A stretch of DNA of 64,000 nt from assembly GCA_002734065.2 (NCBI GenBank), contig NVXU02000014.1, forward strand, positions 1 to 64,000, in the 5' to 3' direction. The notes beneath the pieces were generated by a model. The model made no database searches and was not told where the DNA came from. It worked only from the letters and a program-made list of their open reading frames with translations. Below are positions 1 through 64,000 of the stretch, piece by piece (the stretch's first letter is position 1; each line of letters begins with the position of its first letter). The translations under genes were made by a program, and so were the position numbers. This DNA is from Fluviicola sp. GTDB taxonomy: Bacteria; Bacteroidota; Bacteroidia; Flavobacteriales_D; Crocinitomicaceae.

Positions 1-137
1 AAGGAATCTGGTGAGAATCCAGAACTGTATCTGCAGCTGTAAACACTATACGTCGTATTTCAACAAAGTCACTGTCTTTAGATGATGGGAAGACGAAAAC
101 GATAAGGTGTGAGTCAGAATACTTGCCTAAATATTTT
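1..137 (+). promoter_or_regulatory. Cobalamin (adenosylcobalamin-type) riboswitch, 5' end cut by the window edge
   Basis: The stretch ggtgagaatccagaactg followed by ctgcagctgtaa (about 9-42) resembles the conserved G-A-A-T-C-C / B12-box part of cobalamin riboswitches. The block gtgtgagtcagaatacttgcc (about 109-129) matches the usual 3' signature AGTCAGgAgACCTGCC. The spacing and order fit the family. The outer closing helix would lie before base 1. It sits about 110 bases upstream of a B12-uptake operon and probably represses it when cobalamin is plentiful. Confidence 0.87.
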
Positions 138-248
138 TTTAAAGAAGACTTCAGAATAAAGTCGGATTTAATGTGCGCAAAACATTCTGCGCATGTCATT
201 TCTCTTAACTGATTTTTTCAACGTTTAACTTTTTTTAAATTTTTCACG

Positions 249-1214
249 ATGAAGAAAATTTACATTTTAACAACCGCTCTATTTTTAGGAGCAAACATTA
301 GTGCTCAACCTACAATCGATTTTGAGTCATTTACACTCCCTGCCAGTGTTGACACTTTCGACAATGGCTCAGCAGGAGGAGGTGATTTTATTATCGATGC
401 CACGTCATTTACCAATTTTTACGATACTACATGGAATTCGTGGTCAGGTTTTTCCATTTCTAACATGACAGACACAATCACAGCAGGCTGGGGAAACCAA
501 TACAGCAGTGTGACAGGGAGCGGAGCAAATAATTCTGCGACTTACGGCGTGTACTATCCTCAAGGTTCAATTACATCTAATGGTTGGTTAGTTTTTGATT
601 CGATTAAGTTGACAAACACAACTTACGCGGCACTTTCAATGAGAGATGGAGATGCTTTTGCAAAGAAATTTGGTGACACTGTAGATGCCAACGGAGCGGT
701 TGACGGGACCAACGGAGAAGATTTTTTAAAAGTATGGATAATTGCAGATGATTTGTCAGGCAATACAGATTCAGTAGAGTTCTTTCTGGCGGATTATCGA
801 TTTGCCGATTCTACACAGGACTATATCTTAAAAACCTGGGAAAATATAAATTTGCAAGGGTTCGGTTTTGATGTTTTGAGATTAAAATTTCGATTGGAAT
901 CTTCAGATAATGCGTTCGGATTCATGAATACACCAGCCTATTTTGCAATTGATAATATTTCTGGACATGGATTAGAAGGATTGGATGAAATTGAAACACT
1001 GACCATCAACGTTTATCCCAACCCTGTACAAGATATTCTTACAGTAAAAGGAGAGGACGGAAGTCTTACTTTGACCGATATGAGCGGAAAAGTACAATTC
1101 TCAGCAGAACATTCTGGAGAAAGTACAATAAACATGACGCAACTCTCCAACGGTATTTACTTTCTGAAAGTGGAGAATGTAACAGGCGTGGCAACTAAAA
1201 AAATTATTAAATAA
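249..1214 (+). CDS. DUF4465 (BtuH-like) cobamide-binding surface protein with T9SS sorting domain
   Basis: This is a 321-residue secreted protein. Residues 1-19 form a signal peptide ending NISA before QPT. Residues about 20-240 match the DUF4465 pattern as I know it: FESFTLP near the start, SWSGFSISN, YGVYYP, SMRDGD, and an AIDNISG end. The C-terminus (about 250-321) is a type A T9SS sorting domain with VYPNP, a middle ISGK-like turn (TDMSGKV) and a basic KKIIK tail. Some DUF4465 proteins of Bacteroides (BtuH) bind cobamides at the cell surface. Being first behind a cobalamin riboswitch and upstream of a BtuB-like receptor supports the same role here. It would be exported by T9SS rather than anchored as a lipoprotein. 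Cobamide binding itself is inferred. Confidence 0.85.
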   Translation: MKKIYILTTALFLGANISAQPTIDFESFTLPASVDTFDNGSAGGGDFIIDATSFTNFYDTTWNSWSGFSISNMTDTITAGWGNQYSSVTGSGANNSATYGVYYPQGSITSNGWLVFDSIKLTNTTYAALSMRDGDAFAKKFGDTVDANGAVDGTNGEDFLKVWIIADDLSGNTDSVEFFLADYRFADSTQDYILKTWENINLQGFGFDVLRLKFRLESSDNAFGFMNTPAYFAIDNISGHGLEGLDEIETLTINVYPNPVQDILTVKGEDGSLTLTDMSGKVQFSAEHSGESTINMTQLSNGIYFLKVENVTGVATKKIIK

Positions 1215-1220
1215 TAAAAG

Positions 1221-1290
1221 AGTTATGAGTGAGGAGTTATGAGTTATGAGTGATGAGTGAGAAGTTGACTCAAACCACTCATCACTCCAC
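1221..1290 (+). repeat. GAGTGAGGAGTT-type short repeat after the DUF4465 gene
   Basis: A run of gagttatgagtgaggag-like units followed by an inverted counterpart (ctcatcactccac) fills the gap to the next gene. Related units occur at 35829, 36170 and 37945. It overlaps a spurious 5' extension of the downstream reading frame. Confidence 0.7.
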
Positions 1291-1303
1291 ACTACAAACC
1301 AAC

Positions 1304-3259
1304 ATGCGAAGTCTTGCACTCATACTATTCTTATTACCTCTCATTACTTGGGGACAGAATGATACTGTGCAAAGAATATTGGAAGTGATTGCAACGGAGA
1401 CCATCTATCTGCCAAGACCGTCAAGAAGTATTCTCACTACAAAAGACATCGAAGAATTGGCTGCCAATGATGTCGGCGAACTCATCCAAAAGATTTCTGG
1501 GGCAAATTTGAAGTCTTATGGCAGCTTGGGTGGGCTAAAAACGGTATCCATGCGAGGATTAGGTACCAATCACTCGACCATTGTTAAGGATGGATTCTCT
1601 TTGAGTAATTCTCAAACTGGACAAGTGAATCTCGGGCAGATGGAAGTCGATAATGTGGTTGGAATAGTCAGTTCTGTTGGTAGAAGGTTCAAAAATAGCC
1701 TGCCAGTTTCAGCGCAAGTGTCAGGAAGTAATTTTTTAATCAAGACTTTTGAGAATACTTTTACTTCTGATACACTCAAAATTCGAGCGAATGTGAAATA
1801 CGGCTCTTTCAACCAACAATTGGGCTATTTGAGCGTGAAATATTCTCCGCGAAAATTCATGTTCAGTGCTTTTGGGAGAATGCGAAAGTCGGATGGGAAT
1901 TATCCTTTTGTTCTTCAAAATGGAAACACCTTTTTTAGTAGCAAGCGCAGAAATAACGATTACAAAGATTATTCTTTTGGTGGCACTATTGGCTACAAAT
2001 GGAAGGAAGGCTACATGAGGTTGATGTACAAGAAATCTGCCTTCGATCAAGGGTTACCCGGTGCGATTATTCTCTATAATCCAACGCAAGATGAACGGAT
2101 GCGTTCTGAAAATCAATCCTTATCATTTGATTATCAACCTGCTGCGAAGGTTATGAATTATCGATTCTATGCAGATGCTCGTTGGGATAAATTGAATTAC
2201 CAAGACCCAACCTTCTTAAATTCATCCGGTGGAATTGACGCAACTTACATAAATCGCTCTCTGACAGCAGGTTTTACATTCTCTACAAAGCCGATAAATT
2301 TTTTATCGTTCAATGGCGGTCTAGAAGAAGTGGTCAGTGATTTATTCTCCTTCGATTCCACCTTTGCTCAACCTGTTCGTTTTCATAATTTTGCTTTGCT
2401 TGGCGTCTCTTATCTGCTAAAATACAAGTTGAAAATTGAGGCGCAAGTTTCTTCGCAATATGTGCAAGAAAAGAACAATAAGGGTCCAAATGCGAGAGAT
2501 CGATTTAGAATGAATCCTTATTTTTCCTTGCAAACGGTTTCTGATAAGAAGAAGCAATGGAGGCATCAATTGTGGTATAGAAAATCTTTCAGAATGCCGT
2601 CTTTTAATGAGTTGTATTACAATAATATCGGCAATAATTTACTCGAACCAGAAGATGCACATCAAGTAAATTATGGACTGTCTGTTGTTCCTATTCAGAA
2701 GAAATTGGATGTTTATATTCGCTCAAATGTCTATTTTAACCGTGTTGCGAACAAAATTGTTGCGATTCCTACCAAAAACCTTTTTGTTTGGTCTATGCAG
2801 AACGTCGGATTGGTCAATATTTACGGTTTTGAGGCAATTCTGCAAACAAAATTAAAATTGACAGAGAATTGGAAACTAACTTCCGATGCCAATTATTCTT
2901 ACCAACGAACCTTGGATGTCACGGATGTCAATTCTCCAACTTATAAAAATCAAATAGCCTATATTCCTTTGCATACCGTCAATTTTGACCTTTCTTTGTA
3001 CTATAAGAAAACGGGAGTTAGAATTTCAAATTACTTTATTTCTTCGCGTTACTCTCTCAATGAGAACGTCGTGCAGAATGAAATAGATGGTTTTCTGATT
3101 TCAGATTTAACCGTTTTTCATTCATTCAAAATGAAGAAGAATCTTGTCAGAATTCAATTCTCCGTTAAAAATATTTTTGACCAACAATATGCCTTCATTC
3201 GCAATTTTGTGATGCCGGGCCGAAATTATTTAATATCTTTAAGCTATGCGTTTAATTAG
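1304..3259 (+). CDS. btuB: TonB-dependent outer-membrane receptor, BtuB-like (vitamin B12 uptake)
   Basis: The 651-residue protein has a signal peptide (residues 1-18, ending TWGQ), a plug domain (about 30-150, with DVGELIQKISG, VSMRGLGTNHS and VKDGFSLSNSQTG) and a long 22-strand-type barrel with many alternating aromatic strands. An upstream frame from 1250 exists, but it is made of the GAGTGAG repeat. The ATG at 1304 begins a clean signal peptide and was chosen. The reaction is energy-dependent transport of cobalamin across the outer membrane, powered by TonB-ExbBD (not in this window). The substrate is inferred from the riboswitch and from the BtuH-like and BtuG-like neighbours. The stop overlaps the next gene by 14 bases, so the two are translationally coupled. 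Confidence 0.87.
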   Translation: MRSLALILFLLPLITWGQNDTVQRILEVIATETIYLPRPSRSILTTKDIEELAANDVGELIQKISGANLKSYGSLGGLKTVSMRGLGTNHSTIVKDGFSLSNSQTGQVNLGQMEVDNVVGIVSSVGRRFKNSLPVSAQVSGSNFLIKTFENTFTSDTLKIRANVKYGSFNQQLGYLSVKYSPRKFMFSAFGRMRKSDGNYPFVLQNGNTFFSSKRRNNDYKDYSFGGTIGYKWKEGYMRLMYKKSAFDQGLPGAIILYNPTQDERMRSENQSLSFDYQPAAKVMNYRFYADARWDKLNYQDPTFLNSSGGIDATYINRSLTAGFTFSTKPINFLSFNGGLEEVVSDLFSFDSTFAQPVRFHNFALLGVSYLLKYKLKIEAQVSSQYVQEKNNKGPNARDRFRMNPYFSLQTVSDKKKQWRHQLWYRKSFRMPSFNELYYNNIGNNLLEPEDAHQVNYGLSVVPIQKKLDVYIRSNVYFNRVANKIVAIPTKNLFVWSMQNVGLVNIYGFEAILQTKLKLTENWKLTSDANYSYQRTLDVTDVNSPTYKNQIAYIPLHTVNFDLSLYYKKTGVRISNYFISSRYSLNENVVQNEIDGFLISDLTVFHSFKMKKNLVRIQFSVKNIFDQQYAFIRNFVMPGRNYLISLSYAFN

Positions 3260-4298
3260 TTTCCTAATCCTTCTCTCGCTATTCTCTTGCAAGAAAGAAA
3301 AACCAGCACCTGTAATCGTTGCCAATAATTTAGGCAATGGCATGGTAGTTCTCTGTGAGGGGCTTTTTCAGCAGAATAATTCATCCGTTTCTTGGGTCAA
3401 TTTCGCTGATAATTCTATCTCAAATACACTTTTTGCAGACAGAGCAAACCGACAATTGGGCGACACTGGAAATGACATGCAACGCTATGGAAATAAGATT
3501 TACATCGTTGTCAATGCTTCAAGCACCGTTGAAGTTTTGGACGCAATAACCTTTCAACCCCTTCAACAAATTTTGATGCAAAACGGAACAATTGCCAAGG
3601 AGCCTCGCAACATTGTTTTCAGTGGAAGCAATGCTTATGTTTCTTGCTACGACGGTTATGTGGATGTCATAGACACCGCTACACTGTCCGTCACGCAAAG
3701 GATACAGGTCGGAGCAAATCCTGAGGGAATGGCAATTGCCAACAATAAATTGTACGTTGCTAACTCTGGCGGATTGAATTTTCCGAATGTTGACTCGACA
3801 CTTTCTGTCATTGATTTATCGACAAATAGTGAATTGCAAAAAATAATCATTGGCAAAAATCCGAGCGTTGTTATTGCCGATTCTCAAGGAGAAATTTATG
3901 TCATTAATCGTGGAGATTACGGTGCGATTCCTTCGTCTATTTCCAGAATTGACACGCAGAATGACGTCGTTCTTCAAACTTTGCCAATCAACGCGACGAA
4001 TATCACGAAAATGAACAGTGATTTTCTGATTGCCAACCTTGATTACACAACAAATGCAAGTTCGGTTGCTCTTTTTGACCCGATAACGGAAGCAATTGTC
4101 AATGCGAATTTTATAAATACTTCGGGTATTGCCACCTTGTATGGAATTCAGTACAATTTGGGCAATAATCAGATTTATATTTTGGATGCAATGAATTTTA
4201 CGAATACAGGCTATGTACGCACGTTTTCTTCGACAGGAGTAGCGATGCAAAGTTATCAGATAGGGTTGAACCCGAATAAGATTGTGTTTTATGATTAG
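3246..4298 (+). CDS. BtuG-like YncE/DUF5074 beta-propeller lipoprotein
   Basis: This 350-residue protein has a lipoprotein signal (LFSC, Cys15) and is built of repeating propeller blades. Typical motifs are YGNKIYIVVN, VEVLDAITFQ, YVDVIDTATLSV, GANPEGMAIANNKLYVAN, LSVIDLSTN and IYVINRGDYG. This is the YncE-like/DUF5074 architecture of BtuG, the surface lipoprotein that caps BtuB and captures B12 in Bacteroides. The start overlaps the end of the btuB-like gene by 14 bases, which supports joint expression and a receptor-lid role. A role for another ligand is possible but less likely behind a cobalamin riboswitch. Confidence 0.85.
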   Translation: MRLISFLILLSLFSCKKEKPAPVIVANNLGNGMVVLCEGLFQQNNSSVSWVNFADNSISNTLFADRANRQLGDTGNDMQRYGNKIYIVVNASSTVEVLDAITFQPLQQILMQNGTIAKEPRNIVFSGSNAYVSCYDGYVDVIDTATLSVTQRIQVGANPEGMAIANNKLYVANSGGLNFPNVDSTLSVIDLSTNSELQKIIIGKNPSVVIADSQGEIYVINRGDYGAIPSSISRIDTQNDVVLQTLPINATNITKMNSDFLIANLDYTTNASSVALFDPITEAIVNANFINTSGIATLYGIQYNLGNNQIYILDAMNFTNTGYVRTFSSTGVAMQSYQIGLNPNKIVFYD

Positions 4299-4461
4299 AT
4301 TTTTATCCTTTCCACTTTTTTTTGCCAAAAAGAAAAAGCAACCGCTTTTGAAGAACAAACGACAGTGCAGTGATAAAAAAGTTCGCAAATTTATGTTGAG
4401 CGAAGTCGAAATAAAAACTGCATTGCGCTGCGATTTATCCATTCGTTCAATCTTTATCAAT

Positions 4462-5532
4462 GATAAGTTAATGCACCTGAGCTCCTTTGTCGCTAGGCTT
4501 TTAACTAAAAACATTGATTTTGATTTAACTCTTTCCAAAATCAAGGCGCGAAACCTCTCTTTGATAACTAAAATCACTTGTCTTTTTATTAGTTTTGGAT
4601 TCATACAGTTTGTTTCTGCCCAATCCTATGCTCCGCCAGCAGGTCAGGTGGGTTCAACGGCGATTCACAAAGATTCTTCGGTATTCATTAACTGGGCAAC
4701 TGGCTGCACCGTTACAAGAGGTTACAAAGACATTTCCGATACGACTTTGGGATATGCAGATTTCGGTGCAGATACGAATGCGATAGGATTTGCAACGGGC
4801 TCTAGCGTAGTCTCATTAGGGGATAGAGGAGAGGCTGTGATTATCTTTGAGCGACCAATCACCAACGGTCCAGGTCCTGATTTTGCTGTTTTTGAGAATT
4901 CTTTCAGTGAAACTTTCTTAGAATTGGCGTTTGTAGAAGTTAGTTCTGACGGCATTAACTTTTTCCGTTTCCCTGCTGTTTCTGAAACACAAACCGACAC
5001 GCAAATTGGCGGTTTCGGTTCTGTTGATGCAAGATACCTCTATAATTTAGCCGGAAAATACATCGCCAATTACGGTACACCTTTCGATTTGGATGATGTA
5101 GCAGGAACTTTTGGACTTAATGAGAATGCAATTACGCACGTCAAAATCATTGATGTCGTCGGTAGTATTAATCCTCAATACGGCTCATTCGACAGCCAAG
5201 GGAACTATGTTAACGACCCATTTACAACGCCTTTTGCCTCCAGTGGTTTCGATTTAGATGCTGTCGGAGTTATCAACGAACTGGTTTTGGGCTTGGGGGA
5301 GAATTTCGAGTCGAAAATTCGAGTTTATCCCAATCCAACACAGAATTCTGTCAATGTTAACACATTAGAAAGTGGAACTTATTCCTTAGAAAGCATCAAT
5401 GGAAAACAGATTGAGCAAGGAGATTTTTTAGGCAATTTTCAGTTGAATCTTTCTCAAGAAAAGAAAGGCATTTATTTGCTGCGAATGATTACCAAGAAGG
5501 GAAGCAGCGTCAAACGAATTGTAAAAAAATAA
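4462..5532 (+). CDS. T9SS-sorted surface protein of the B12 locus, function unknown
   Basis: The body has the motifs APPAGQVGSTAI, INWATGCTVTRGY, DFAVFENSFSETFLELAFVE, VSSDGINFFRFP and ASSGFDLDAVGV, then a type A T9SS tail (VYPNPTQNS to VKRIVKK). I recognise this as a secreted protein type seen near B12 receptors in Bacteroidota but know no assigned activity. The start is uncertain. The frame is open from 4282, but 4282-4560 looks like intergenic repeat. ATG 4462 leaves an overlong leader, whereas TTG 4561 would give an ideal 20-residue signal peptide ending FVSA before QSY. It lies in the same operon as the receptor and propeller and ends with TAATG coupling to the next gene. A cobamide-binding or accessory capture role is inference. 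Confidence 0.75.
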   Translation, partial: DKLMHLSSFVARLLTKNIDFDLTLSKIKARNLSLITKITCLFISFGFIQFVSAQSYAPPAGQVGSTAIHKDSSVFINWATGCTVTRGYKDISDTTLGYADFGADTNAIGFATGSSVVSLGDRGEAVIIFERPITNGPGPDFAVFENSFSETFLELAFVEVSSDGINFFRFPAVSETQTDTQIGGFGSVDARYLYNLAGKYIANYGTPFDLDDVAGTFGLNENAITHVKIIDVVGSINPQYGSFDSQGNYVNDPFTTPFASSGFDLDAVGVINELVLGLGENFESKIRVYPNPTQNSVNVNTLESGTYSLESINGKQIEQGDFLGNFQLNLSQEKKGIYLLRMITKKGSSVKRIVKK

Positions 5533-6107
5533 TGGAGCATCTATCGGAAGAATTTTGGAGCAAGCGCTACGCAGATGAAAGTACAGGTTGGGATTTAGGA
5601 GAAATTTCACGCCCCATCAAGGCTTATTTTGACCAAGTAGAAAACAAGGAATTGAAGATTTTAATTCCCGGTTGTGGCAACGGTCACGAAGCGGAATATT
5701 TGCATCGCCAAGGATTTGCAAACGTCCACGTGCTAGATTTCGCTAAGGCTCCGTTGGATGCATTGATTTTGAGAGTTCCCACTTTTCCGAAAGAAAATAC
5801 ACATTGCGAGGACTTTTTTAAGCACGAAGGAGAATACGATATCATCGTTGAGCAAACGCTTTTTTGCGCCTTAAATCCATCGTTGAGAATGGACTATGCG
5901 GAGAATGCAAAACGCTTGCTAAAACCTTCAGGAAAACTCATTGGTCTATTTTTTGAGTTCGAACTAGACGGAGGACCACCTTTTGGCGGGGATAGAAAAG
6001 AATATCAAAAATACTTCGAAAAACATTTCGATTTCGTGCAATTTGAAGATTGCTACAATTCGATAGAACCGAGAAAGGGGAGGGAGTTGTTTGGGATTTT
6101 TAAATAA
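5532..6107 (+). CDS. SAM-dependent methyltransferase, thiopurine S-methyltransferase (TPMT) family
   Basis: The 191-residue class I methyltransferase begins MEHLSEEFWSKRYADESTGWDLGE, the usual TPMT-family opening. Motif I is ILIPGCGNGHEA (about residues 43-54), and the later elements are VLDFAKAPLDAL, EQTLFCAL and GGPPFGGDRKEY, all typical of the TPMT branch. It is cytoplasmic. Family members methylate thiols, selenium or tellurium compounds or halides, so the substrate cannot be read from sequence. Its ATG shares one base with the previous stop (TAATG), so it is the last cistron of the B12-uptake operon. Whether the activity relates to B12 is unknown. A perfect palindrome overlaps its stop codon. 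Confidence 0.88.
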   Translation: MEHLSEEFWSKRYADESTGWDLGEISRPIKAYFDQVENKELKILIPGCGNGHEAEYLHRQGFANVHVLDFAKAPLDALILRVPTFPKENTHCEDFFKHEGEYDIIVEQTLFCALNPSLRMDYAENAKRLLKPSGKLIGLFFEFELDGGPPFGGDRKEYQKYFEKHFDFVQFEDCYNSIEPRKGRELFGIFK

Positions 6108-6157
6108 ATATAGTACGGATTGGTCGCGACCAATCCGTACTATATTTATTTAAAAAT
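6096..6157. repeat. Perfect 62-bp loop-less palindrome at the end of the B12 operon
   Basis: Bases 6096-6126 are the exact reverse complement of 6127-6157. The centre is TTGGTCG|CGACCAA, flanked by TAGTACGGAT / ATCCGTACTA and A/T-rich outer arms. It includes the stop codon of the methyltransferase gene. Transcribed, it would form a 31-bp helix with U-rich outer strands, so it may terminate transcription in both directions. The remaining 6158-6350 shows no gene. Confidence 0.9.
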
Positions 6158-6350
6158 GAAAAGTCACCCAACCTTTCTTAAACAACCTTCGTTACTATAA
6201 CTGACAATGGTATTTTAGAATTAAATTTTGGTATTCCAGAAAATTATTCTATCTTGTCAGCTAATAACAATTAAAAACACGGTAGCCTATAGTTAAAAAA
6301 TTACTTTAAACAAGTTTGATCATTAAATTGAACTACTAAACAAGTAAGTT

Positions 6351-6947
6351 ATGACTATGAATAATATCGATGACCGTGAGTTAATCAATCAGTATTTGAG
6401 TGGAGATGAGAAAGCTTTTGAAGCTTTGTTGATGCGTCATAAAGAACGTATTTTTCGATTTATCTACATGAAAATCCGTGACAACGCTTTGGCGCAAGAT
6501 ATCTTCCAAGATACTTTTATCAAGGTGGTGAACACGCTAAAAGCTGGAAATTATAACGAAGAAGGTAAATTTTTGCCATGGGCAATGAGAATTGCACACA
6601 ATTTAGTGATTGATCACTTCAGAAAACACAATAAAGTTCGTTTTGTATCAGAATCTTCTTCAATGAGAGATGATTATAACGTTTTTCATACCTTAAAACT
6701 AGAGGATGAAAACGTGCAAGAAGAAATGACACGCGTTGAACTAGAGGGACAAATGGTTGAGTTAGTTGAACATTTGCCAGATACACAACGTGACATCTTG
6801 AAGATGAGAATTTTTAAAGAAATGTCTTTTAAAGACATTGCCGACGTAGAAGGAATCAGTATCAACACTGCTCTTGGGAGAATGAGATACGCATTGATAA
6901 ACCTTAGAAAGTTAATTGACAAGCACGAATTAGTAGTGCATTTTTAA
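6351..6947 (+). CDS. RNA polymerase ECF-type sigma factor (sigma-70 family)
   Basis: The 198-residue protein has sigma region 2 (about 20-95, with ALLMRHKERIFRFIYMKI, DIFQDTFIKVV, FLPWAMRIAHNLVIDHFRK) and region 4 (about 135-190, LPDTQRDILKMRIFKEMSFKDIADVEGISINTALGR split by a helix-turn-helix). There is no region 1 or 3, which fits ECF sigma factors. It is a transcription-initiation factor acting with core RNA polymerase. No anti-sigma gene is adjacent, unlike many ECF loci, so its control is unclear. A second ATG two codons in (6357) is an equal start candidate. A strong terminator follows. Confidence 0.93.
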   Translation: MTMNNIDDRELINQYLSGDEKAFEALLMRHKERIFRFIYMKIRDNALAQDIFQDTFIKVVNTLKAGNYNEEGKFLPWAMRIAHNLVIDHFRKHNKVRFVSESSSMRDDYNVFHTLKLEDENVQEEMTRVELEGQMVELVEHLPDTQRDILKMRIFKEMSFKDIADVEGISINTALGRMRYALINLRKLIDKHELVVHF

Positions 6948-6968
6948 ATATTGTTTTTTGGTTGAAAC

Positions 6969-7003
6969 AAAAAAATCCTACTCAATTTGAGTAGGATTTT
7001 TTT
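6969..7003. terminator. Bidirectional intrinsic terminator
   Basis: The arms aaaaaaatcctactcaa and ttgagtaggattttttt form a 17-bp stem with A-run and T-run on either side. It lies between the convergent sigma-factor and cupredoxin genes and can serve both. Confidence 0.9.
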
Positions 7004-7023
7004 ATTTGCTCTAAAATGATTCT

Positions 7024-7638
7024 CTATTCTACAATCAATTTTTTGCTTTCAATAATTTCATCATTTCTGTACAATTGATAAAAATATGTTCCGCTCCATT
7101 CTTTAGAATCAATAGTCAATGTATTTCCTGATATTTTATCATTCGTGTACACTACTGCTCCTTTAACATCAACAATTTTGATAGCTAAATCTTCTGTGTT
7201 GTCTTGATTTAACTCAATTGTTATTGAATTAGACGCAGGAATTGGGAAGATTAAACTTTTAACAATTGAATTTTCTTCTAAACTAGCTGGGGCTTGAACT
7301 GTAATTGTTCCTGCCATTCCAGAGTTGAAATGTGCGTCGCATCTGTAGTCATAAGAACCTGCAACTGTAAAAATGTGTGTAAATACCCATCCAGTGCCTA
7401 ACGAGTTCCCAAAAGATGCTGGGTTACCAGGGTAAGTTGCTGTTGTTGCATTTACGTTGTGAGTCCCTGAAGAATTTGTCCAACGGACCGTATCTCCCAC
7501 GTTGATAGTGATGCTAGAAGGTGTAAAGCTAATTCCACTGACATCAATATTTACCAAAACTTGAGAGAATGATAAGTTGCAAACTAGAAGAAATGATAAT
7601 AATACTGCGTAATTTTTAATAGTAGTTTTAAAATTCAT
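7024..7638 (-). CDS. Secreted cupredoxin (plastocyanin/azurin-like) with T9SS sorting domain
   Basis: The 204-residue protein has a signal peptide (1-25, ending LSFS before QVLV), one blue-copper domain (about 26-117) and a type A T9SS tail (about 125-204, FPIPASNSITIEL to SKKLIVE). Likely copper ligands are His60 (SGTHNVNA), Cys100, His103 and Met108 (YRCDAHFNSGMAG), the complete type 1 copper set. FTPSSITINVGDTVRW is a classic cupredoxin strand. It may carry electrons or bind copper at the cell surface, but the partner is unknown. It is a single gene facing the sigma-factor gene, with which it shares a terminator. Confidence 0.9.
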   Translation of the reverse strand: MNFKTTIKNYAVLLSFLLVCNLSFSQVLVNIDVSGISFTPSSITINVGDTVRWTNSSGTHNVNATTATYPGNPASFGNSLGTGWVFTHIFTVAGSYDYRCDAHFNSGMAGTITVQAPASLEENSIVKSLIFPIPASNSITIELNQDNTEDLAIKIVDVKGAVVYTNDKISGNTLTIDSKEWSGTYFYQLYRNDEIIESKKLIVE

Positions 7639-7720
7639 AGATTTTTTTTTTGTGAACTCTAAAACTATAACAAAATATCGGTTCTACAAAAAAAAAAAGA
7701 AAATAGAAGGTATTCTGGGA

Positions 7721-8518
7721 TTACTTTAGAAGCTCTAGATACTCATACGCTTTCTGTATAGTGATAAATTTATCTTGGGCTATTTTTTGTTGCCCAGTCG
7801 ATTTGTTGTGAAACTTGTCTGGATGGTGCACCTTCACCATTTTACGATAGGCTTTCTTAATTTCATCAAATGTCGCACTGCTCGACACTCCTAAAATTTT
7901 TCGTGAGAGTGCATTCTTAGTTGCTGGTTTTACTTTACTCTTGAAAGATTCTCTCGAACTCCTTTCATAACTTTGGTACATTCCAATCACACTTTGAAAT
8001 TCTCTTTGAGACAATTGGAGCGAAAAAGCAATCGTTTCGAGTAATTTTAGTTCTGAGCCAAGCAATTTGCCATCAACCATGCATAAACCAGCTAAAAAGT
8101 AGATAATTTGCACTTTTTGACTTTTCTTCTTCACCTTAAAGCGTAACCAATTTGTAACAGAATTGATTTGAGCAGGGTTGCGATAAGCAGCAGTCAATGA
8201 TTCTCTGAAATCATAATCACTGTTTTTAAAATACTTGCGAAAGTAACTCGAAATGTACTTTATTTTGCCACCGACATTCTCTCTGTCTTTTGCGATTAAT
8301 TGTGCTGCAAGATAAATGTAGGCTTCCAGTAAGTTATCTCTGGTATAGGGCAGTGAATTATCAAATATGCCATGTTTCCAGTCGTAATCAAGTTTTCTGT
8401 GCTTCAGCCAATAAATACCACCGACAATGAAAGGCAAAAAAAACCAAAAGGCAATATTGTCAAAGAAGTCATTGTTTGGCTTGTCGTATTGGTATTGAAG
8501 AATTATTGCGTAAAGCAT
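7721..8518 (-). CDS. DjlA-like membrane protein with TerB-like and C-terminal DnaJ domains
   Basis: The 265-residue protein has one N-terminal membrane segment (about 21-38), a TerB-like helical domain (about 65-185, including FLAGLCMVDGKLLGSELKLL, a metal-site-like D/E pattern) and a C-terminal J-domain (about 203-265) with the HPD tripeptide at 232-234. The order (membrane, TerB, J) matches DjlA co-chaperones that stimulate DnaK ATPase at the inner membrane. It is transcribed in the same direction as the cupredoxin gene and the S46 peptidase gene, but a terminator separates it from the latter. Sequence alone does not show client proteins. Confidence 0.88.
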   Translation of the reverse strand: MLYAIILQYQYDKPNNDFFDNIAFWFFLPFIVGGIYWLKHRKLDYDWKHGIFDNSLPYTRDNLLEAYIYLAAQLIAKDRENVGGKIKYISSYFRKYFKNSDYDFRESLTAAYRNPAQINSVTNWLRFKVKKKSQKVQIIYFLAGLCMVDGKLLGSELKLLETIAFSLQLSQREFQSVIGMYQSYERSSRESFKSKVKPATKNALSRKILGVSSSATFDEIKKAYRKMVKVHHPDKFHNKSTGQQKIAQDKFITIQKAYEYLELLK

Positions 8519-8531
8519 TGTGTAAAATTAA

Positions 8532-8558
8532 AAATCCTGCCCATATAGAGCAGGATTT
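8532..8558 (-). terminator. Intrinsic terminator after the S46 peptidase gene
   Basis: On the minus strand the stem aaatcctgc / gcaggattt (9 bp, 9-base loop) is followed by a T-rich tract. It lies 20 bases beyond the peptidase stop codon. Confidence 0.8.
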
Positions 8559-8578
8559 AAAGAATAATTAGATTTCGT

Positions 8579-10717
8579 TTACTTCACCAACTCCATTTCT
8601 TCAATTAGATTACTTGCGCCGAAAACTTTATCCACCAACCATAAAGTATAACGGATATCCAAAGAAATTGTTCTCTGAATGTTTTGCTCAAAAAAGATGT
8701 CACCAGACATTGCTTCCCAGTTGCCGTCAAAGGCAGTGCCGATAAGATGACCGTCTCCATTGATTACGGGAGAACCAGAATTTCCACCAGTAATGTCATT
8801 GTTAGAAAGAAAATTCACCGTTAAATTCCCATTCTTGTCAGCATATTGACCGTAGTCTTTATTCTTCCAAGTTGCCTTAATTTTTGGGTGAACAACAAAT
8901 TCTGGATTGTCAGGGTCTTCTTTCTGCATCACGCCGTCGATAGTTGTTACAAAATCATAAGAAACAGCATCTTTTGGATTGTAAGGCAAAACGTTTCCAT
9001 ACGTTAAACGCAAGGTAGAATTTGCATTTGGATAGTATTTCTTCTTAGGATTCATGTCTCTCAATCCAGCAATGAAATAACGGTTCGCTTTTTGCAAATT
9101 ATCCTTTGCAACCTTCAGATCGTCAGTGGCAGTGGCCTTTGTGTAAGCATCATTGATGTCCATTATCAATAGAAATAAAGGATCTTTTTGTAATTTCTTT
9201 AAAGAAGGTTCAGCATTGAAAGCCTCAAACTTCTCTTTGTTTAAGAACATTGATTTCTTTTCAATTGATTGAATGTATTTATGAACACCTTTCATTCCTT
9301 TTGCTTTGATTTTCTTTGCCAAAGGTCCTAATTGTGCGTCTGGAATATCTTCTAAATACATGTGCAGAACATGGTGAATGATATCCAATTCGATGTCCGT
9401 GCTTGCGCCTTCAAAATAGTCTTTGGTAATATCTCCCAAACGACCGGCTAACATTTTTGCTCTGTCTTCTTGTCCTGCTACAATAGCATCTGCCCAGAAT
9501 TTGTAACGAAAAGCAGTAACGTTTGCTCCAACGGTGTAAATAAATTCTGACTGATAGACTTTAATATTGACAATGTCATTGGTACTGTTGTAGTATTTTT
9601 CCATTGAGCCTAAAACAGGGAAGGACATTTTTACGTTCTTCAAATAGTCTCTGTATTGCGTTTCAATCGCTTGTTTTTTTCCAATAACATCATTGTTCTT
9701 CACTTGTTCAGTTTGACCAATGAAATATTTCCAGTAGTTTGCAACTTGCGCATACGAAGCAGAATAATTAAGCCTTACCGCGTCGTCTTTGTCCATAAAG
9801 TGCTTCATTATCTTCAATTTCTTTGCTCTTACGTCAACTCTTTTTGGTTGCTCTAAGGTCACTGCTTGCTCAACGCCCCAAGAACTTAAATACCTATCCG
9901 TAGAACCTGGAAATCCAAGAATCATTGCAAAATCATCCTTTTCAACACCTTTTAAAGAAATAGGCAATGCATGTTTTGGAACGTAAGGCTTGTTTTCTTC
10001 ACTGAATGGGGCAGGTTTATTTTCTGCATTGGCATAAATTCTAAACATAGAAAAATCTGCCGTGTGTCGAGGCCACATCCAGTTGTCAGTATCACCACCA
10101 AATTTACCCGCAGATTGTGGAGGAGTTCCAACAAAACGAATGTCTGTGAATTTTTCTTTTACAAATAAATAAAATTCATTTCCTTCGTAAAAAGAACTCA
10201 CAGATGCACTGTAATTGGTTCCTTCTGTTGCTTTTGCTTGCAATTCTTTTGACAACTCTCTAATCTTTGCGTTGCGCTCATCTTCAGTCATATCAACGCT
10301 TAGCGCGTTCAGTATGATTTCTGATACGTCTTCAATTCTCACAATAAAAGTTGCATGCAAACCGGGAACTGGAATTTCTTCGGCATTGTTTTTCGCCCAA
10401 AAACCATTGTCTAAATAGTTGTTTTCTTTCGTCGATGCTTCTGCAATTGCTTCATAACCGCAGTGGTGATTTGTCAGAATTAAACCTTGCTTTGAGATGA
10501 TTTCTCCCGTACAAAAACCGCCAAAAGAGACGATTGCATCTTTGATAGAAGATTGGTTGATAGAATACAATTCTTCTTGCGTTAATCGAAGACCATGCTT
10601 TTTCATGTCTTCATAATTTCGTCCCAATAAGAACGGAAGCCACATTCCTTCGTCGGCTTTTGCTATGGTTCCTATCAATAGGAAGAATGCAATTAGAGTA
10701 ATCTTAATTTGTTTCAT
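8579..10717 (-). CDS. S46 family serine dipeptidyl-peptidase, DPP7-type
   Basis: The 712-residue protein begins at 10717 with MKQIKITL and a signal peptide ending IAKA before DEGMW. A longer open frame to 11125 runs over the divergent GTPase gene and was rejected. The chymotrypsin-like fold is marked by LTNHHCGYEA (catalytic His about 85), GGDTDNWMWPRHT, and GGNSGSPV (nucleophile Ser about 647). Eighteen residues after the serine comes Gly665 in AFDGNWEAMSGDI. In this family Gly here marks DPP7 (hydrophobic or broad P1) while Arg marks DPP11 (acidic P1). It should remove dipeptides from peptides in the periplasm, supporting growth on peptides. It is transcribed divergently from meaB. Confidence 0.93.
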   Translation of the reverse strand: MKQIKITLIAFFLLIGTIAKADEGMWLPFLLGRNYEDMKKHGLRLTQEELYSINQSSIKDAIVSFGGFCTGEIISKQGLILTNHHCGYEAIAEASTKENNYLDNGFWAKNNAEEIPVPGLHATFIVRIEDVSEIILNALSVDMTEDERNAKIRELSKELQAKATEGTNYSASVSSFYEGNEFYLFVKEKFTDIRFVGTPPQSAGKFGGDTDNWMWPRHTADFSMFRIYANAENKPAPFSEENKPYVPKHALPISLKGVEKDDFAMILGFPGSTDRYLSSWGVEQAVTLEQPKRVDVRAKKLKIMKHFMDKDDAVRLNYSASYAQVANYWKYFIGQTEQVKNNDVIGKKQAIETQYRDYLKNVKMSFPVLGSMEKYYNSTNDIVNIKVYQSEFIYTVGANVTAFRYKFWADAIVAGQEDRAKMLAGRLGDITKDYFEGASTDIELDIIHHVLHMYLEDIPDAQLGPLAKKIKAKGMKGVHKYIQSIEKKSMFLNKEKFEAFNAEPSLKKLQKDPLFLLIMDINDAYTKATATDDLKVAKDNLQKANRYFIAGLRDMNPKKKYYPNANSTLRLTYGNVLPYNPKDAVSYDFVTTIDGVMQKEDPDNPEFVVHPKIKATWKNKDYGQYADKNGNLTVNFLSNNDITGGNSGSPVINGDGHLIGTAFDGNWEAMSGDIFFEQNIQRTISLDIRYTLWLVDKVFGASNLIEEMELVK

Positions 10718-10765
10718 TTTTCTGGTTTTGTAAATAAGAGGGGCAAGATAAGGAGAATTTTCTGA

Positions 10766-10794
10766 TTGATATGCTGATTTTTCTTGTAAATTTG
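10766..10794 (+). promoter_or_regulatory. Probable promoter of meaB
   Basis: A Bacteroidota-type -7 element TAAATTTG lies at 10787-10794, with a TTG (10766-10768) 18 bases upstream. The meaB ATG follows 34 bases later. Confidence 0.5.
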
Positions 10795-10828
10795 AACTCA
10801 GTGAAGCAAAATAAGCTTCATTTCTGAA

Positions 10829-11857
10829 ATGAAAGAAAAAGACATCAACAACTGGGTGAAAAAGCGGCAGGAGCATCTGAAAAAGATGAACCCTGACGGA
10901 ATTTTTGATGGAATAAAGCGTGGAGACAGGGTGGCATTGAGCACTGGAATTACCTTGGTAGAAAGTCAAAACCCTGCTCATAGAGAAGATGCAAATGCTT
11001 TGGTTCAACGCTGTTTGAAAATCAGTGGCAATTCTGTACGTATTGGTATTACTGGTGTGCCTGGGGTAGGCAAATCTACGTTTATCGAGTCTTTTGGTAA
11101 GGTTCTCACTGGGAAAGGGCATCAATTGGCCGTTTTAGCTGTTGATCCAACGAGTTCTATTTCTGGAGGTTCTATCTTGGGTGATAAAACACGAATGCAC
11201 GACTTATCAGTCAATGAGAATGCGTTTATTCGTCCTTCTCCAGCAGGCGATACTTTGGGAGGCGTGGCAAGAAAAACGAGAGAAACAATCATTCTTTGCG
11301 AAGCAGCAGGTTTTGATGTTATTCTCATTGAAACAGTTGGAGTAGGGCAGTCAGAGACAGTGGTAAAATCAATGGTCGATTTCTTTTTGCTTCTAATGCT
11401 TTCTGGCGCTGGCGATGAATTGCAAGGAATTAAAAAAGGCATCATGGAAATGGCAGATGCGCTTGTCATTACCAAAGCAGACGGTGATAACGTCAAAAAA
11501 GCGCAAATGGCAGCGAGAGAATACAAGAATGCTATGCATTTATTCCCTCCGAATGAGAACGAATGGATTCCGCAAGTAAAAACATGCAGTTCTTATACCA
11601 ATGAAGGTGTTGCAGAAGTATGGAGTATTATAGAGTCCTTCCAGAATCAAGTGAAACTCAATGGTTTTTTTGAGAAAATTCGCCACGAGCAAGATAAAAT
11701 GTGGTTAACTGAAACATTGAAAGAAATGTTGCTGAGTGACTTCTTTTCAAATGCTGAAATGTTATCAACGCTTAAAAAAATGCAAAAGCAAGTTGCAAAT
11801 GGAGAATTGTCCCCGTTTTTAGCAGCAGAAAAAATATATCAATTCTATAAAAAATGA
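10829..11857 (+). CDS. meaB: Methylmalonyl-CoA mutase-associated GTPase MeaB (ArgK family)
   Basis: The 342-residue G3E GTPase has the P-loop GITGVPGVGKST (residues 73-84), DTLGGVARKTRE, ILIETVGVGQSE and VITKADGDN as base-recognition motif. The length is normal for MeaB. It guards adenosylcobalamin loading and reactivation of methylmalonyl-CoA mutase in the cytoplasm. The mutase subunits are not in the window. The gene is a functional counterpart to the B12 uptake operon 5 kb upstream. It overlaps the following S4-domain gene by four bases (ATGA). Confidence 0.95.
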   Translation: MKEKDINNWVKKRQEHLKKMNPDGIFDGIKRGDRVALSTGITLVESQNPAHREDANALVQRCLKISGNSVRIGITGVPGVGKSTFIESFGKVLTGKGHQLAVLAVDPTSSISGGSILGDKTRMHDLSVNENAFIRPSPAGDTLGGVARKTRETIILCEAAGFDVILIETVGVGQSETVVKSMVDFFLLLMLSGAGDELQGIKKGIMEMADALVITKADGDNVKKAQMAAREYKNAMHLFPPNENEWIPQVKTCSSYTNEGVAEVWSIIESFQNQVKLNGFFEKIRHEQDKMWLTETLKEMLLSDFFSNAEMLSTLKKMQKQVANGELSPFLAAEKIYQFYKK

Positions 11858-12063
11858 CAGAAGAATTTAAAATCATTGGCGAGTATATAGAACTCATTCA
11901 GTTGCTCAAAGTCCTTGGTATTGCTCAGACAGGTGGCCACGCAAAAATGATAGTGGATGACGCAGTGGTTTTCAGAAACGGAGAATTAGAAACAAGAAAA
12001 CGTGCTAAGCTAGTCGTTGGAGATGTCATTGAAATTGAAGACAATCGAATAACGTTGGTTTGA
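11854..12063 (+). CDS. Small S4-domain RNA-binding protein (YbcJ-like)
   Basis: The 69-residue protein is essentially one S4 domain: YIELIQLLKVLGIAQTGGHAKMIV with the G-(G)-x-A-K turn, then a basic strand RNGELETRKRAKLVVGDVIEI. Its size and pattern match YbcJ/YaaA-like S4 proteins, which bind structured RNA, probably ribosomal. It is translationally coupled to meaB by an ATGA overlap. That coupling is positional, and no shared function is known to me. Confidence 0.87.
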   Translation: MTEEFKIIGEYIELIQLLKVLGIAQTGGHAKMIVDDAVVFRNGELETRKRAKLVVGDVIEIEDNRITLV

Positions 12064-12092
12064 TAATACTTGATGCTGATTTATCCGGCGGC

Positions 12093-12656
12093 TTAGTTTT
12101 TCGATGTTTTCTTGATAAATTCGTTCAATTGAATCATTTTTTCTTCTTCAACTTTTCGGTCAAATATTATTTGATTTCCAAAGTATAATTCATCATGATG
12201 AAAATAAAATAGCCCCCATTCAAATGTGCTGTCGAAAATCATTACGTCTTCAGAAAAGAAAATTCCTTCCCAGTATTTAATTACCATTTTCCAAGTTAAG
12301 ATAACGGCACTGCCACTTCTGTCTGAATCAATGAGAACATATTTTGAAAATGGTATTCCAGTATTGTAAAGCCATTTTTTAATTGTATTGCTACAATTTT
12401 CGGTTACAGAAAACCTTTTGACGACCTTAAAATAGTTTTTAAAGGGTTGGAGAGGAATATTTCCAGTCATTTTTGAATGGATTAATAAATTTCTAATTAA
12501 CTCACTTCCTTCTTCGTTTAGAAAATGGATTTGATCTTTATGTTCAGTAGGAATATTGTTTGCATCTTCAATTGAATCAAGAAAAGACCAACTTTTTGGG
12601 AGCTTTCCCGTCCAGTACTTACTTATATTTTTTTCAAATTCATTCATTCTGTCCAT
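12093..12656 (-). CDS. Hypothetical protein, 187 residues
   Basis: I do not recognise this family. The protein is soluble, without signal peptide or membrane segment, and rich in aromatic residues in its second half (ILTWKMVIKYWEGIFFSED, FEWGLFYFHHDELYFGNQ). The N-terminus has FEKNISKYWTGKLPKSW. Its compact size and aromatic, acidic character are reminiscent of small immunity-type or SMI1-like proteins, but there is no motif to prove it. It runs convergent to the S4 gene and is followed upstream, on the same strand, by the DUF7935-like gene after a 47-base gap. Met4 is an alternative start. Confidence 0.7.
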   Translation of the reverse strand: MDRMNEFEKNISKYWTGKLPKSWSFLDSIEDANNIPTEHKDQIHFLNEEGSELIRNLLIHSKMTGNIPLQPFKNYFKVVKRFSVTENCSNTIKKWLYNTGIPFSKYVLIDSDRSGSAVILTWKMVIKYWEGIFFSEDVMIFDSTFEWGLFYFHHDELYFGNQIIFDRKVEEEKMIQLNEFIKKTSKN

Positions 12657-12703
12657 AAAAATGATTGCCCAAAGCTCGAATGCTCCAAAACTCCAACAAT
12701 CCT

Positions 12704-13225
12704 CTAAAACAACCTCTGCACTTCTTCTTTCAAAATATTCACTGCAATCTCAGTAGGAAGCGTCCCAACTTCAGCGGCAATTTCAAAAATTTTCCCTGAT
12801 AGATCCATGCCATTCGAAGTTGCAGACATCTGTCTTCCTGCTAAGTTGATGATTTTTATAGTCTCTTCTTTCGCTTTTTTTACAACTTCCCACGTTGCAG
12901 GGCTGATGTACATTTGTTGAGCGATATTGTGCTCGTACTCTTCACGAATAGCCTCCAAAAGTTTTACTTGCATAGCTGCAGCAGGTAAGCCAGGGTTGTT
13001 TAAGCGCATAACCAAACTGTTTGGGTGAATTCTCTCCATTAACAAAATCGCTCTTTGATATGCGTCCACACGGTTGGGTAGAAAGAAGTTTTGCCTTTCT
13101 TTCTTTAATTCTGAATTGAGAACTAACAACTCTTTTTCGTATGATTTTCTCATAAAAAACACAGCCGTTAAGAGAACAGCCCCCGACGGGATTAAAATTA
13201 ATGCGATTTGAAAAAGATAGTCCAT
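12704..13225 (-). CDS. Single-pass membrane protein of a Bacteroidota-specific family (DUF7935-like)
   Basis: The 173-residue protein has an N-terminal membrane helix (about 4-25, FQIALILIPSGAVLLTAVFF), a basic coiled stretch (KKERQNFFLPNRVDAYQRAILLMERI) and a helical cytoplasmic domain with EEYEHNIAQQMYISPATW. I recall such proteins as conserved and uncharacterised in Bacteroidota, and the DUF number is from memory. The function is unknown. It is divergent from the cytidine deaminase gene. Confidence 0.8.
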   Translation of the reverse strand: MDYLFQIALILIPSGAVLLTAVFFMRKSYEKELLVLNSELKKERQNFFLPNRVDAYQRAILLMERIHPNSLVMRLNNPGLPAAAMQVKLLEAIREEYEHNIAQQMYISPATWEVVKKAKEETIKIINLAGRQMSATSNGMDLSGKIFEIAAEVGTLPTEIAVNILKEEVQRLF

Positions 13226-13378
13226 AGATTTGAATTTGTTACAAATATAGAATTCTTAGATTGAAAAAAGTAACAGGAATTAATAATTAGTAACAAGAAT
13301 AGTAACATAATTCATCTATTTTCGTCTAAAATCAATATCTTAGTGTACTATTTGCAATAGGATTAAAGAATTAAGTAA

Positions 13379-13849
13379 ATGAAGAAAAGTTTTTCTGTAG
13401 AATATAATCAATTCAACCATTGGAATGAATTGACAAAAGATGACCAGTCGTTGGTGGAATCTGCAATTGATGCGATGAGTAAAGCCTATGCTCCATATAG
13501 TAAGTTCAGTGTTGGTGCAGTGGCAATATTATCCAATGGAGAACTGATAAAAGGAAGTAACCAAGAGAATATAGCTTATCCTTCTGGTTTGTGTGCAGAA
13601 CGTGTTGCCTTGTTTTATGCAGGAGCAAACTTCCCGAATGAGTCCATAGACACTTTATGTATTGTTGCAAAAGGAGATTTAGTTCCTGAAGAGACAATAC
13701 TTTCTCCTTGCGGTAGTTGCCGGCAAGTAATGGTAGAATCAGAAAAACGGCAAAATAAATCGTATAGAATAATTTTGGTGAGTCAGAATGGCGCTACAGT
13801 GATTTTTAATTCTGCAGTTGAACTGCTTCCGTTAGCTTTTGGTGTATGA
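13379..13849 (+). CDS. cdd: Cytidine deaminase
   Basis: The 156-residue protein has the zinc and catalytic motifs GLCAERVA and SPCGSCRQV, plus the substrate-binding opening AYAPYSKFSVGAVAILSNG and GSNQENIAYPSG. Its length is near that of the homotetrameric form. It hydrolyses cytidine and deoxycytidine to uridine and deoxyuridine in pyrimidine salvage. The last four bases overlap the start of a lipoprotein gene (ATGA), so both are probably on one transcript. Confidence 0.95.
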   Translation: MKKSFSVEYNQFNHWNELTKDDQSLVESAIDAMSKAYAPYSKFSVGAVAILSNGELIKGSNQENIAYPSGLCAERVALFYAGANFPNESIDTLCIVAKGDLVPEETILSPCGSCRQVMVESEKRQNKSYRIILVSQNGATVIFNSAVELLPLAFGV

Positions 13850-14670
13850 GAATTAACTTAGTCATTATAACAATTATTGGAACAGTTTTGTTTGCTTGTT
13901 CTTCTGCAAAAGAGATAGCCTCAACTGTCAATAATTCCAAAGAACAAACTTTTTCTGGTTCATCTCAGGTTGAATTATACTCCAATAATGATAAAGATAC
14001 TTCTATCATGGAGATGGAATATCAATATTTCAAATTCGATGAAACAACAGGAAAAGCATTGTTACCCTACCAAGATTCGATGAATCAGAAAATCGTTGAT
14101 TATTTTATGGGTATAACTTCTTTTGAATCTCTTGATACGAATGTGCGAATATCAGTTAAGTTCTTTGACAATGCCCTTAATCGATTTGCAAACTATTACC
14201 GATCAGATGCATACGAAGCAAACGACCCAATCTGGTATTTTGAAGCTTCTCAATCGTTAAATAATGAGTTCAATGATTTCTGTCAATTGACAGCTTGGTC
14301 TTGGGCATATACTGGAGGAGCTCATGGTAATGGATTCAGCACTTTTATTCAAGTAGATAAAAAAACGGGTGAAGAATTAAAATTAGCAGATTTTATTTCT
14401 GATCGAGAACAGTTAGACTTAATTGCAGATACTATTTTTCGAAAAGGATATGAGTTAACCTTAGAAGATGATTTATCGGAAAAAGGCTATTGGTTTGATA
14501 AGTCTAAATTTAGAGTCAATGATACTTTTTATTTTGAGGAAAATAAATTGATTTTTGTGTTTAACACCTATGAAATAGCACCTTACTCGTTTGGTTCTGC
14601 GGTTGTGGAGATCCCTTTAGATAAAATTAAACACCTCCTCAAAAGACAGCTTTACAAGAATAAGAATTAG
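13846..14670 (+). CDS. DUF3298 (RsiV/PdaC-like) lipoprotein
   Basis: The 274-residue protein has a lipobox VLFAC (Cys18), a DUF4163-like middle and a C-terminal DUF3298 domain (about 150-265, with GAHGNGFSTFIQVDKKTGEEL, LKLADFI and EIAPYSFGSAVVEIPLDKI). The same domain pair occurs in periplasmic parts of RsiV anti-sigma factors and PdaC-type proteins, but no sigma-binding or deacetylase part is present here. The function is unknown, perhaps glycan or lysozyme binding. It is coupled to cdd by a four-base overlap. Confidence 0.85.
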   Translation: MRINLVIITIIGTVLFACSSAKEIASTVNNSKEQTFSGSSQVELYSNNDKDTSIMEMEYQYFKFDETTGKALLPYQDSMNQKIVDYFMGITSFESLDTNVRISVKFFDNALNRFANYYRSDAYEANDPIWYFEASQSLNNEFNDFCQLTAWSWAYTGGAHGNGFSTFIQVDKKTGEELKLADFISDREQLDLIADTIFRKGYELTLEDDLSEKGYWFDKSKFRVNDTFYFEENKLIFVFNTYEIAPYSFGSAVVEIPLDKIKHLLKRQLYKNKN

Positions 14671-14681
14671 TGAGCAGATTT

Positions 14682-14716
14682 TTTGGCAAATTTCAATGAA
14701 GAATTTTATATATTTG
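14682..14716 (+). promoter_or_regulatory. Probable promoter of pdhA
   Basis: A -33 TTTG (14682-14685) and -7 TATATTTG (14709-14716) with a 23-base spacer match the Bacteroidota housekeeping consensus. The start codon is 24 bases downstream. Confidence 0.65.
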
Positions 14717-14740
14717 CCTTTACATTAAAAATGAATTAAA

Positions 14741-15838
14741 ATGGCAACAAAGGCTACTTCGATAGACTCAGCAACCAAAGAAAAGAAACCAGTTAAAGCA
14801 AAGACTGCTTCGACAGGCTCAGTAACCAAAGCTACAAGAACTGGGAAGCCTAAGTTTTCGAAAGAAACTTACATTAAATGGTATAAAGATATGTTGCTCA
14901 TTCGCAAGTTTGAGGAAAAAACTGGTCAACTTTATATCCAGCAAAAATTTGGAGGTTTTTGCCATCTATATATAGGACAAGAAGCAATTGTCGCAGGAAC
15001 GGTGAGTGGAAGCAAAAAAGGAGATAAGCACATGACGGCATACAGAAGTCACGGGCATCCAATTGCTCTAGGTACTGATCCTCGTGTCTTAATGGCTGAA
15101 TTGTATGGCAGAACAACAGGTTGCTCTAAAGGCAAAGGTGGTTCCATGCACTTTTTCGACAAAGAAGTTGGTTTCATGGGAGGTCACGGAATTGTGGGTG
15201 CTCAAATTGCTATGGGAGCAGGAGTTGCTTTTGCTGAACAGTACAACGAGACTGGAAATGTTGCCTTCGTTTCTATGGGAGACGGTGCTGTTCGTCAAGG
15301 AGCACTGCATGAGACTTTTAACATGGCAATGTTGTGGAAATTACCCGTAATTTTCATCATTGAGAATAACAATTATGCAATGGGAACTTCTGTGGAAAGA
15401 ACAACCAATGTACAAGACCTTTCTAAAATAGGACTTTCTTACGAAATGCCTTCTTTTTCTGTCAATGGAATGTCTCCAGAGGCTGTACACGAAGCGATTG
15501 AAGAGGCTGCAACTAGAGCCAGAAAGGGAGAAGGACCTACATTACTAGATATTAGAACGTATAGATACAAAGGACATTCAATGTCTGACCCTCAGAAATA
15601 CAGAACAAAAGCAGAGTTAGCTGAATGGATGGAGCAAGATCCTATTGAGAATTGCTTGAAAGTGATTCAAAAAAACAAATGGCTGACGGATAAGAAAGTG
15701 AAAGAAATTCAAGACTGGGTAAAGAAAGAAGTGGAAGAATCTATTGAATTTGCAGAAAATTCTCCCTTCCCAGAAGGAAAAGACTTATACGAAGACGTAT
15801 ATATGCAAGAAGATTACCCTTACATTAAAGAATATTAA
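14741..15838 (+). CDS. pdhA: Pyruvate dehydrogenase E1 component, alpha subunit
   Basis: The 365-residue protein carries the E1-alpha core: YKDMLLIRKFEEKTGQLY, GGFCHLYIGQEA, AYRSHGHPIALG, GRTTGCSKGKGGSMHFF and the thiamine diphosphate motif MGDGAVRQGALHE to IENNNYAMGT, then YRYKGHSMSDP. It decarboxylates pyruvate together with an E1-beta chain, which is not adjacent here. About 38 N-terminal residues, rich in Lys, Ala, Thr and Ser, precede the core and contain two copies of a DNA repeat. The E2 gene follows after 14 bases, so they form an operon. Confidence 0.95.
   Translation: MATKATSIDSATKEKKPVKAKTASTGSVTKATRTGKPKFSKETYIKWYKDMLLIRKFEEKTGQLYIQQKFGGFCHLYIGQEAIVAGTVSGSKKGDKHMTAYRSHGHPIALGTDPRVLMAELYGRTTGCSKGKGGSMHFFDKEVGFMGGHGIVGAQIAMGAGVAFAEQYNETGNVAFVSMGDGAVRQGALHETFNMAMLWKLPVIFIIENNNYAMGTSVERTTNVQDLSKIGLSYEMPSFSVNGMSPEAVHEAIEEAATRARKGEGPTLLDIRTYRYKGHSMSDPQKYRTKAELAEWMEQDPIENCLKVIQKNKWLTDKKVKEIQDWVKKEVEESIEFAENSPFPEGKDLYEDVYMQEDYPYIKEY
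14757..14831 (+). repeat. Two in-frame 24-bp repeats in the pdhA N-terminal codons
   Basis: Bases 14757-14780 and 14808-14831 match at 21 of 24 positions (CTTCGAyAGrCTCAGyAACC plus AAAG) and are 51 bases (17 codons) apart. They encode TSIDSATKE- and TSTGSVTKA-like peptides. The unit resembles the cttcgacaggctcagt element found between genes in Bacteroidota. Confidence 0.8.
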
Positions 15839-15852
15839 AAGACGAAGATAAG

Positions 15853-17094
15853 ATGGCGGAAATTATATATATGCCCAAATTGAGCGACACCATGACGGAA
15901 GGTGTTGTTGCAGAATGGACTAAAAAAGTGGGTGACGAAGTAGAATCAGGCGAAATTTTAGCTGAAATCGAAACGGATAAAGCCACCATGGAATTTGAAT
16001 CGTTTTACGATGGAGTTCTGTTGCATATTGGCGTAGCAAAAGGAGAAACTGCTCCAATTAATTCAGTTTTAGCAATTATTGGAGAGAAAGGTGAGGATGT
16101 TAAGAAAATTTTGGCCGATGCAGAGAAAGAAACACCTGCTCCCGAAAAGAAAGCAGAGGTAAAACCTGAACCGGTAAAAGTGGCTTCGAAAATTGAAGAA
16201 GTGAAAGCGGTTGCTGCCCCTTCTCAAAGTATTACAGATACCAATGGACGGATTTTCGCTTCTCCTTTAGCTAAAAAAATGGCAAATGATCAAGGAATTG
16301 ACTTATCATCTGTTAAAGGAACGGGAGAAAACGGACGCATCATTAAAGCAGACATCGATCACTACAAACCATACGCGAGTCCATCAGGCAAAAGAGCGTT
16401 TGTTGGTACAGAATCATTTACTGATGAACCTGTTTCTCAAATGAGAAAAGTCATTGCGACACGTTTGGCAGAAAGTAAATTTACTGCTCCTCATTTCTAT
16501 TTGACCATAGATATTGATATGGATAATGCCATTTCGACAAGAAATTCAATGAATGAGATTGAAGGAATAAAAGTTTCTTTTAACGACATTGTTATTAAAG
16601 CTTGTGGATTGGCGCTAAGAGAACATCCTACGGTGAACAGTTCTTGGATGGGTGATTTCATTCGTAGAAATGACCACATTCATATCGGAGTGGCAGTTGC
16701 TGTCGATGAAGGACTTTTAGTACCCGTTATTCGCTATGCAGATGGAAAGGAACTAACTTCTATCGGTGCAGAGGTTAAAGAATTGGCTATCAAAGCAAAA
16801 ACAAAGAAATTACAACCTGCAGAATGGGAGGGAAATACATTTACGATTTCTAACCTTGGAATGTTTGGTATTGAAGAATTTACAGCAATTGTAAATCCTC
16901 CAGATAGTTGTATAATGGCTGTCGGCGGAATCAAGCAAGTACCTGTTGTAAAAAACGGACATGTAGTTCCAGGTAATGTTATGAAAGTGACGCTATCTTG
17001 CGACCACCGAGTTGTGGATGGAGCTTCTGGTGCAGCATTCTTGAATACTTTTAAAGAGTATATGGAGAATCCTGTGACTTTGCTGTTGAAATAA
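15853..17094 (+). CDS. pdhC: Dihydrolipoamide acetyltransferase (E2) of pyruvate dehydrogenase
   Basis: The 413-residue E2 has one lipoyl domain (1-75, lipoyl Lys43 in EIETDKATMEFES), a Lys/Pro/Glu/Ala linker, a peripheral-subunit-binding domain (about 133-172, FASPLAKKMANDQGIDLS then GTGENGRIIKADI) and a catalytic domain (about 185-413) ending with SCDHRVVDGASG (His385, Asp389). It transfers acetyl groups from E1 to CoA. The gene follows pdhA directly. The single lipoyl domain is normal for this phylum. Confidence 0.95.
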   Translation: MAEIIYMPKLSDTMTEGVVAEWTKKVGDEVESGEILAEIETDKATMEFESFYDGVLLHIGVAKGETAPINSVLAIIGEKGEDVKKILADAEKETPAPEKKAEVKPEPVKVASKIEEVKAVAAPSQSITDTNGRIFASPLAKKMANDQGIDLSSVKGTGENGRIIKADIDHYKPYASPSGKRAFVGTESFTDEPVSQMRKVIATRLAESKFTAPHFYLTIDIDMDNAISTRNSMNEIEGIKVSFNDIVIKACGLALREHPTVNSSWMGDFIRRNDHIHIGVAVAVDEGLLVPVIRYADGKELTSIGAEVKELAIKAKTKKLQPAEWEGNTFTISNLGMFGIEEFTAIVNPPDSCIMAVGGIKQVPVVKNGHVVPGNVMKVTLSCDHRVVDGASGAAFLNTFKEYMENPVTLLLK

Positions 17095-17104
17095 GATTAA
17101 ACGT

Positions 17105-17128
17105 TTGCTATTGACTTACCAATAGCAA
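17105..17128 (+). terminator. Small hairpin between pdhC and the adhesin gene
   Basis: TTGCTATTG and CAATAGCAA form a 9-bp stem with a 6-base loop. There is no clear T-tract, so it may be an RNA-processing or attenuation hairpin rather than a full terminator. Confidence 0.4.
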
Positions 17129-17141
17129 CTATTACAATATT

Positions 17142-20100
17142 ATGAAAAAAAATCTAACTCTTTTAGTTGGGGCTGTTTGCCTTATGCTACAATTTGCGAA
17201 CAATTCTTTCGCGCAAGTAACCGTAAATGTTCGCGTTTTATCCGTTGAAGTCGTTAATAGCGTTGATTGTGATGGCTTTTTCACTGGAGACTCAGACTTT
17301 GTGTGGGAATTTCTCGCTACAGATAATACGTTAGGAAATACGAATAACAATCCAGTGCTTTTTGGCTTGCTTGGAGACTTTAATTACTATTATCAGAACG
17401 GTAACAATGGCCCTTACGTTGTCAATGCACCTGGCGCTGGGTTTTCACCGAACAGTGGTTTGTATTTTACACACGATTATGTTTGTATGGCTGATGTTCC
17501 AACTCAGATAACTATCGACTGGAGAGCTTATGAGAATGATGATGTTTTTAACTACAGCTTACTTGGAATAACTGACGGGGAAACGGCGAACCAATCGGTG
17601 ACAATGGCAGTTCCTGCTGCTCCGGGAGTTATTTGGCAAACATTCACGGCAACAAGCACAGATGCAGGTTGTAATCAAACATACAGAGTTACTTTTGAGG
17701 TAGAAACAATTGGACTTTCTGTAACAGAAATTCCAGACATGATTTGTAACGCGATTAACGTTCCGTTGAATGCAAATCAACTTTTTGCGCTTTGCGGTGG
17801 AGCAACATTGGAACCCAACGAGCCGAACACTGGAGATGTAACTGCAAATGGATCAGCTTGGTTCTATTTTATTGCACCGCCAAGTGGAGCGGTAGAAATC
17901 ACAACAGATTTACCAGGTACAGAAATAGGAACGTACATTGAAATTTATCACGCTGCTGATGGAGTAGGATGTATCGAGGGTATTCAACCAATTACTGGTG
18001 CAGTCATCAAAAATAAATTCGATTACCTCTCACACATTGAATTTTCGGATGGTATTGATTTATTAGGTATTGACCCAGAAGCAGAAATTATTCTTGCCGC
18101 ATGTGATCCTATTAATCCTTTCAGTTATCAGAAGTTAATTCCTGGTGAAACGTATTATGTTCAAGTAGCATTGGACAATGCTGGTCAATCTGGCTATTGC
18201 GAGGTGGCAGTGAATGATCAAGGTGGTTCTCCTCCAGATTTAGAAGATATTCCTTGTCTTTCGCCGGGAGTTCCATTTGGTACAGCTGCAATTAGTTCTG
18301 CACTTGGTTCTGGTCCAACAGTCAACCTCGGTTTTGGTTGTGCGTATGATGGTGGAAACAATTTCGGAGAAACAGGCGCTCCACATACTTCACCAAATCC
18401 AGATGAATACCATGCCTATGATTACGACCATGTTGCTACTGGAAATGGAACGATGAATGAGTCAGTATGGTTGAATTTCGTCGCTCCTAACAATGGACGT
18501 ATCGTTTTTGAAACGGATTACCAAAGTGCTATTTATTCTGAAGACAATGCTTTATTCGGCTTTGATAGACGTTTCGGACCTGGAACCCCTACAGATTATA
18601 CATGCGCAGATTTAGAGAATCTTGCAGCCGCAGAAGGTGGTTTAAATGGATTTCTTGGAGGTTCTTCAGAAAGTGCATTGATTTTACAACCTTGTTTAGA
18701 ACCAGGATATACTTATTACGGAATGATTGATCCTGCCAATAACTTAACCGGTTTAAGTACTCAGAATATCGATTCTTGGTTATACGACCCGAGTGTTGCT
18801 GACCCTGTTAACAATCCTCCAGGGAATGATATTTTATGCCTAACGATGTTAGATCCTCTCTTCGAGATAGTTGTGACTCCAGCAGGAGTTACTCCCCCTT
18901 TTCAAGCAGTAGCAGGAAGCAATGAGTTGGGTTGTACGGAATACCTTGCTGGAGAACCTCCAGTTGACAACAATCCTATTAATCGCGCTGACCAAACCGT
19001 TTGGCATTTCTTCACAGTTCCGCCTTCAGGAGCGATTGAGATGAATTTAAGAGCATATATAGGAATGGACACCTTAAGATATGCTGTTTATGAGTTACTA
19101 AACGGAACCGATTGCTACGGTGGATTGAATCCTGCAACGTTTACGCAGGATGGTACGCAATTAACGCCAATAATTACTCCAGTACTTCAAGGTTCTGCAG
19201 GTTTTAGTGGAACACAAGAATCTATTTGCTGTTTGACTCCCGGAACAATGTATGCTGTGCAATTGGACGGCGGTTCTCCAGGAGATGAAGGACAATACAT
19301 TATAGAATACATCAGAGAAGTTGAAAGTTATGCAGGTGATACTTATGTGCAACTAGCAAACAATACTATAATCACTCCGCTTCCAGCTGATACGGCTTTT
19401 GTTTGCTTCAATGATTCCATTGATGTGGGCAACGCATTAGATGGTATTGGAAATCCAACACTTGACATCCCTTCTTGTTTAGAAGAAGGTTTCGTAATGC
19501 ATTCTACTTCACCACTTCCTAACCCCGTGACAGGTTCTGGATTTACTTACATTGATACTATCAGAAATGGAGTCGGTTTCTTTATCAATAATACAGATGG
19601 CTCTGGTTCTTTTGGTAATCCATTATTCAATACGGTTTATTATGTTTCATCAATGGCAGATGAACCTGCAACTTGGGGAGATTTTACATGCAACAGTTCT
19701 ACGGTTGACAACATAGTGAATATCGTTTATTTACAACCGATAGTCCCTGTTTCCAGTTATGATAATGCTTTGTGTGAAATTACCTTCACAAGTTCTGGAG
19801 GTCTCAGTACCTTCTATGGCACTGATTTTGCATATACTATACAGGATGCTTTAATGAATTTAGTCCAAACAGGTACTTTTGCAGCTGGAGTGAATGTCGT
19901 TTATGCAGTTCCTTCTGCAGAAGTCTATACAATTACCATAGACGATGGCGCTTGTCCTTATTCGTTTACAGTGGATGCTTCTGCTTGTGGGAATCCTTGT
20001 ATTATTAGTCCTATTATAGAATTTGTAAATACTGCGATTTGCCAAGGACAGTCCATTTTCTTGGAAGGTGCTAACCAAACAACAGCAGGACTCTACACAG

Positions 20101-21209
20101 ACGTTTTTGTTGCTGCGAATGGTTGCGATAGTACTATTTACACAACGCTGACCGTAAATGATGCCGTTTACTTCGAACAAACGGTGACAATTTGCCAAGG
20201 AACGTCTTTAACCGTCGGAACAAGTGTTTATTCTACGCCGGGCGTTTATCAAGATACTTACGCAGCAGCAAATTTGTGTGATTCTATCGTTACGACCAAT
20301 TTATTTGTGGAGAACACAATCAATACGAACATCGCACAGACTATTTGCGAAGGAACTTCTTATTCTTTCGCAGGAACAGCCTATGTAACCAGCGGAATAT
20401 ATGTAGATAACCTTATTGCGACACAAGGAGGTTGTGATTCTGTCGTTACTTTGTACTTAACGGTGATTCCTCTAATCACAAGTTCGACTTCCCTAACAAT
20501 TTGTGAAGGCGACTCTTACATTTTTGGTTCGCAGACTCTAACTTCTTCTGGAACTTTCACAGAAATGTACACGACTCCAGGAGGTTGCGATTCATTGGCA
20601 ACGATGTATTTCTTCGTAAACCCTATCATTGAAAATTCTCTTGCTGTCACCTTGTGTCAAGGTCAATCCTACACATTAGGTACTCAAACTTTAAGTGCAA
20701 CGGGTAACTATACGGAGAATTTTGTGACACCAGCAGGGTGTGATTCTGTGGTGAATTTATTCTTAACTGTTACCAACCAATTGCAGTCATCTCTGAACGA
20801 TACAATATGTTTAGGCGATAGTTACACCTTCGGAACACAAACTTTGACGCAATCCGGTCAATATTCTGAATTGTATGCGACTACAGGAGGTTGTGATTCT
20901 TTGGTGACCATTAATTTAGTGGTAGAAGACTGTGAAGCATTGTTAGAAATAAGCAACATTGTTACACCCAATGATGATGGAAATAACGATACATGGAAAG
21001 TGAGTGATGTAACTCAAATTTCAGGTTGTACCGTCCAGATTTTTAATAGATGGGGACAACTCGTTTTCGAAACCGTTGATTATAATAATAATTGGGGTGG
21101 AACGAAAGAAGGTGAATTATTACCTGATGGCGTTTATTACTATGTGATAAGTTGTGATGCCGACAGGGAATACCAAGGAGCCATTAATTTAATGCGTTAT
21201 AAAAAATAA
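17142..21209 (+). CDS. Large surface adhesin with gliding-motility-type (T9SS type B) C-terminal domain
   Basis: The 1355-residue protein has a signal peptide (1-24, NNSFA before QVTV). A long N-terminal part contains several Cys-containing modules (WFYFIAPPSGAVEITTD and WHFFTVPPSGAIEMNL are related), then six about 50-residue repeats (about 960-1265). The C-terminus (about 1265-1355) is the CHU_C/gliding type B sorting domain: NIVTPNDDGNNDTWKV, VQIFNRWGQLVFE, WGGTKEGELLPDGVYYYVI. Such proteins are exported by T9SS and act as adhesins in gliding or attachment. A PorP/SprF gene starts 3 bases after its stop, the classic arrangement for type B cargo. Confidence 0.9.
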   Translation: MKKNLTLLVGAVCLMLQFANNSFAQVTVNVRVLSVEVVNSVDCDGFFTGDSDFVWEFLATDNTLGNTNNNPVLFGLLGDFNYYYQNGNNGPYVVNAPGAGFSPNSGLYFTHDYVCMADVPTQITIDWRAYENDDVFNYSLLGITDGETANQSVTMAVPAAPGVIWQTFTATSTDAGCNQTYRVTFEVETIGLSVTEIPDMICNAINVPLNANQLFALCGGATLEPNEPNTGDVTANGSAWFYFIAPPSGAVEITTDLPGTEIGTYIEIYHAADGVGCIEGIQPITGAVIKNKFDYLSHIEFSDGIDLLGIDPEAEIILAACDPINPFSYQKLIPGETYYVQVALDNAGQSGYCEVAVNDQGGSPPDLEDIPCLSPGVPFGTAAISSALGSGPTVNLGFGCAYDGGNNFGETGAPHTSPNPDEYHAYDYDHVATGNGTMNESVWLNFVAPNNGRIVFETDYQSAIYSEDNALFGFDRRFGPGTPTDYTCADLENLAAAEGGLNGFLGGSSESALILQPCLEPGYTYYGMIDPANNLTGLSTQNIDSWLYDPSVADPVNNPPGNDILCLTMLDPLFEIVVTPAGVTPPFQAVAGSNELGCTEYLAGEPPVDNNPINRADQTVWHFFTVPPSGAIEMNLRAYIGMDTLRYAVYELLNGTDCYGGLNPATFTQDGTQLTPIITPVLQGSAGFSGTQESICCLTPGTMYAVQLDGGSPGDEGQYIIEYIREVESYAGDTYVQLANNTIITPLPADTAFVCFNDSIDVGNALDGIGNPTLDIPSCLEEGFVMHSTSPLPNPVTGSGFTYIDTIRNGVGFFINNTDGSGSFGNPLFNTVYYVSSMADEPATWGDFTCNSSTVDNIVNIVYLQPIVPVSSYDNALCEITFTSSGGLSTFYGTDFAYTIQDALMNLVQTGTFAAGVNVVYAVPSAEVYTITIDDGACPYSFTVDASACGNPCIISPIIEFVNTAICQGQSIFLEGANQTTAGLYTDVFVAANGCDSTIYTTLTVNDAVYFEQTVTICQGTSLTVGTSVYSTPGVYQDTYAAANLCDSIVTTNLFVENTINTNIAQTICEGTSYSFAGTAYVTSGIYVDNLIATQGGCDSVVTLYLTVIPLITSSTSLTICEGDSYIFGSQTLTSSGTFTEMYTTPGGCDSLATMYFFVNPIIENSLAVTLCQGQSYTLGTQTLSATGNYTENFVTPAGCDSVVNLFLTVTNQLQSSLNDTICLGDSYTFGTQTLTQSGQYSELYATTGGCDSLVTINLVVEDCEALLEISNIVTPNDDGNNDTWKVSDVTQISGCTVQIFNRWGQLVFETVDYNNNWGGTKEGELLPDGVYYYVISCDADREYQGAINLMRYKK
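20030..20935 (+). repeat. Six tandem coding repeats of about 150 bp in the adhesin
   Basis: Each unit encodes a module of the form T(I/L)C(E/Q/L)G(D/T/Q)SY-FG-Q-L--SG-Y-E-----GGCDS(V/L)V-L-L-V with one Cys near the start and one near the end. The units diverge at DNA level but keep the two Cys and the G-G-C-D-S core, suggesting disulfide-stabilised stalk repeats. Confidence 0.85.
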
Positions 21210-21212
21210 GAC

Positions 21213-22628
21213 ATGAAGAACACTTTAAAATATATCGCAACCATAATTTCTGTAATTGTTATTACCGGATCTTACGCACAGCAAACTCGTTTAACGAATT
21301 TATACGGGCAGAATAAATATTCTTTCAATCCTGCTTATGCGGGAGAAAGTGGTTGCACAGAAATCTATTTTTCTCACATGAATCAATGGACGAGAGTAGA
21401 AGGCGCTCCTGTGACCAATTATTTAAGTGCCAATACCAGAATTGGTAAATCCTTAGGTTTGGGAGGCAACGTTTTGATTGACCGATTGGGAATGCTCCAA
21501 AATGTGTCTGCATCGGGTTCTGTTTCTTACGGAATAACAATTGCAAAGCAACATAAAATTAGGTTAGGCGTTTCTGGAGGTTACTTTCAGACAAGAATAG
21601 ACCCTACCAATGCCATTGCTATCGATGCAAATGATGTAATTGTTCAAGGAGGCATTCAGTCTTCGAGTACTTACACCACCGAAGCAGGAATTTTATACAA
21701 ATTCAAAGGGTTAGAGCTTTCTTTTGCCTCGCAACAATTGATAGAATCCCGAACGAATGCAGCCTACCCAACTCTCGAAGGTTATGGCTTGAAAAGACAT
21801 TTTGTAGCTTACGGAGGCTACGAAATCATCCTCAACAAGCGTCTTTCTTTGACTCCTTCTATATTCTACAAAGGAATTAAGAATAATAGCCAGTTGGACT
21901 TCAATTTAGACCTGAATTACAACGATTTCATCTATGGAGGTTTGGGTTACAGAATGGATGTCGGATTAATTGGTAGAATCGGCATCAACATTCGAAAACT
22001 GTTCTACATTGGCTATGCTTACGAAGTGCCTATGCAGAATATCGCCTCTTACAGTGGAGGTTCTCACGAAATAACATTGGGATTGAAATTCTGCAAGAAA
22101 CCGAAAAAGGAATTGCCTTTAGAAGAAAATGTGGTTGAGGAAAAAAACACAGCCGTTGACCCAATTTCTCGAACCGTTGACACAGTGACTGTTGTCGAAA
22201 GAATCGTTGATACTGTTCTTATAGAGAGAATTGACACTGTTTTTATTGATAATTCTAAACCTTCCAATGCAGAGGTTAAAAAAGCCTTATTCAATGCAGA
22301 AGATCATTTAGAATTTGAGAATGATAAGTCAATTATCTTGAAAAAATCGTATGGAGATTTGGAAGCATTAACCAACATGTTGCTCATTCGAGAAGAATTA
22401 AAAATAACCTTAGAAGGACACACAGACAGCAACGGAACAGAAGCGTATAACATGCGATTGTCAGAAAGCAGAGTGAAAGCAGTGAAAAAATTCTTAGTTG
22501 CAAACGGAGTGGGTGCGTCAAGAATCTCGACCAACTATTTTGGAGAATCTAAACCGATAGCTGATAACAAAACAGAAGAAGGCAGAGCGAAAAATAGGAG
22601 AGTGAATATGAAGGTTGTGGGTGAGTAG
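21213..22628 (+). CDS. PorP/SprF-family T9SS outer-membrane protein fused to an OmpA peptidoglycan-binding domain
   Basis: The 471-residue protein has a signal peptide (1-22), a PorP/SprF barrel (about 24-290: NPAYAGESGCTEIYFSHMNQW, VEGAPVTNYLSANT, LGLGGNVLIDRLG, LGLKFCKKP), a Thr/Val-rich linker (DTVTVVERIVDTVLIERIDTV) and an OmpA C-terminal domain (about 355-471: ITLEGHTDSNGTEAYN, LSESRVKAVKKFLV, NRRVNMKV). SprF-type proteins help secrete or anchor type B adhesins such as SprB. Only three bases separate it from the adhesin gene. The OmpA domain should anchor the barrel to peptidoglycan and is not part of ordinary PorP/SprF proteins. Confidence 0.92.
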   Translation: MKNTLKYIATIISVIVITGSYAQQTRLTNLYGQNKYSFNPAYAGESGCTEIYFSHMNQWTRVEGAPVTNYLSANTRIGKSLGLGGNVLIDRLGMLQNVSASGSVSYGITIAKQHKIRLGVSGGYFQTRIDPTNAIAIDANDVIVQGGIQSSSTYTTEAGILYKFKGLELSFASQQLIESRTNAAYPTLEGYGLKRHFVAYGGYEIILNKRLSLTPSIFYKGIKNNSQLDFNLDLNYNDFIYGGLGYRMDVGLIGRIGINIRKLFYIGYAYEVPMQNIASYSGGSHEITLGLKFCKKPKKELPLEENVVEEKNTAVDPISRTVDTVTVVERIVDTVLIERIDTVFIDNSKPSNAEVKKALFNAEDHLEFENDKSIILKKSYGDLEALTNMLLIREELKITLEGHTDSNGTEAYNMRLSESRVKAVKKFLVANGVGASRISTNYFGESKPIADNKTEEGRAKNRRVNMKVVGE

Positions 22629-22635
22629 TTTTGGT

Positions 22636-22674
22636 AGTCAAGACCACGCGAAAAATTCGCACGGCAGCTGGGAC
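22636..22674 (-). repeat. Hairpin repeat, CGCGAA type
   Basis: The core gcgaaaaattcgc with flanks agtcaagaccac and acggcagctggga matches, in reverse, the hairpin element at 33721. The rest of 22675-22789 shows no gene. Confidence 0.7.
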
Positions 22675-22789
22675 ACTATCAACGATATTCTTAGGTAATA
22701 CTAAATTTACGTAATTCGATATGAGTTTGGGTAATGTTTGGGGATACGTATACTGACACTGAAATAATTTGGTAATTAATAATAGAATA

Positions 22790-23119
22790 ATGAATAAAAT
22801 TTTAAAATTTTCAATACTTTTAGTTGGTCTGTTTTTGTTAAAGACAATAATAGCACATTTTTACTTTAAAGATCCTTATCCTACTTTTGAAAAGGATTCA
22901 CTTAATATCGAATTTAATGGGATTGTAAATGAATTACTCTATAACGCCAAAGGCTATCCTTCTATAAGAGTGGACCAAACGTTTTTTTATGTTCCCTCTG
23001 CAAGTAATAAATCTATAGAAATTGGTGATTCAATTTACAAACTGTTGGGCAAGAATATTGTTTACCAGTATCGCAGTGGTAAGTTGATGGAAGTTTTTCA
23101 TGGTCCTGTTTCACTGTAA
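22790..23119 (+). CDS. Small membrane-anchored or secreted hypothetical protein
   Basis: The 109-residue protein starts at ATG 22790. A TTG seven codons upstream is in frame but gives a poorer start. Residues 1-23 (MNKILKFSILLVGLFLLKTI) are a membrane anchor or signal. The rest (YPTFEKDSLNIEFNGIVNELL, GYPSIRVDQTFFYVP, IEIGDSIYKL) looks like a small beta-rich domain of the kind found in unknown Bacteroidota exported proteins. It is flanked on both sides by hairpin repeats and has no operon partner. Function unknown. Confidence 0.75.
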   Translation: MNKILKFSILLVGLFLLKTIIAHFYFKDPYPTFEKDSLNIEFNGIVNELLYNAKGYPSIRVDQTFFYVPSASNKSIEIGDSIYKLLGKNIVYQYRSGKLMEVFHGPVSL

Positions 23120-23128
23120 TTTGAAATC

Positions 23129-23301
23129 TCCCCGCTAACGCAAGAAGAATAACCAACTAAACAGCTCGTGCACGACCGCATCGTGTTCGGCGAGATTACC
23201 TTTAGTGCTACGCCACTTTCAGTGCATCCGCTTCGCTGCATTTGTAACCTTCAGTTTTCTACTCTTTCTAAGCTAATCTCCGCATATTTTGCGGTGAATA
23301 G
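23129..23301 (+). repeat. Composite hairpin-repeat block before the CAP gene
   Basis: Parts in order: CCCCGCTAACG-like start, AAGAATAA-CCAACTAAACAGCT, a CACGA/TCGTG hairpin (23171-23185) between GTG and GTTCGG, then GGCGAGATTACCTTTAGTGCTAC, and at 23280-23301 the CCGCATATTTTGCGGTGAATA hairpin. The same parts recur at 29219-29312 and 33531-34080. Confidence 0.8.
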
Positions 23302-23374
23302 CATTAATTTCAACTAATTTCGAATTCTCTGTAACCAAAACAGCTCTCCTTTATTATATAATAAAGCAAGAAAT

Positions 23375-24376
23375 ATGAAAAACACACTCTCCACCTTAAT
23401 CGTTATACTAATAAGTTTTAGTTCCTTTTCTTCAAATATTCTATTCAACAGGTTGGATAAATTATACAGCAAGGATAAAAAGAAATGCCTCGTTGTTGCC
23501 AAGCGATACATGGAATTGATGCCCAAACAATCGGCATCGTACTATTTTGCATCCATTGTGTATAAATACAAGGCAGAAAACGCACGAAATAGCAGGGGCG
23601 AGTACTTGCATCTTAAAAAAGCCATTGGATATGCCGTTCAATTCGAAGAGAAGAACGATGAAGACCTCCAAAATGAAGTCAATTGGTTATATACAAAAGC
23701 AGAACTCAATGAGGATGCAGTTGCACTGATTTCAACGCTGAGGGAGAACAATGAATTTGCTTTCAGCGAACGTTTAGGAACACAACTTTCTAAGATGAAC
23801 AATGAATTTTTCTCGGAAGAATTGGCCGCAACGGAACTTTCTAACAGTGAATTCACTAGCACAGAAGTTAGCAAGAATGAAATTTCAGAGGTGTTTACGG
23901 CGAGTAATTCAACCAAAATGTTTTTTGGAATGCCTAGTGGCAATGAGGTTATTCAGTCAGAAAGTGAGTCTGGAGAGCAAGAACTTTTGGGCTACATCAA
24001 TGCTGAGAGAAAAAAGTTGGGAATGGTACCGTTAGAATGGGCAGAAGGTTTGGCAAAAGCAAGTCGATACCATGCATACGATTTAGGAACGCAAAATTAC
24101 TTCAACCATTCTACATACGACAGAAAGAATGGTAAACTGGTCAAAGTCGGTGGAACTTTTGATAGAATCGCTAAATTCTACAGTGCATCATTCGTCAATG
24201 GAGAAAATATCGCTGCGGGGAATGAATCGCCTAGGCAAACATACATGCAATGGTTCAATAGCAAAGGTCATTATGACATTATGTTCAATCCTATCAGTAC
24301 CAAAATAGGCATCGGCGTTTACTATGTAGAGGATTCTCCGTTTGGGTATTACTGGTCAATGAGTACGGCGAAGTAG
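23375..24376 (+). CDS. CAP (SCP/PR1-like) domain protein
   Basis: The 333-residue protein has a signal peptide (about 1-20, ending SFSSN), a helical region (about 25-130, possibly degenerate TPR) and an acidic Ser/Thr/Glu linker. The C-terminal CAP domain (about 200-333) has LLGYINAERKKLGMVPLEWA, SRYHAYDL, YFNHSTYDR, VNGENIAAGNES and SKGHYDIMFNP, which keep the His, Glu and His of the CAP cavity. It is probably periplasmic or surface-exposed. CAP proteins in bacteria have varied or unknown roles (lipid binding, proteolysis). There is no obvious operon partner. Confidence 0.9.
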   Translation: MKNTLSTLIVILISFSSFSSNILFNRLDKLYSKDKKKCLVVAKRYMELMPKQSASYYFASIVYKYKAENARNSRGEYLHLKKAIGYAVQFEEKNDEDLQNEVNWLYTKAELNEDAVALISTLRENNEFAFSERLGTQLSKMNNEFFSEELAATELSNSEFTSTEVSKNEISEVFTASNSTKMFFGMPSGNEVIQSESESGEQELLGYINAERKKLGMVPLEWAEGLAKASRYHAYDLGTQNYFNHSTYDRKNGKLVKVGGTFDRIAKFYSASFVNGENIAAGNESPRQTYMQWFNSKGHYDIMFNPISTKIGIGVYYVEDSPFGYYWSMSTAK

Positions 24377-24548
24377 AAGGGCTCTTGGCATTTGGCTGTT
24401 AGCCTTTAGCCTGACTTCCCTTCGGAATTCTACTTTCTTCTTGAGATTTAGCTTATTGTTGCGAAGCGGGGGAAACGCTCACTCTCGATTTTATATTATT
24501 CGTAATCAGCCATCCGTGTTTTAAAGAAAAGTAGCTTTGTGAGTAACT

Positions 24549-24578
24549 TCCCCCTTTGGAGGGGGATAGGGGGAGGAA
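24549..24578. repeat. CCCCCTTTGGAGGGGG hairpin repeat
   Basis: TTCCCCCTTTGGAGGGGGATAGGGGG carries a CCCCCT/AGGGGG stem and three G-runs. A second copy lies at 37874. The rest of 24377-24666 holds no gene. Confidence 0.75.
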
Positions 24579-24666
24579 TTGCTTGTATTTTTTAGCTTCA
24601 GTAAAGAAAAAATACTATCTTTATTCGCGTTCACAAAGAACCTTGTATTTAAACTAAAAACATTTT

Positions 24667-27600
24667 ATGAAACTGCTAATCATTATTCTTTTCGCATCTT
24701 TTGGAGTTTACAGTCAAACAGGATGGGAATTGATTTCTCAGAACAAACTCTCTGATGCAAAAATTGAATTTGAAAAAGTTCTGGAGAAAGATTCTGCCAA
24801 CTACGACGCCCTTACGGGTATGATTTTCATCACGGAAGTTGCGCAGGACAAGTTGATTCACAAAAGAGCAGTGAATACCTTGTTGAGAAATCATTATTCT
24901 GACAAACTGTACTATTGCTTGCAAAACAGTGCAAGTATTGATAGAACTGAGCTGGAAGATCGCTCTTTTCGATTCAAAATATACGACATGTACGATGAGG
25001 CATTCGAATATTTTGAAGAAAGGAAGTTTGAGAAATCGAAAGAGAAGTATGCAAAGGTCAACAGTCCTTTTATTTGGAGTTATTTAGGTCCTTTTCAGAA
25101 TATCAATGGTTATGGTTATGTCAAAGAGTTTGAAGTTGAAAATCAAGCTTATAATAAGGACAAAGTTTATGAAAACGCGAAGAATCAGTCGTTGAAATGG
25201 GTAGAACCGAAGTATCATCACCCAAAATTCAGCATCAACTTTAAAAGACATTTGGGTGTTAGTTATAAGAATGCCGTGACTTTTGCCAATTCTTTCTTCA
25301 CAACAGATAAAGACCAAGATGTCTATATTCGAGTGGCAAGAAATTCTCCCATAAAAATTTGGCTGGACGACCAGTTGGTATTCGGACAAGATAACGCCAT
25401 CAACTATGACATTGATGCGGAATACGTAAAATTGAACCTTAAAAAAGGCGCGCACAGGTTGTTTATTAAGTCAGTTGTTGGAGATTATTTTGACGGCGAT
25501 TTAACCTCTCGTTCTTACGGAACATCCTATGATTTATACCAAAATTACAGCGGCGGAATTGATGTGATGAAGTCCATGGAGGTGAGAAGTAAGAATAAAT
25601 TCATCAATGTCATTCGTTTGACCGATGAAGCTGGAAAACCGATTAACATTACGTCCAATTTTGAGGTGAAACCTTATCAAAAAGGGAGTTTTTCGCCAGA
25701 ATTCACCGAAGATAACTTCATTATAGAATTGCAAAAAGAATTTGATGAATACAAGAAAGGAGATGCTCCTTCGAAGTTGTTCAACTTGTATCTTCTGCAC
25801 AAAGCATCATTGGAGCACGGAAATTTGGCTAAAATGGAAGAGTATTTCTATTTAAAACACAAAGCCAACGATGAAAGTGTGTTCTACAAATACATCGCAG
25901 CTAAAATTTTCATGATTAATGGAAAGCGTGAGAAAGGGTACTATGCGTTGGATGGAATTGACTTGAAAGAGAATCCAATTTACGTGACTTATAGTGATAA
26001 ATTGAAAGAAATTGACCCGATTAATGATGCAGAAGCATTCGTTCCGAAATTAGAGCAACTCTTGAAAATTGCTCCAACCAACCTCGATTTAATCAAGTTG
26101 AAAGGGAATTATTTGAAAGAAGAAGGAAAAATGGATTCATTGAAGGTTTTTGTTGAGAACATCATGGAAACGTATCCAGAATACGATGAGAACTATTCTT
26201 TAGAATTGTTGCTCGACGAGGATTACAAGCCCTATGATTACGACATGAATAATGATTTCGAAAGTGACGATAAAAAGGACTTGAAAGAAGCCAAGAAAAA
26301 CATCACAAAGCGTTTTGTTTCGTGGGATTACCGAAAATTGATTAAGAAATACAAAAAAGACGGTAAAGAAGAGAAAGTATTGGCGTTGTACAACGAATTG
26401 ATAGAGATTGAACCTTATAAAGTGGAATCTCGAGAGGACAAAGCAAAGTATTTGTTCAACTTAGAACGTTATGACGAAGCACTCGCTGCTTTGGACGAGA
26501 TTCTAACAATCAATCCTCGAGAATCATCTGTTTACGGACTAAAAGGAGACATTTATTTCGACCAAAAGAAAGAAGATGAAGCGCTTGAAAATTATTTGGT
26601 AGCCATCGATTTGGGAGGAGAAACCAGTTATTTTGACTTCTCTACCGGAGCAAATGTTCAAGAGAAAATTGACAAAATCAAAGGAAAAACGAAGTTAAAA
26701 GAGAAGTTTGAGGAGAAATCCTTTGAAAATTGGATGAATGACCGTTCTTGGGTGGAACAGGCGAAAGAAGAAGAGTCTTTAATTCTTGGGTATTCTACAG
26801 ACTTGCATTACGACAAGAAAGGGAAGGCGAATTTGTATTCAAAAATAATGATTCTCATTCTTACGGAAGCTGGAGCATCAAGCTGGGTGCAGTATGATTT
26901 CTCACGAATGGGGAGCATTGATGTTGTAAAAGTCATCAAAGAGAATGGTTCTGAGCAAATTCCAGATGTTAGACGAGGATTTGTTGTGTTCAAAACCTTG
27001 GAACCAGGAGATGTCATTCAACTAGAGGCAAGTTCTAAATGGACACCTTCCAATGATTTAGGGAATAACCTAATTTTCTTCAACTATGCATCTTTTCATG
27101 CACCAATTATAGATTACAAAATGGAAGCTGCTTTTCCAGAAGGGAAAAAGATCAACATTCTGACGCATAAGCTAAAAGACAAGCATTCGAAGTCAACAAA
27201 AGACGGAATGGATTTCTACAAATGGGAATACAGAAACTTGCCTAAAAGTACCTTTGAAGAAGCGATTATTGATGACAATGACATCTATGCAAACATTCAA
27301 ATTAGTACGATAGAAGATTGGAGCAAGGTTGTCAACTGGTACCATGCGAAGACTTACCGTAAATTAGATTCTAAATACGAAATTCGTGAGGTTTTAGACA
27401 CTTTAATCAAGGATGGAATGACGGAGATGGAGAAAACCATTGCCGTTTACAACTATGTGACCAAAGAAATCAATTATTCTTTTACGTCTTTGTTGAATTC
27501 TAACTACATCCCTAAAAATGCTGATTTAACCTGTTCGAGCAAGATTGGTGATTGCAAAGATGTCGCAACGGTGATGATTAACATGCTGAATGAATTGGAT

Positions 27601-28512
27601 ATTGATGCCTATTATGTTTTGGTGAAAACAAACAGTTATTTTGACATGCAAATTGCCCCAAGTCTCTATTTTAACCACGTAATTGCGGGAGTAGAAATGG
27701 ATGGAAAGCAACATTATTTTGATTTAACCACCAATAATTACCCATATACGGTGACGAACATTTCTGACAGTTATGCATGGGCATTAAAAGTGCGTGGAGA
27801 AGAAGAAGAGTTGTTCAGATTGCCCAATGACTACATCAATGTCGATAAAAACATGATGGAATTTGAAATTCACGCTGCGATTGACAAAGATCATTTATTG
27901 GATGTTGAGGTGGATGTTGTTTATCACGGAATCAATGCAGGTTATGTCAGAGAGAAATTAAAATCACTGCCTAGAAATGAGATGGAGAATATCGTTCTTT
28001 CGATGATTGGAGATGATATTTTTAGCAACATTCAGTTTGAAAGTTATGAATTTTACAACATTGATGATATTTCTGACCCTTTAAAAGGAAAGTATAAGTT
28101 CAAAGCGAAGAAATATTCTGATCACATCTTAGACATCTACTTTATGAATATTCCCTTTATGAATGTGATTTCTAACAGTGTTGTTTTTGCCAGCGACAAG
28201 AGAATGAATACTATTAATTTGAACAGAATTATAGATGCAGCACCAACGAAAGAGACTTTGTATTTCTCCTACCCAAGCAATTTAAAATTGTACAAGTTGC
28301 CCAAAGACATACATATGGAGAACGAATATTTTTCCTACGATGTTAAGTTCTCCAAAGAAAAAGGAGAGTTAAAAGTGGTCAAAACGCAAATATTCTTCAA
28401 ACAAAGAATAGAAGTGGAAGAATTTGAAGTTTTCAAGGATAAATACCTAGAATTGAATGAGCTGGACCAAACAAAGATTGTGTTGATTGGTAAGAATAGC
28501 TCGATGAGGTAG
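24667..28512 (+). CDS. Large exported TPR + DUF3857 + transglutaminase-like protein
   Basis: The 1281-residue protein has a signal peptide (1-16, FGVYS before QTGW). The N-terminal region has TPR-like helices (NKLSDAKIEFEKVLEKDSANYDAL at 25-48; further repeats about 540-660 with ALAALDEILTINPRESSVYG). A DUF3857 domain occupies about 710-900. The transglutaminase-like domain has Cys963 (KIGDCKDVATVMINML), His1004 (LYFNHVIAGVE) and Asp1019 (HYFDLTTNN) as an apparently complete triad. A DUF3858-like tail ends the protein. It is probably periplasmic. Family members are common in Bacteroidota with unknown substrates. A TATCTTTA motif at 24616-24623 may be its -7 element. Confidence 0.88.
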   Translation: MKLLIIILFASFGVYSQTGWELISQNKLSDAKIEFEKVLEKDSANYDALTGMIFITEVAQDKLIHKRAVNTLLRNHYSDKLYYCLQNSASIDRTELEDRSFRFKIYDMYDEAFEYFEERKFEKSKEKYAKVNSPFIWSYLGPFQNINGYGYVKEFEVENQAYNKDKVYENAKNQSLKWVEPKYHHPKFSINFKRHLGVSYKNAVTFANSFFTTDKDQDVYIRVARNSPIKIWLDDQLVFGQDNAINYDIDAEYVKLNLKKGAHRLFIKSVVGDYFDGDLTSRSYGTSYDLYQNYSGGIDVMKSMEVRSKNKFINVIRLTDEAGKPINITSNFEVKPYQKGSFSPEFTEDNFIIELQKEFDEYKKGDAPSKLFNLYLLHKASLEHGNLAKMEEYFYLKHKANDESVFYKYIAAKIFMINGKREKGYYALDGIDLKENPIYVTYSDKLKEIDPINDAEAFVPKLEQLLKIAPTNLDLIKLKGNYLKEEGKMDSLKVFVENIMETYPEYDENYSLELLLDEDYKPYDYDMNNDFESDDKKDLKEAKKNITKRFVSWDYRKLIKKYKKDGKEEKVLALYNELIEIEPYKVESREDKAKYLFNLERYDEALAALDEILTINPRESSVYGLKGDIYFDQKKEDEALENYLVAIDLGGETSYFDFSTGANVQEKIDKIKGKTKLKEKFEEKSFENWMNDRSWVEQAKEEESLILGYSTDLHYDKKGKANLYSKIMILILTEAGASSWVQYDFSRMGSIDVVKVIKENGSEQIPDVRRGFVVFKTLEPGDVIQLEASSKWTPSNDLGNNLIFFNYASFHAPIIDYKMEAAFPEGKKINILTHKLKDKHSKSTKDGMDFYKWEYRNLPKSTFEEAIIDDNDIYANIQISTIEDWSKVVNWYHAKTYRKLDSKYEIREVLDTLIKDGMTEMEKTIAVYNYVTKEINYSFTSLLNSNYIPKNADLTCSSKIGDCKDVATVMINMLNELDIDAYYVLVKTNSYFDMQIAPSLYFNHVIAGVEMDGKQHYFDLTTNNYPYTVTNISDSYAWALKVRGEEEELFRLPNDYINVDKNMMEFEIHAAIDKDHLLDVEVDVVYHGINAGYVREKLKSLPRNEMENIVLSMIGDDIFSNIQFESYEFYNIDDISDPLKGKYKFKAKKYSDHILDIYFMNIPFMNVISNSVVFASDKRMNTINLNRIIDAAPTKETLYFSYPSNLKLYKLPKDIHMENEYFSYDVKFSKEKGELKVVKTQIFFKQRIEVEEFEVFKDKYLELNELDQTKIVLIGKNSSMR

Positions 28513-28520
28513 GGGGGAAG

Positions 28521-28597
28521 GAACAAGATTGCGTGAAAGGTTTGCGTGATGGCTTGGGATTACCTTCGGTGCTAGTTCGTGGTGCATCTAGGACCTC
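28521..28597 (-). repeat. Hairpin-repeat fragment
   Basis: It contains ggcttgggattaccttcggtgctagttcgtgg, related to the GGCGAGATTACCTTCGGTGCTACTTCGTGG part at 34040-34070, and a degenerate TTGCGTGAAAGGTTTGCGTGA core. It fills the space between two genes. Confidence 0.6.
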
Positions 28598-28617
28598 AAT
28601 AATTAAACAAGTTATAA

Positions 28618-29214
28618 ATGAGATACTTATTCTATTCATGTTTCACGCTTTTCTTGATTTCATGTAACAATGTAAGCACGATAGATTTTACTGAAGAAAT
28701 AGGACCTATAAGTGATAAAGTTGACACGGTTATTTTAGTTCATAATGTTGAGTACAATGATTCATTATTTGTCAAGTCATTTTATTTGACAGCATGTGCA
28801 TATATTCCAACTAGTTCGGATATGGATAAAAGTTTAAATGAGGATATTTTAGTAAGGTTTGATTCATTAATGAACTATAATTCTTTGTCTCCAAATATGG
28901 ATAGTGTAGAATTTGCAGTAGATATTTTATATCTAAAAGAATATCTATATCATTTACAATGCTGCAATCAATCCTACAATATTGACATCGCAAAAGATGA
29001 AAGAGTACAAAAAATGGTTGATATTTTAACAGTTAGTCTGGGTATTGATACTACAGGAAGAGTCGAAATGATTATTTCTACTCTTACTTATAAATATTTC
29101 CCTAAGAATTTAATTTCAATGAACCCGTTACTCGTTAAAAGCATAATGGATTCTATAGATATTGAAAATGAACGTATCCGAATAATGAATGATGATGCAT
29201 TGGGACCAGAGTAA
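28618..29214 (+). CDS. Hypothetical lipoprotein, 198 residues
   Basis: It starts MRYLFYSCFTLFLISC, a lipobox with Cys16. The mature part is acidic and without membrane helices (ILVRFDSLMNYNSLSPNMDS, LSVSLGIDTTGRVEMI-like stretches). I recognise no domain. It is flanked by hairpin repeats on both sides and has no close operon partner, so it is a single-gene unit. It is likely anchored in the inner leaflet of the outer membrane or exposed at the surface. Function unknown. Confidence 0.75.
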   Translation: MRYLFYSCFTLFLISCNNVSTIDFTEEIGPISDKVDTVILVHNVEYNDSLFVKSFYLTACAYIPTSSDMDKSLNEDILVRFDSLMNYNSLSPNMDSVEFAVDILYLKEYLYHLQCCNQSYNIDIAKDERVQKMVDILTVSLGIDTTGRVEMIISTLTYKYFPKNLISMNPLLVKSIMDSIDIENERIRIMNDDALGPE

Positions 29215-29218
29215 GTAG

Positions 29219-29312
29219 CCCCAAGCTGCCGCGCGAACCTTTCGCGTGGTCTTAACTTAACTCAACTTTCACCTCCACCAACCCTATTTTCCGCATATTT
29301 TGCAGTGAATAA
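29219..29312 (+). repeat. CGCGAA hairpin plus CCGCATATTTTGC element
   Basis: CCCCAAGCTGCCGCGCGAACCT and TTCGCGTGGTCTT (29219-29254) match the 33721 element. CCGCATATTTTGCAGTGAATA (29291-29311) follows 37 bases later. The same two parts occur in the same order at 33721 and 33786. Confidence 0.8.
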
Positions 29313-29431
29313 GCCCAAAATTCCAAATTTCACCTCCAATTTTATCGTTTTGAGCATATTTTCACTTCACTTCATCGTTTTTGGATTGAATTTTGTACTT
29401 TAGACCGAAATTGAAAACAAATCAACGAAAA

Positions 29432-30493
29432 ATGAATTTAACGAAAAGAATTTTTCTGTGTTTGACTTTGACATTCTTCGTGAATGGACTGACAGCACAG
29501 GAAGACACCATTGTCAAAGCTGTTATTTTGGACAGCACAGACACCGCAGCCGATAAATTTTACAATGCAGGCGTAGAAGCTTTTGGAGCAAAAAAATACG
29601 AAGAAGCTATTTCTCAATTCTCTGAAGCCATAAAAATGAATGAAGAATTTGAAAAGGCTTATTACAACAGAGGTTTAACGTATTATTCTTTGGATAAACA
29701 CACAGAAGCAATCAGTGATTTTGACAAAGCTATTTCGCTGAGAGAAGATGCCGAGACTTACTTTAAACGAGGAGAATCGAAGCAAGCCTTGAATGACAGG
29801 GAAGGAGCCATTGCCGATTACACCAAAACGGTAGAATTGAATGCCAATCATGCAAAAGCGTATTACAACCGTGCTTTTTTCGCATTCTCCGACAAAGATT
29901 ACGAAGCAGCAATCGTTGATTATACAAAAGCAATCAATGCAAAGAAGGATTTTGCCTACGCTTATAACGACAGAGCATCTGCAAAACGACAAATGGAAGA
30001 CTATAAGGGAGCCATTTCCGATTACAAGAAAGCAATCATGATTGACAATAAAATGGCGTTTGCACACAACAACTTAGGAAGCGCCAAACGAAAAAATGGT
30101 GATGCCAAGGGTTCAATTATGGATTATTCTAAAGCAATCAGCTTGGATAGCAAATATTTCATCGCTTACAACAACAGAGGTTCTGCAAAATTTGATGTAG
30201 AAGATTACAAAGGAGCCATTGCCGATTTCAGCAAAGCCATCGAAATTAATTCTAAATATGCCTATGCTTGGAACAATAGAGCAGCCGCTAAATTCAAATT
30301 AAAAGATTACAAAGGAACGATTGAAGATTGTAGCAAAGCAATTGCCATTGACCCAGACTATGCGTATGCTTATCTGAATAGAGGCAATGCTAAAGAATTA
30401 CTTCGCGATGACAAAGGAGCTTGTGAAGATTGGAACAAGGCCGCCCAACTCGGTTCGGAAGCAGCAAAAGCAAACATCGGAATTTGTCAATAA
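29432..30493 (+). CDS. Exported TPR-repeat protein
   Basis: The protein starts at ATG 29432 (MNLTKRIF); a TTG 13 codons upstream is in frame but precedes the signal peptide. The 353 residues comprise a signal peptide (ending GLTAQ) and about nine consecutive 34-residue TPR units (pattern AYYNRGLTYYSLDKHTEAISDFDKAI, repeated with KDYKGAIADYSKAI cores). The units are very similar to one another, so recent duplication is likely. TPR arrays bind protein partners. It is probably periplasmic. It ends 22 bases before the PorE-like gene, so a role as a partner of that envelope protein is plausible but unproven. Confidence 0.88.
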   Translation: MNLTKRIFLCLTLTFFVNGLTAQEDTIVKAVILDSTDTAADKFYNAGVEAFGAKKYEEAISQFSEAIKMNEEFEKAYYNRGLTYYSLDKHTEAISDFDKAISLREDAETYFKRGESKQALNDREGAIADYTKTVELNANHAKAYYNRAFFAFSDKDYEAAIVDYTKAINAKKDFAYAYNDRASAKRQMEDYKGAISDYKKAIMIDNKMAFAHNNLGSAKRKNGDAKGSIMDYSKAISLDSKYFIAYNNRGSAKFDVEDYKGAIADFSKAIEINSKYAYAWNNRAAAKFKLKDYKGTIEDCSKAIAIDPDYAYAYLNRGNAKELLRDDKGACEDWNKAAQLGSEAAKANIGICQ

Positions 30494-30515
30494 TCAACCC
30501 ACTAAAGAAAGTAAA

Positions 30516-32573
30516 ATGTTAAGAAAATACATAGCAATCGCAATTTTGTTCCTTTCGACAGGAATGTTTGCACAGAATGTTGAGTTTGAGAAATCAAATT
30601 TTAAAGACAATAAAGACGGCTTTAAAGCTGCCAAGAAAAACATCGAAGAAGGAGATGATATTTATCAGAAAGGACCCATGTTCTTCAAGGATGCCATTCC
30701 TTTTTATATAAAAGCGAATGAGTTTAACCCAAATAATGCGGCGTTGAACATGAGAATAGGAGAGTGCTATTTAGCATCGATTTATACTTACAAAGCGTTG
30801 CCATTCTTGCAAAAAGCAGTTAAATTAAATCCTTCCATTGATTCTTACGGTTATTATTTATTGGGTAAATCATACCACTTGAACGAGCAATTCGACAAAG
30901 CAATCACTGCTTACAGTCGATACCAAGGCACAGCGATGGCCAACCAAGACCCTTTTGTCTTGCAAGAGTTAAAATTGAGAATTTCGCAGTGCTACAACGG
31001 AAAAAAGATTATCAAAAAGCCAATTCGTGTGTTTGTTGACAATCTAGGAGACAGAGTAAACACGAAATACAACGAATACGCAGCAGTTATTTCTGCCGAT
31101 GAGTCCGTCTTGATTTTTACAGCGCGTCGTCCAAATTCTACAGGAGGAAAGATAGATCCTATGTTGAATGAGAATTTTGAGGACATTTATATTTCTGAAA
31201 AACAAGCCGATGGCACTTGGTCTGAAGCAAAGAATATGGGAGAACCTGTAAATACCAATGATCATGATGCCAATTCTGGACTTTCTGCAGATGGACAGCG
31301 TTTTCTTATCTACATGGGTAAAAAAGGCATGGGCGATTTGTACGAATGTCTGCTCGAAGGTGATACGTGGGGAAAACCAGAATCTTTAGGAAAAAACATC
31401 AACGGGAAAGATTCTCACGAACCTTCTGCCTGTTATTCTCCCGATGGAAACTTGATTTATTTCGTTTCTGACAAGCCTGGAGGTTATGGAGATCACGATA
31501 TTTATATTTCTCGCAAGGATGAGAAAGGGAAGTGGGGCACAGCAGAGAATATTGGAACAACTATCAATACGCCTTATTCTGAAGAAGGTGTTTACATGCA
31601 CCCAGATGGCAAAACCTTGTATTTCAGTTCGCAAGGACATAATTCTATGGGTGGATATGACATCTTTAAGTCGGTTCATAATGCAGAGGATAACACATGG
31701 AGTACACCGGAGAATATTGGCTATCCTGTAAACACAACGGGTGATGATGTCTTTTTTGTGATTTCTGCAAGTGGTCGCCATGGTTATTATACCTCTATTT
31801 CTGAAGAAGGATTGAGAGATTTATTCATCGTAACCTTTTTGGGAGAAGAAAAACCAATGGTCTTGAACAATGAAGATAACCTATTGGCAAGTGTTGCAGC
31901 TCCAATTAAGGAGGTTGTGGTGGCACCTGTAGTGGTTGTCAAAGAAGCACAATTAACGATATTAAAAGGAGTTATTTCTGATTATTTAACCAAAGAAGTA
32001 TTGGAAGCAGAGATTGAGATTGTTGACAATGAAGCGAACAAGGTGATTGCTACTTTTAAATCGAACAGTAAGACAGGAAAGTACTTGGTTTCTTTGCCAG
32101 CGGGTAAGAATTACGGTATTGCGGTGAAGAAAGAGAGTTATTTGTTCCATTCAGAAAATTTTGACATTCCTAAAACAGCTGCTTTCCAAACGGTAGAGAA
32201 AAACATCGAGTTGAAGAATTTGGCGGTTGGAAACAAGATTGTCTTGAAAAACATCTTTTTTGACCTTGATAAAGCAACCTTGCGTCCAGAATCTACGGCA
32301 GAATTAAACAGACTGATTAAGTTAATGAACGACGTTCCAACGCTTAAAATAGAGTTAGGTGGACATACCGATTCTCAAGGTAGTTCTAGTTATAATCAAT
32401 CCTTATCAGAGCGAAGAGCAAAAGCTGTTGTTGACTTTGTGACAAAAACAGGTGTGGCTAGTGGTCGCTTAGTGTCTGCAGGTTACGGAGAAGAGCAACC
32501 AATCGCAACAAATGACACGAAAGAAGGTCGCCAGTTGAATAGACGAACGGAATTTAAGATTTTGGCGTTGTAG
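30516..32573 (+). CDS. PorE-like T9SS protein: TPR, WD40-like propeller, carboxypeptidase-regulatory-like and OmpA domains
   Basis: The true start is ATG 30516 (MLRKYIAIAILFL); the longer frame from 30387 lies inside the preceding gene. The 685-residue protein has a signal peptide (ending GMFAQ), TPR-like helices (about 25-155: AIPFYIKANEFNPNNAALNMR), a PD40/WD40 propeller (about 170-430: ESVLIFTARRPNSTGGK, GLSADGQRFLIYMGKKG, ACYSPDGNLIYFVSDKPGG), a carboxypeptidase-regulatory-like domain (about 470-560) and an OmpA domain (about 575-685: NIFFDLDKATLRPES, LGGHTDSQGSSSYN, NRRTEFKI). The same order is found in PorE of Porphyromonas, which ties the T9SS to peptidoglycan. Several paralogues with this architecture exist in the phylum, so the exact orthologue is not certain. 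Confidence 0.87.
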   Translation: MLRKYIAIAILFLSTGMFAQNVEFEKSNFKDNKDGFKAAKKNIEEGDDIYQKGPMFFKDAIPFYIKANEFNPNNAALNMRIGECYLASIYTYKALPFLQKAVKLNPSIDSYGYYLLGKSYHLNEQFDKAITAYSRYQGTAMANQDPFVLQELKLRISQCYNGKKIIKKPIRVFVDNLGDRVNTKYNEYAAVISADESVLIFTARRPNSTGGKIDPMLNENFEDIYISEKQADGTWSEAKNMGEPVNTNDHDANSGLSADGQRFLIYMGKKGMGDLYECLLEGDTWGKPESLGKNINGKDSHEPSACYSPDGNLIYFVSDKPGGYGDHDIYISRKDEKGKWGTAENIGTTINTPYSEEGVYMHPDGKTLYFSSQGHNSMGGYDIFKSVHNAEDNTWSTPENIGYPVNTTGDDVFFVISASGRHGYYTSISEEGLRDLFIVTFLGEEKPMVLNNEDNLLASVAAPIKEVVVAPVVVVKEAQLTILKGVISDYLTKEVLEAEIEIVDNEANKVIATFKSNSKTGKYLVSLPAGKNYGIAVKKESYLFHSENFDIPKTAAFQTVEKNIELKNLAVGNKIVLKNIFFDLDKATLRPESTAELNRLIKLMNDVPTLKIELGGHTDSQGSSSYNQSLSERRAKAVVDFVTKTGVASGRLVSAGYGEEQPIATNDTKEGRQLNRRTEFKILAL

Positions 32574-32586
32574 GGATGGGTTTGGA

Positions 32587-32656
32587 AGCCAAGACCACGC
32601 GAAAGGGTTCGCGCGGTAGCATGGGGAACGCGATGAAATCGCGCACAAGCGGGGGC
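32587..32656 (-). repeat. Double hairpin repeat
   Basis: Read on the minus strand: GCTTGTG then CGCGAT/ATCGCG (32629-32643, loop of 3), GTTCCCC, then GCTACCG and CGCGAA/TTCGCG (32598-32613), GTGGTCTTGG. Both hairpins use the flanks of the family, but with different stem bases. Confidence 0.85.
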
Positions 32657-32677
32657 TTTAAAATTGTTTAGATACTC

Positions 32678-32705
32678 TTGTAATGTGAATTTAGAGTTAT
32701 CTTTG
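32678..32705 (+). promoter_or_regulatory. Probable promoter of the 32710 gene, suggesting a leaderless mRNA
   Basis: TTG at 32678-32680 and TATCTTTG at 32698-32705 are spaced 17 bases apart. The ATG begins only 5 bases after the -7 element, so transcription would start at or very near the start codon. Confidence 0.5.
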
Positions 32706-32709
32706 TCTT

Positions 32710-33495
32710 ATGGGAGAATTGGAGAAAAAGAAGAATACAAAGGATATTATTCTCTATACAGCAGAAGAATTTCGGAAATTGGCATTGAGTTTTATTCCAG
32801 CAGGAGCAGCAGTTAATTCATTTTTAGATTATCAAGCAGGATTAAAGCAGAAACGGATTATAGATTTTTCAGAAAAATTTAAGGATGTATTAGAATTGAT
32901 ATTAGGCAGGAAATTACATGCCGATGACTTTACTAATGAAGACTTTGTTGATATTATGGAATCTGTAATGGGTAAAGTACAATCAACAAAGTCCATTTTG
33001 AAGTTGGAATTGTTTAAAAATATTCTCTTAAAAAAAGTTGTCACTCCTTCTTTGGAACGAGACACTCTGATTCAAGCTGTAAAACAAGTTGATGAGCTGA
33101 ATGAAAGTCAGATAATAATACTTGGAGCTTTTATGAATCGAAAGCTGACAATAGGAAAAATTTCCTTTTCGAGCATCATTTCTCATCTTAATAGGGTAGG
33201 GCTCAAGGTTATCAGTACAAATTCTTATGGTCAGGAAATTGAGTATAAAGGAGAGGAGCCATTCATAAGTAAAAAACTGGTCATCTATTATTTCAACGAC
33301 CTTATTAATCGCGGATTGGTTGATGAATATGAAGGACATCCTTCACCAGAAGGGCTCGATATTGAACCTTCAGCCACGGAAAGATGGAACAAATCTGTCA
33401 GCTATCTCAAACACAACAAAATGACTGGAGGTTCTGAGTACGATTTATCAGTAGTTGGATTAACTTTAGTAAGGTTAGCGATTAATGAAGGGTGA
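32710..33495 (+). CDS. Hypothetical protein, 261 residues
   Basis: I do not recognise this family. The protein is soluble and helical, with ILYTAEEFRKLALSFIPAGAAV near the N-terminus, QKRIIDFSEKFKDVLELILG, then a middle region rich in Lys, Leu and Ile (KSILKLELFKNILLKKVVTPS) and a C-terminal part with RGLVDEYEGHPSPEGLDIEPSATERW, which suggests a winged-helix-like end. There is no signal peptide. The N-terminal AGAAVNSFLDY may be a short amphipathic or membrane-associated stretch, as in DUF4393-type proteins. It sits alone between two repeat blocks, a typical accessory position. No function is proposed. Confidence 0.75.
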   Translation: MGELEKKKNTKDIILYTAEEFRKLALSFIPAGAAVNSFLDYQAGLKQKRIIDFSEKFKDVLELILGRKLHADDFTNEDFVDIMESVMGKVQSTKSILKLELFKNILLKKVVTPSLERDTLIQAVKQVDELNESQIIILGAFMNRKLTIGKISFSSIISHLNRVGLKVISTNSYGQEIEYKGEEPFISKKLVIYYFNDLINRGLVDEYEGHPSPEGLDIEPSATERWNKSVSYLKHNKMTGGSEYDLSVVGLTLVRLAINEG

Positions 33496-34315
33496 AGTGC
33501 TCTATTCTTTAAAATAATTTAATCAATATGGCCCCAAGCTACCGCACGAATAGCAAACTAAACAGCTGGTGCGAGATTGCATCTCGTTCCATATTAGTTT
33601 TATTCGATGCAAAATTTAAAAAAGGAAATAAGGTCTTCTCTCGGTGCCCCCCGCTACCGAGCGAAGAATAGACTAAATTTGCTGGTGCGCGAACTTTTCG
33701 CGTTCCAACTAATCATCTTCACCCCAAGCTCCCGCGCGAACCCTTTCGCGTGGTCTTGGGGTCGGAATATAAAAACACCTATTCACCGCATATTTTGCGT
33801 CGAATAGGTTCGTTAATCCCAAAATCACCCCTAGTAACCAACCAAAGAGTAACAAATTCACGTCCATTCGGAACATTTTCACAGCATTTTGGAAAAAAAA
33901 TCAATATTTTTTTTTAGCCCTCAATCCCTTTTAAAACCTATCATTATGCCATGCATGCATAATTAAATTTTAATTAACGACCCCCGCTACCGAGCGAAGA
34001 ATAGACTAAATTTGCTCGTGCACGATCGCATCGTGTTCGGCGAGATTACCTTCGGTGCTACTTCGTGGTTTATCTCGGAACACTTTTTCAATCAACTTCC
34101 AAAGCAACATCTCAAGCATTTTAAACCCGCATTAGTCAACAAGAGTGTAACGAATTGTATGAATGCGTGGTGGATAGAGCGATGGCAATGCGGAAACCCC
34201 CGACTTAGTAATACTCAAATTTGGGTGTTTGAAAAATCCTAAATTTGTTGTAGTACTTGGTCGTCAGAAAAATTCATGAATTTTTCGGGTTAATTAATTT
34301 TCTTATCTTTAATGC
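33496..34315. repeat. Repeat cluster with no convincing gene
   Basis: This 820-bp stretch holds, in order: a GTGC-CGAGAT/ATCTCG-GTTCC hairpin unit (33531-33592); a unit with CGCTACCGAGCGAAGAATAG and a CGCGAA/TTCGCG hairpin (33645-33710); a 42-base nested hairpin with arms ACCCCAAG/CTTGGGGT (33721-33762); CTATTCACCGCATATTTTGCGTCGAATAG (33781-33808); an A8/T9 palindrome (33893-33915); and a second CGCTACCGAGCGAAGAATAG unit with CACGAT/ATCGTG (33981-34080). Short open frames at 33607 and 34012 lie across these repeats and look fortuitous. From 34081 to 34315 I see no repeat or gene. Confidence 0.85.
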
Positions 34316-35269
34316 ATGGATTCTTTTGATTTTCATCCTGAAAAACCTGAATTAGCAGAACAAGCGCCAAAAGGTGGTCTGTCTCTGACCTTTTTCTCTT
34401 TGGTACTTTTTGTGCTGATATTTTTGTTGTTTTTTGGAGATGAAATCAATTTCATTGTCTATTTAGTCATTGTATTGCTCATTCATGAACTTGGGCACTT
34501 TCTTGCCATGAAAGCATTCAAATATAAAAACGTCAGAATGCTATTTGTTCCGCTAATGGGCGCCTTTGTACAAGGAACAAAGAGCAATTATTCGCAAAGA
34601 CAGAGTTTTATTGTCACTGCAGCAGGTCCCTTGCCAGGAATTCTGATTGGTACAATTCTCGTTGTTTATGGCGCTGAGAATAGGGCAGAATGGATGCTCA
34701 CAGTTGGAATTCTTTTCTTACTACTGAACGTCATTAATTTATTGCCACTTGACCCACTAGACGGAGGACAATTATTCAAACTGTTCATGAAGAAAAAACA
34801 CGAGTTATTCTTAATGATTTTTGCTTTTCTCTCTTCACTCGCCATGATAGGCGTGGGTTGGTTCATGGGAAGCTACGTTTTAATGATTTTTGGCTTTTTT
34901 ATGGGCTTCAGAGTCCGTGCCATGCAGAAAAAGTATGAAATCCATAAAGAACTCAATGACGAAGGAGTCGATTATGCGACAACTTACAAATCACTGAGCA
35001 ATGAGGCCTATGCAAAAATAAAACGAGTTGTCATTGAATACACACCGGCCTTGCAAAAATACATGGATCAGGTTTCTGCAGATGATATCGACCCTGTATT
35101 GGCAAGTCAAGTGAACAGCGTGCTAGTTGCGCCTCTAAAGAAAGATACAAGTTTCATTTTCCGTGTACTTTTGTTGCTACTTTGGATTGCGTCCTTTGCA
35201 GTGCCGATAATTCTGTTCATGAACATCGACATTCAATGGTATTTACCTGAAATTACATCGTTAAATTGA
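34316..35269 (+). CDS. Site-2 protease family (M50) membrane metallopeptidase
   Basis: The 317-residue protein has about six membrane segments. The zinc motif HELGH (His57, Glu58, His61) is in VLLIHELGHFLAMK, and the third ligand is in NLLPLDPLDGGQLF (Asp near 151). The C-terminus (YMDQVSADDIDPVLASQV, then a final helix) is typical of a Bacteroidota subgroup without a PDZ domain. It cleaves substrates inside the membrane, often for regulated release of transcription factors. The substrate is unknown. The GTG start of the Smr gene follows 22 bases later. Confidence 0.9.
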   Translation: MDSFDFHPEKPELAEQAPKGGLSLTFFSLVLFVLIFLLFFGDEINFIVYLVIVLLIHELGHFLAMKAFKYKNVRMLFVPLMGAFVQGTKSNYSQRQSFIVTAAGPLPGILIGTILVVYGAENRAEWMLTVGILFLLLNVINLLPLDPLDGGQLFKLFMKKKHELFLMIFAFLSSLAMIGVGWFMGSYVLMIFGFFMGFRVRAMQKKYEIHKELNDEGVDYATTYKSLSNEAYAKIKRVVIEYTPALQKYMDQVSADDIDPVLASQVNSVLVAPLKKDTSFIFRVLLLLLWIASFAVPIILFMNIDIQWYLPEITSLN

Positions 35270-35291
35270 GTCGCCAACTAATTTTAAATCA

Positions 35292-35828
35292 GTGAGATTC
35301 TCTCCAGGACAAAAAATCGTATTCTTACACGAAAGTGGAGGAGGAGTGGTCGATTCTATTACAGAAAATGGTCGTGTAGTGATTCTTGACGAAGATGGAT
35401 TCAAAAAAGAATACCTAAAATCGCAACTGGCGTTGGTGCAAGACGAAATTTACCCTGTAGAGGATGAAGTAGCTATAAATATCGAATTGCAGGACAAGAA
35501 TTTAGATGCAAGCAAAGGTCGCAACACCTATTCTGCCGAACGAAAATTGAACGATATCCCAGAAATTGACTTGCACATAGAAGAACTAACAGAATCTCAC
35601 AAAGGCTTGAGTAACCACGAAATTCTCTCACGACAAATGATTGCTTTTCGGCAATTCTACCAAAGAGCAAAATCTCAAAAGAAGAAAAAAATAGTCATCA
35701 TACACGGCGTTGGAGAAGGAGTGTTGCGCTATGAAGTTCGCTCATTCTTGAACAAGGAAGACGGCGTGGAGTATTACGATGCTGATTATCTTGACTATGG
35801 GCAGGGAGCGACTGTTATTGAAATGTAA
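35292..35828 (+). CDS. Smr-domain protein (MutS2-like C-terminal nuclease domain)
   Basis: The start is GTG at 35292, 22 bases after the protease stop. The 178-residue protein has an SH3-like N-terminal region (KIVFLHESGGGVVDSI, VVILDEDGFKKEYLKS) and a C-terminal Smr domain with IDLHIEELTE and KIVIIHGVGEGVLR, the LDLHG- and HGxG-equivalent motifs. Stand-alone Smr proteins nick DNA or cleave mRNA on stalled ribosomes. This short Bacteroidota form is untested as far as I know. It is probably co-transcribed with the protease gene. Confidence 0.9.
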   Translation: MRFSPGQKIVFLHESGGGVVDSITENGRVVILDEDGFKKEYLKSQLALVQDEIYPVEDEVAINIELQDKNLDASKGRNTYSAERKLNDIPEIDLHIEELTESHKGLSNHEILSRQMIAFRQFYQRAKSQKKKKIVIIHGVGEGVLRYEVRSFLNKEDGVEYYDADYLDYGQGATVIEM

Positions 35829-35860
35829 GGAGTGCTGAGTGAGGAGTGAGGAGTGATTCA
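35829..35860 (+). repeat. GAGTGAGGAGTG repeat after the Smr gene
   Basis: Immediately after the stop codon: ggagtgctgagtgaggagtgaggagtg. It is in the same orientation as the gene before it. Confidence 0.75.
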
Positions 35861-35877
35861 GTAATTAAAGAATAAGA

Positions 35878-36156
35878 ATGGGAGGTTTTGGATCTATAGG
35901 AAGCATGATTAGTTCTATTAAACAGAATAGAGCTATTGGTAATAGGCGCAAAACTTTCCGTGACCAAGAAAAAGGGAATAGAACCAAAAGCATTTCAAAA
36001 GCACCGACTTATAGGGAGATGTCAGCCAAAGAGCGAAAAAAATTGAGTAAAAAACTTGAAAGTAATCGCTTTAAATCTCATCGCCAATTAATATTTGTGA
36101 CATTGTTCATTATTGTCGTCTCGATTTTCGTTTTATTGAAAATTATGAAGTTGTGA
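35878..36156 (+). CDS. Small basic membrane protein, hypothetical
   Basis: The 92-residue protein has a Gly/Ile-rich start (MGGFGSIGSMISSIKQNRAIG), a strongly basic central region (NRRKTFRDQEKGNRTKSISK, AKERKKLSKKL) and a C-terminal membrane helix (about 70-90, FVTLFIIVVSIFVLLKI). This tail-anchored layout resembles the 107-residue protein at 47665, with no clear sequence identity. The gene is flanked by inverted GAGTGAGGAGTG repeats. Function unknown. Confidence 0.75.
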   Translation: MGGFGSIGSMISSIKQNRAIGNRRKTFRDQEKGNRTKSISKAPTYREMSAKERKKLSKKLESNRFKSHRQLIFVTLFIIVVSIFVLLKIMKL

Positions 36157-36169
36157 GGAAATAACAATA

Positions 36170-36231
36170 ACTCCTCACTCCTCACTCCTCACTCCACACT
36201 CATCACTCCACACTCCTCACTCCAAACTCCT
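36170..36231 (-). repeat. CTCACTCCTCACTCC repeat at the end of the GT39 gene
   Basis: It contains about seven (T)CACTCC units. On the minus strand it reads GAGTGAGGAGTG and begins inside the last codons and stop of the GT39 gene. Confidence 0.8.
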
Positions 36232-37863
36232 CTTATAAAACCGAAAACCACCAACTTTCCTCACCAATTTAAAATTAGCATTCGCATCTAGCTCCGTATT
36301 TGTTGATTTCGAAACCATATAGACATCCTTGTCCACGTTGCCGGTGAGTAACCAAGTTTGGTCTTTGCGCTTTTCTGACAAACCGTAAGGTTGCTGAAAG
36401 TAATAATATTGCGCGTAGCTTTTGTAGCCATAGGATTCAACATAGCAATCTTCTCCTTGAATACTTTCGTAGAAAGAAATAACAGGTCCTTGCGTAAAAC
36501 CTTCAATTTTTGGGAGAATAAAAAACAAGACCAATAGCAAGGAAAACGCAACTGTTTTTGAAATAGTAACAAGCGCTTTGTTGATCATTCCTCGCTTAAG
36601 GAAGATAGTGGAGAGGATCATTCCAATCAAGAAGAAAACACCAATTAAAAACTCATAACCCGACCAATAAATAGGTGTTTTCATAGATTCAACCGCGAAA
36701 GGATCGTTCATGTAAGGGAAAAGCAATTCTTTGTTCTTCATAATCACTGGTAGAACAATGAGAATCACTGCCCATACAGAACCGACAATAACGAACAAGA
36801 CGGTTTGGTACTTTTTCCATGCTTCTTTTTGCTGAATTACCTGATAGAGAAAAAACGCTGCTAAGAAAGATAGCGGGATGTAAGTCATTGAAGAATAATG
36901 AATTATCTTCGTTGTAGAAATGCTGAATAAGATGATGACCACCCAAAAAAGACTCAGCATCCAGACTCTAAAGTCGAGTGCCAGACGTTCCGATTTTCTT
37001 CTGAAATAAGGTAGAGCAAAAATAGAAATGGGGAAGCAACCAATAAATACCACCACAAAATGATAGTAAAAAGGTTGCGCATGTCCTGCGACGGGTTGAT
37101 TAAAGAGTTCAATTTGGTATTCGATGAATTGTTGAACAATTGCGATACCATTCTGTGCGACTTCCATACTTAACCATGCACCAATTACGGCAATCATTCC
37201 AGCCAAGAAAAGCAGAATGTATTTGATTTTCGGGAAAGGTTTGAATTTCTTCAGAATAAGGTAAACCAACAAGGTTAAACCAAGTAAAAGAAAGCCAACA
37301 GGACCTTTTGTAATGACGCTTAATCCGCTAAATAGCCCCGAATAGATGGCGAGTTTTCCGATTTTATCTTCTTCCTTGCCTAAAACGCGCATCATAAAAT
37401 AGATGGACATAAAAATAAAATAGTTAAAAACGGGATCAATGATTCCTGATTTGAAGTAGAGGTGAGGCAGGAATGAACCGAAGAAAACAATTGCCCAAAT
37501 CAAGCCAAATTTTGCTGAGAAATGTTTTTTTCCGATGAAATAGAAGCTAAGCAGGTAAATTAACCCGAACAATGCGTTTGGAAAACGTGCGGCAAACTCA
37601 TTGATGCCAAAAAGTTTCATAGCGCCGACTTGCAACCAGAAAAAGAAAGGAGGTTTCTCCCAAAACGGACTGAAATTGATCTGAACACGCAAATAATCAT
37701 TGCTCGCAATCATTTCTCGTGCAGATTCCGCAAAATTGATCTCGTCCCAATCAAATAGATGCGTATTTCCTAAACCAACAAAAAAGAACAAGGATAGGCC
37801 AAGCAACAGAAATACACTGTACTTAGAACTATTCGCTATGATATTAAAATATTTATTGATCAT
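36217..37863 (-). CDS. GT39-like (ArnT/PMT-type) membrane glycosyltransferase
   Basis: The 548-residue protein has about 11-12 membrane segments. The catalytic acid pair lies in LFDWDEINFAESAREM (about residues 36-51), the first periplasmic loop, as in ArnT and protein mannosyltransferases. FWEKPPFFFWLQ and the WAIVFFGSF segments also fit. It transfers a sugar from a polyprenyl-phosphate donor to a periplasmic acceptor such as lipid A or protein. It groups on the minus strand with a PHP-fold protein and a GT2 enzyme, which may make the lipid-linked donor. The final stop codon falls within the CACTCC repeat. Confidence 0.9.
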   Translation of the reverse strand: MINKYFNIIANSSKYSVFLLLGLSLFFFVGLGNTHLFDWDEINFAESAREMIASNDYLRVQINFSPFWEKPPFFFWLQVGAMKLFGINEFAARFPNALFGLIYLLSFYFIGKKHFSAKFGLIWAIVFFGSFLPHLYFKSGIIDPVFNYFIFMSIYFMMRVLGKEEDKIGKLAIYSGLFSGLSVITKGPVGFLLLGLTLLVYLILKKFKPFPKIKYILLFLAGMIAVIGAWLSMEVAQNGIAIVQQFIEYQIELFNQPVAGHAQPFYYHFVVVFIGCFPISIFALPYFRRKSERLALDFRVWMLSLFWVVIILFSISTTKIIHYSSMTYIPLSFLAAFFLYQVIQQKEAWKKYQTVLFVIVGSVWAVILIVLPVIMKNKELLFPYMNDPFAVESMKTPIYWSGYEFLIGVFFLIGMILSTIFLKRGMINKALVTISKTVAFSLLLVLFFILPKIEGFTQGPVISFYESIQGEDCYVESYGYKSYAQYYYFQQPYGLSEKRKDQTWLLTGNVDKDVYMVSKSTNTELDANANFKLVRKVGGFRFYKRSLE

Positions 37864-37873
37864 TTTTTTAATT

Positions 37874-37901
37874 TCCCCCTTTGGAGGGGGGTTAAGGGGG
37901 A
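37874..37901. repeat. CCCCCTTTGGAGGGGGG hairpin repeat
   Basis: TTCCCCCTTTGGAGGGGGGTTAAGGGGG is the second copy of the element at 24549, 10 bases upstream of the GT39 start. Confidence 0.75.
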
Positions 37902-37944
37902 GAATATTACATTGAATTTTAATTCTTTACTTTTCATCTTTCAT

Positions 37945-37989
37945 TCCTAACTCATAACTCATCACTCCTCACTCCTCACTCCTCACTTC
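37945..37989 (-). repeat. CACTCCTCACTCCTC repeat at the end of the PHP gene
   Basis: On the minus strand GAGGAGTGAGGAGTG follows directly on the PHP stop codon (37983-37985) and runs into ATGAGTTATGAGTTAGG. Confidence 0.8.
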
Positions 37990-39143
37990 TTCCTCCTCCA
38001 AATCCTCCTCATCAAAAATAACAAACTCAACGAAACCAGAAAAGCCACAATTCTAAACCCCCAGGTTTTCATAAAGTTTGCTTCTGCTTTTACATTGACA
38101 TTTAACGGAGCATTTTCTCCGTCAATTCTCAAAATAGGATTCAAATATAAATGACTGTTCTTATTGTAAGCAACTGCTCTAACATAAGTGTCATTCTCCG
38201 AAAAAATATAGTTAATGTTGTCGTCATTGAGAATTTTTGCGACCACTTTTCCATCCTGTCCTTTCAATACGATAGAATCAGCTTTGGTTGAAAGGCAAAT
38301 GCTCAATGTTGCATCTTTTACTTCGCAACTTTCCAAGAGGTTATCACATTCTCCATTATGACTCCAAATTGCATAATTCTTTCCGTGCTTCATCGCTTGC
38401 ATTACGGAGTCCGGATGTCGAACTTCAGAATGAATGATGTTCCATATTCTAAAAGTAGGTTCTTTAACCAAATCGTGGGTGTCGTCATTGCCCATAATCC
38501 ATGTCAAACGACCAGCTGATAACGCAGCGTCCCAATGTTCTTCAGAGACTCGATAATGATTGAGGACTTCTGTAAATTCATAGCCAACCAAATGTTGCAT
38601 ATCGCTGAAAGACCTGCCACCAGCGAACTTCGGATGTGCCATTGAGACCATTGCTCCGTTTGCTTTGATATTCTCAATGATTTTTTGCTTGTGAGAAGTC
38701 AATTGGTAGAGCGGGTAATCGAAGTAAGAAACTTTCGGAGAATTAATGGCTAAATAGTGCGATTTAAAAATGTTGTAACCGTGCTCATAAACAGGAATGT
38801 ACAAATCCGTAAATTGTTTTCCGTAGGTGCTTATTTTATGGTAGTTCGAAATTCCCGCAATGTCATAACCTCGTTCTGTATAGCCGTCAAAGACATCTTT
38901 CTCTGTGTTATGACCGTTTGTAACAGACTTCCAAGCAACAGTATGTGCGTGAAAATTTGCTCTATAAGAAGAGTCTGGCAAATTCTCATACGGGTTAAAA
39001 ATAGTGTCTCCAGAGAATGCTTTTGGTTCTGGGAAATTGTAAATCGTTGTATTTATGTAGAATATGGAAGCAAATAACAGCACAAAAACCAGCAATGAAA
39101 GAATTAACTTCACCAGAATGGATGCTATTGTTTTGAAATTCAA
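37983..39143 (-). CDS. Membrane-anchored PHP-fold metal-dependent hydrolase
   Basis: The 386-residue protein has an N-terminal membrane helix (about 5-30), a periplasmic PHP-like domain with FHAHT (metal-binding H-x-H), GISNYHK, SMAHPKF and MGNDDTHD, and a C-terminal helix (about 360-380) before a basic tail. The four motifs keep the His and Asp residues of a PHP metal site. PHP enzymes hydrolyse phosphate esters. The target here is unknown but may be a glycan or lipid phosphate, given the flanking glycosyltransferases. The GT2 gene ends 5 bases before its start. Confidence 0.83.
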   Translation of the reverse strand: MNFKTIASILVKLILSLLVFVLLFASIFYINTTIYNFPEPKAFSGDTIFNPYENLPDSSYRANFHAHTVAWKSVTNGHNTEKDVFDGYTERGYDIAGISNYHKISTYGKQFTDLYIPVYEHGYNIFKSHYLAINSPKVSYFDYPLYQLTSHKQKIIENIKANGAMVSMAHPKFAGGRSFSDMQHLVGYEFTEVLNHYRVSEEHWDAALSAGRLTWIMGNDDTHDLVKEPTFRIWNIIHSEVRHPDSVMQAMKHGKNYAIWSHNGECDNLLESCEVKDATLSICLSTKADSIVLKGQDGKVVAKILNDDNINYIFSENDTYVRAVAYNKNSHLYLNPILRIDGENAPLNVNVKAEANFMKTWGFRIVAFLVSLSLLFLMRRIWRRKK

Positions 39144-39148
39144 TCGAT

Positions 39149-39898
39149 TTATGCTTTAGTGTGAAAAATTTTAGACTTTGCAATGCCAATTTTATTGAAA
39201 AAGTACATCCAAGAAACTTTTAGAACACCTAGTCCATAGGTTGAACTTCTCGCAAGATTAATAGAAGAGGCATCGTCAAAGTATTTGGTTGGGCAGGTAA
39301 TTTCTGCAATTTCGTAACCTGCGTAGAATATTTGCGCCAACATTTGATTATCAAAAATAAAATCATCCGAATTGATGTTGTAATTGATGCCTTCGAGAAC
39401 CTCTTTGGAGAACATTCTGTAACCGGTGTGGTATTCCGATAACTTTTGATTCATCAATATGTTCTGACTTAATGTTAAGAATCGATTGGCGATGTATTTG
39501 TACAAAGGCATTCCACCTTTTTTAGCTCCTTTTCCAAGAATTCTTGAACCAATCACAACAGGATAAACATCGTTGGCAATGAGGTAGGCCATTGATTCTA
39601 TCAATTTTGGGGTGTATTGATAATCGGGGTGTAACATCACAACAATATCAGCACCCAATTCCAATGCCTTGTTATAGCAAGATTTTTGGTTGCCGCCATA
39701 ACCTTTGTTTTCTTCGTGAACAATGATGTGTTTAATGCCGATTTCTCGCCCTAACTCCGCGGTGTTGTCACTACTTTTATCATCTACCAAAACGACATCA
39801 TCCACAATGTCAAATGGGATTTCATCGTAGGTTTTCTGCAAAGTTTTCGCTGCGTTGTAAGCAGGAAGAATAACAATCAATTTTTTTCCTTTAATCAT
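39149..39898 (-). CDS. GT2 family glycosyltransferase (polyprenyl-phosphate sugar synthase-like)
   Basis: The 249-residue protein starts MIKGKKLIVILPAYNAAKTL. It has DDVVLVDDKSSDNTAEL (nucleotide-binding Asp), GYGGNQKSCYNKAL, VVMLHPDYQYTP (DxD-equivalent) and GSRILGKGAKKGGMPLYKYI, typical of the DPM1/DPG-synthase branch. It has no C-terminal membrane helices. It should attach a sugar from a nucleotide donor to a lipid phosphate in the cytoplasm, supplying the GT39 enzyme two genes downstream. The 231 bases upstream contain tandem repeats only. Confidence 0.92.
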   Translation of the reverse strand: MIKGKKLIVILPAYNAAKTLQKTYDEIPFDIVDDVVLVDDKSSDNTAELGREIGIKHIIVHEENKGYGGNQKSCYNKALELGADIVVMLHPDYQYTPKLIESMAYLIANDVYPVVIGSRILGKGAKKGGMPLYKYIANRFLTLSQNILMNQKLSEYHTGYRMFSKEVLEGINYNINSDDFIFDNQMLAQIFYAGYEIAEITCPTKYFDDASSINLARSSTYGLGVLKVSWMYFFNKIGIAKSKIFHTKA

Positions 39899-40022
39899 AT
39901 ACTGTTCAAATTGGTGGTCAAAGATAATTGTTAATTGTTAAATGCTGCAAAGTATGGGAGATAATCTTTTTGGAGCATTGGAGCTTTCGATTGTTAGAGC
40001 TTTTGATTATTAGACAGATTAC

Positions 40023-40115
40023 TCATAATCCATAATCCTAACACCTATCAACGTCATAATCCATAATCCTAACACCTATCAACATTATAATTCATAATCC
40101 TAACAAGCATCTACT
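40023..40115 (-). repeat. 31-bp tandem repeat (CATAATCCATAATCCTAACACC type)
   Basis: Three units start at about 40024, 40055 and 40086. On the minus strand the unit reads GGTGTTAGGATTATGGATTATG and follows the stop codon of the 178-codon frame. Related sequence lies at 44029 and 63692. Units are adjacent, without spacers, so it is not a CRISPR array. 39899-40022 has no gene. Confidence 0.8.
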
Positions 40116-40129
40116 TCCATTACCCACGA

Positions 40130-40609
40130 CTAAAGGTCTTGCCTAAACGTATGCACATCGTTGTGATGCTCTTCAATCTTATCCTTGATAATCTGTATTG
40201 TCCGCGCTAGGATGAAGATATCTTGCGTTGTTTTATGTTTTAGCCATGCCCAACTCGACTGTTCATCTTCGACGGCGAGTGCAATGTGATAGAGAATTTC
40301 AAAGCCATTCATCAACAACCATTTTTGGGCACTTTCGTTTCCTTCCGCAGCATTAATCATGGCCATTAATTGGAAGTAACCATTCTCTTGCAGCCAATTT
40401 CTCGCATCATCTTTAAGATAAATAGCGAAGGTAGCCATTGCCAATTCTTCGTAGCCGTTTTCTTTGAGCCATCGAGTGATTTCTTCGTTACCTTCAATAG
40501 CTTTTGCCCATGCTAGAATGATTTTTGGAGAATAATCAATGGATTTTAGAGGGACTTTCTGTATCTTCTCAATATTTACCTTTCTTTTCTTTCTAAACCA
40601 ACTAGCCAT
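40130..40609 (-). CDS. Small protein with three WLxxNGY repeats, unknown function
   Basis: The chosen start is ATG 40609 (MASWFRKKRKVN), which overlaps the end of the SpmAB gene by 8 bases; a longer frame exists but begins deep inside that gene. The 159-residue protein has at least three about 33-residue units with the cores ITRWLKENGYEEL, ARNWLQENGYFQL and AQKWLLMNGFEIL, each preceded by an A-x-E-G-N-E-like turn. It is soluble and acidic at the C-terminus. I know no function. The repeats look like a small helical array. It is translationally coupled to the SpmAB fusion. Confidence 0.8.
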   Translation of the reverse strand: MASWFRKKRKVNIEKIQKVPLKSIDYSPKIILAWAKAIEGNEEITRWLKENGYEELAMATFAIYLKDDARNWLQENGYFQLMAMINAAEGNESAQKWLLMNGFEILYHIALAVEDEQSSWAWLKHKTTQDIFILARTIQIIKDKIEEHHNDVHTFRQDL

Positions 40610-41834
40610 GTGCGTAGAATAAATAAGAGATGAATATGGCAGAAACAATGCCGATAAAATCTGCAATAAGTCCTGCTGTTACGGCGTATCGGGTATTTCT
40701 AATTTTTACAGAACCGAAATAAACGGCCAAAACGTAGAATGTTGTCTCCGTGCTCCCTTGGAAGGTGGCTGCAATTTTCTCCTGCATAGAATCAACGCCG
40801 TAATGACTCATTACTTCTAAGTAGGCACCTCTCGCACCGCTTCCGCTCAAAGGTTTCATGAATGCAACGGGCAAGGCGTCTATCCATTCTGTAACGGTTA
40901 AACCTGCATATATCGCGAGCATTTTAATTCCGTCTAGGAGGATGTCCAATGCGCCAGATGCTCGAAAAACAGCAATTGCAGCAAGCATGGCAATGAGATA
41001 GGGAATGATGCTAATGGCAACGCTGAAACCATCCTTTGCCCCGTCGATAAACGATTCATAGACGTTCACTTTTCTTCTTGCCGCAAGTCCAATAAACGAG
41101 ATTACAATGAGAAATATAGTGACATTTCCTCCGACTTTAGAAATCACATCTCCATTTTCAGGATGATTAACGACATAATAGAGGAGTGAGCCAATCAGTA
41201 AGGTTGCCGTTCCAACGTAAGCAAGAATAACCTTGTTGAATAGGTTGATTTTTTGCCGAATAGAAACATAAATCAATCCTCCTAAAGAGGCGATAAATGT
41301 AGCAATAAGAATGGGTAAGAAAACAGCAGTTGGTGATTCTGACCCCGCTCTGTAAGCAAAAATAGTAACGGGAATGATGGTTAGACCAGAAGTATTGAGC
41401 ACCAAAAACATAATCTGTGCATTGGAGGCTGTTTCTTTCTCTGGATTCAATTCTTGCAATTCTTTCATGGCTTTTAGTCCAAGAGGAGTAGCAGAATTAT
41501 CAAGTCCTAGCATGTTTGCGCTGAAATTCATCATCATAGAACCAACAGCCGGGTGTTCTTTCGGAACCTCGGGAAACAGTCGTGAGAATAGGGGAGAGAC
41601 CAATCTCGTGAGGATCTTGACGGAACCTCCATTTTCTCCGATTTTCATGATTCCCATCCAAAGACAGATGATTCCAGTAAGAGAAAGAGAAATTTCAAAT
41701 CCCGTCGTGGCAGAACCCATTAAAGCATCCACAAGGTCTTTGAAGATGTCTAAATCTTGCAAGAATATTAGTTTGCTTACTGCGACAACAAAAGCAATGA
41801 GAAACATCCCAATCCATATCCTATTTAAAATCAT
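40602..41834 (-). CDS. Fused spore maturation SpmA-SpmB-like (nucleoside recognition/Gate) membrane protein
   Basis: The 410-residue protein has two Gate-type halves: an SpmA-like half (1-about 210, with SLSLTGIICLWMGIMKIGE, MMMNFSANMLGLDNSATPLG and NTSGLTIIPVT) and an SpmB-like half (about 225-410, with DGAKDGFSVAISIIPYLIAM, PLSGSGARG and STETTFYVLAVYFG). About ten membrane helices are present. In Bacillus these are two genes needed for spore core dehydration. In non-sporulating Bacteroidota a fused form is common and the substrate is unknown. It overlaps the WLxxNGY gene. Confidence 0.9.
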   Translation of the reverse strand: MILNRIWIGMFLIAFVVAVSKLIFLQDLDIFKDLVDALMGSATTGFEISLSLTGIICLWMGIMKIGENGGSVKILTRLVSPLFSRLFPEVPKEHPAVGSMMMNFSANMLGLDNSATPLGLKAMKELQELNPEKETASNAQIMFLVLNTSGLTIIPVTIFAYRAGSESPTAVFLPILIATFIASLGGLIYVSIRQKINLFNKVILAYVGTATLLIGSLLYYVVNHPENGDVISKVGGNVTIFLIVISFIGLAARRKVNVYESFIDGAKDGFSVAISIIPYLIAMLAAIAVFRASGALDILLDGIKMLAIYAGLTVTEWIDALPVAFMKPLSGSGARGAYLEVMSHYGVDSMQEKIAATFQGSTETTFYVLAVYFGSVKIRNTRYAVTAGLIADFIGIVSAIFISYLFYAHG

Positions 41835-42007
41835 AGTTCAAATATCAGTAAAATTTTAATGAAGAATCAAGAATGAAAAATTAATAATGAACATTTGAAT
41901 GTTGTCAAGTCATTTTTGAAGAGGAAGCAGAACTACGCTGCACTAAATAAAGTTGGTCAATTTGATTATTTTACTAATCTTTGACGTTAGTAACGAGTAA
42001 GGTAACT

Positions 42008-42288
42008 ATGTTAAGTCATTTGGTAGTAAAGAAACAGAGAAAGTATGGAATGGGGAGCGTTCTAAAAAGTTGCCAAATGATATTCAAGAAGTTGCGAGGA
42101 GAAAATTGAGAATGTTGAATAACTCAATCGATGTAGAAGATTTACGCATCCCCCCTTCAGATAGACTTGAAAAATTAAAAGGGAAGTTAAAAGACTTCTA
42201 TAGTATTAAAATTAATAAGCAGTGGTGAATTATTTTTACTTGGAATAATGGAAACGCATTTGAAACAGAAATAATTGATTATCATTAA
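42008..42288 (+). pseudogene. Broken HigB-like (RelE-fold) toxin
   Basis: In the frame from 42013 the sequence encodes KSFGSKETEKVWNGE, SKKLPNDIQEVARRKLRMLNNS, RIPPSDRLEKLKGK and FYSIKINKQW, then a TGA (42226-42228), then IIFTWNNGNAFETEIIDYH and a stop at 42286. This is the normal HigB layout, in which the Trp is usually followed by Arg (CGA to TGA would explain the stop). There is no in-frame start: ATG 42008 is one base out of frame, consistent with a 1-base deletion just after it. The frame therefore carries at least two disabling changes. The HigA antitoxin gene follows at once. 41860-42007 shows no gene. Confidence 0.85.
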
Positions 42289-42298
42289 AAACAATGTC

Positions 42299-42595
42299 AT
42301 GAATAGTTTGAAAAATATACACCCAGGAGAAATTCTCTTAGAAGAATTTTTGAAGCCTTTTGAGATAACTGCATATCGACTATCGAAAGATACTTTCATT
42401 CCTCAGACTAGAATCAGTGAAATTATTAAAGGAAGAAGAAGAATCACCGCTGATACAGCATTGAGGTTTTCAAAATACTTTGGTGTTTCTGCGAAATTTT
42501 GGTTGGGCCTCCAAGACGACTATGATTTGGAGGATGAGAAGAGGAAGCAGAAAAAGGAATTGGATAATATTAAGAAGGTGAATGATGCCGCTTAA
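42299..42595 (+). CDS. higA: HigA-family XRE antitoxin
   Basis: The 98-residue protein starts at 42299 with MNSLKNIHPGEILLEEFLKP. The helix-turn-helix spans about 20-65 (ITAYRLSKDTFIPQTRISEI, IKGRRRITADTALRFSKYFG) and is followed by KFWLGLQDDYDLE, the classic HigA/VapI pattern. It would bind its own promoter and neutralise HigB. The start lies 10 bases after the end of the broken toxin. The reading frame is intact, so it may persist as a solo antitoxin or regulator. Confidence 0.92.
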   Translation: MNSLKNIHPGEILLEEFLKPFEITAYRLSKDTFIPQTRISEIIKGRRRITADTALRFSKYFGVSAKFWLGLQDDYDLEDEKRKQKKELDNIKKVNDAA

Positions 42596-42616
42596 GGAAA
42601 GTTTTGATATTAAGTG

Positions 42617-43177
42617 TCACTGGCTTAGCTTTATAAAATTCTCAATCAGTATTCTCCCGTGATTTCCAGAAACTTCTGGGTGAAATTGTACGCCAAATAT
42701 AGTTTTCTCTTTGTGTTGCATTACCTCGTTGACACAGGCGTCAGAAGATGCGACCAGTTCAAACCCCGCAGGAATGGAAATCGTTTCGCAATGGTCTTCC
42801 ATCATTTCAATTGCGTTTGGAAGTCGGTCAAAAAGCGGGCAATCTTCGTATGCTTCAATTGTTTGCCAATCTCTGTCTTCCTTCATGCGACTGGCAAAGG
42901 CGCCGTGCAGTAATCCTATGATTTGGTGTCCAAAGCAAATCCCAAGAACGGGAAGTTCAGTCATTTTTATCCAATCTAACTTTGAAATGTATGGAGAAGG
43001 ATCGACTTCTGTGACAAGTAAAGGTGCTCCCGAAATGATAACTCCGCAGACATTTTCAAGGTCACTTTCTTTGAAGTCCATCAATTTTGCAGATTTCACG
43101 TCAATGAATTCATCTACGATGCTTTCGATGTATTTGGTTTTGTTACTGCCAGAGTCTATGACGAGGATTTGTTTCAT
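42617..43177 (-). CDS. Class I glutamine amidotransferase-like protein
   Basis: The 186-residue protein is a stand-alone GATase fold: ILVIDSGSNKTKYIES, GVIISGAPLLVTE, LPVLGICFGHQIIGLLHGA (catalytic Cys) and TIFGVQFHPEVSGNHG (His and Glu). It resembles the N-terminal amidotransferase part of GMP synthase, but no synthetase part is present or adjacent. It may release ammonia from glutamine for an unlinked partner or hydrolyse a gamma-glutamyl compound. Confidence 0.87.
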   Translation of the reverse strand: MKQILVIDSGSNKTKYIESIVDEFIDVKSAKLMDFKESDLENVCGVIISGAPLLVTEVDPSPYISKLDWIKMTELPVLGICFGHQIIGLLHGAFASRMKEDRDWQTIEAYEDCPLFDRLPNAIEMMEDHCETISIPAGFELVASSDACVNEVMQHKEKTIFGVQFHPEVSGNHGRILIENFIKLSQ

Positions 43178-43210
43178 TGTTTAGTTTTGGAAGAGTTAAT
43201 GAGTGTTGTT

Positions 43211-43250
43211 GCGCAGAGAGCCACAGAGTAGGCACAGAGGTTCGCAGAGT
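43211..43250. repeat. GCCACAGAG-type repeat
   Basis: GCGCAGAGAGCCACAGAGTAGGCACAGAGG followed by TTCGCAGAG shows four imperfect CAGAG units. It lies between the GATase and Sua5 genes. Such CACAGAG strings recur between genes in Bacteroidota. Confidence 0.6.
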
Positions 43251-43294
43251 AAAAAGTGGAGCTTGCATTATTGTTAATTATTAATTGTCCATTA

Positions 43295-43906
43295 TTAATT
43301 AACAACCCCAATTCCCTGTCTCACAATCTCAACGCCATCGGTGCAATCAACAACTGTCGAAGCATCTAATCTTCCTTGTCCTCCATCAATGATTAAATCA
43401 ACTTGGTTGTCGAAGCGCTCATAAATTACATAAGGATCGATAAAATAATTTTTTATTTCGTCTTCATCATCATGCAAGGAGGTCGTTGCCATTGGATTTC
43501 CTAATTCTCTCACGATTTCAAGCGCAATATCGTTGTCTGGAATTCTAATTCCGACTTCCTTACGGTTGGTATCAAATCTACGAGGCACCTCATTGGTTGC
43601 GGTAAGAATGAAAGTAAAAGGTCCTGGTAATGACTTGTTCAGTAACTTGTAGGTTGGTCGGTCAATGTGTTTTACGTATTCCGATATTTGACTTAAATCA
43701 TGGCAGATAATTGAAAAGTTTGCCTTCTTTAACTTCACGCCCTTGTAGGTTGCCAATGTGTTCAAAGCTTTTTTGTTGTTCAAATCACAACCGATGGCGT
43801 AAACAGTATCTGTTGGGAAGATAATCAACCCTCCTTTCTTTAGAATATTTACAGCTTGCTGAATGATTCTCTGATCAATGTTGTCTGGATTGATTTCTAT
43901 AAGCAT
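43295..43906 (-). CDS. Threonylcarbamoyl-AMP synthase (Sua5/YciO/YrdC family)
   Basis: The 203-residue protein has the YrdC fold: GGLIIFPTDTVYAIGCDLNN, PGPFTFILTATNEVP, EVGIRIPDND and GNPMATTSLHDDED, then IDGGQGRLDASTVVDC. The K-x-R / S-x-N type binding residues appear present. It forms threonylcarbamoyl-adenylate for tRNA t6A in ANN-decoding tRNAs. The C-terminal Sua5 domain is absent, as in YrdC/YciO-type members, so YciO-like function cannot be excluded. It is monocistronic. Confidence 0.88.
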   Translation of the reverse strand: MLIEINPDNIDQRIIQQAVNILKKGGLIIFPTDTVYAIGCDLNNKKALNTLATYKGVKLKKANFSIICHDLSQISEYVKHIDRPTYKLLNKSLPGPFTFILTATNEVPRRFDTNRKEVGIRIPDNDIALEIVRELGNPMATTSLHDDEDEIKNYFIDPYVIYERFDNQVDLIIDGGQGRLDASTVVDCTDGVEIVRQGIGVVN

Positions 43907-44028
43907 ACCCCCGTTGGTTTTTTAATTAAAGATAGTGATTTAATTTGAAGATTTGAAAATTGAAGAGGATAGTTGTAAAAATTTGAATAGGGCTAATCTT
44001 CCAATTGTTATTAGAATATCCACTTCAA

Positions 44029-44133
44029 TAATTCATAATTCATAATCTAACAGGAATCAACTTCTCCCACGAACCTACTGCAACTCATCACTCTAACAAC
44101 AGTTGGTTGCCGAGCGTTAGCCGAGGTGCTACT
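44029..44133 (-). repeat. TTAGATTATGAATTATG and CCGAGCG-type repeats after a rhomboid gene
   Basis: Minus strand: gccgagg-gctaacgctcgg hairpin near 44109-44127, then CCTGTTAGATTATGAATTATGAATTATT (about 44029-44056). The second part belongs to the family at 40023 and 63692. The remaining 43907-44028 shows no gene. Confidence 0.65.
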
Positions 44134-45043
44134 TCTTACTTTGATTAAACAAAAAGTCTTTCTCTTTCTTAGTCAATGATTCATAACCAGATTTTGAGAT
44201 TTTGTCCAGTATTTTATCAATGACTTCTTGTTTACTTTTCTTTTCTGTATTGTAATCTTCATCGGACTTATGGCGAACAGATTTGCCACCTTTCTTTACT
44301 TTCATACGTGTTGCATCTTTCTTAGCAAAGATTTTTAGAATAGAATTCATGAATCCTTGAGAAAGTGTAACAATGTTACTTGAAGCATGTACATTCTGTA
44401 TGGACCATACTCCTAAAATTGCTCCTCCTAGGTGTGCAAAATGTGCAGTGTTATCGCCAGAATCTAATTTAAAAAAGTCCATTAAAATGAATGCAATGGC
44501 CAAGAAAATGATTCTTACAGAGAAAAAACCGAATAAATTAACCTTTGTATTGGGTCGGTAAAACGCAACAGCGACGAAAATCGCCATGATAGAACCGGAT
44601 GCACCGACAACGCTAATACTCGTAAATTGTAACTTCTCGAATGCTGCATAAGCAATGACTTCGAGTAATCCTCCCAAAATTCCACCGAGGATGTAGGTTG
44701 CCAAAAGTCGTTTCGCATTGAACAATTGCTCGAACATTCTCCCTGCAAAATAAAGGAAAATCATGTTCCAAAGTAAGTGCATTAACCCATAATGGGTGAA
44801 CATATAGGTGAATAATGCCCACGGATGCGTGATAAACGACATAAAATCGGTTTGCAAACCAAGAAATGGATTTACGTATGAATCCACAAATGCGCCTTCT
44901 GAAGAGCCTAGTAGCGAAGAGAAGATACTTAAAGCACGAATACCAATGAAGATAACGAGATTGATAAAAATCAATTTCACCGTCATTCCACCATGCTTTA
45001 ATTGATGCCTGATGCTGTCTATAAAAGTTGCTTGTGTCTGCAT
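44129..45043 (-). CDS. Rhomboid family intramembrane serine protease
   Basis: The 304-residue protein has six membrane helices. The catalytic Ser lies in VVGASGSIMAIFVA and the His in HFAHLGGAILGVW. PWALFTYMFTHYGLMHLLWNM is the conserved Loop1-helix2 pattern. The C-terminus is a charged cytoplasmic tail (MKVKKGGKSVRHKSDEDYN to SGYESLTKKEKDFLFNQS), a form seen in Bacteroidota rhomboids. It cleaves membrane helices. Its substrate is unknown. The neighbouring rhomboid gene ends 2 bases upstream, so the two are a tandem pair in the mutL operon. Confidence 0.93.
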   Translation of the reverse strand: MQTQATFIDSIRHQLKHGGMTVKLIFINLVIFIGIRALSIFSSLLGSSEGAFVDSYVNPFLGLQTDFMSFITHPWALFTYMFTHYGLMHLLWNMIFLYFAGRMFEQLFNAKRLLATYILGGILGGLLEVIAYAAFEKLQFTSISVVGASGSIMAIFVAVAFYRPNTKVNLFGFFSVRIIFLAIAFILMDFFKLDSGDNTAHFAHLGGAILGVWSIQNVHASSNIVTLSQGFMNSILKIFAKKDATRMKVKKGGKSVRHKSDEDYNTEKKSKQEVIDKILDKISKSGYESLTKKEKDFLFNQSKK

Positions 45044-45045
45044 GA

Positions 45046-45807
45046 TTAATAGAAGTTTTTACGGTCTTTCTTTTTCCAGATGAGTACAAGAATTATTCCA
45101 ACAACGGCACCGCCGACGTGTGCTAAGTGAGCAATTGTGTCCCCCGGTTTGTAGATGCTGCTATAAACTTCGAAAGCAATGTAACCTCCAATTAAATATT
45201 TAGCCTTAATTGGAATTGGTGGAAACAAGAGCATCAATTTTGTGTTTGGAAAGAGAATGGCAAAACCTGCGAGTAAACCGAAAATGGCTCCAGATGCCCC
45301 AGCGAGATTACTATTATTGAAGTTGATATACGTCTGTACCGTTTCTGTGTTTAGCTCTGGGTGTGTTCTTGCATAAAGATTAACCGCTTCAAAGTTGTTG
45401 GCTACAATCTGATGATTTAATGAAGTAATGTCGTAGCCTTGAGCGATAATTTGGTTTTTTAATTCCAGAATTTGCCAAACTCCGATTCCATTGTAAAGCG
45501 CAAAAGAACCTAAGCCACAAGCAATGTAGAAAATAAAATAGCGTTTTGCACCCCAAATTTTCTCCAAATGTGCTCCGAACATGAATAAAAGCAGCATGTT
45601 AAAAAGAATATGCATAAAATCGGTCATACTGTGCATAAACATGTGCGTGATGATCTGATAAGGCTCGAAGAACACCGTCCCGAAATAATGCGTCCCAAGG
45701 ATATCAATCATATTAATTCCTTTACTTGTGAGCACCATTGATACTATGTAGATTAGTACATTGAGTAGCAGCAAATTCTTAGTTACGGGAGGTAAATTTT
45801 GAAACAT
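45046..45807 (-). CDS. Rhomboid family intramembrane serine protease (second copy)
   Basis: The 253-residue protein has six predicted helices, the catalytic Ser in LAGASGAIFGLLAGF, and the His in IAHLAHVGGAVVGIILV. YQIITHMFMHSMTDFMHILFN matches the GxWRxxTxxF-H loop region. It lacks the long C-terminal tail of its neighbour. It lies 3 bases after mutL and 2 bases before the other rhomboid, so translation is probably coupled. The two are divergent in sequence, an old duplication rather than a recent one. Confidence 0.93.
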   Translation of the reverse strand: MFQNLPPVTKNLLLLNVLIYIVSMVLTSKGINMIDILGTHYFGTVFFEPYQIITHMFMHSMTDFMHILFNMLLLFMFGAHLEKIWGAKRYFIFYIACGLGSFALYNGIGVWQILELKNQIIAQGYDITSLNHQIVANNFEAVNLYARTHPELNTETVQTYINFNNSNLAGASGAIFGLLAGFAILFPNTKLMLLFPPIPIKAKYLIGGYIAFEVYSSIYKPGDTIAHLAHVGGAVVGIILVLIWKKKDRKNFY

Positions 45808-45810
45808 CTT

Positions 45811-47658
45811 CTAATTAAATTTTTGTGCAATTTCATCCAATGAAATTGTCTCTATTATTTTTTTATTTCTCGGAGAATAAGTGTGGTTCTCGCATTGGAA
45901 TAACTGGTCTATCAATCCTTGAATCGATTCATTAGTAGAAAGATTTAAGTTTTTCATAGCAGCAGATCGAGCGATGGAAGCAATGAATGCATGTGCAATT
46001 TCTCCTTTTTCAATATCCTGATACGCCAAGGTAGCAAAAAGTTCGTCAATTGCTTTTGAAATGGCTTCTTCTTGCAAAACGGAAGGGACAGCTGCAACTT
46101 GCAGAATTCCATCCTTGATTTCTCCATTAAAACCGAGTTGTTGAAGCAAGGATTGATTTTCTAACCAGCAAGATTCTTCGCTTTTAGAAACTTCTTTCTC
46201 AATGGGGAAAAGTAATGATTGTGATTCTATTGGGTTAGAAATGAATCGATTAATCATAACTGAATAAACAATCTGTTCAATAGCTCTTCTTGCATGAATA
46301 AGTATCAATCCAGATTTACTTGAAGAAATAATGTAGCTGCCTTTGACGATAAATGTCGTTTCAGAGTCCTTGAATTCTTCAAAGGGAATGGCTGTTTTTT
46401 CTTCTTCTACCGGCGATTCATCTTCTATTTTGTAGAAATTCGCCCAATCCTCAGAGTTTGCTTCTTTAGAACCAAAACCTTGATCCATTATTGCTTTGGA
46501 GAAGTTGTCTTTGGCTTTACTACCTCCGCCAGAGCCTGTTCTGCTTGATGTAGAGAAAGGGTTGTAATTCTCATTCACCTTAATAGAAGGTTCTGTTGCA
46601 GGTTGAGAATGCATGGAATGTGGAATGTCAAAGCTTGTTTCTCGCTCGAAATCAAGGGAAGGAGAAATGTTGTATTTTCCCAATGCCAAACGGATTCCGC
46701 TCAATAAAATAGAGTAGATGAACTTTTCTTCTTCAAATTTAATCTCCGTTTTTGTAGGATGCACATTGACGTCAATCTTTTGTGGATCGACATCTAAGTA
46801 CAAGAAATATCCAGGGAATTTTCCGTGTTGCACCAAGCCCTCAAACGCTTTTGTGATAGCGTGGTTGAAGTAAGGACTTCTAAAATAGCGGTCATTTACA
46901 AAAAAGAATTGTTCTCCTCTTGATTTTTTGGCAAATTCAGGTTTTAGAACGAAACCTTTCAGTTGAACAATCTCTGTGCTTTCTTCAATAGGAACCAGTC
47001 TGTCGTTGAAATTTGGACCTAGAATATTGACGATTCTTTTTCTTAAAACAGCAGCTGGGAGGTTGTGAATTTCCGTTCCATTGTGCTTTAATGTCAAGTG
47101 AATATTAGCATGCGAGAAAGCAATGCGTTCAAATTCATCTTGTATGTGCTTGAATTCTGTCGAATCTTTCTTGAGGAAATTACGTCTTGCTGGAACGTTG
47201 TAAAACAAGTTTTTGATTTCAAAAGAAGTCCCTTTTGGGCAAACGGTGTCTTCGTTTGACTTGATGTTGCTTCCCTCAATGACAATGCTTCGTCCCGTGT
47301 CGGCATCCTCCGTTTTTGTCCTCATTTCTACATGCGCAATCGCCGCAACGGAGGCCAATGCTTCTCCTCGAAATCCTTTGGTTGTCAGCGCGAATAAATC
47401 ATCTGCCGTTCTTATTTTACTGGTTGCGTGCCTCTGAAAGCAAAGTACAGCATCACTTTCCGACATGCCATTGCCATTGTCAACGACTTGAATTAAGGTT
47501 TTTCCAGCATCTTTTATGTTGATATCAATTTTAGTTGCGCCAGCATCAATGGCATTCTCCATTAATTCTTTCACAACTGACGCAGGACGTTGAATAACCT
47601 CTCCTGCAGCAATCTGATTCGCAATGTTATCGGGCAATAATTGTATAAAATCACTCAT
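45811..47658 (-). CDS. mutL: DNA mismatch repair protein MutL, apparently lacking the endonuclease motifs
   Basis: The 615-residue protein has an intact GHKL ATPase N-terminus: GEVIQRPASVVKELMENAID, DAGATKIDI, DNGNGM, GFRGEALASVAA and GTSFEIKNLFYNVPARRNF, then DVNVHPTKTEIKF. The C-terminal dimerisation domain is present from about 430. Where MutL endonucleases have DQHAxxERxxYE, this protein has LIHARRAIEQIVYS (about 453-466). The C-terminal CPHGRP-type motif reads YSPRNKKIIET (about 597-607). ATP-dependent matchmaking should work, but nicking is doubtful. It is the second gene of a four-gene minus-strand operon (small TM protein, mutL, two rhomboids). Confidence 0.93.
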   Translation of the reverse strand: MSDFIQLLPDNIANQIAAGEVIQRPASVVKELMENAIDAGATKIDINIKDAGKTLIQVVDNGNGMSESDAVLCFQRHATSKIRTADDLFALTTKGFRGEALASVAAIAHVEMRTKTEDADTGRSIVIEGSNIKSNEDTVCPKGTSFEIKNLFYNVPARRNFLKKDSTEFKHIQDEFERIAFSHANIHLTLKHNGTEIHNLPAAVLRKRIVNILGPNFNDRLVPIEESTEIVQLKGFVLKPEFAKKSRGEQFFFVNDRYFRSPYFNHAITKAFEGLVQHGKFPGYFLYLDVDPQKIDVNVHPTKTEIKFEEEKFIYSILLSGIRLALGKYNISPSLDFERETSFDIPHSMHSQPATEPSIKVNENYNPFSTSSRTGSGGGSKAKDNFSKAIMDQGFGSKEANSEDWANFYKIEDESPVEEEKTAIPFEEFKDSETTFIVKGSYIISSSKSGLILIHARRAIEQIVYSVMINRFISNPIESQSLLFPIEKEVSKSEESCWLENQSLLQQLGFNGEIKDGILQVAAVPSVLQEEAISKAIDELFATLAYQDIEKGEIAHAFIASIARSAAMKNLNLSTNESIQGLIDQLFQCENHTYSPRNKKIIETISLDEIAQKFN

Positions 47659-47664
47659 CGATGC

Positions 47665-47988
47665 TTAGTACAATTTTTTAACGATTGTATCTACTTCGTC
47701 CACTCCGTTGAAGACAAAATAGCCTAAAACAAGAATTATTAAAATAAGTAACAATATCCGATAATTAGACGTCCTGTTCTGACTCTGCCTGTATTGTGCG
47801 CGATTCCATTCTCCTTTGATATTCTCTTTGAAAATCTCTTTTCTTCTTTCATTACTCATGTTAGACGAGTCTAACTCTTCGTATTGCTTTTTTTTAGCCG
47901 CCAAACGCTCCTTCCTTTCGTCATAATAACGAGGGTTGTATTGGTAACGCTGATGCGCAATGGTTTTATTTAAGAATCGGATTTTCAT
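47665..47988 (-). CDS. Small tail-anchored membrane protein, hypothetical
   Basis: The 107-residue protein has a basic, helical N-terminal part (RYYDERKERLAAKKKQYEEL, NERRKEIFKENIKGEWNRA) and a membrane helix near the C-terminus (about 76-95, YRILLLILIILVLGYFVF). I know similar proteins next to mutL in Flavobacteriales but no function. It ends 6 bases before mutL and is the first cistron of that operon. Confidence 0.8.
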   Translation of the reverse strand: MKIRFLNKTIAHQRYQYNPRYYDERKERLAAKKKQYEELDSSNMSNERRKEIFKENIKGEWNRAQYRQSQNRTSNYRILLLILIILVLGYFVFNGVDEVDTIVKKLY

Positions 47989-48147
47989 CTATTACAAATT
48001 TACTGATTTTCTTTGTGGTGTAACGTTAATTGATGTGAAAATCTTCAATCTTCCAATCTTTAAATTTTACTTATCGAGCTTGTCGAGATGCAAAAATCAT
48101 TACTATATTTACCAAACATCCTTAAAAAACGAATTATCTCCGTCTTA

Positions 48148-51105
48148 ATGAAGCGAATTTTCTCCAAAAAACTGTTTATTATTCTGCCAATAGTAGCGGT
48201 CTTATTTTTTGCTGTTTTTAGTCAAGAAAGCACCCCTTTTCCACAAGAATTCAGTGCAAAACAAGAGCTTGAAGAGATTGTTATACCCCAACTAACACCA
48301 AGTGAGTCGTGGGCAGATGAAAAATTAGCAACGCTTTCTCTTCGTCAAAAAGTAGGTCAATTTTTTATGATAGGTTCTTCTTCCAATAAATCAGAATCGC
48401 ATTTTAAAGAGGTCGATTTACTCATTGAGAATGAAGAAGTGGGAGGAGTAATTTTCTTCCAAGGAGAAAGGTCGAATTTAAAAACGTGCATAGAACGCTA
48501 CCAAAAAAAGAGCAGTATTCCCTTGTTGATTGCTATGGATGCAGAATGGGGAGTGAGTATGCGCCTGTTTGGTGAGGAGCGTTTTCCCTATAATTATACG
48601 CTTGGCGCAGCGAATAATCCAAAATTAACAGAGAGAATTGCTGAAATGATAGGGCAGGAGTGCCGAGAATTAGGAATTCACATGAATTTTGCGCCCGTTG
48701 CGGATGTAAATAGCAATCCCAACAACCCAGTCATCGGTTTTCGTTCTTATGGAGAATACCCAAAAGACGTCGCAGCACACGTTACTGCAACTGTTATTGG
48801 AATGGAGAAACAAGGGGTTCTGACGAGCATCAAGCATTTTCCGGGACACGGAGACACGGATGTTGATTCTCATAAAGATTTGCCAATCGTTAATAATTCT
48901 TACAATCACATCAATGCCATTGATTTCTTTCCTTTTAGAGCAGGAATCTCTGCAGGTGCCTCTTCGGTGATGATAGGTCATCTAAATGTGCCGGCGTTAG
49001 ATGACACAGGAACACCGAGTAGCTTGTCGAAGCCAACCATTCAGAATTATTTGAAGGGAGAACTAGGCTTCAAAGGTTTAGTGGTGAGTGATGCGCTCAG
49101 AATGAAGGCGGTTGCCGATAGATACGGTGCGGTAGATGCCGTCGTGAAGAGCTTTGAAGCAGGTTGCGACATCCTGTTGTTGCCAGAAAGTGTTGGCGAT
49201 GCTATCAATGCCATTGTTGCAAAAGTCAATGCGGGAGAAATTAGTTTGGACGAAGTAAACGCACGCTGCAAGAAAATTCTGATGGCAAAGCACAAAGCAA
49301 TCATTGCTCCCAAAAAGTATAAGAAATATACAAAAGGGGAAATTGAATTGGCAAAGAACCTCGTTTATGAACAAGCAATTACTGTCTTGAAAAATGAGAA
49401 TGAAATGTTGCCCATCAAACGTTTCGATCAGAAAATAGTGCATGTCAGCATCGGTTTGCATGCGGAAGCCCTTAGCGAATCAATGGACTTGGTCAGCAAG
49501 GTAGATCACTTTCATTTTCATACGGGAGAAGAGGCGATTCGGAGAATGTCAGGAAAGTTGAATAATTACGATATTATCATCACCAGCATTCATGCGAAAC
49601 GCGTGTCAAAACGAGGCGATTACGGGATGCCAAAAGGGTGGAGGCAATGGTTGAAGAATGTCCCCGTTGAGAAGAAAAATATCTTTGCTCTCTTCGGAAA
49701 CCCCTATGTTATCAAGGGGTGCGTGAGTTTGAGTGATTTTCAATCGGTGGTGGTTGCTTATGAGAACAATGCCCTTGTTAACAACAGAATGGGGCAATTC
49801 TTAATGGGAACCTTTGCCTCCAAAGGGAAGTTGCCGGTGAGTATTAATTCGGACTTTAAAAGAGGTCATGGAGTAGAGGTTGTTTCAGGCAATCGTTTGA
49901 AAGAATCACAACCTGAAGAATTGGGAATTAACCCGAAAAAATTGGCGCAAATCGACAGTATTGTTATGCACGGAATTAGAGATGGCGCTTTTCCAGGTTG
50001 CCAAATTGTGGTTGCCGTAAAAGGAAAAGTGATTTATAGAAAATCTTTCGGGAATCACACTTATTCTGAAGAAAGACCTGTTCTCAATGACGATGTTTAC
50101 GACATTGCTTCCATCACAAAAATTGCTGCTTCCACCTTGTCGCTGATGCACTACAACAGCCTTGAAGAATTGAATTTGAACCAGCATTTACACGATTTTC
50201 TGCCAGAATTAACGAAAGATACGCCTTATGCAAACATGCAACTGCGAAAAATGTTGTCGCATCAAGCGGGATTAAGACCTTGGATTCCATTCTACGTAAA
50301 AACATTGAAAAACGGGCAACCTGACACGACCATTTATGCCAAAGATTCTTCAGCGTTGTACAATAAAAGAGTTGCAAAAGATATGTGGATAGTTGGTTCT
50401 TACACAGATAAAATTTACAGTACGATTCTCCGTACACCTTTATTGAAGTACAGAAAATACAAGTATTCAGACCTCGGATATTACTTTGTAAAGAAAATCA
50501 TTGAGAAGAAATCAGGACAGTCTTTGGACGAATTTGTGACTTCTCAATTCTACCAGCCAATGGGCTTAGATTATTTGAGTTATTACCCAACAAGGCATTT
50601 CCCACTGAGTAGAATCACGCCAACGGAGAATGATACCATTTTTAGAAAGACTTTGGTGCACGGTTATGTTCACGATCAAGGCGCATCCATGATGGGTGGA
50701 GTTGGAGGTCATGCCGGCTTGTTTTCCAACGCCTTGGATTTGGCAAAATTGATGCAAATGTATCTCAATGAAGGCAGTTATGGCGGAGTTCAGTACATCA
50801 AACCGCAAGTGATTAAGGAATATACAGATTGCCAATTCTGCCCAAAGAATAGGAGAGGAGCAGGTTTTGACAAACCTGTAACAACCTTGAAAGGAGGTCC
50901 GACGTGCAACCTTGTGTCCTTGAAAAGTTTCGGTCATTCTGGCTTTACAGGAACAATCGTCTGGGCAGACCCTGTGAAAGACATCAATTATGTTTTTCTG
51001 TCCAACCGTGTTTACCCCAATGCGGAGAATTGGAAAATAGTGAGAATGAATATTCGCACCGACATTCAACGAGTGATTTATGAAGCTGTAAATTCTGCCA
51101 AGTAA
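48148..51105 (+). CDS. NagZ-like GH3 N-acetylglucosaminidase fused to a class C beta-lactamase-like serine hydrolase
   Basis: The start is ATG 48148 (MKRIFSKKLFIILPIVAVL, a signal anchor); an earlier in-frame ATG lacks a signal. The 985-residue protein has a GH3 N-terminal domain (about 55-380) with the NagZ motif KHFPGHGDTDVDSHKDLP (Lys229 onward) and nucleophile region VVSDALRMKAV. A GH3 C-terminal-type domain (about 400-600) follows. The C-terminal beta-lactamase-fold domain (about 610-985) has SITK (Ser655, Lys658), YSDLGYYFV (Tyr base) and GHSGFTG. It should act on peptidoglycan fragments in the periplasm, with the hydrolase half as a possible D-peptidase or esterase. The PAP2 gene starts 1 base after its stop. 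Confidence 0.93.
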   Translation: MKRIFSKKLFIILPIVAVLFFAVFSQESTPFPQEFSAKQELEEIVIPQLTPSESWADEKLATLSLRQKVGQFFMIGSSSNKSESHFKEVDLLIENEEVGGVIFFQGERSNLKTCIERYQKKSSIPLLIAMDAEWGVSMRLFGEERFPYNYTLGAANNPKLTERIAEMIGQECRELGIHMNFAPVADVNSNPNNPVIGFRSYGEYPKDVAAHVTATVIGMEKQGVLTSIKHFPGHGDTDVDSHKDLPIVNNSYNHINAIDFFPFRAGISAGASSVMIGHLNVPALDDTGTPSSLSKPTIQNYLKGELGFKGLVVSDALRMKAVADRYGAVDAVVKSFEAGCDILLLPESVGDAINAIVAKVNAGEISLDEVNARCKKILMAKHKAIIAPKKYKKYTKGEIELAKNLVYEQAITVLKNENEMLPIKRFDQKIVHVSIGLHAEALSESMDLVSKVDHFHFHTGEEAIRRMSGKLNNYDIIITSIHAKRVSKRGDYGMPKGWRQWLKNVPVEKKNIFALFGNPYVIKGCVSLSDFQSVVVAYENNALVNNRMGQFLMGTFASKGKLPVSINSDFKRGHGVEVVSGNRLKESQPEELGINPKKLAQIDSIVMHGIRDGAFPGCQIVVAVKGKVIYRKSFGNHTYSEERPVLNDDVYDIASITKIAASTLSLMHYNSLEELNLNQHLHDFLPELTKDTPYANMQLRKMLSHQAGLRPWIPFYVKTLKNGQPDTTIYAKDSSALYNKRVAKDMWIVGSYTDKIYSTILRTPLLKYRKYKYSDLGYYFVKKIIEKKSGQSLDEFVTSQFYQPMGLDYLSYYPTRHFPLSRITPTENDTIFRKTLVHGYVHDQGASMMGGVGGHAGLFSNALDLAKLMQMYLNEGSYGGVQYIKPQVIKEYTDCQFCPKNRRGAGFDKPVTTLKGGPTCNLVSLKSFGHSGFTGTIVWADPVKDINYVFLSNRVYPNAENWKIVRMNIRTDIQRVIYEAVNSAK

Positions 51106-51106
51106 C

Positions 51107-51697
51107 ATGAAAAGGCAGTATTTGTTTTTTCTATCTGGTACAATATTGATTATTGCTGCATTTATTTTCGTAAAATTTCTTGCCTTTCATGAGCTTCGTG
51201 TGGATGCATCGGGTTGGTTGTTTAACGACCCTATGTTTCATATTCTTCCACGGTGGAATTGTTCTTTGCCTATTTTTTCGATCACTTATGGGTCATTGAT
51301 TTTGTATGTCATTTTAGAACGAAAAAAGAAGCTGTTCTTATCGAAGTTAATGTTAGCATACGCTTTACTACTTCTATTTAGGATGCTGACTTTGAGTTTA
51401 CTGCCCTTAAAAGAACCTGAGCTTATCATTTATTTGCAGGATTCATTCTTAAACAACCTCATTTACCCTGGAGAAATAGATTCCGACCTGTTTTTTAGCG
51501 GTCACACAGGACTCATTCTCGTTTTTTTCTTTCTCTCCAAAAAATGGATTTTCGCTATTTTAGCAGCAATAATTGGTCTTTTATTGATGATTCAACGGGT
51601 GCATTATTCGATAGACATCATTGGTGCGTTGCCATTTAGCTATTTAATTGTGAAAATAGTATCTTTTCTAGTCGAAAGAGTGAAAAGTGAAAAGTGA
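51107..51697 (+). CDS. PAP2-type membrane phosphatase (sphingomyelin synthase-like PAP2_C branch)
   Basis: The 196-residue protein has about six membrane helices. The PAP2 motifs are FFSGHTGLILVFFFLSKKW and QRVHYSIDIIGALPFSYLI, where the His residues and Asp form the active site as in SMS-type PAP2_C proteins. A typical KxxxxxxRP motif is not evident, which also fits that branch. It may dephosphorylate or transfer phospho-head groups on lipids at the outer face of the membrane. One base separates it from the GH3/beta-lactamase gene, so both are in one operon, perhaps for envelope or lipid-carrier recycling. Confidence 0.85.
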   Translation: MKRQYLFFLSGTILIIAAFIFVKFLAFHELRVDASGWLFNDPMFHILPRWNCSLPIFSITYGSLILYVILERKKKLFLSKLMLAYALLLLFRMLTLSLLPLKEPELIIYLQDSFLNNLIYPGEIDSDLFFSGHTGLILVFFFLSKKWIFAILAAIIGLLLMIQRVHYSIDIIGALPFSYLIVKIVSFLVERVKSEK

Positions 51698-51819
51698 AAT
51701 TTAAGTACACGGATGGATTTTTTGCTTAATTCATTAAGAATATGGTCAATAAAGAAATGAAGAACAGTGTAATTTATTGTAATGATTCAATAAGTAAGCC
51801 GTCCAATAATTAGAGGGTA

Positions 51820-51855
51820 TTTGGATGGGTTTAAATCCAATAATGATTAACTTTG
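51820..51855 (+). promoter_or_regulatory. Probable promoter of bshA
   Basis: TTTG at 51820-51823 and TAACTTTG at 51848-51855 (24-base spacer) fit the Bacteroidota consensus. The ATG is 23 bases downstream. Confidence 0.55.
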
Positions 51856-51877
51856 ACCTTCAACCAAAAGTAAGAGA

Positions 51878-53005
51878 ATGAAAATAGGAATTGTATTGTA
51901 CCCAACTTACGGAGGTAGTGGTGTTGTAGCAACAGAACTTGGGAAAGCATTGGCTCTAAAGGGGCACGAAATACACTTTATTACTTATTCTCACCCAGTG
52001 AGATTAGGTGCTTTTACGGAGAACATTCAATATCACGAGGTTCGTGTTTCTGATTATCCTTTGTTCGAATACGAACCTTACGAGACGGTTTTAGCGAGTA
52101 AAATGGTGGATGTTGTGAAACATGAAGGTTTGGATTTATTGCACGTGCATTATGCAATTCCTCATGCATCGGCTGCATTTATGGCAAGGCAAATATTGAA
52201 ATCACAAGGAGTTTTTGTGCCTTTTGTGACGACTTTGCACGGTACAGACATCACTTTGGTTGGAAAAGACCCTTCTTTTGAACCTGTGATTACTTTCTGC
52301 CTCAATGAATCGGATGCAGTTACAACGGTTTCTGAAAGCTTGAAGAAAGATACCTATAAGCATTTTGACACGAGTAAAGAAATTCATGTAATTCCTAATT
52401 TTATTCCCGTTCCAGAGGAAGACAATGAAATAGATTTAGAAGTCAGAAGAAGGTACGCAAAAGATGATGAGCCATTGCTTTGTCATATTTCTAACTTCAG
52501 AAAGGTCAAACGGGTAGAGGACGTTATGAAAATATTTGCAAAGGTTCATGCGACTAAAAAATCTAACCTATTATTGGTTGGTGATGGTCCTGAACGTTTT
52601 AAAATGGAAGAAATGTGCAGAGAATTGGATCTTTGCGACCACGTTAAGTTTCTTGGGAAAATTCAAGATACTCGGTTGGTTCTCAGAATTGCTGATTTAT
52701 TCTTGCTCCCGTCCGAAACAGAAAGCTTTGGATTGGCGGCATTGGAAGCAATGGCGGTTGGTGTACCTGTGATTTCATCAAACACTGGAGGTATTCCCGA
52801 GGTGAATAAACATGGTGTTTCAGGCTTGCTTTCTGATGTTGGTGATGTGGAAGACATGGCAAAGAATGCATTGGAAATACTGTCTTCAAAAGAATCTCTG
52901 GCAACTTATCGGAAGAATGCTATTCTCACAGCAAAAGCATTCGATATTGATAAAATTGTGAGCGAATATGAGTTACTTTATATGCAGGTATTGAGGTCGG
53001 CATAA
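51878..53005 (+). CDS. bshA: N-acetyl-alpha-D-glucosaminyl L-malate synthase
   Basis: The 375-residue GT4 enzyme has the BshA opening KIGIVLYPTYGGSGVVATEL, HEIHFITYSHPVRL, LLHVHYAIPHASAA, FVTTLHGTDITLVG and the donor-site EX7E region LPSETESFGLAALEAMA. It joins UDP-GlcNAc to L-malate, the first step of bacillithiol synthesis. The other bsh genes are not in the window. Bacillithiol is the usual low-molecular-weight thiol in this phylum, so the gene is expected. Confidence 0.96.
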   Translation: MKIGIVLYPTYGGSGVVATELGKALALKGHEIHFITYSHPVRLGAFTENIQYHEVRVSDYPLFEYEPYETVLASKMVDVVKHEGLDLLHVHYAIPHASAAFMARQILKSQGVFVPFVTTLHGTDITLVGKDPSFEPVITFCLNESDAVTTVSESLKKDTYKHFDTSKEIHVIPNFIPVPEEDNEIDLEVRRRYAKDDEPLLCHISNFRKVKRVEDVMKIFAKVHATKKSNLLLVGDGPERFKMEEMCRELDLCDHVKFLGKIQDTRLVLRIADLFLLPSETESFGLAALEAMAVGVPVISSNTGGIPEVNKHGVSGLLSDVGDVEDMAKNALEILSSKESLATYRKNAILTAKAFDIDKIVSEYELLYMQVLRSA

Positions 53006-53008
53006 TTC

Positions 53009-53085
53009 TCACGCTGATAAACGCAGATGTGACACTTATTTGTGGTTTGTAAATCTGCGAAAATCATTTTAATCTGCGTGGACGC
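53009..53085. repeat. AATCTGCG-type repeat after bshA
   Basis: It contains CTGATAAACGCAGATGTGAC, AAATCTGCGAAAATCATTTT and AATCTGCGTGGACGC, three imperfect copies of the CTGCG/CGCAG unit. Such strings recur between genes in Bacteroidota. Confidence 0.6.
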
Positions 53086-53121
53086 TTATTGTAATGTGGA
53101 GTTGAGGTTTTCTGCCTTAAA

Positions 53122-54006
53122 CTAATTTCCAAACCCAAATAAATCCCTCAATTCAATCAATTCATTGACTTTTTCTGAACTGCCAGTCTGCTGAAAGGAA
53201 GCAATTAAATTTGTAAGCATTCGTGTAATCACTGCAGAATTAGAGCAAGGTTCGTAATATTCTCGCAGTTTGGGCTTATCTAATCCTTTTAAGAATTCAT
53301 CAATTTCCGAGTCGTCAAAAATGCCTCCTTTGGCAAATGCATTGATGTAAAACAGATTTCCGTGCTTGTTTTGCTTGTTGATTAATGCAAATGCATTGTC
53401 ATGGTCTAAATAAGTCAGAACAAAATGATTGGGAAGGTTGACTCCGTAAACAGGCATGTCTAAAGATTGTGCAATGATAGAATAGAGGATGCAAAGAGTC
53501 AAAGGATTCCCTTTTCGCATTTCTAGTACCTTATATATATAAGAATTCTGCGGAGCATTATAATCTTTAGAATTGCCCACAAAACCAAACTGTCCGTAAA
53601 ATACTTTGTTGAAAATTCTCACTTTCTCCAAAGCTGTTTGCCCTTCATTGATTTCCAACCAAATTGCCTTGCGAATTTCCTGAACTTTATCCTTAATGTC
53701 TTGCTCTTCGATATTTGGGTACTGGTAACGAGAAATAATGATAGTTCCTTCAAGTAAGTCTTTTTGGGGAGAATCAATCCATACTTTTAAATCATTCTTA
53801 ATGACAGAAAACTGAATATCATGAATAAGCGTTTCAATTCTGGATTGAAAAACCAGCCCATAATCGTCGTTCTCCCAAGAAGATTCTAGAAAAGGAATAG
53901 CTTGAGAACCGTGCGTCATTAATTGGTCGCGAACATGCTCGAAGATATTCTCGTCTGGATCGTCGATAAGACTAACCAATGCTACTATTGATTTATTTGC
54001 TTTCAA
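53122..54006 (-). CDS. SirB1/transglutaminase-core-2 family protein
   Basis: The 294-residue protein has a HEAT-like N-terminal stretch (LVSLIDDPDENIFEHVRDQL) and a Transglut_core2 domain: LEKVRIFNKVFYGQFGFVGN, RKGNPLTLCILYSIIAQSLD (Cys in the nucleophile position) and VNLPNHFVLTYLD (His). SirB1-type proteins are common and usually lack proven enzyme activity. The Cys/His pair suggests a possible hydrolase. It is cytoplasmic and stands alone, downstream of a long inverted repeat. Confidence 0.88.
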   Translation of the reverse strand: MKANKSIVALVSLIDDPDENIFEHVRDQLMTHGSQAIPFLESSWENDDYGLVFQSRIETLIHDIQFSVIKNDLKVWIDSPQKDLLEGTIIISRYQYPNIEEQDIKDKVQEIRKAIWLEINEGQTALEKVRIFNKVFYGQFGFVGNSKDYNAPQNSYIYKVLEMRKGNPLTLCILYSIIAQSLDMPVYGVNLPNHFVLTYLDHDNAFALINKQNKHGNLFYINAFAKGGIFDDSEIDEFLKGLDKPKLREYYEPCSNSAVITRMLTNLIASFQQTGSSEKVNELIELRDLFGFGN

Positions 54007-54104
54007 TGCTACAAAATTAAGTCAGAATAAGCGTGATTTTACTTCCGGCGAGATTACTTTTGAATGCTTGAATGTTAATTACTTAGCAATAGACACGCTT
54101 CGCT

Positions 54105-54297
54105 CTTAGATGCGCTTCGCTTTTAGAAACATTCATTCGCAAGCGAATTCATTCTTAGACACGCCTTCGGCTCTTAGACTTGGTTTCATTTTGAGAAAAT
54201 TAATAACTAGATTTCCACCGAGGTCAAGTCTAAGAGCCGAAGGCGTGTCTAACAAAGAGTGAAGCGAATGAATCTAAAAGCGCAGCGCATCTAAAAG
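54105..54297. repeat. Long imperfect inverted repeat, about 190 bp
   Basis: A perfect 28-bp core pair (54155-54182 and 54225-54252; TTAGACACGCCTTCGGCTCT-type) has a 42-base spacer. Outward, TTAGATGCGCTTCGCTTTTAGA pairs with TCTAAAAGCGCAGCGCATCTAA, and CATTCATTCGC with GCGAATGAAT. The arms are built of related TTAGA(c/t)-CGC-TTCG-TTAGA units. No gene lies in 54007-54410. Confidence 0.88.
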
Positions 54298-54410
54298 GGA
54301 GTTTACGACCGTTTCTACAAAAAAAACATTTTTTTTTGTAACCTTTTAAAACAATACCCGTTTATATTTTCACGGATCAATTATTAACACTTACAGGTTA
54401 ATGATAAATT

Positions 54411-54437
54411 GGAGCTTCTTCGGAAGCTCCTTTTTTT
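54411..54437 (+). terminator. Strong plus-strand terminator without an obvious gene before it
   Basis: The 8-bp stem GGAGCTTC/GAAGCTCC with a TTCG tetraloop is followed by seven T. On the minus strand the downstream tract is weak. The nearest plus-strand gene upstream, bshA, ends 1.4 kb away. Confidence 0.85.
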
Positions 54438-56676
54438 ATTTGAGCAAAGTTTTTAATCTCTCCAAGGCTTGTTGGTTTCCCTTGCTCAAGAATGCGTTCT
54501 CAATTTTAATTTTTTCCTGCTTGGTGAGGTGCCAGGACAAAGAAATGCGGTCGCCTGTGTTTTCCCTTAGGTTAAAGGATACAATGTCAATTGGAAAATC
54601 ATTGAATTGAAAACCAATTTTTAGAAGCTCTTCTTGGTTGAAGTCTTGAACTCTCGGGAAATTCTTGTACATATTCCCAAAAGGAAGGGAGAGCTTATCA
54701 ATGAATGAAATTTGCTGATAAGATTCATCGTTCAGCACGTTTTTAGTATCTCTTATCTGAATGATAATCACACCGGAAGTATTTTCTCTAATCCAGTCTT
54801 GAAGCACAAAAATAAATTCGCTGGTTATTTTTCCGCCATAGTTGTCTCTAATACCTGCATCCATGACCTGTATTTCAGGACTTGTGGGCAAAGTTATCAT
54901 CGGCATCACAAAAGGAAAAGTTGCATTCATTCTGAGTACATTCGAAAATTGAAGCTCATCGACATTTTGATTTTCTAACAAGGAGTGAATGTCAACGTTT
55001 TCAAAAGCGCTGGGAAGTTGTTTTCTTTCTACAGAGGGAATGGTTAAAAAATTCAGGCGTTGAGAAGAAATCAGCAACCTTCTTCCGTCATTGATTATTG
55101 TTGGAGCAAAAATCATTGTGGGTATCTCGCCTTCCGTTTCATACTTTTTATAGAATCCCAAAGAATTGTCCAGAATATAGTCCGTATTTTTGTGAAATTG
55201 CTCTTCAAACGCTGTTCCTCTATCTTTGGTGTACGTTTTTTTGTTGTATTTATAAGTTTGATACCTGACAAAAAGGTCATTGGTGGATGCCATAAAAGAC
55301 AGCTTATTGAGCATATCTTTCCCGATGTTGTCTTTGTAAATGGGCGAATAGAGTTGATCGATTTCACCTGTTTTGTATTTTAATCTGATTCCTCTGTAGT
55401 AAGCAGAACCAAGCATCCCACCAGACGCGCCTGTAATCATCTGAATTTTGTTAGACAGCTCTCCATTTAGTTCTTTATCTGAATTTTGCAAAACAGTTAA
55501 GCTCCATAAAGCACTTCGAGAACCTCCTCCAGATGAATTAATGATGACCAGTTTTGGTTTGTCTTCTCCTGTTTTTGCTTTCCAGTTTTCGAGTGTTTGC
55601 AAGTAGGAAATCAGTGATTTTTTACTTAATTCTCTGTCCTCAGTTATTGCTTGGATTCGTTGTATGCTATATTCATCTCTGTCGTCAATATCATAGTTTA
55701 AACCATATGCAGAACTTCTGTATTGAAAGTAGGTCGAATTCTGACTGATATAGTCCATGCTAAAAAATACAGCAAGAATTAGGAGATAAACCCAGCCTTT
55801 GAACCAAGAATGCAGTGCGCTGAAGAGCATTAAGAAAATGGTTAATAGAAGTACGATGCTCACGGATGCAGGAACGTTAAAGACATCATAACTATTAAAA
55901 GCCCCTAAAACTAGGAAGATAGTGATGGTCGCAATTTCAAAAATGGATGAATTGACGCGGTTCTTGGCAAAAACTTTCTCAACAAGCTGTTTATCGAAGT
56001 GTTCAAGGCTTCTACTTTGTTTAAAACGAAAAGATTTACCGATATAGATGGAAATTCTCTTCTTGTCTCTTTTAAAATGATCGTACCATTTTTCCTTCTT
56101 GTGAAGAATGGAAGATACGGGCTTACTACTTGTTTTATCGTCAGAAGGTATTATCCTTTTTGAATTTGCTCTAAAGAAAAATAAGAAAGACAGTGCAGAA
56201 AAAAGGGAGAATCCAATCAGGAACGCAAAAATATAGAGTAGAACATGAGCAACACTTTCTAATTCTTGGTTAATTTGAAAATGATACATTCTAAGGATGT
56301 AAAACACGATAAATAGTAAGGGGATAATAGCATTGTTGATGCAAAACTTGAAAAAAGGTCTCGAAACAGTCGTCAGAAACGGAAAATGTTGTCCCAATCG
56401 AATGTAACTAAAGGTGTTGAAGCCCATTGCAAAGCCGCCAACAGCAATTCCAAGAAGAAAAAAGGACATAAAACTGACGTCTCCAAGATATTCAGGGGAG
56501 AGAAAAAGCAAAGGTATACCAAATGAGTAGCCGAGACTGTCTCCGACGATTAAAAATAGGACAAGCCAGAAAAAAAGAGAAAACAAATTGTACTTTAGTT
56601 GGTAAACAATTAACTGAAAAGGGAAGAAGGCTTTTATAAAGCGCAAAATCGATCCAGTTTTCAATATATCTCTCAT
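54436..56676 (-). CDS. Membrane-anchored patatin-like phospholipase
   Basis: The 746-residue protein has about seven N-terminal membrane helices (about 15-320) followed by a patatin domain (about 375-690). The oxyanion region is INSSGGGSRSALWSL, the nucleophile Ser418 is in ITGASGGMLGS, and the Asp606 of the dyad is in VMDAGIRDNYGG. It probably hydrolyses phospholipids or lipid carriers at the cytoplasmic side of the membrane, acting as an acyl hydrolase. The membrane-plus-patatin layout occurs in some Bacteroidota but is not typical of PlpD-type patatins. The stop overlaps a plus-strand terminator. Confidence 0.87.
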   Translation of the reverse strand: MRDILKTGSILRFIKAFFPFQLIVYQLKYNLFSLFFWLVLFLIVGDSLGYSFGIPLLFLSPEYLGDVSFMSFFLLGIAVGGFAMGFNTFSYIRLGQHFPFLTTVSRPFFKFCINNAIIPLLFIVFYILRMYHFQINQELESVAHVLLYIFAFLIGFSLFSALSFLFFFRANSKRIIPSDDKTSSKPVSSILHKKEKWYDHFKRDKKRISIYIGKSFRFKQSRSLEHFDKQLVEKVFAKNRVNSSIFEIATITIFLVLGAFNSYDVFNVPASVSIVLLLTIFLMLFSALHSWFKGWVYLLILAVFFSMDYISQNSTYFQYRSSAYGLNYDIDDRDEYSIQRIQAITEDRELSKKSLISYLQTLENWKAKTGEDKPKLVIINSSGGGSRSALWSLTVLQNSDKELNGELSNKIQMITGASGGMLGSAYYRGIRLKYKTGEIDQLYSPIYKDNIGKDMLNKLSFMASTNDLFVRYQTYKYNKKTYTKDRGTAFEEQFHKNTDYILDNSLGFYKKYETEGEIPTMIFAPTIINDGRRLLISSQRLNFLTIPSVERKQLPSAFENVDIHSLLENQNVDELQFSNVLRMNATFPFVMPMITLPTSPEIQVMDAGIRDNYGGKITSEFIFVLQDWIRENTSGVIIIQIRDTKNVLNDESYQQISFIDKLSLPFGNMYKNFPRVQDFNQEELLKIGFQFNDFPIDIVSFNLRENTGDRISLSWHLTKQEKIKIENAFLSKGNQQALERLKTLLK

Positions 56677-56711
56677 AGGTTAATATACGATTTTTTTCTC
56701 AGAAAAGCAAA

Positions 56712-57116
56712 TTATTGTTGGTTAAATATTTCTAAAAAAGCCGCTGGTGGCTGAATTGGTTTTTTGGTTTCCTTAGAAATAAAAACCAAGGTCGTTGTTG
56801 CTTCAACGATTGTTTCATTAGTTTTATTTTTTACAAGGTAATCAAAGACTATTCTGACGCCAGAAACTTTAGTGATAGTGGTTTCAATTGTTAACTCGTC
56901 ATCGTAAAACGCAGGCTGTTTGTAGCTTATCGAAAAATCAGAAACGGGAAGCATGTATCCTTCGTCTTCTAACTCTTTGTAGCTCATGCCTAGTTTTCTC
57001 AGTAGTTCAACTCTCCCTACTTCAAGATACTGAGCGTAATTTCCGTAATAACAATATCCCATCTGGTCCGTTTCACTATATCTGACCCTAATTTGAGTTT
57101 TATGCTGAAATTTCAT
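56712..57116 (-). CDS. Acyl-CoA thioesterase, YbgC/4HBT hot-dog family
   Basis: The 134-residue hot-dog protein has VRYSETDQMGYCYYGNYAQYLEVGR (in two parts), with the Asp17 used for catalysis in 4-hydroxybenzoyl-CoA-type thioesterases. YKQPAFYDDELTIETTI and VRIVFDYLVKN are the following strands. It hydrolyses short acyl-CoA. In E. coli the family sits with the Tol-Pal system; no tol genes are here. It is transcribed toward the patatin gene, which begins 35 bases beyond its stop, so they may be co-transcribed. Confidence 0.9.
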   Translation of the reverse strand: MKFQHKTQIRVRYSETDQMGYCYYGNYAQYLEVGRVELLRKLGMSYKELEDEGYMLPVSDFSISYKQPAFYDDELTIETTITKVSGVRIVFDYLVKNKTNETIVEATTTLVFISKETKKPIQPPAAFLEIFNQQ

Positions 57117-57471
57117 CCTTTTTGTTTAAAAGTGTATTTTTCAAAAATAATTATTCTAATTGTTTTAGTGTAAAAATAGTTAAAAAAAGAGGAAACGATG
57201 TATCTACAAGTTCAATTAAATAAGCCTAAAATATTGAGTTGTAATCGATTATTTGTGTATATTTATACTCGCATGCCAAAGTGGTGAAAAAAAACTTTTT
57301 TTTGTACTGTAAAACTTTCTATAAAGTCAACCCCTATTTCATTTTTTTTTTAACTTTATTATGTAAATATTTGTCATGTCGATTAAGGAATTAAGTATTT
57401 GTCTTTTTCGATACTAACTAACGAAATTTATTTTTCAACCAATTGAAAAATTAAAAGAAACTAAAAAGCAC
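57117..57471. other. A+T-rich region upstream of dnaA
   Basis: There is no gene. It contains an A8-C-T8 palindrome (57287-57303) and other T-runs. No cluster of DnaA boxes (TTATnCACA) was found on either strand, so oriC is not evident here. Confidence 0.7.
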
Positions 57472-58902
57472 ATGAGCAAGAATCACGAAGGAATTTGGAA
57501 TGCCTGTTTAAAAGTTATCAAAGACAATGTTTCTTTGCAAGCTTTTAAAACTTGGTTCAGTCCAATTGTTCCCGTAAAACTCGAAGACAATATTCTCACA
57601 ATCCAAGTTCCTTCGCATTTTTTCTATGAATGGTTGGAAGAGAATTATATTGTTCTTTTGAAAAAAGTGATTCAAAAAGAATTAGGAACAGAAGGTAGGT
57701 TGGAATATAGTATCATTATGGAGAACAACACAACCAACTCTACGCCTTACACTGTCAAGCTGCCTGCATTGAATAATAAGTCATTGAAGAATGCACCTAT
57801 TTCAATGCCTCTTGATATTAATGAGAAACAAATCCGCAATCCATTTATTATTCCTGGTTTAAAGAAAGTAAACGTAGATTCAAACTTAAATCCATCGTAC
57901 TCATTCGACAATTTTGTTGAAGGTGATTGCAATAGACTAGCAAGAGCATCTGGATATGCTGTTTCTAACAAACCTGGAGGTACGGCTTTCAATCCATTGT
58001 TAATTTACGGTGGAGTAGGTCTTGGGAAAACGCATCTTGCACATGCGATCGGTATTTCAATCAAAGATCAGTTCCCGAACAAGACTGTTCTTTATGTTGG
58101 TTCTGAAAAATTTGCGCATCAATTCATCGATGCAATCAAAAATCAAACAACAAACGATTTTATTCATTTCTATCAAATGATAGATGTGTTAATCATAGAT
58201 GACGTTCAGTTTTTCTCTGGAAAAGAGAAGACACAGGATGTATTCTTCCATATTTTTAACCATTTACACCAAAATGGTAAGCAACTCATTCTTACAAGTG
58301 ATAAACCGCCTGTAGAAATGAAAGGAATGGAACAACGATTACTTTCTCGTTTTAAATGGGGATTGTCAGCAGATTTAGCTCCGCCGGCATTGGAGACAAG
58401 AATGGCTATCTTAGAGAAGAAACTGTATGGCAATGGAATTGAACTTCCAAAAGACGTGACAGAATATTTGGCTTACTCGATTAACACGAACGTTCGTGAA
58501 ATGGAAGGAGCACTGAACACACTTCTTGCGCAAGCATCTTTAAACAAAAAAGCAATTACGATTGAATTGGCCAAACAGATGGTTGACAAGTTCGTGAAGA
58601 ATACGGCACGCGAAGTCTCTATCGAGTACATTCAAAAAGTGGTTTGCGATTACTTCGATTTGGCTTTGGAAATTCTAAAATCAAAAACTCGAAAGAGAGA
58701 AGTGGTGCAAGCAAGACAGATTGCGATGTATTTCTCCAAAAAGATGACAAAATCGTCTTTGGCAAACATTGGAGCTCATTGCGGAGGAAAAGATCACGCA
58801 ACGGTTTTGCATGCTTGCAGAACGGTGACCAACCTTTCAGAAACGGACAAGCAATTCAGAGCTTACCTCGAAGATTTAGAAAAGAAATTAACAATACAAT
58901 AA
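57472..58902 (+). CDS. dnaA: Chromosomal replication initiator protein DnaA
   Basis: The 476-residue protein has domain I (1-about 85, QAFKTWFSPIVPVKLEDN), a variable linker, AAA+ domain III (about 145-355: Walker A YGGVGLGKTHLAHAI, Walker B VLIIDDVQFFSGKEK, sensor regions LTSDKPPVEMKGMEQRLLSR) and DNA-binding domain IV (about 380-476: REVVQARQIAMYFSKKMT, GGKDHATVLHACRTV). It binds DnaA boxes and melts the origin. The length and domains are normal. It is followed by a clear terminator. Confidence 0.97.
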   Translation: MSKNHEGIWNACLKVIKDNVSLQAFKTWFSPIVPVKLEDNILTIQVPSHFFYEWLEENYIVLLKKVIQKELGTEGRLEYSIIMENNTTNSTPYTVKLPALNNKSLKNAPISMPLDINEKQIRNPFIIPGLKKVNVDSNLNPSYSFDNFVEGDCNRLARASGYAVSNKPGGTAFNPLLIYGGVGLGKTHLAHAIGISIKDQFPNKTVLYVGSEKFAHQFIDAIKNQTTNDFIHFYQMIDVLIIDDVQFFSGKEKTQDVFFHIFNHLHQNGKQLILTSDKPPVEMKGMEQRLLSRFKWGLSADLAPPALETRMAILEKKLYGNGIELPKDVTEYLAYSINTNVREMEGALNTLLAQASLNKKAITIELAKQMVDKFVKNTAREVSIEYIQKVVCDYFDLALEILKSKTRKREVVQARQIAMYFSKKMTKSSLANIGAHCGGKDHATVLHACRTVTNLSETDKQFRAYLEDLEKKLTIQ

Positions 58903-58908
58903 TTTTAT

Positions 58909-58937
58909 TAGCCATTCCCAAAAGGAGTGGCTATTTT
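58909..58937 (+). terminator. Intrinsic terminator after dnaA
   Basis: TAGCCATTCC and GGAGTGGCTA (10-bp stem with one G-T pair, 5-base loop) are followed by five T, 6 bases after the stop codon. Confidence 0.88.
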
Positions 58938-58983
58938 TATTAATCCCTGTCTGCTAACAAGGCAGACTCAAAAATTAATTACA

Positions 58984-59931
58984 ATGGAAGAGAATATAAT
59001 ACCAATAGTTAGTGGAGTAATCGTGCTTTTACTTATTTTCAAATCGCTGTTAGTTGTCAAAGAACAATCTGCATTCATCATAGAGCGTTTTGGTAAATTC
59101 ATTAAAATTGCTCACCCAGGTTTGAATGTAATTATACCGTTTATAGATAAGAAGGCGGCATCTGTTAACTTGCGTGTGCAACAATTAGATGTTACCATCG
59201 AAACGAAAACTTTGGATGATGTATTTGTAAACTTGCAAGTTTCTGTTCAGTATTCCGTTCGAAAAGGGATGGTAAAAGAGGCTTATTATTCTCTGGAGAA
59301 TCCAAAAAATCAAATTGCTTCCTATATTTTTGATGATGTAAGGGCAGAAGTTCCAAAATTAGAATTGGATGATGTCTTTGCAAAAAAAGATGACATTGCC
59401 GTTGCTGTTAGAGCAAACATTGCCAACAGCATGGATGAATATGGTTACAGTATCATCAAAGCATTGATTACCGATATTGATCCTGACGCCAAAGTGAAAG
59501 AGTCAATGAATAGAATTAATGCGGCAAAACGAGAGAAAGAAGCAGCTTTAGAAGAAGCAGAAGCAAATAAAATTCGCATAGTCAAGAAAGCAGAGGCGGA
59601 AGCCGAGTCAAAGAGGCTTTCTGGTGAGGGAATTGCTCAACAACGTTTAGAAATTGTTCGTGGATTTAAAGAATCGGTAGAAGATTTTAAAAAATCATTG
59701 AAACAAGTAACGCACGAAGAAATAATGCAATTTGTATTAATGACGCAGTATTTTGACACCATCAAAGATATCGGAGCAAATTCTAAAAACTCTTCTATCC
59801 TAATACCACATTCTCCTGGAGGAATGAGAGATTTCCAAGATCAGATTATTCGCGGAACGTATGTAGGAAATCAGATGGATAAGGATATTAATGGGGGTGA
59901 GAAGAAGACGGATGTTAATGGAGATGAGTAA
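58984..59931 (+). CDS. SPFH/Band 7 (stomatin/HflK-like) membrane protein
   Basis: The start is ATG 58984; a longer frame begins inside the terminator. The 315-residue protein has an N-terminal membrane helix (about 5-25, IIPIVSGVIVLLLIFKSLLV), an SPFH domain (about 30-200: QSAFIIERFGKFIKIAHPGL, KTLDDVFVNLQVSVQYSV, DIDPDAKVKESMNRINAAKR) and a coiled-coil/basic region (REKEAALEEAEANKIRIVKK). It likely forms ring complexes in membrane microdomains, as stomatin and QmcA do. A hairpin repeat lies between it and the next gene. Confidence 0.92.
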   Translation: MEENIIPIVSGVIVLLLIFKSLLVVKEQSAFIIERFGKFIKIAHPGLNVIIPFIDKKAASVNLRVQQLDVTIETKTLDDVFVNLQVSVQYSVRKGMVKEAYYSLENPKNQIASYIFDDVRAEVPKLELDDVFAKKDDIAVAVRANIANSMDEYGYSIIKALITDIDPDAKVKESMNRINAAKREKEAALEEAEANKIRIVKKAEAEAESKRLSGEGIAQQRLEIVRGFKESVEDFKKSLKQVTHEEIMQFVLMTQYFDTIKDIGANSKNSSILIPHSPGGMRDFQDQIIRGTYVGNQMDKDINGGEKKTDVNGDE

Positions 59932-59942
59932 GATATTTTTTT

Positions 59943-59983
59943 GAGGCAAGCCCCACGCGAACCCTTTCGCGTGGTCTTGGCTC
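59943..59983. repeat. CGCGAA hairpin repeat between convergent genes
   Basis: CCACGCGAA (59953-59961), loop CCCT, TTCGCGTGG (59966-59974), with an outer GAGGCAAG/CTTGGCTC pair. It is a 20-bp-class nested hairpin equivalent to 33721, here between two genes that end toward each other. Confidence 0.85.
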
Positions 59984-59996
59984 AAGAAACGTAAAC

Positions 59997-61565
59997 CTAC
60001 CTCTTCACCAACCTCGTTGTAAACGCTTTTTCTTTCGTGATGACACGAATTAAATAAACTCCTTTATCATGCTCGGTCAGATCAACCTTCACACGGTTAC
60101 TGCCTGCAGTTGTTTCTATGGGTGTATTAACAATCACTCTGCCTTGCGAACTTGTCAATTGAAGAATTGCTCCGTTGTCATCATAACTATTAAAAACAAT
60201 TTCGGCCTCGTTTGTTGCTGGATTTGGGAAAACAGAAATCAAATCATACTCATTACTTAAAATATTGACGGTTCTTACATCAGAATATTTGAATTCTCCG
60301 TCAAAATCAACTTGCTTTAGTCGGTAGTAGTTAACTCCAACGAAGGGATTGCTATCTTCCACGTAATACTGTGTTTCGTAAGTAGAATTACCTGTCCCTT
60401 TCACCTTATTAATCACTTCAAAGTTGGTGTTATCTGAAGATCGTTCAACTTCAAAATAATCGTTGTCTTTTTCTGTGTCAGTTATCCAGAAAACATCTAC
60501 AACATCACGCGTTGGGTTGTATTCCGTTGTGAATTCTGAAAGCTCTATGGGTAAAATAGAACAATCCAACGATGCTGTTCCTCCAAAGGCTAAAGAATAT
60601 CCGCCAGCAGAATTTGGACTCCATTCATCAACGACAATTATGTACGTTTCTCCAGCAATGATATTCATTGTTTGCAGAAATTTATCACCGTTCACATCCT
60701 CTGTAAAATCCCCAGCAGTTCCCGTCAATCCAGTTGTGCCAGTTAACGCGGCATCTGTACATCTTACGGGTGAACCTAAAGCGCCACATGTAACATTCGG
60801 TCCGTATATAGCAAAGTCATAATCACCTGTCCCCACATTTGGCGTCAAAGTAATGTTAAATGTTCCACTTGTTTGTGCAGTAATTGTGTACCAACTGGAA
60901 AAATTCTCTCCGCCGGCAGGACAAGTACTTCCTGTGCATCCTTCTGCCACGATACCTGGACCAGAAGAAGCTCCATTGATAGTTGTACCCGAACAGAGAG
61001 GTGTAAGATTTATGCAATCGTTGTTGTCAGTACCATTTGGACCGCCAGCACAAGGAACACATTGTAAAGTTGCATTCCATCCAGATCTAGTGACAGAACC
61101 GTCAGAATAAAAACGAAAAGTTAAACAACCACTTGCATCTGTAGATGTGTAGGAAAATGGAACAGACCCTCCTAAATTACCATTTAGTCCTGTGATACCG
61201 GCATAAACAGTTGGTGATGCAGGAGCAGTTGTGAAAGTAGGGCTGTTCTGTGTTGGGCCATTCTTAACAAGTAGAAAATCATAGCCAGCCTCAACGTTAA
61301 ACGAATTAAACGTTACTTGCATACATTGTCCAGCGGTATTTGGGCAGAACACACGGTAGATTTGGTTGATACCATTAGAATAATTTCCACCGGCGCCACC
61401 GTTGTCGTAGTATGTGCCAGAGCAAGTGCTCACCAAGCATGCTCCAACAAATTCACTCTGAATTCCAACGGTTGGATGAAAATACGTTTGTGCTTGAGCT
61501 GCAGTTGTGTAGGCTACAAATAGAACTCCAAGACTTATTTTGGCAACTATTTTTTGAATTTTCAT
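59997..61565 (-). CDS. T9SS-sorted protein with CUB-like and jelly-roll domains
   Basis: The 522-residue protein has a signal peptide (1-25, AYTTAAQA). A CUB-like region (about 28-168) follows, with GVQSEFVGACLVSTCSGTYYDNG, FNVEAGYDFLLVKNG and SGCLTFRFYSDGSVTRSGWNA. A PPC-like domain (about 175-345) has SSWYTITAQTSGTFNITLTP, YDFAIYGPNVTCG, and IVVDEWSPNSAGGYSLAFGG. A fibronectin-like strand precedes a type A T9SS tail (VFPNPATNEAEIVF to FTTRLVKR). It is a surface or secreted protein of unknown ligand. Its ATG overlaps the stop of the 110-residue gene (ATGA), so expression is coupled. Confidence 0.88.
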   Translation of the reverse strand: MKIQKIVAKISLGVLFVAYTTAAQAQTYFHPTVGIQSEFVGACLVSTCSGTYYDNGGAGGNYSNGINQIYRVFCPNTAGQCMQVTFNSFNVEAGYDFLLVKNGPTQNSPTFTTAPASPTVYAGITGLNGNLGGSVPFSYTSTDASGCLTFRFYSDGSVTRSGWNATLQCVPCAGGPNGTDNNDCINLTPLCSGTTINGASSGPGIVAEGCTGSTCPAGGENFSSWYTITAQTSGTFNITLTPNVGTGDYDFAIYGPNVTCGALGSPVRCTDAALTGTTGLTGTAGDFTEDVNGDKFLQTMNIIAGETYIIVVDEWSPNSAGGYSLAFGGTASLDCSILPIELSEFTTEYNPTRDVVDVFWITDTEKDNDYFEVERSSDNTNFEVINKVKGTGNSTYETQYYVEDSNPFVGVNYYRLKQVDFDGEFKYSDVRTVNILSNEYDLISVFPNPATNEAEIVFNSYDDNGAILQLTSSQGRVIVNTPIETTAGSNRVKVDLTEHDKGVYLIRVITKEKAFTTRLVKR

Positions 61566-61894
61566 AATTTTTGATTTAAAGTGGAGCTAGGATCAATATT
61601 CACTTTTTTCTTCTCGAAGAATAGAATAATCGTTACTCCGCTTGTAGCGTCAATGACTTCAATGTTCTGTGTTTCACTTCTTAGATACTCGATATACTCA
61701 ATATCTAGCAGGTTTAGTATGGAAGAATCACCGTTCACAAAAACGTAGTCTTTCAATTCATAATCGACTCCATATCGCTCGATATTTGATGGAGGTGGAA
61801 CGGGAATTGCTCCTTTTGATTTTGTATCTTGAGCAATTAGATTGTCCATAAAACCAAAAATTAGTAGAGTAAGTAATATGAGTGCATTTTTCAT
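61562..61894 (-). CDS. Small secreted protein coupled to the CUB/T9SS gene
   Basis: The 110-residue protein has a signal peptide (about 1-21, MDNLIA before QDTK) and a short acidic mature part (GDSSILNLLDIEYIEYLRSE, TSGVTIILFFEKKKVNID). No domain is recognised. The last bases overlap the start of the T9SS gene by 4. It is presumably an accessory partner of the large protein. Confidence 0.8.
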   Translation of the reverse strand: MKNALILLTLLIFGFMDNLIAQDTKSKGAIPVPPPSNIERYGVDYELKDYVFVNGDSSILNLLDIEYIEYLRSETQNIEVIDATSGVTIILFFEKKKVNIDPSSTLNQKL

Positions 61895-62096
61895 AAGCTT
61901 GTTTTTATTGGTTGTTAAATCGTTTTAGTAGATACTATCCTCACTATAAAAACGAAATTATTATGTTCCTCGTCAGCATAAATGTGCATTTGAGCGTTGA
62001 GATTTATCAAAATTAGGCTCTCATCGAAAATTTACTATGCAAGCACAATAAGTTTTACATAGAAAAGTTGCATTTTTGTTCTAATTAAAGAGAAAA

Positions 62097-62711
62097 GTGG
62101 AACAATTGACCAAATATCGCACAGTTGACAAACTAACGGAGGGTTTTTACAAAGAGAAAAACTCCAAGTTTATAGCCTACGCAATTGCTTGCTACAGCGA
62201 GAATGACGTGAAGAATAACCTGGATATTTGGAGAAAAAAACATCCTCAAGCGGGACATTTATGCTACGCTTATCGATTAGGTCTTGAGGGCGCAAAATAC
62301 CGAGCCAATGACGATGGAGAACCTTCAAATTCTGCCGGTGCACCAATACTTGGTCAGATTGACTCATTTAATTTAACCAACGTACTAATTGGAGTCGTAA
62401 GGTATTATGGTGGAGTAAACTTGGGAGTTGGAGGTTTAATAACTGCTTATCGTTCTGTGGCAAAAGATGCAATTGAAAATGGTGAAATTGTAGAATTAGA
62501 AGTGCATCAATGGTTCACTATTACTTTTAATTACGAGGATATGCCTCATGTGATGAATTTTCTAAAGAAGCAAAATATCCCAATTTCAGAAAAGAAGTTC
62601 GAAATTGATTGTGAGCTGAAGATAGAATTGCCCTTGTCTATTTCTGATCACATCTGTTCAACTTTATTGAGCTATTCTTCACTAAAAATGAATGATTTGG
62701 GCATTTATTAA
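62097..62711 (+). CDS. YigZ/IMPACT family protein
   Basis: The start is GTG 62097. The 204-residue protein has an IMPACT N-terminal domain with GFYKEKNSKFIAYAIAC, HPQAGHLCYAYRLG, DDGEPSNSAGAPILGQI and GVVRYYGGVNLGVGGLITAY, and a DUF1949-like C-terminal domain. YigZ proteins are linked to ribosome and translation regulation, but their exact role is unsettled. The M42 peptidase gene starts 42 bases after it, and the two may be co-transcribed. Confidence 0.9.
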   Translation: MEQLTKYRTVDKLTEGFYKEKNSKFIAYAIACYSENDVKNNLDIWRKKHPQAGHLCYAYRLGLEGAKYRANDDGEPSNSAGAPILGQIDSFNLTNVLIGVVRYYGGVNLGVGGLITAYRSVAKDAIENGEIVELEVHQWFTITFNYEDMPHVMNFLKKQNIPISEKKFEIDCELKIELPLSISDHICSTLLSYSSLKMNDLGIY

Positions 62712-62753
62712 GGCTGTTGGAGTATTTTCCCTTTCTTTGCATCATAAAAATCA

Positions 62754-63683
62754 GTGAAATTGGAATTACTAAAAAAATTAGCAAGCATCCGTTCTGCCTC
62801 CAGTGATGAAGTAAGAATGAAAGAATTTTTATTGAATTACATTCAAGAGAATCAATCAAACTGGAAAGTACAGCCTCAAATTTTCGAGGGAAGACGCTTT
62901 CAAGATTGTATTGTTCTCGTTTTTGGCAAACCAACAACAGCAATCTATGCACACATGGATAGCATCGGCTTTTCTGTTGGTTACGACAAAGAATTAATCA
63001 AAATCGGAGGTCCGAGAACCATAGACGGAATGCAATTGGTCGGATCAGATTCTCACGGAGAAATAGAAACAGAACTGATGGTCATTGAAGATGAAAATAA
63101 TCATCCTTCTTACCAATATGTTTTTGAAAGAGAGATAGAACGAGGCACAATTCTGACTTTTAAACCAGATTTTCGCGAAACCAATGAGTACATTCAGTCG
63201 CCTTACATGGATAATCGACTCGGTGTTTGGAACGCATTGCAAGTTGCAGAATCAATGGAGAATGGCGCGATTGTTTTCGGAACTTATGAAGAACACGGAG
63301 GAAATACCGTTGCCAATTGCGCAAGATTCTTAATGGAAGAATACGATGTTTACCAAGCGTTAATTTCTGATATCACTTGGGTAACTTCAGGTGTTCGTCA
63401 TGGTGGTGGAGTTGCAATTTCTATGCGAGATAGTGGTTTGCCAAGGCGTTCTTACTTAAATAGAATCATAGAACTGGCAAAAGAATCTGGTGTTGATTAT
63501 CAATTAGAAGTTGAATCAGCTGGAGGGAGTGATGGAGGGGTTCTGCAAAAATCAGATTTGCCAATAGATTGGTGTTTTATTGGCGCAGCAGAAGATAATG
63601 TTCATTCTCCCGATGAAAAGGTGTATAAATCTGATATCAAATCAATGGTTGATTTGTATCGATATTTGATGGGGAATCTTTAG
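62754..63683 (+). CDS. M42/M20-fold metallo-aminopeptidase
   Basis: The start is GTG 62754. The 309-residue protein has the co-catalytic metal ligands in YAHMDSIGFS (His, Asp), PYMDNRLGVWNAL (Asp), TYEEHGGNTV (Glu-Glu), SDITWVTSG (Asp) and EDNVHSPDEKV (His). The order and spacing fit family M42 (tetrahedral aminopeptidases, glutamyl aminopeptidase type). It is somewhat shorter than the usual 340-360 residues. It trims amino acids from peptide N-termini in the cytoplasm. Confidence 0.9.
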   Translation: MKLELLKKLASIRSASSDEVRMKEFLLNYIQENQSNWKVQPQIFEGRRFQDCIVLVFGKPTTAIYAHMDSIGFSVGYDKELIKIGGPRTIDGMQLVGSDSHGEIETELMVIEDENNHPSYQYVFEREIERGTILTFKPDFRETNEYIQSPYMDNRLGVWNALQVAESMENGAIVFGTYEEHGGNTVANCARFLMEEYDVYQALISDITWVTSGVRHGGGVAISMRDSGLPRRSYLNRIIELAKESGVDYQLEVESAGGSDGGVLQKSDLPIDWCFIGAAEDNVHSPDEKVYKSDIKSMVDLYRYLMGNL

Positions 63684-63691
63684 ACGTAGGC

Positions 63692-63915
63692 TTCTGTTAG
63701 AATTATGACGTAGACACCTGTTAGGGTTATGAATTATGAAGCCCATAGGGTGTTAGAATTATGACGTACATACCTATTAGAATTATGGATTATGAAGCCC
63801 ATAGGGTGCTAGAATTATGACGTACATACCTGTTAGGATTATGAATTATGACGCAGACGTTTGTTAGAATTCATAATTCATAATTCTAGCACCCTATGGG
63901 CATCATAATCCTAAC
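63692..63915. repeat. 56-bp tandem repeat block with an inverted partner
   Basis: Units beginning at 63717, 63773 and 63829 (exactly 56 bp apart) carry CCTGTTAG-ATTATGAATTATGAAGCCCATAGGG. A 24-bp part (63797-63820) is the perfect inverse of 63878-63901. Together they can fold into a long hairpin. The sequence belongs to the TTAGGATTATGAATTATG family at 40023 and 44029. Confidence 0.88.
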
Positions 63916-63945
63916 AAAATTCTACTTCTAGCAAAAGTCAACTTC

Positions 63946-64000
63946 CTACGCCATCACCTTCGGTGCAGCTGACATTATCGCCTCGCTTGATTCTTTTGCA
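63946..64000 (-). CDS. Possible C-terminal end of a minus-strand gene running off the window
   Basis: On the minus strand an open frame enters from the window end and stops at 63946-63948, encoding AKESSEAIMSAAPKVMA, a plausible helical C-terminus. The inverted repeat copy at 63868-63915 follows it in the orientation that this repeat family takes after stop codons. Only 17 residues are visible, so identity cannot be judged, and a chance frame is possible. Confidence 0.35.
   Translation of the reverse strand, partial: AKESSEAIMSAAPKVMA

Follow-up and report, generated by a model that had tools for sequence, protein, structure and literature searches.

MutL of E. coli does not cut DNA itself and depends on MutH. 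The MutL endonucleases of MutH-less bacteria, such as those of B. subtilis, N. gonorrhoeae and A. aeolicus, bind zinc ions with residues of three motifs, and the Asp of motif II is essential for them yet is not a zinc ligand, according to PMC10366529. PMC2965676 adds that the last Glu of motif II is joined by a salt bridge to the Arg that comes after the first Glu, and that NgoL from N. gonorrhoeae has a composite active site, built jointly by helix 1, which carries motif II, by helix 5, which runs up to motif IV, and by the linker that holds motif V. The MutL described here shares with these endonucleases the fold of the C-terminal domain (CTD), the ATPase domain, the clamp motif and one Glu of the site, whereas it has other residues in place of the essential Asp and of four of the five zinc ligands. 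It resembles the E. coli protein in having no canonical nuclease ligands, apart from this one Glu, and in retaining the ATPase domain and the clamp motif; it differs from it in that its genome holds no MutH other than a piece of a restriction enzyme and in two clade-specific, nearly invariant His residues.

The gene lies in the window, i.e., the whole analyzed stretch of 64,000 nucleotides (positions 1-64,000 of contig NVXU02000014.1, assembly GCA_002734065.2) from Fluviicola sp. (Bacteroidota; Bacteroidia; Flavobacteriales_D; Crocinitomicaceae). Its product is a MutL (Table 1). The curated MutL model TIGR00585 scores 498.5 bits against a cut-off of 180, and the Pfam families DNA_mis_repair and MutL_C (PF08676) match with 119.9 and 73.4 bits. 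Besides PF08676, the C-terminal dimerisation domain is supported by structural matches of an AlphaFold2 model of the CTD (mean pLDDT 93.3) to N. gonorrhoeae NgoL (3ncv_B, Z 19.8, rmsd 3.0, 178 aligned), Zn-bound B. subtilis MutL (3kdk_B, Z 16.6, rmsd 3.3, 176 aligned) and E. coli MutL (1x9z_B, Z 14.9). The ATPase half had been called intact in a sequence-only reading of this DNA, and rightly so, as 15 of the 19 positions checked are invariant across 202 aligned rows, the window protein included. The search for a second MutL which that reading had proposed returned a single match in the own genome (3.49 Mb, rated 99.98% complete), and this candidate was rejected.

Table 1. Position of mutL and of its domains and motifs in the window.
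Feature	Residues	Window positions	Strand	Basis
mutL, 615 aa		45811..47658	minus	ORF and Pfam/NCBIfam profiles
N-terminal ATPase domain, intact	5-332	46663..47646	minus	
C-terminal domain (CTD), MutL-CTD fold in AlphaFold2 model	430-615	45814..46371	minus	
Degenerate motif II HARRAIEQIVYS; E461 is the sole canonical ligand kept	455-466	46261..46296	minus	
Predicted clamp-binding motif QSLLFP, kept	480-485	46204..46221	minus	
Clade-specific GEIAH, includes H556	552-556	45991..46005	minus	
Position of the ACR motif; R564 replaces zinc Cys	563-565	45964..45972	minus	
Stretch CENHTYSPRNKK, covering CENH to SPRNKK		45859..45894	minus	
CENH, includes clade-specific H592	589-592	45883..45894	minus	
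SPRNKK, replaces CPHGRP; K599 at catalytic Arg position	595-600	45859..45876	minus	

Two rhomboid-domain genes directly follow mutL on the same strand (window 44129-45807, minus). A crude motif test detected a rhomboid-like frame downstream and on the same strand in all 100 loci with at least 900 nt after mutL, some of these loci being the same gene twice. Just upstream of mutL lies a 107-aa frame (window 47665-47988, minus) with no Pfam match at E 0.01. By eye, a 1005-aa frame on the plus strand (window 48088-51105) resembles a glycoside hydrolase family 3 domain fused to a beta-lactamase-like one.

The degeneration of the endonuclease motifs, which had been claimed from the sequence alone, was confirmed: HARRAIEQIVYS stands in place of DQHAxxERxxYE and SPRNKK in place of CPHGRP, and from the pattern DQHA(X)2E(X)4E the first Glu alone survives. 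The motif columns were anchored by L132, a class member (family f45) that carries DQHAAHERILYE, ACR and CPHGRP. Realignment with relatives on these columns leaves the motif degenerate, and an intact motif after realignment was rejected. For some canonical positions the B. subtilis residue numbers used here are presumed. As zinc ligands we counted H464, E468, C573, C604, and H606, following PMC2965676. In the anchored alignment D462, H464, E468, and E473 of B. subtilis correspond to H455, R457, E461, and S466 of the window MutL, and C573, C604, H606, and R608 to R564, S595, R597, and K599. Among the canonical positions only E468 is kept; one of five zinc ligands remains, the Asp is gone, and ACR and CPHGRP have lost their ligands to R564, S595, and R597. 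From 29 genomes of the window's genus we obtained 25 rows, leaving out G007 (internal stop), G009 (no CTD), G013 (fragment), and G073 (not fetched). None of these 25 rows has D462, H464, C573, C604, or H606, so the loss is not a sequencing quirk. The sequence-only reading had listed a metal-binding Asp, the His and the last Glu as lost. All three losses stand; the Asp, however, is not a zinc ligand, and the last Glu serves the salt bridge with the Arg. In most of the window's genus the two partners of this bridge have changed together: 20 of 25 rows pair Q462 with S/T466, four pair R with D/N, and one pairs Q with E.

It had also been assumed that bacteria without MutH normally keep these motifs, which fails in the class: at most one of the five ligands is kept in 55 of 59 class rows, while MutH-family matches occur in only 8 of 158 class genomes. 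The window MutL is therefore no exception. The 59 rows, from 53 families, were chosen by hand, mostly one per family, out of the 158 genomes searched, and six further fetched loci of the same families were excluded. No zinc ligand is left in nine rows, one in 46, two in three, and all five in L132, which is the sole class member among the 59 rows with all canonical endonuclease motifs, either retained or gained by transfer. Other parts of the site persist more often, namely D462 (41/59), E468 (45/59), both together (33/59), E473 (52/59), and K or R at position 608 (51/59), which suggests a remaining constraint on part of motif II. A second set came from named loci, the best 80 listed, which comprise 64 Flavobacteriaceae-type rows, 15 members of the clade defined below and L213 (no CTD); it is biased towards proteins closely related to the window MutL, and several clade members in it duplicate family or genus genomes. 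The 64 named rows from these best 80, mostly Flavobacteriaceae (among the matches listed Flavobacterium, Mesonia, Aquimarina, Leeuwenhoekiella, and others), have no zinc ligand in 40 cases, one in 23, and two in one, i.e., at most one in 63 of 64. D462 and E468 never occur together in them, and 51 have Q at position 468.

Outside the class, all 45 rows of the phylum genome set were read. Thirty of them keep all five ligands, one keeps two, 11 keep one, and three keep none; the complete rows span 10 of 16 families, with 13 of them from f76. The simplest reading would be an ancestor with the canonical site, which was then lost close to the root of the class and, in separate events, beyond the class. 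Altered sites outside the class were seen in f72 (L164, L166, L168, L312), with DQNAAHERILYE and SPTGRP, and in f82 (L184, L185, L189, L191, L328), with DQHLAHKRIIFE and DPLKKP. Within f75, L314 has a MutL with NFYEAKRKIFYE and GIEGKL, and five other members retain all canonical zinc ligands. A search of open-licence papers by their titles and the beginnings of their abstracts found no work on loss of the MutL nuclease in the phylum. A 2014 survey by Banasik and Sachadyn, cited in PMC9159922, may bear on the loss of this nuclease.

No mutH had been noticed in the window, and the genome search agrees with this, finding only the C-terminal part of a Sau3AI-type enzyme. The one PF02976 (MutH family) match over cut-off in the own genome reaches 25-27 bits; the same protein scores 364 bits to the Sau3AI family over model positions 146-474 of 475, with positions 1-145 missing. 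A stand-alone MutH in the own genome was rejected, the sole match being part of a Sau3AI-type restriction enzyme. This C-terminal two thirds of a Sau3AI-family protein is encoded at L074:11966-12916 on contig C40, and in the 14 kb read no methylase-like frame reaching 120 aa was noticed. MutH-family matches were found in 7 of 120 family genomes, and the other 15 same-genus genomes within these 120 have none. The frames of the nine strong matches (five from the family, four from the class) measure 453-514 aa, which corresponds in length to Sau3AI-type enzymes (model of 475 positions). Among the weaker ones, judged by eye, those of G247 (202 aa) and G146 (216 aa) adjoin methylase-like genes, and that of G186 is Sau3AI-like (G195 left out).

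NucS_C (PF01939; EndoMS/NucS) gave no match in the own genome and matched in 7 of 14 controls. MutS of the own genome is complete, with 908 bits to TIGR01070 and all five domains. It has FYE near its start and QLSFF near its end, which we take to be the mismatch-binding and clamp-binding signatures. Two more MutS-like products are encoded by the own genome, one of 588 aa, which combines hydrophobic stretches with a MutS ATPase domain (L161:679-2445, contig C6), and one of 725 aa (contig C32). In G146 (family; 99% complete) and G210 (class; 98%) a full-length MutS occurs with no MutL match, which may reflect true loss or an assembly gap; as evidence on whether MutL and MutS are lost together, these two genomes carry no weight. 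Given the degenerate motifs, the single MutL, the missing NucS and no MutH beyond the restriction-enzyme part, strand discrimination may well not use the MutL-nuclease route.

From these comparisons we lean, with modest confidence, towards a clamp-tethered MutL without canonical nuclease, which would use strand ends already present. MutS would find the mismatch, and MutL would act as a clamp-tethered ATPase matchmaker that couples MutS to the clamp and to downstream enzymes. Excision would begin at ends present on the new strand, such as Okazaki ends, gaps and ribonucleotide nicks, and the orientation of the clamp would mark that strand. We infer both the loss of cutting by the window MutL and the use of existing ends. 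This reading is put first because the ligand loss spans the class and the new histidines are confined to one branch. Activity is abolished in B. subtilis D462N (PMC2965676) and in A. aeolicus H404A within CPHGRP (PMC2744016).

Several points count against a non-cutting protein. Mutation of the CPHGRP Cys in T. thermophilus left activity (PMC2744016). According to PMC10366529, Lys is a partial substitute for the catalytic Arg and the R406K variant retains activity (for R406A, PMC10366529 and PMC2744016 disagree); K is kept at this position in 82 of 91 clade rows. A purely structural CTD leaves the retention of E461 unexplained, the position being E in 86 of 91 clade rows as against 2 of 10 in the sister branch. 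Evolution is faster in the CTD than in the ATPase domain (mean identity 0.56 vs 0.74), and the partial retention of D462, E468, E473, and K/R608 in the class argues against a clean loss. For P. aeruginosa MutL, some motif residues reportedly, by the title of a study cited in PMC8744996, matter in vivo and not for the nuclease in vitro, which we also count against.

The histidines H556 and H592 mark the branch to which the window belongs. Of the family's 22 genera read, seven (10 rows, the sister branch) have IDQ motifs, and fifteen, with the window's genus, form the other branch, referred to as the clade (91 rows: 25 of the same genus and 66 other family rows). The rest of the family (104 genomes) contributed 76 rows, 10 sister and 66 clade, with 28 left out (fragments, one without match, not fetched) as well as genus g16; the order contributed 12 rows from 15 genomes, without G035 (no match), G036 (fragment), and G039 (split). 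In a tree of the ATPase domain alone, with 98 rows, the branch is set off from the rest by a split whose SH-aLRT is 83, below the starred level; the split that sets off the window's genus has 97. Within the clade, H556 is present in 89 rows, H592 in 86, and both in 85; the six departures, too few rows to generalize from, include one without either. Position 455 is H in 61 rows, D in 24, N in four, and Q in two, and C589 is Cys in 67. Exactly one zinc ligand is kept in 86 clade rows, none in four, and two in one.

Outside the clade the usual letters at the two columns are E/D and P. H592 is absent from the 10 sister, 12 order, 59 class, and 45 phylum rows, and H556 is confined there to L127 in the class and L176 in the phylum; neither is found in the 64 named rows among the matches listed. 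In the 111-row comparison set, in which a few genes stand twice (e.g., L027/L174, L091/L177, L096/L170, L135/L175), this amounts to 0/111 and 2/111. A scan of 591 columns for clade markers, comparing 51 branch rows with the 111 others (few repeats), ranked H556 first and H592 third. On the ATPase-domain tree H556 needs three changes and H592 five, so one gain each plus losses fits. The pair is evidently new in the window's lineage and almost absent elsewhere. The position of E461 is E in 5 of 12 order rows, beside the sister, class and clade counts given above. Other MutLs of the class, e.g., of Flavobacterium, are alike in that the zinc site is lost and MutH-family matches are rare; they differ in lacking the H556/H592 pair and, in 51 of the 64 named Flavobacteriaceae-type rows among the matches listed, in having Q at the E468 position.

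Two explanations of the pair were weighed beside the clamp-tethered MutL. The histidines may belong to a re-packed joint between the CTD halves or form a surface on which a partner docks, with no metal site, which we regard as a tentative possibility and which is compatible with a non-cutting MutL. The eleven columns that are most diagnostic of the clade include eight in the CTD (556, 592, 472, 476, 498, 501, 552, and 555), and the helix order in the model, together with PMC2965676, would place the markers at the subdomain joint. A re-packed joint leaves the retention of E461 unexplained.

Somewhat doubtful is the alternative of a rebuilt nuclease site, in which metal would be bound in a new arrangement by E461 and the two histidines, perhaps together with C589 and position 455 (H/D/N), K599 would take the role of the catalytic Arg, and the strand marked by the clamp would be nicked. 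It draws on the near confinement of both histidines to the clade, their rank in the scan, their few changes on the tree and the E461 count. The model puts H556 in helix 5 and H592 in the linker that joins helix 6 to strand 8. Judged from the model's secondary structure, H455/E461, H556, and H592 would thus fall on the three elements of the NgoL active site, which makes a rebuilt metal site possible. Against it, the further clade markers 472, 476, 498, 501, 552, and 555 point to re-packing of an interface. Eight residues, or roughly two turns of helix, separate H556 from the position of the former zinc Cys; Cys at position 589 is found in just 67 of 91 rows; and for position 455 the tree requires 16 changes. 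It appears unlikely that, once the classical zinc site had disappeared from the class, one Crocinitomicaceae branch assembled a different metal-dependent nuclease site from two new His and the retained Glu.

Decay, i.e., weakened repair with a drifting CTD, is very improbable. The lost motif letters, an internal stop in two clade frames (G007, G046) and the lower conservation of the CTD speak for it. Against this, dN/dS of the CTD is 0.020-0.085 in six same-genus species pairs, compared with an ATPase-domain value of 0.028-0.040, which was computable for five of the pairs (all rough values, with dS >1). The same replacement letters recur in most of the window's genus, and MutS is complete. In QSLLFP the clamp residues Q480, F484, and P485 are kept in 91 of 91 clade rows. 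Judged by these comparisons, the MutL of the window's genus is evidently under strong selection and its CTD is not decaying. The sequence-only reading had concluded that strand discrimination must differ or repair be weakened; discrimination may well bypass the MutL-nuclease route, and weakened repair is unsupported in view of the CTD dN/dS, the clamp residues and the complete MutS. A separate MutH-type nickase is nearly refuted and hardly credible, since the one PF02976 match over cut-off which favors it is the Sau3AI-family C-terminal part without positions 1-145 and the other 15 same-genus genomes among the 120 searched lack any match.

Organisms with MutH are usually set apart from organisms with a cutting MutL, and nearly all class members read seem to be neither. 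The automatic name "endonuclease MutL" may therefore mislead for many genomes of the class. If true, a rebuilt site would represent a second evolutionary solution to the nicking of the daughter strand. What marks the new strand becomes a directly testable question in culturable bacteria.
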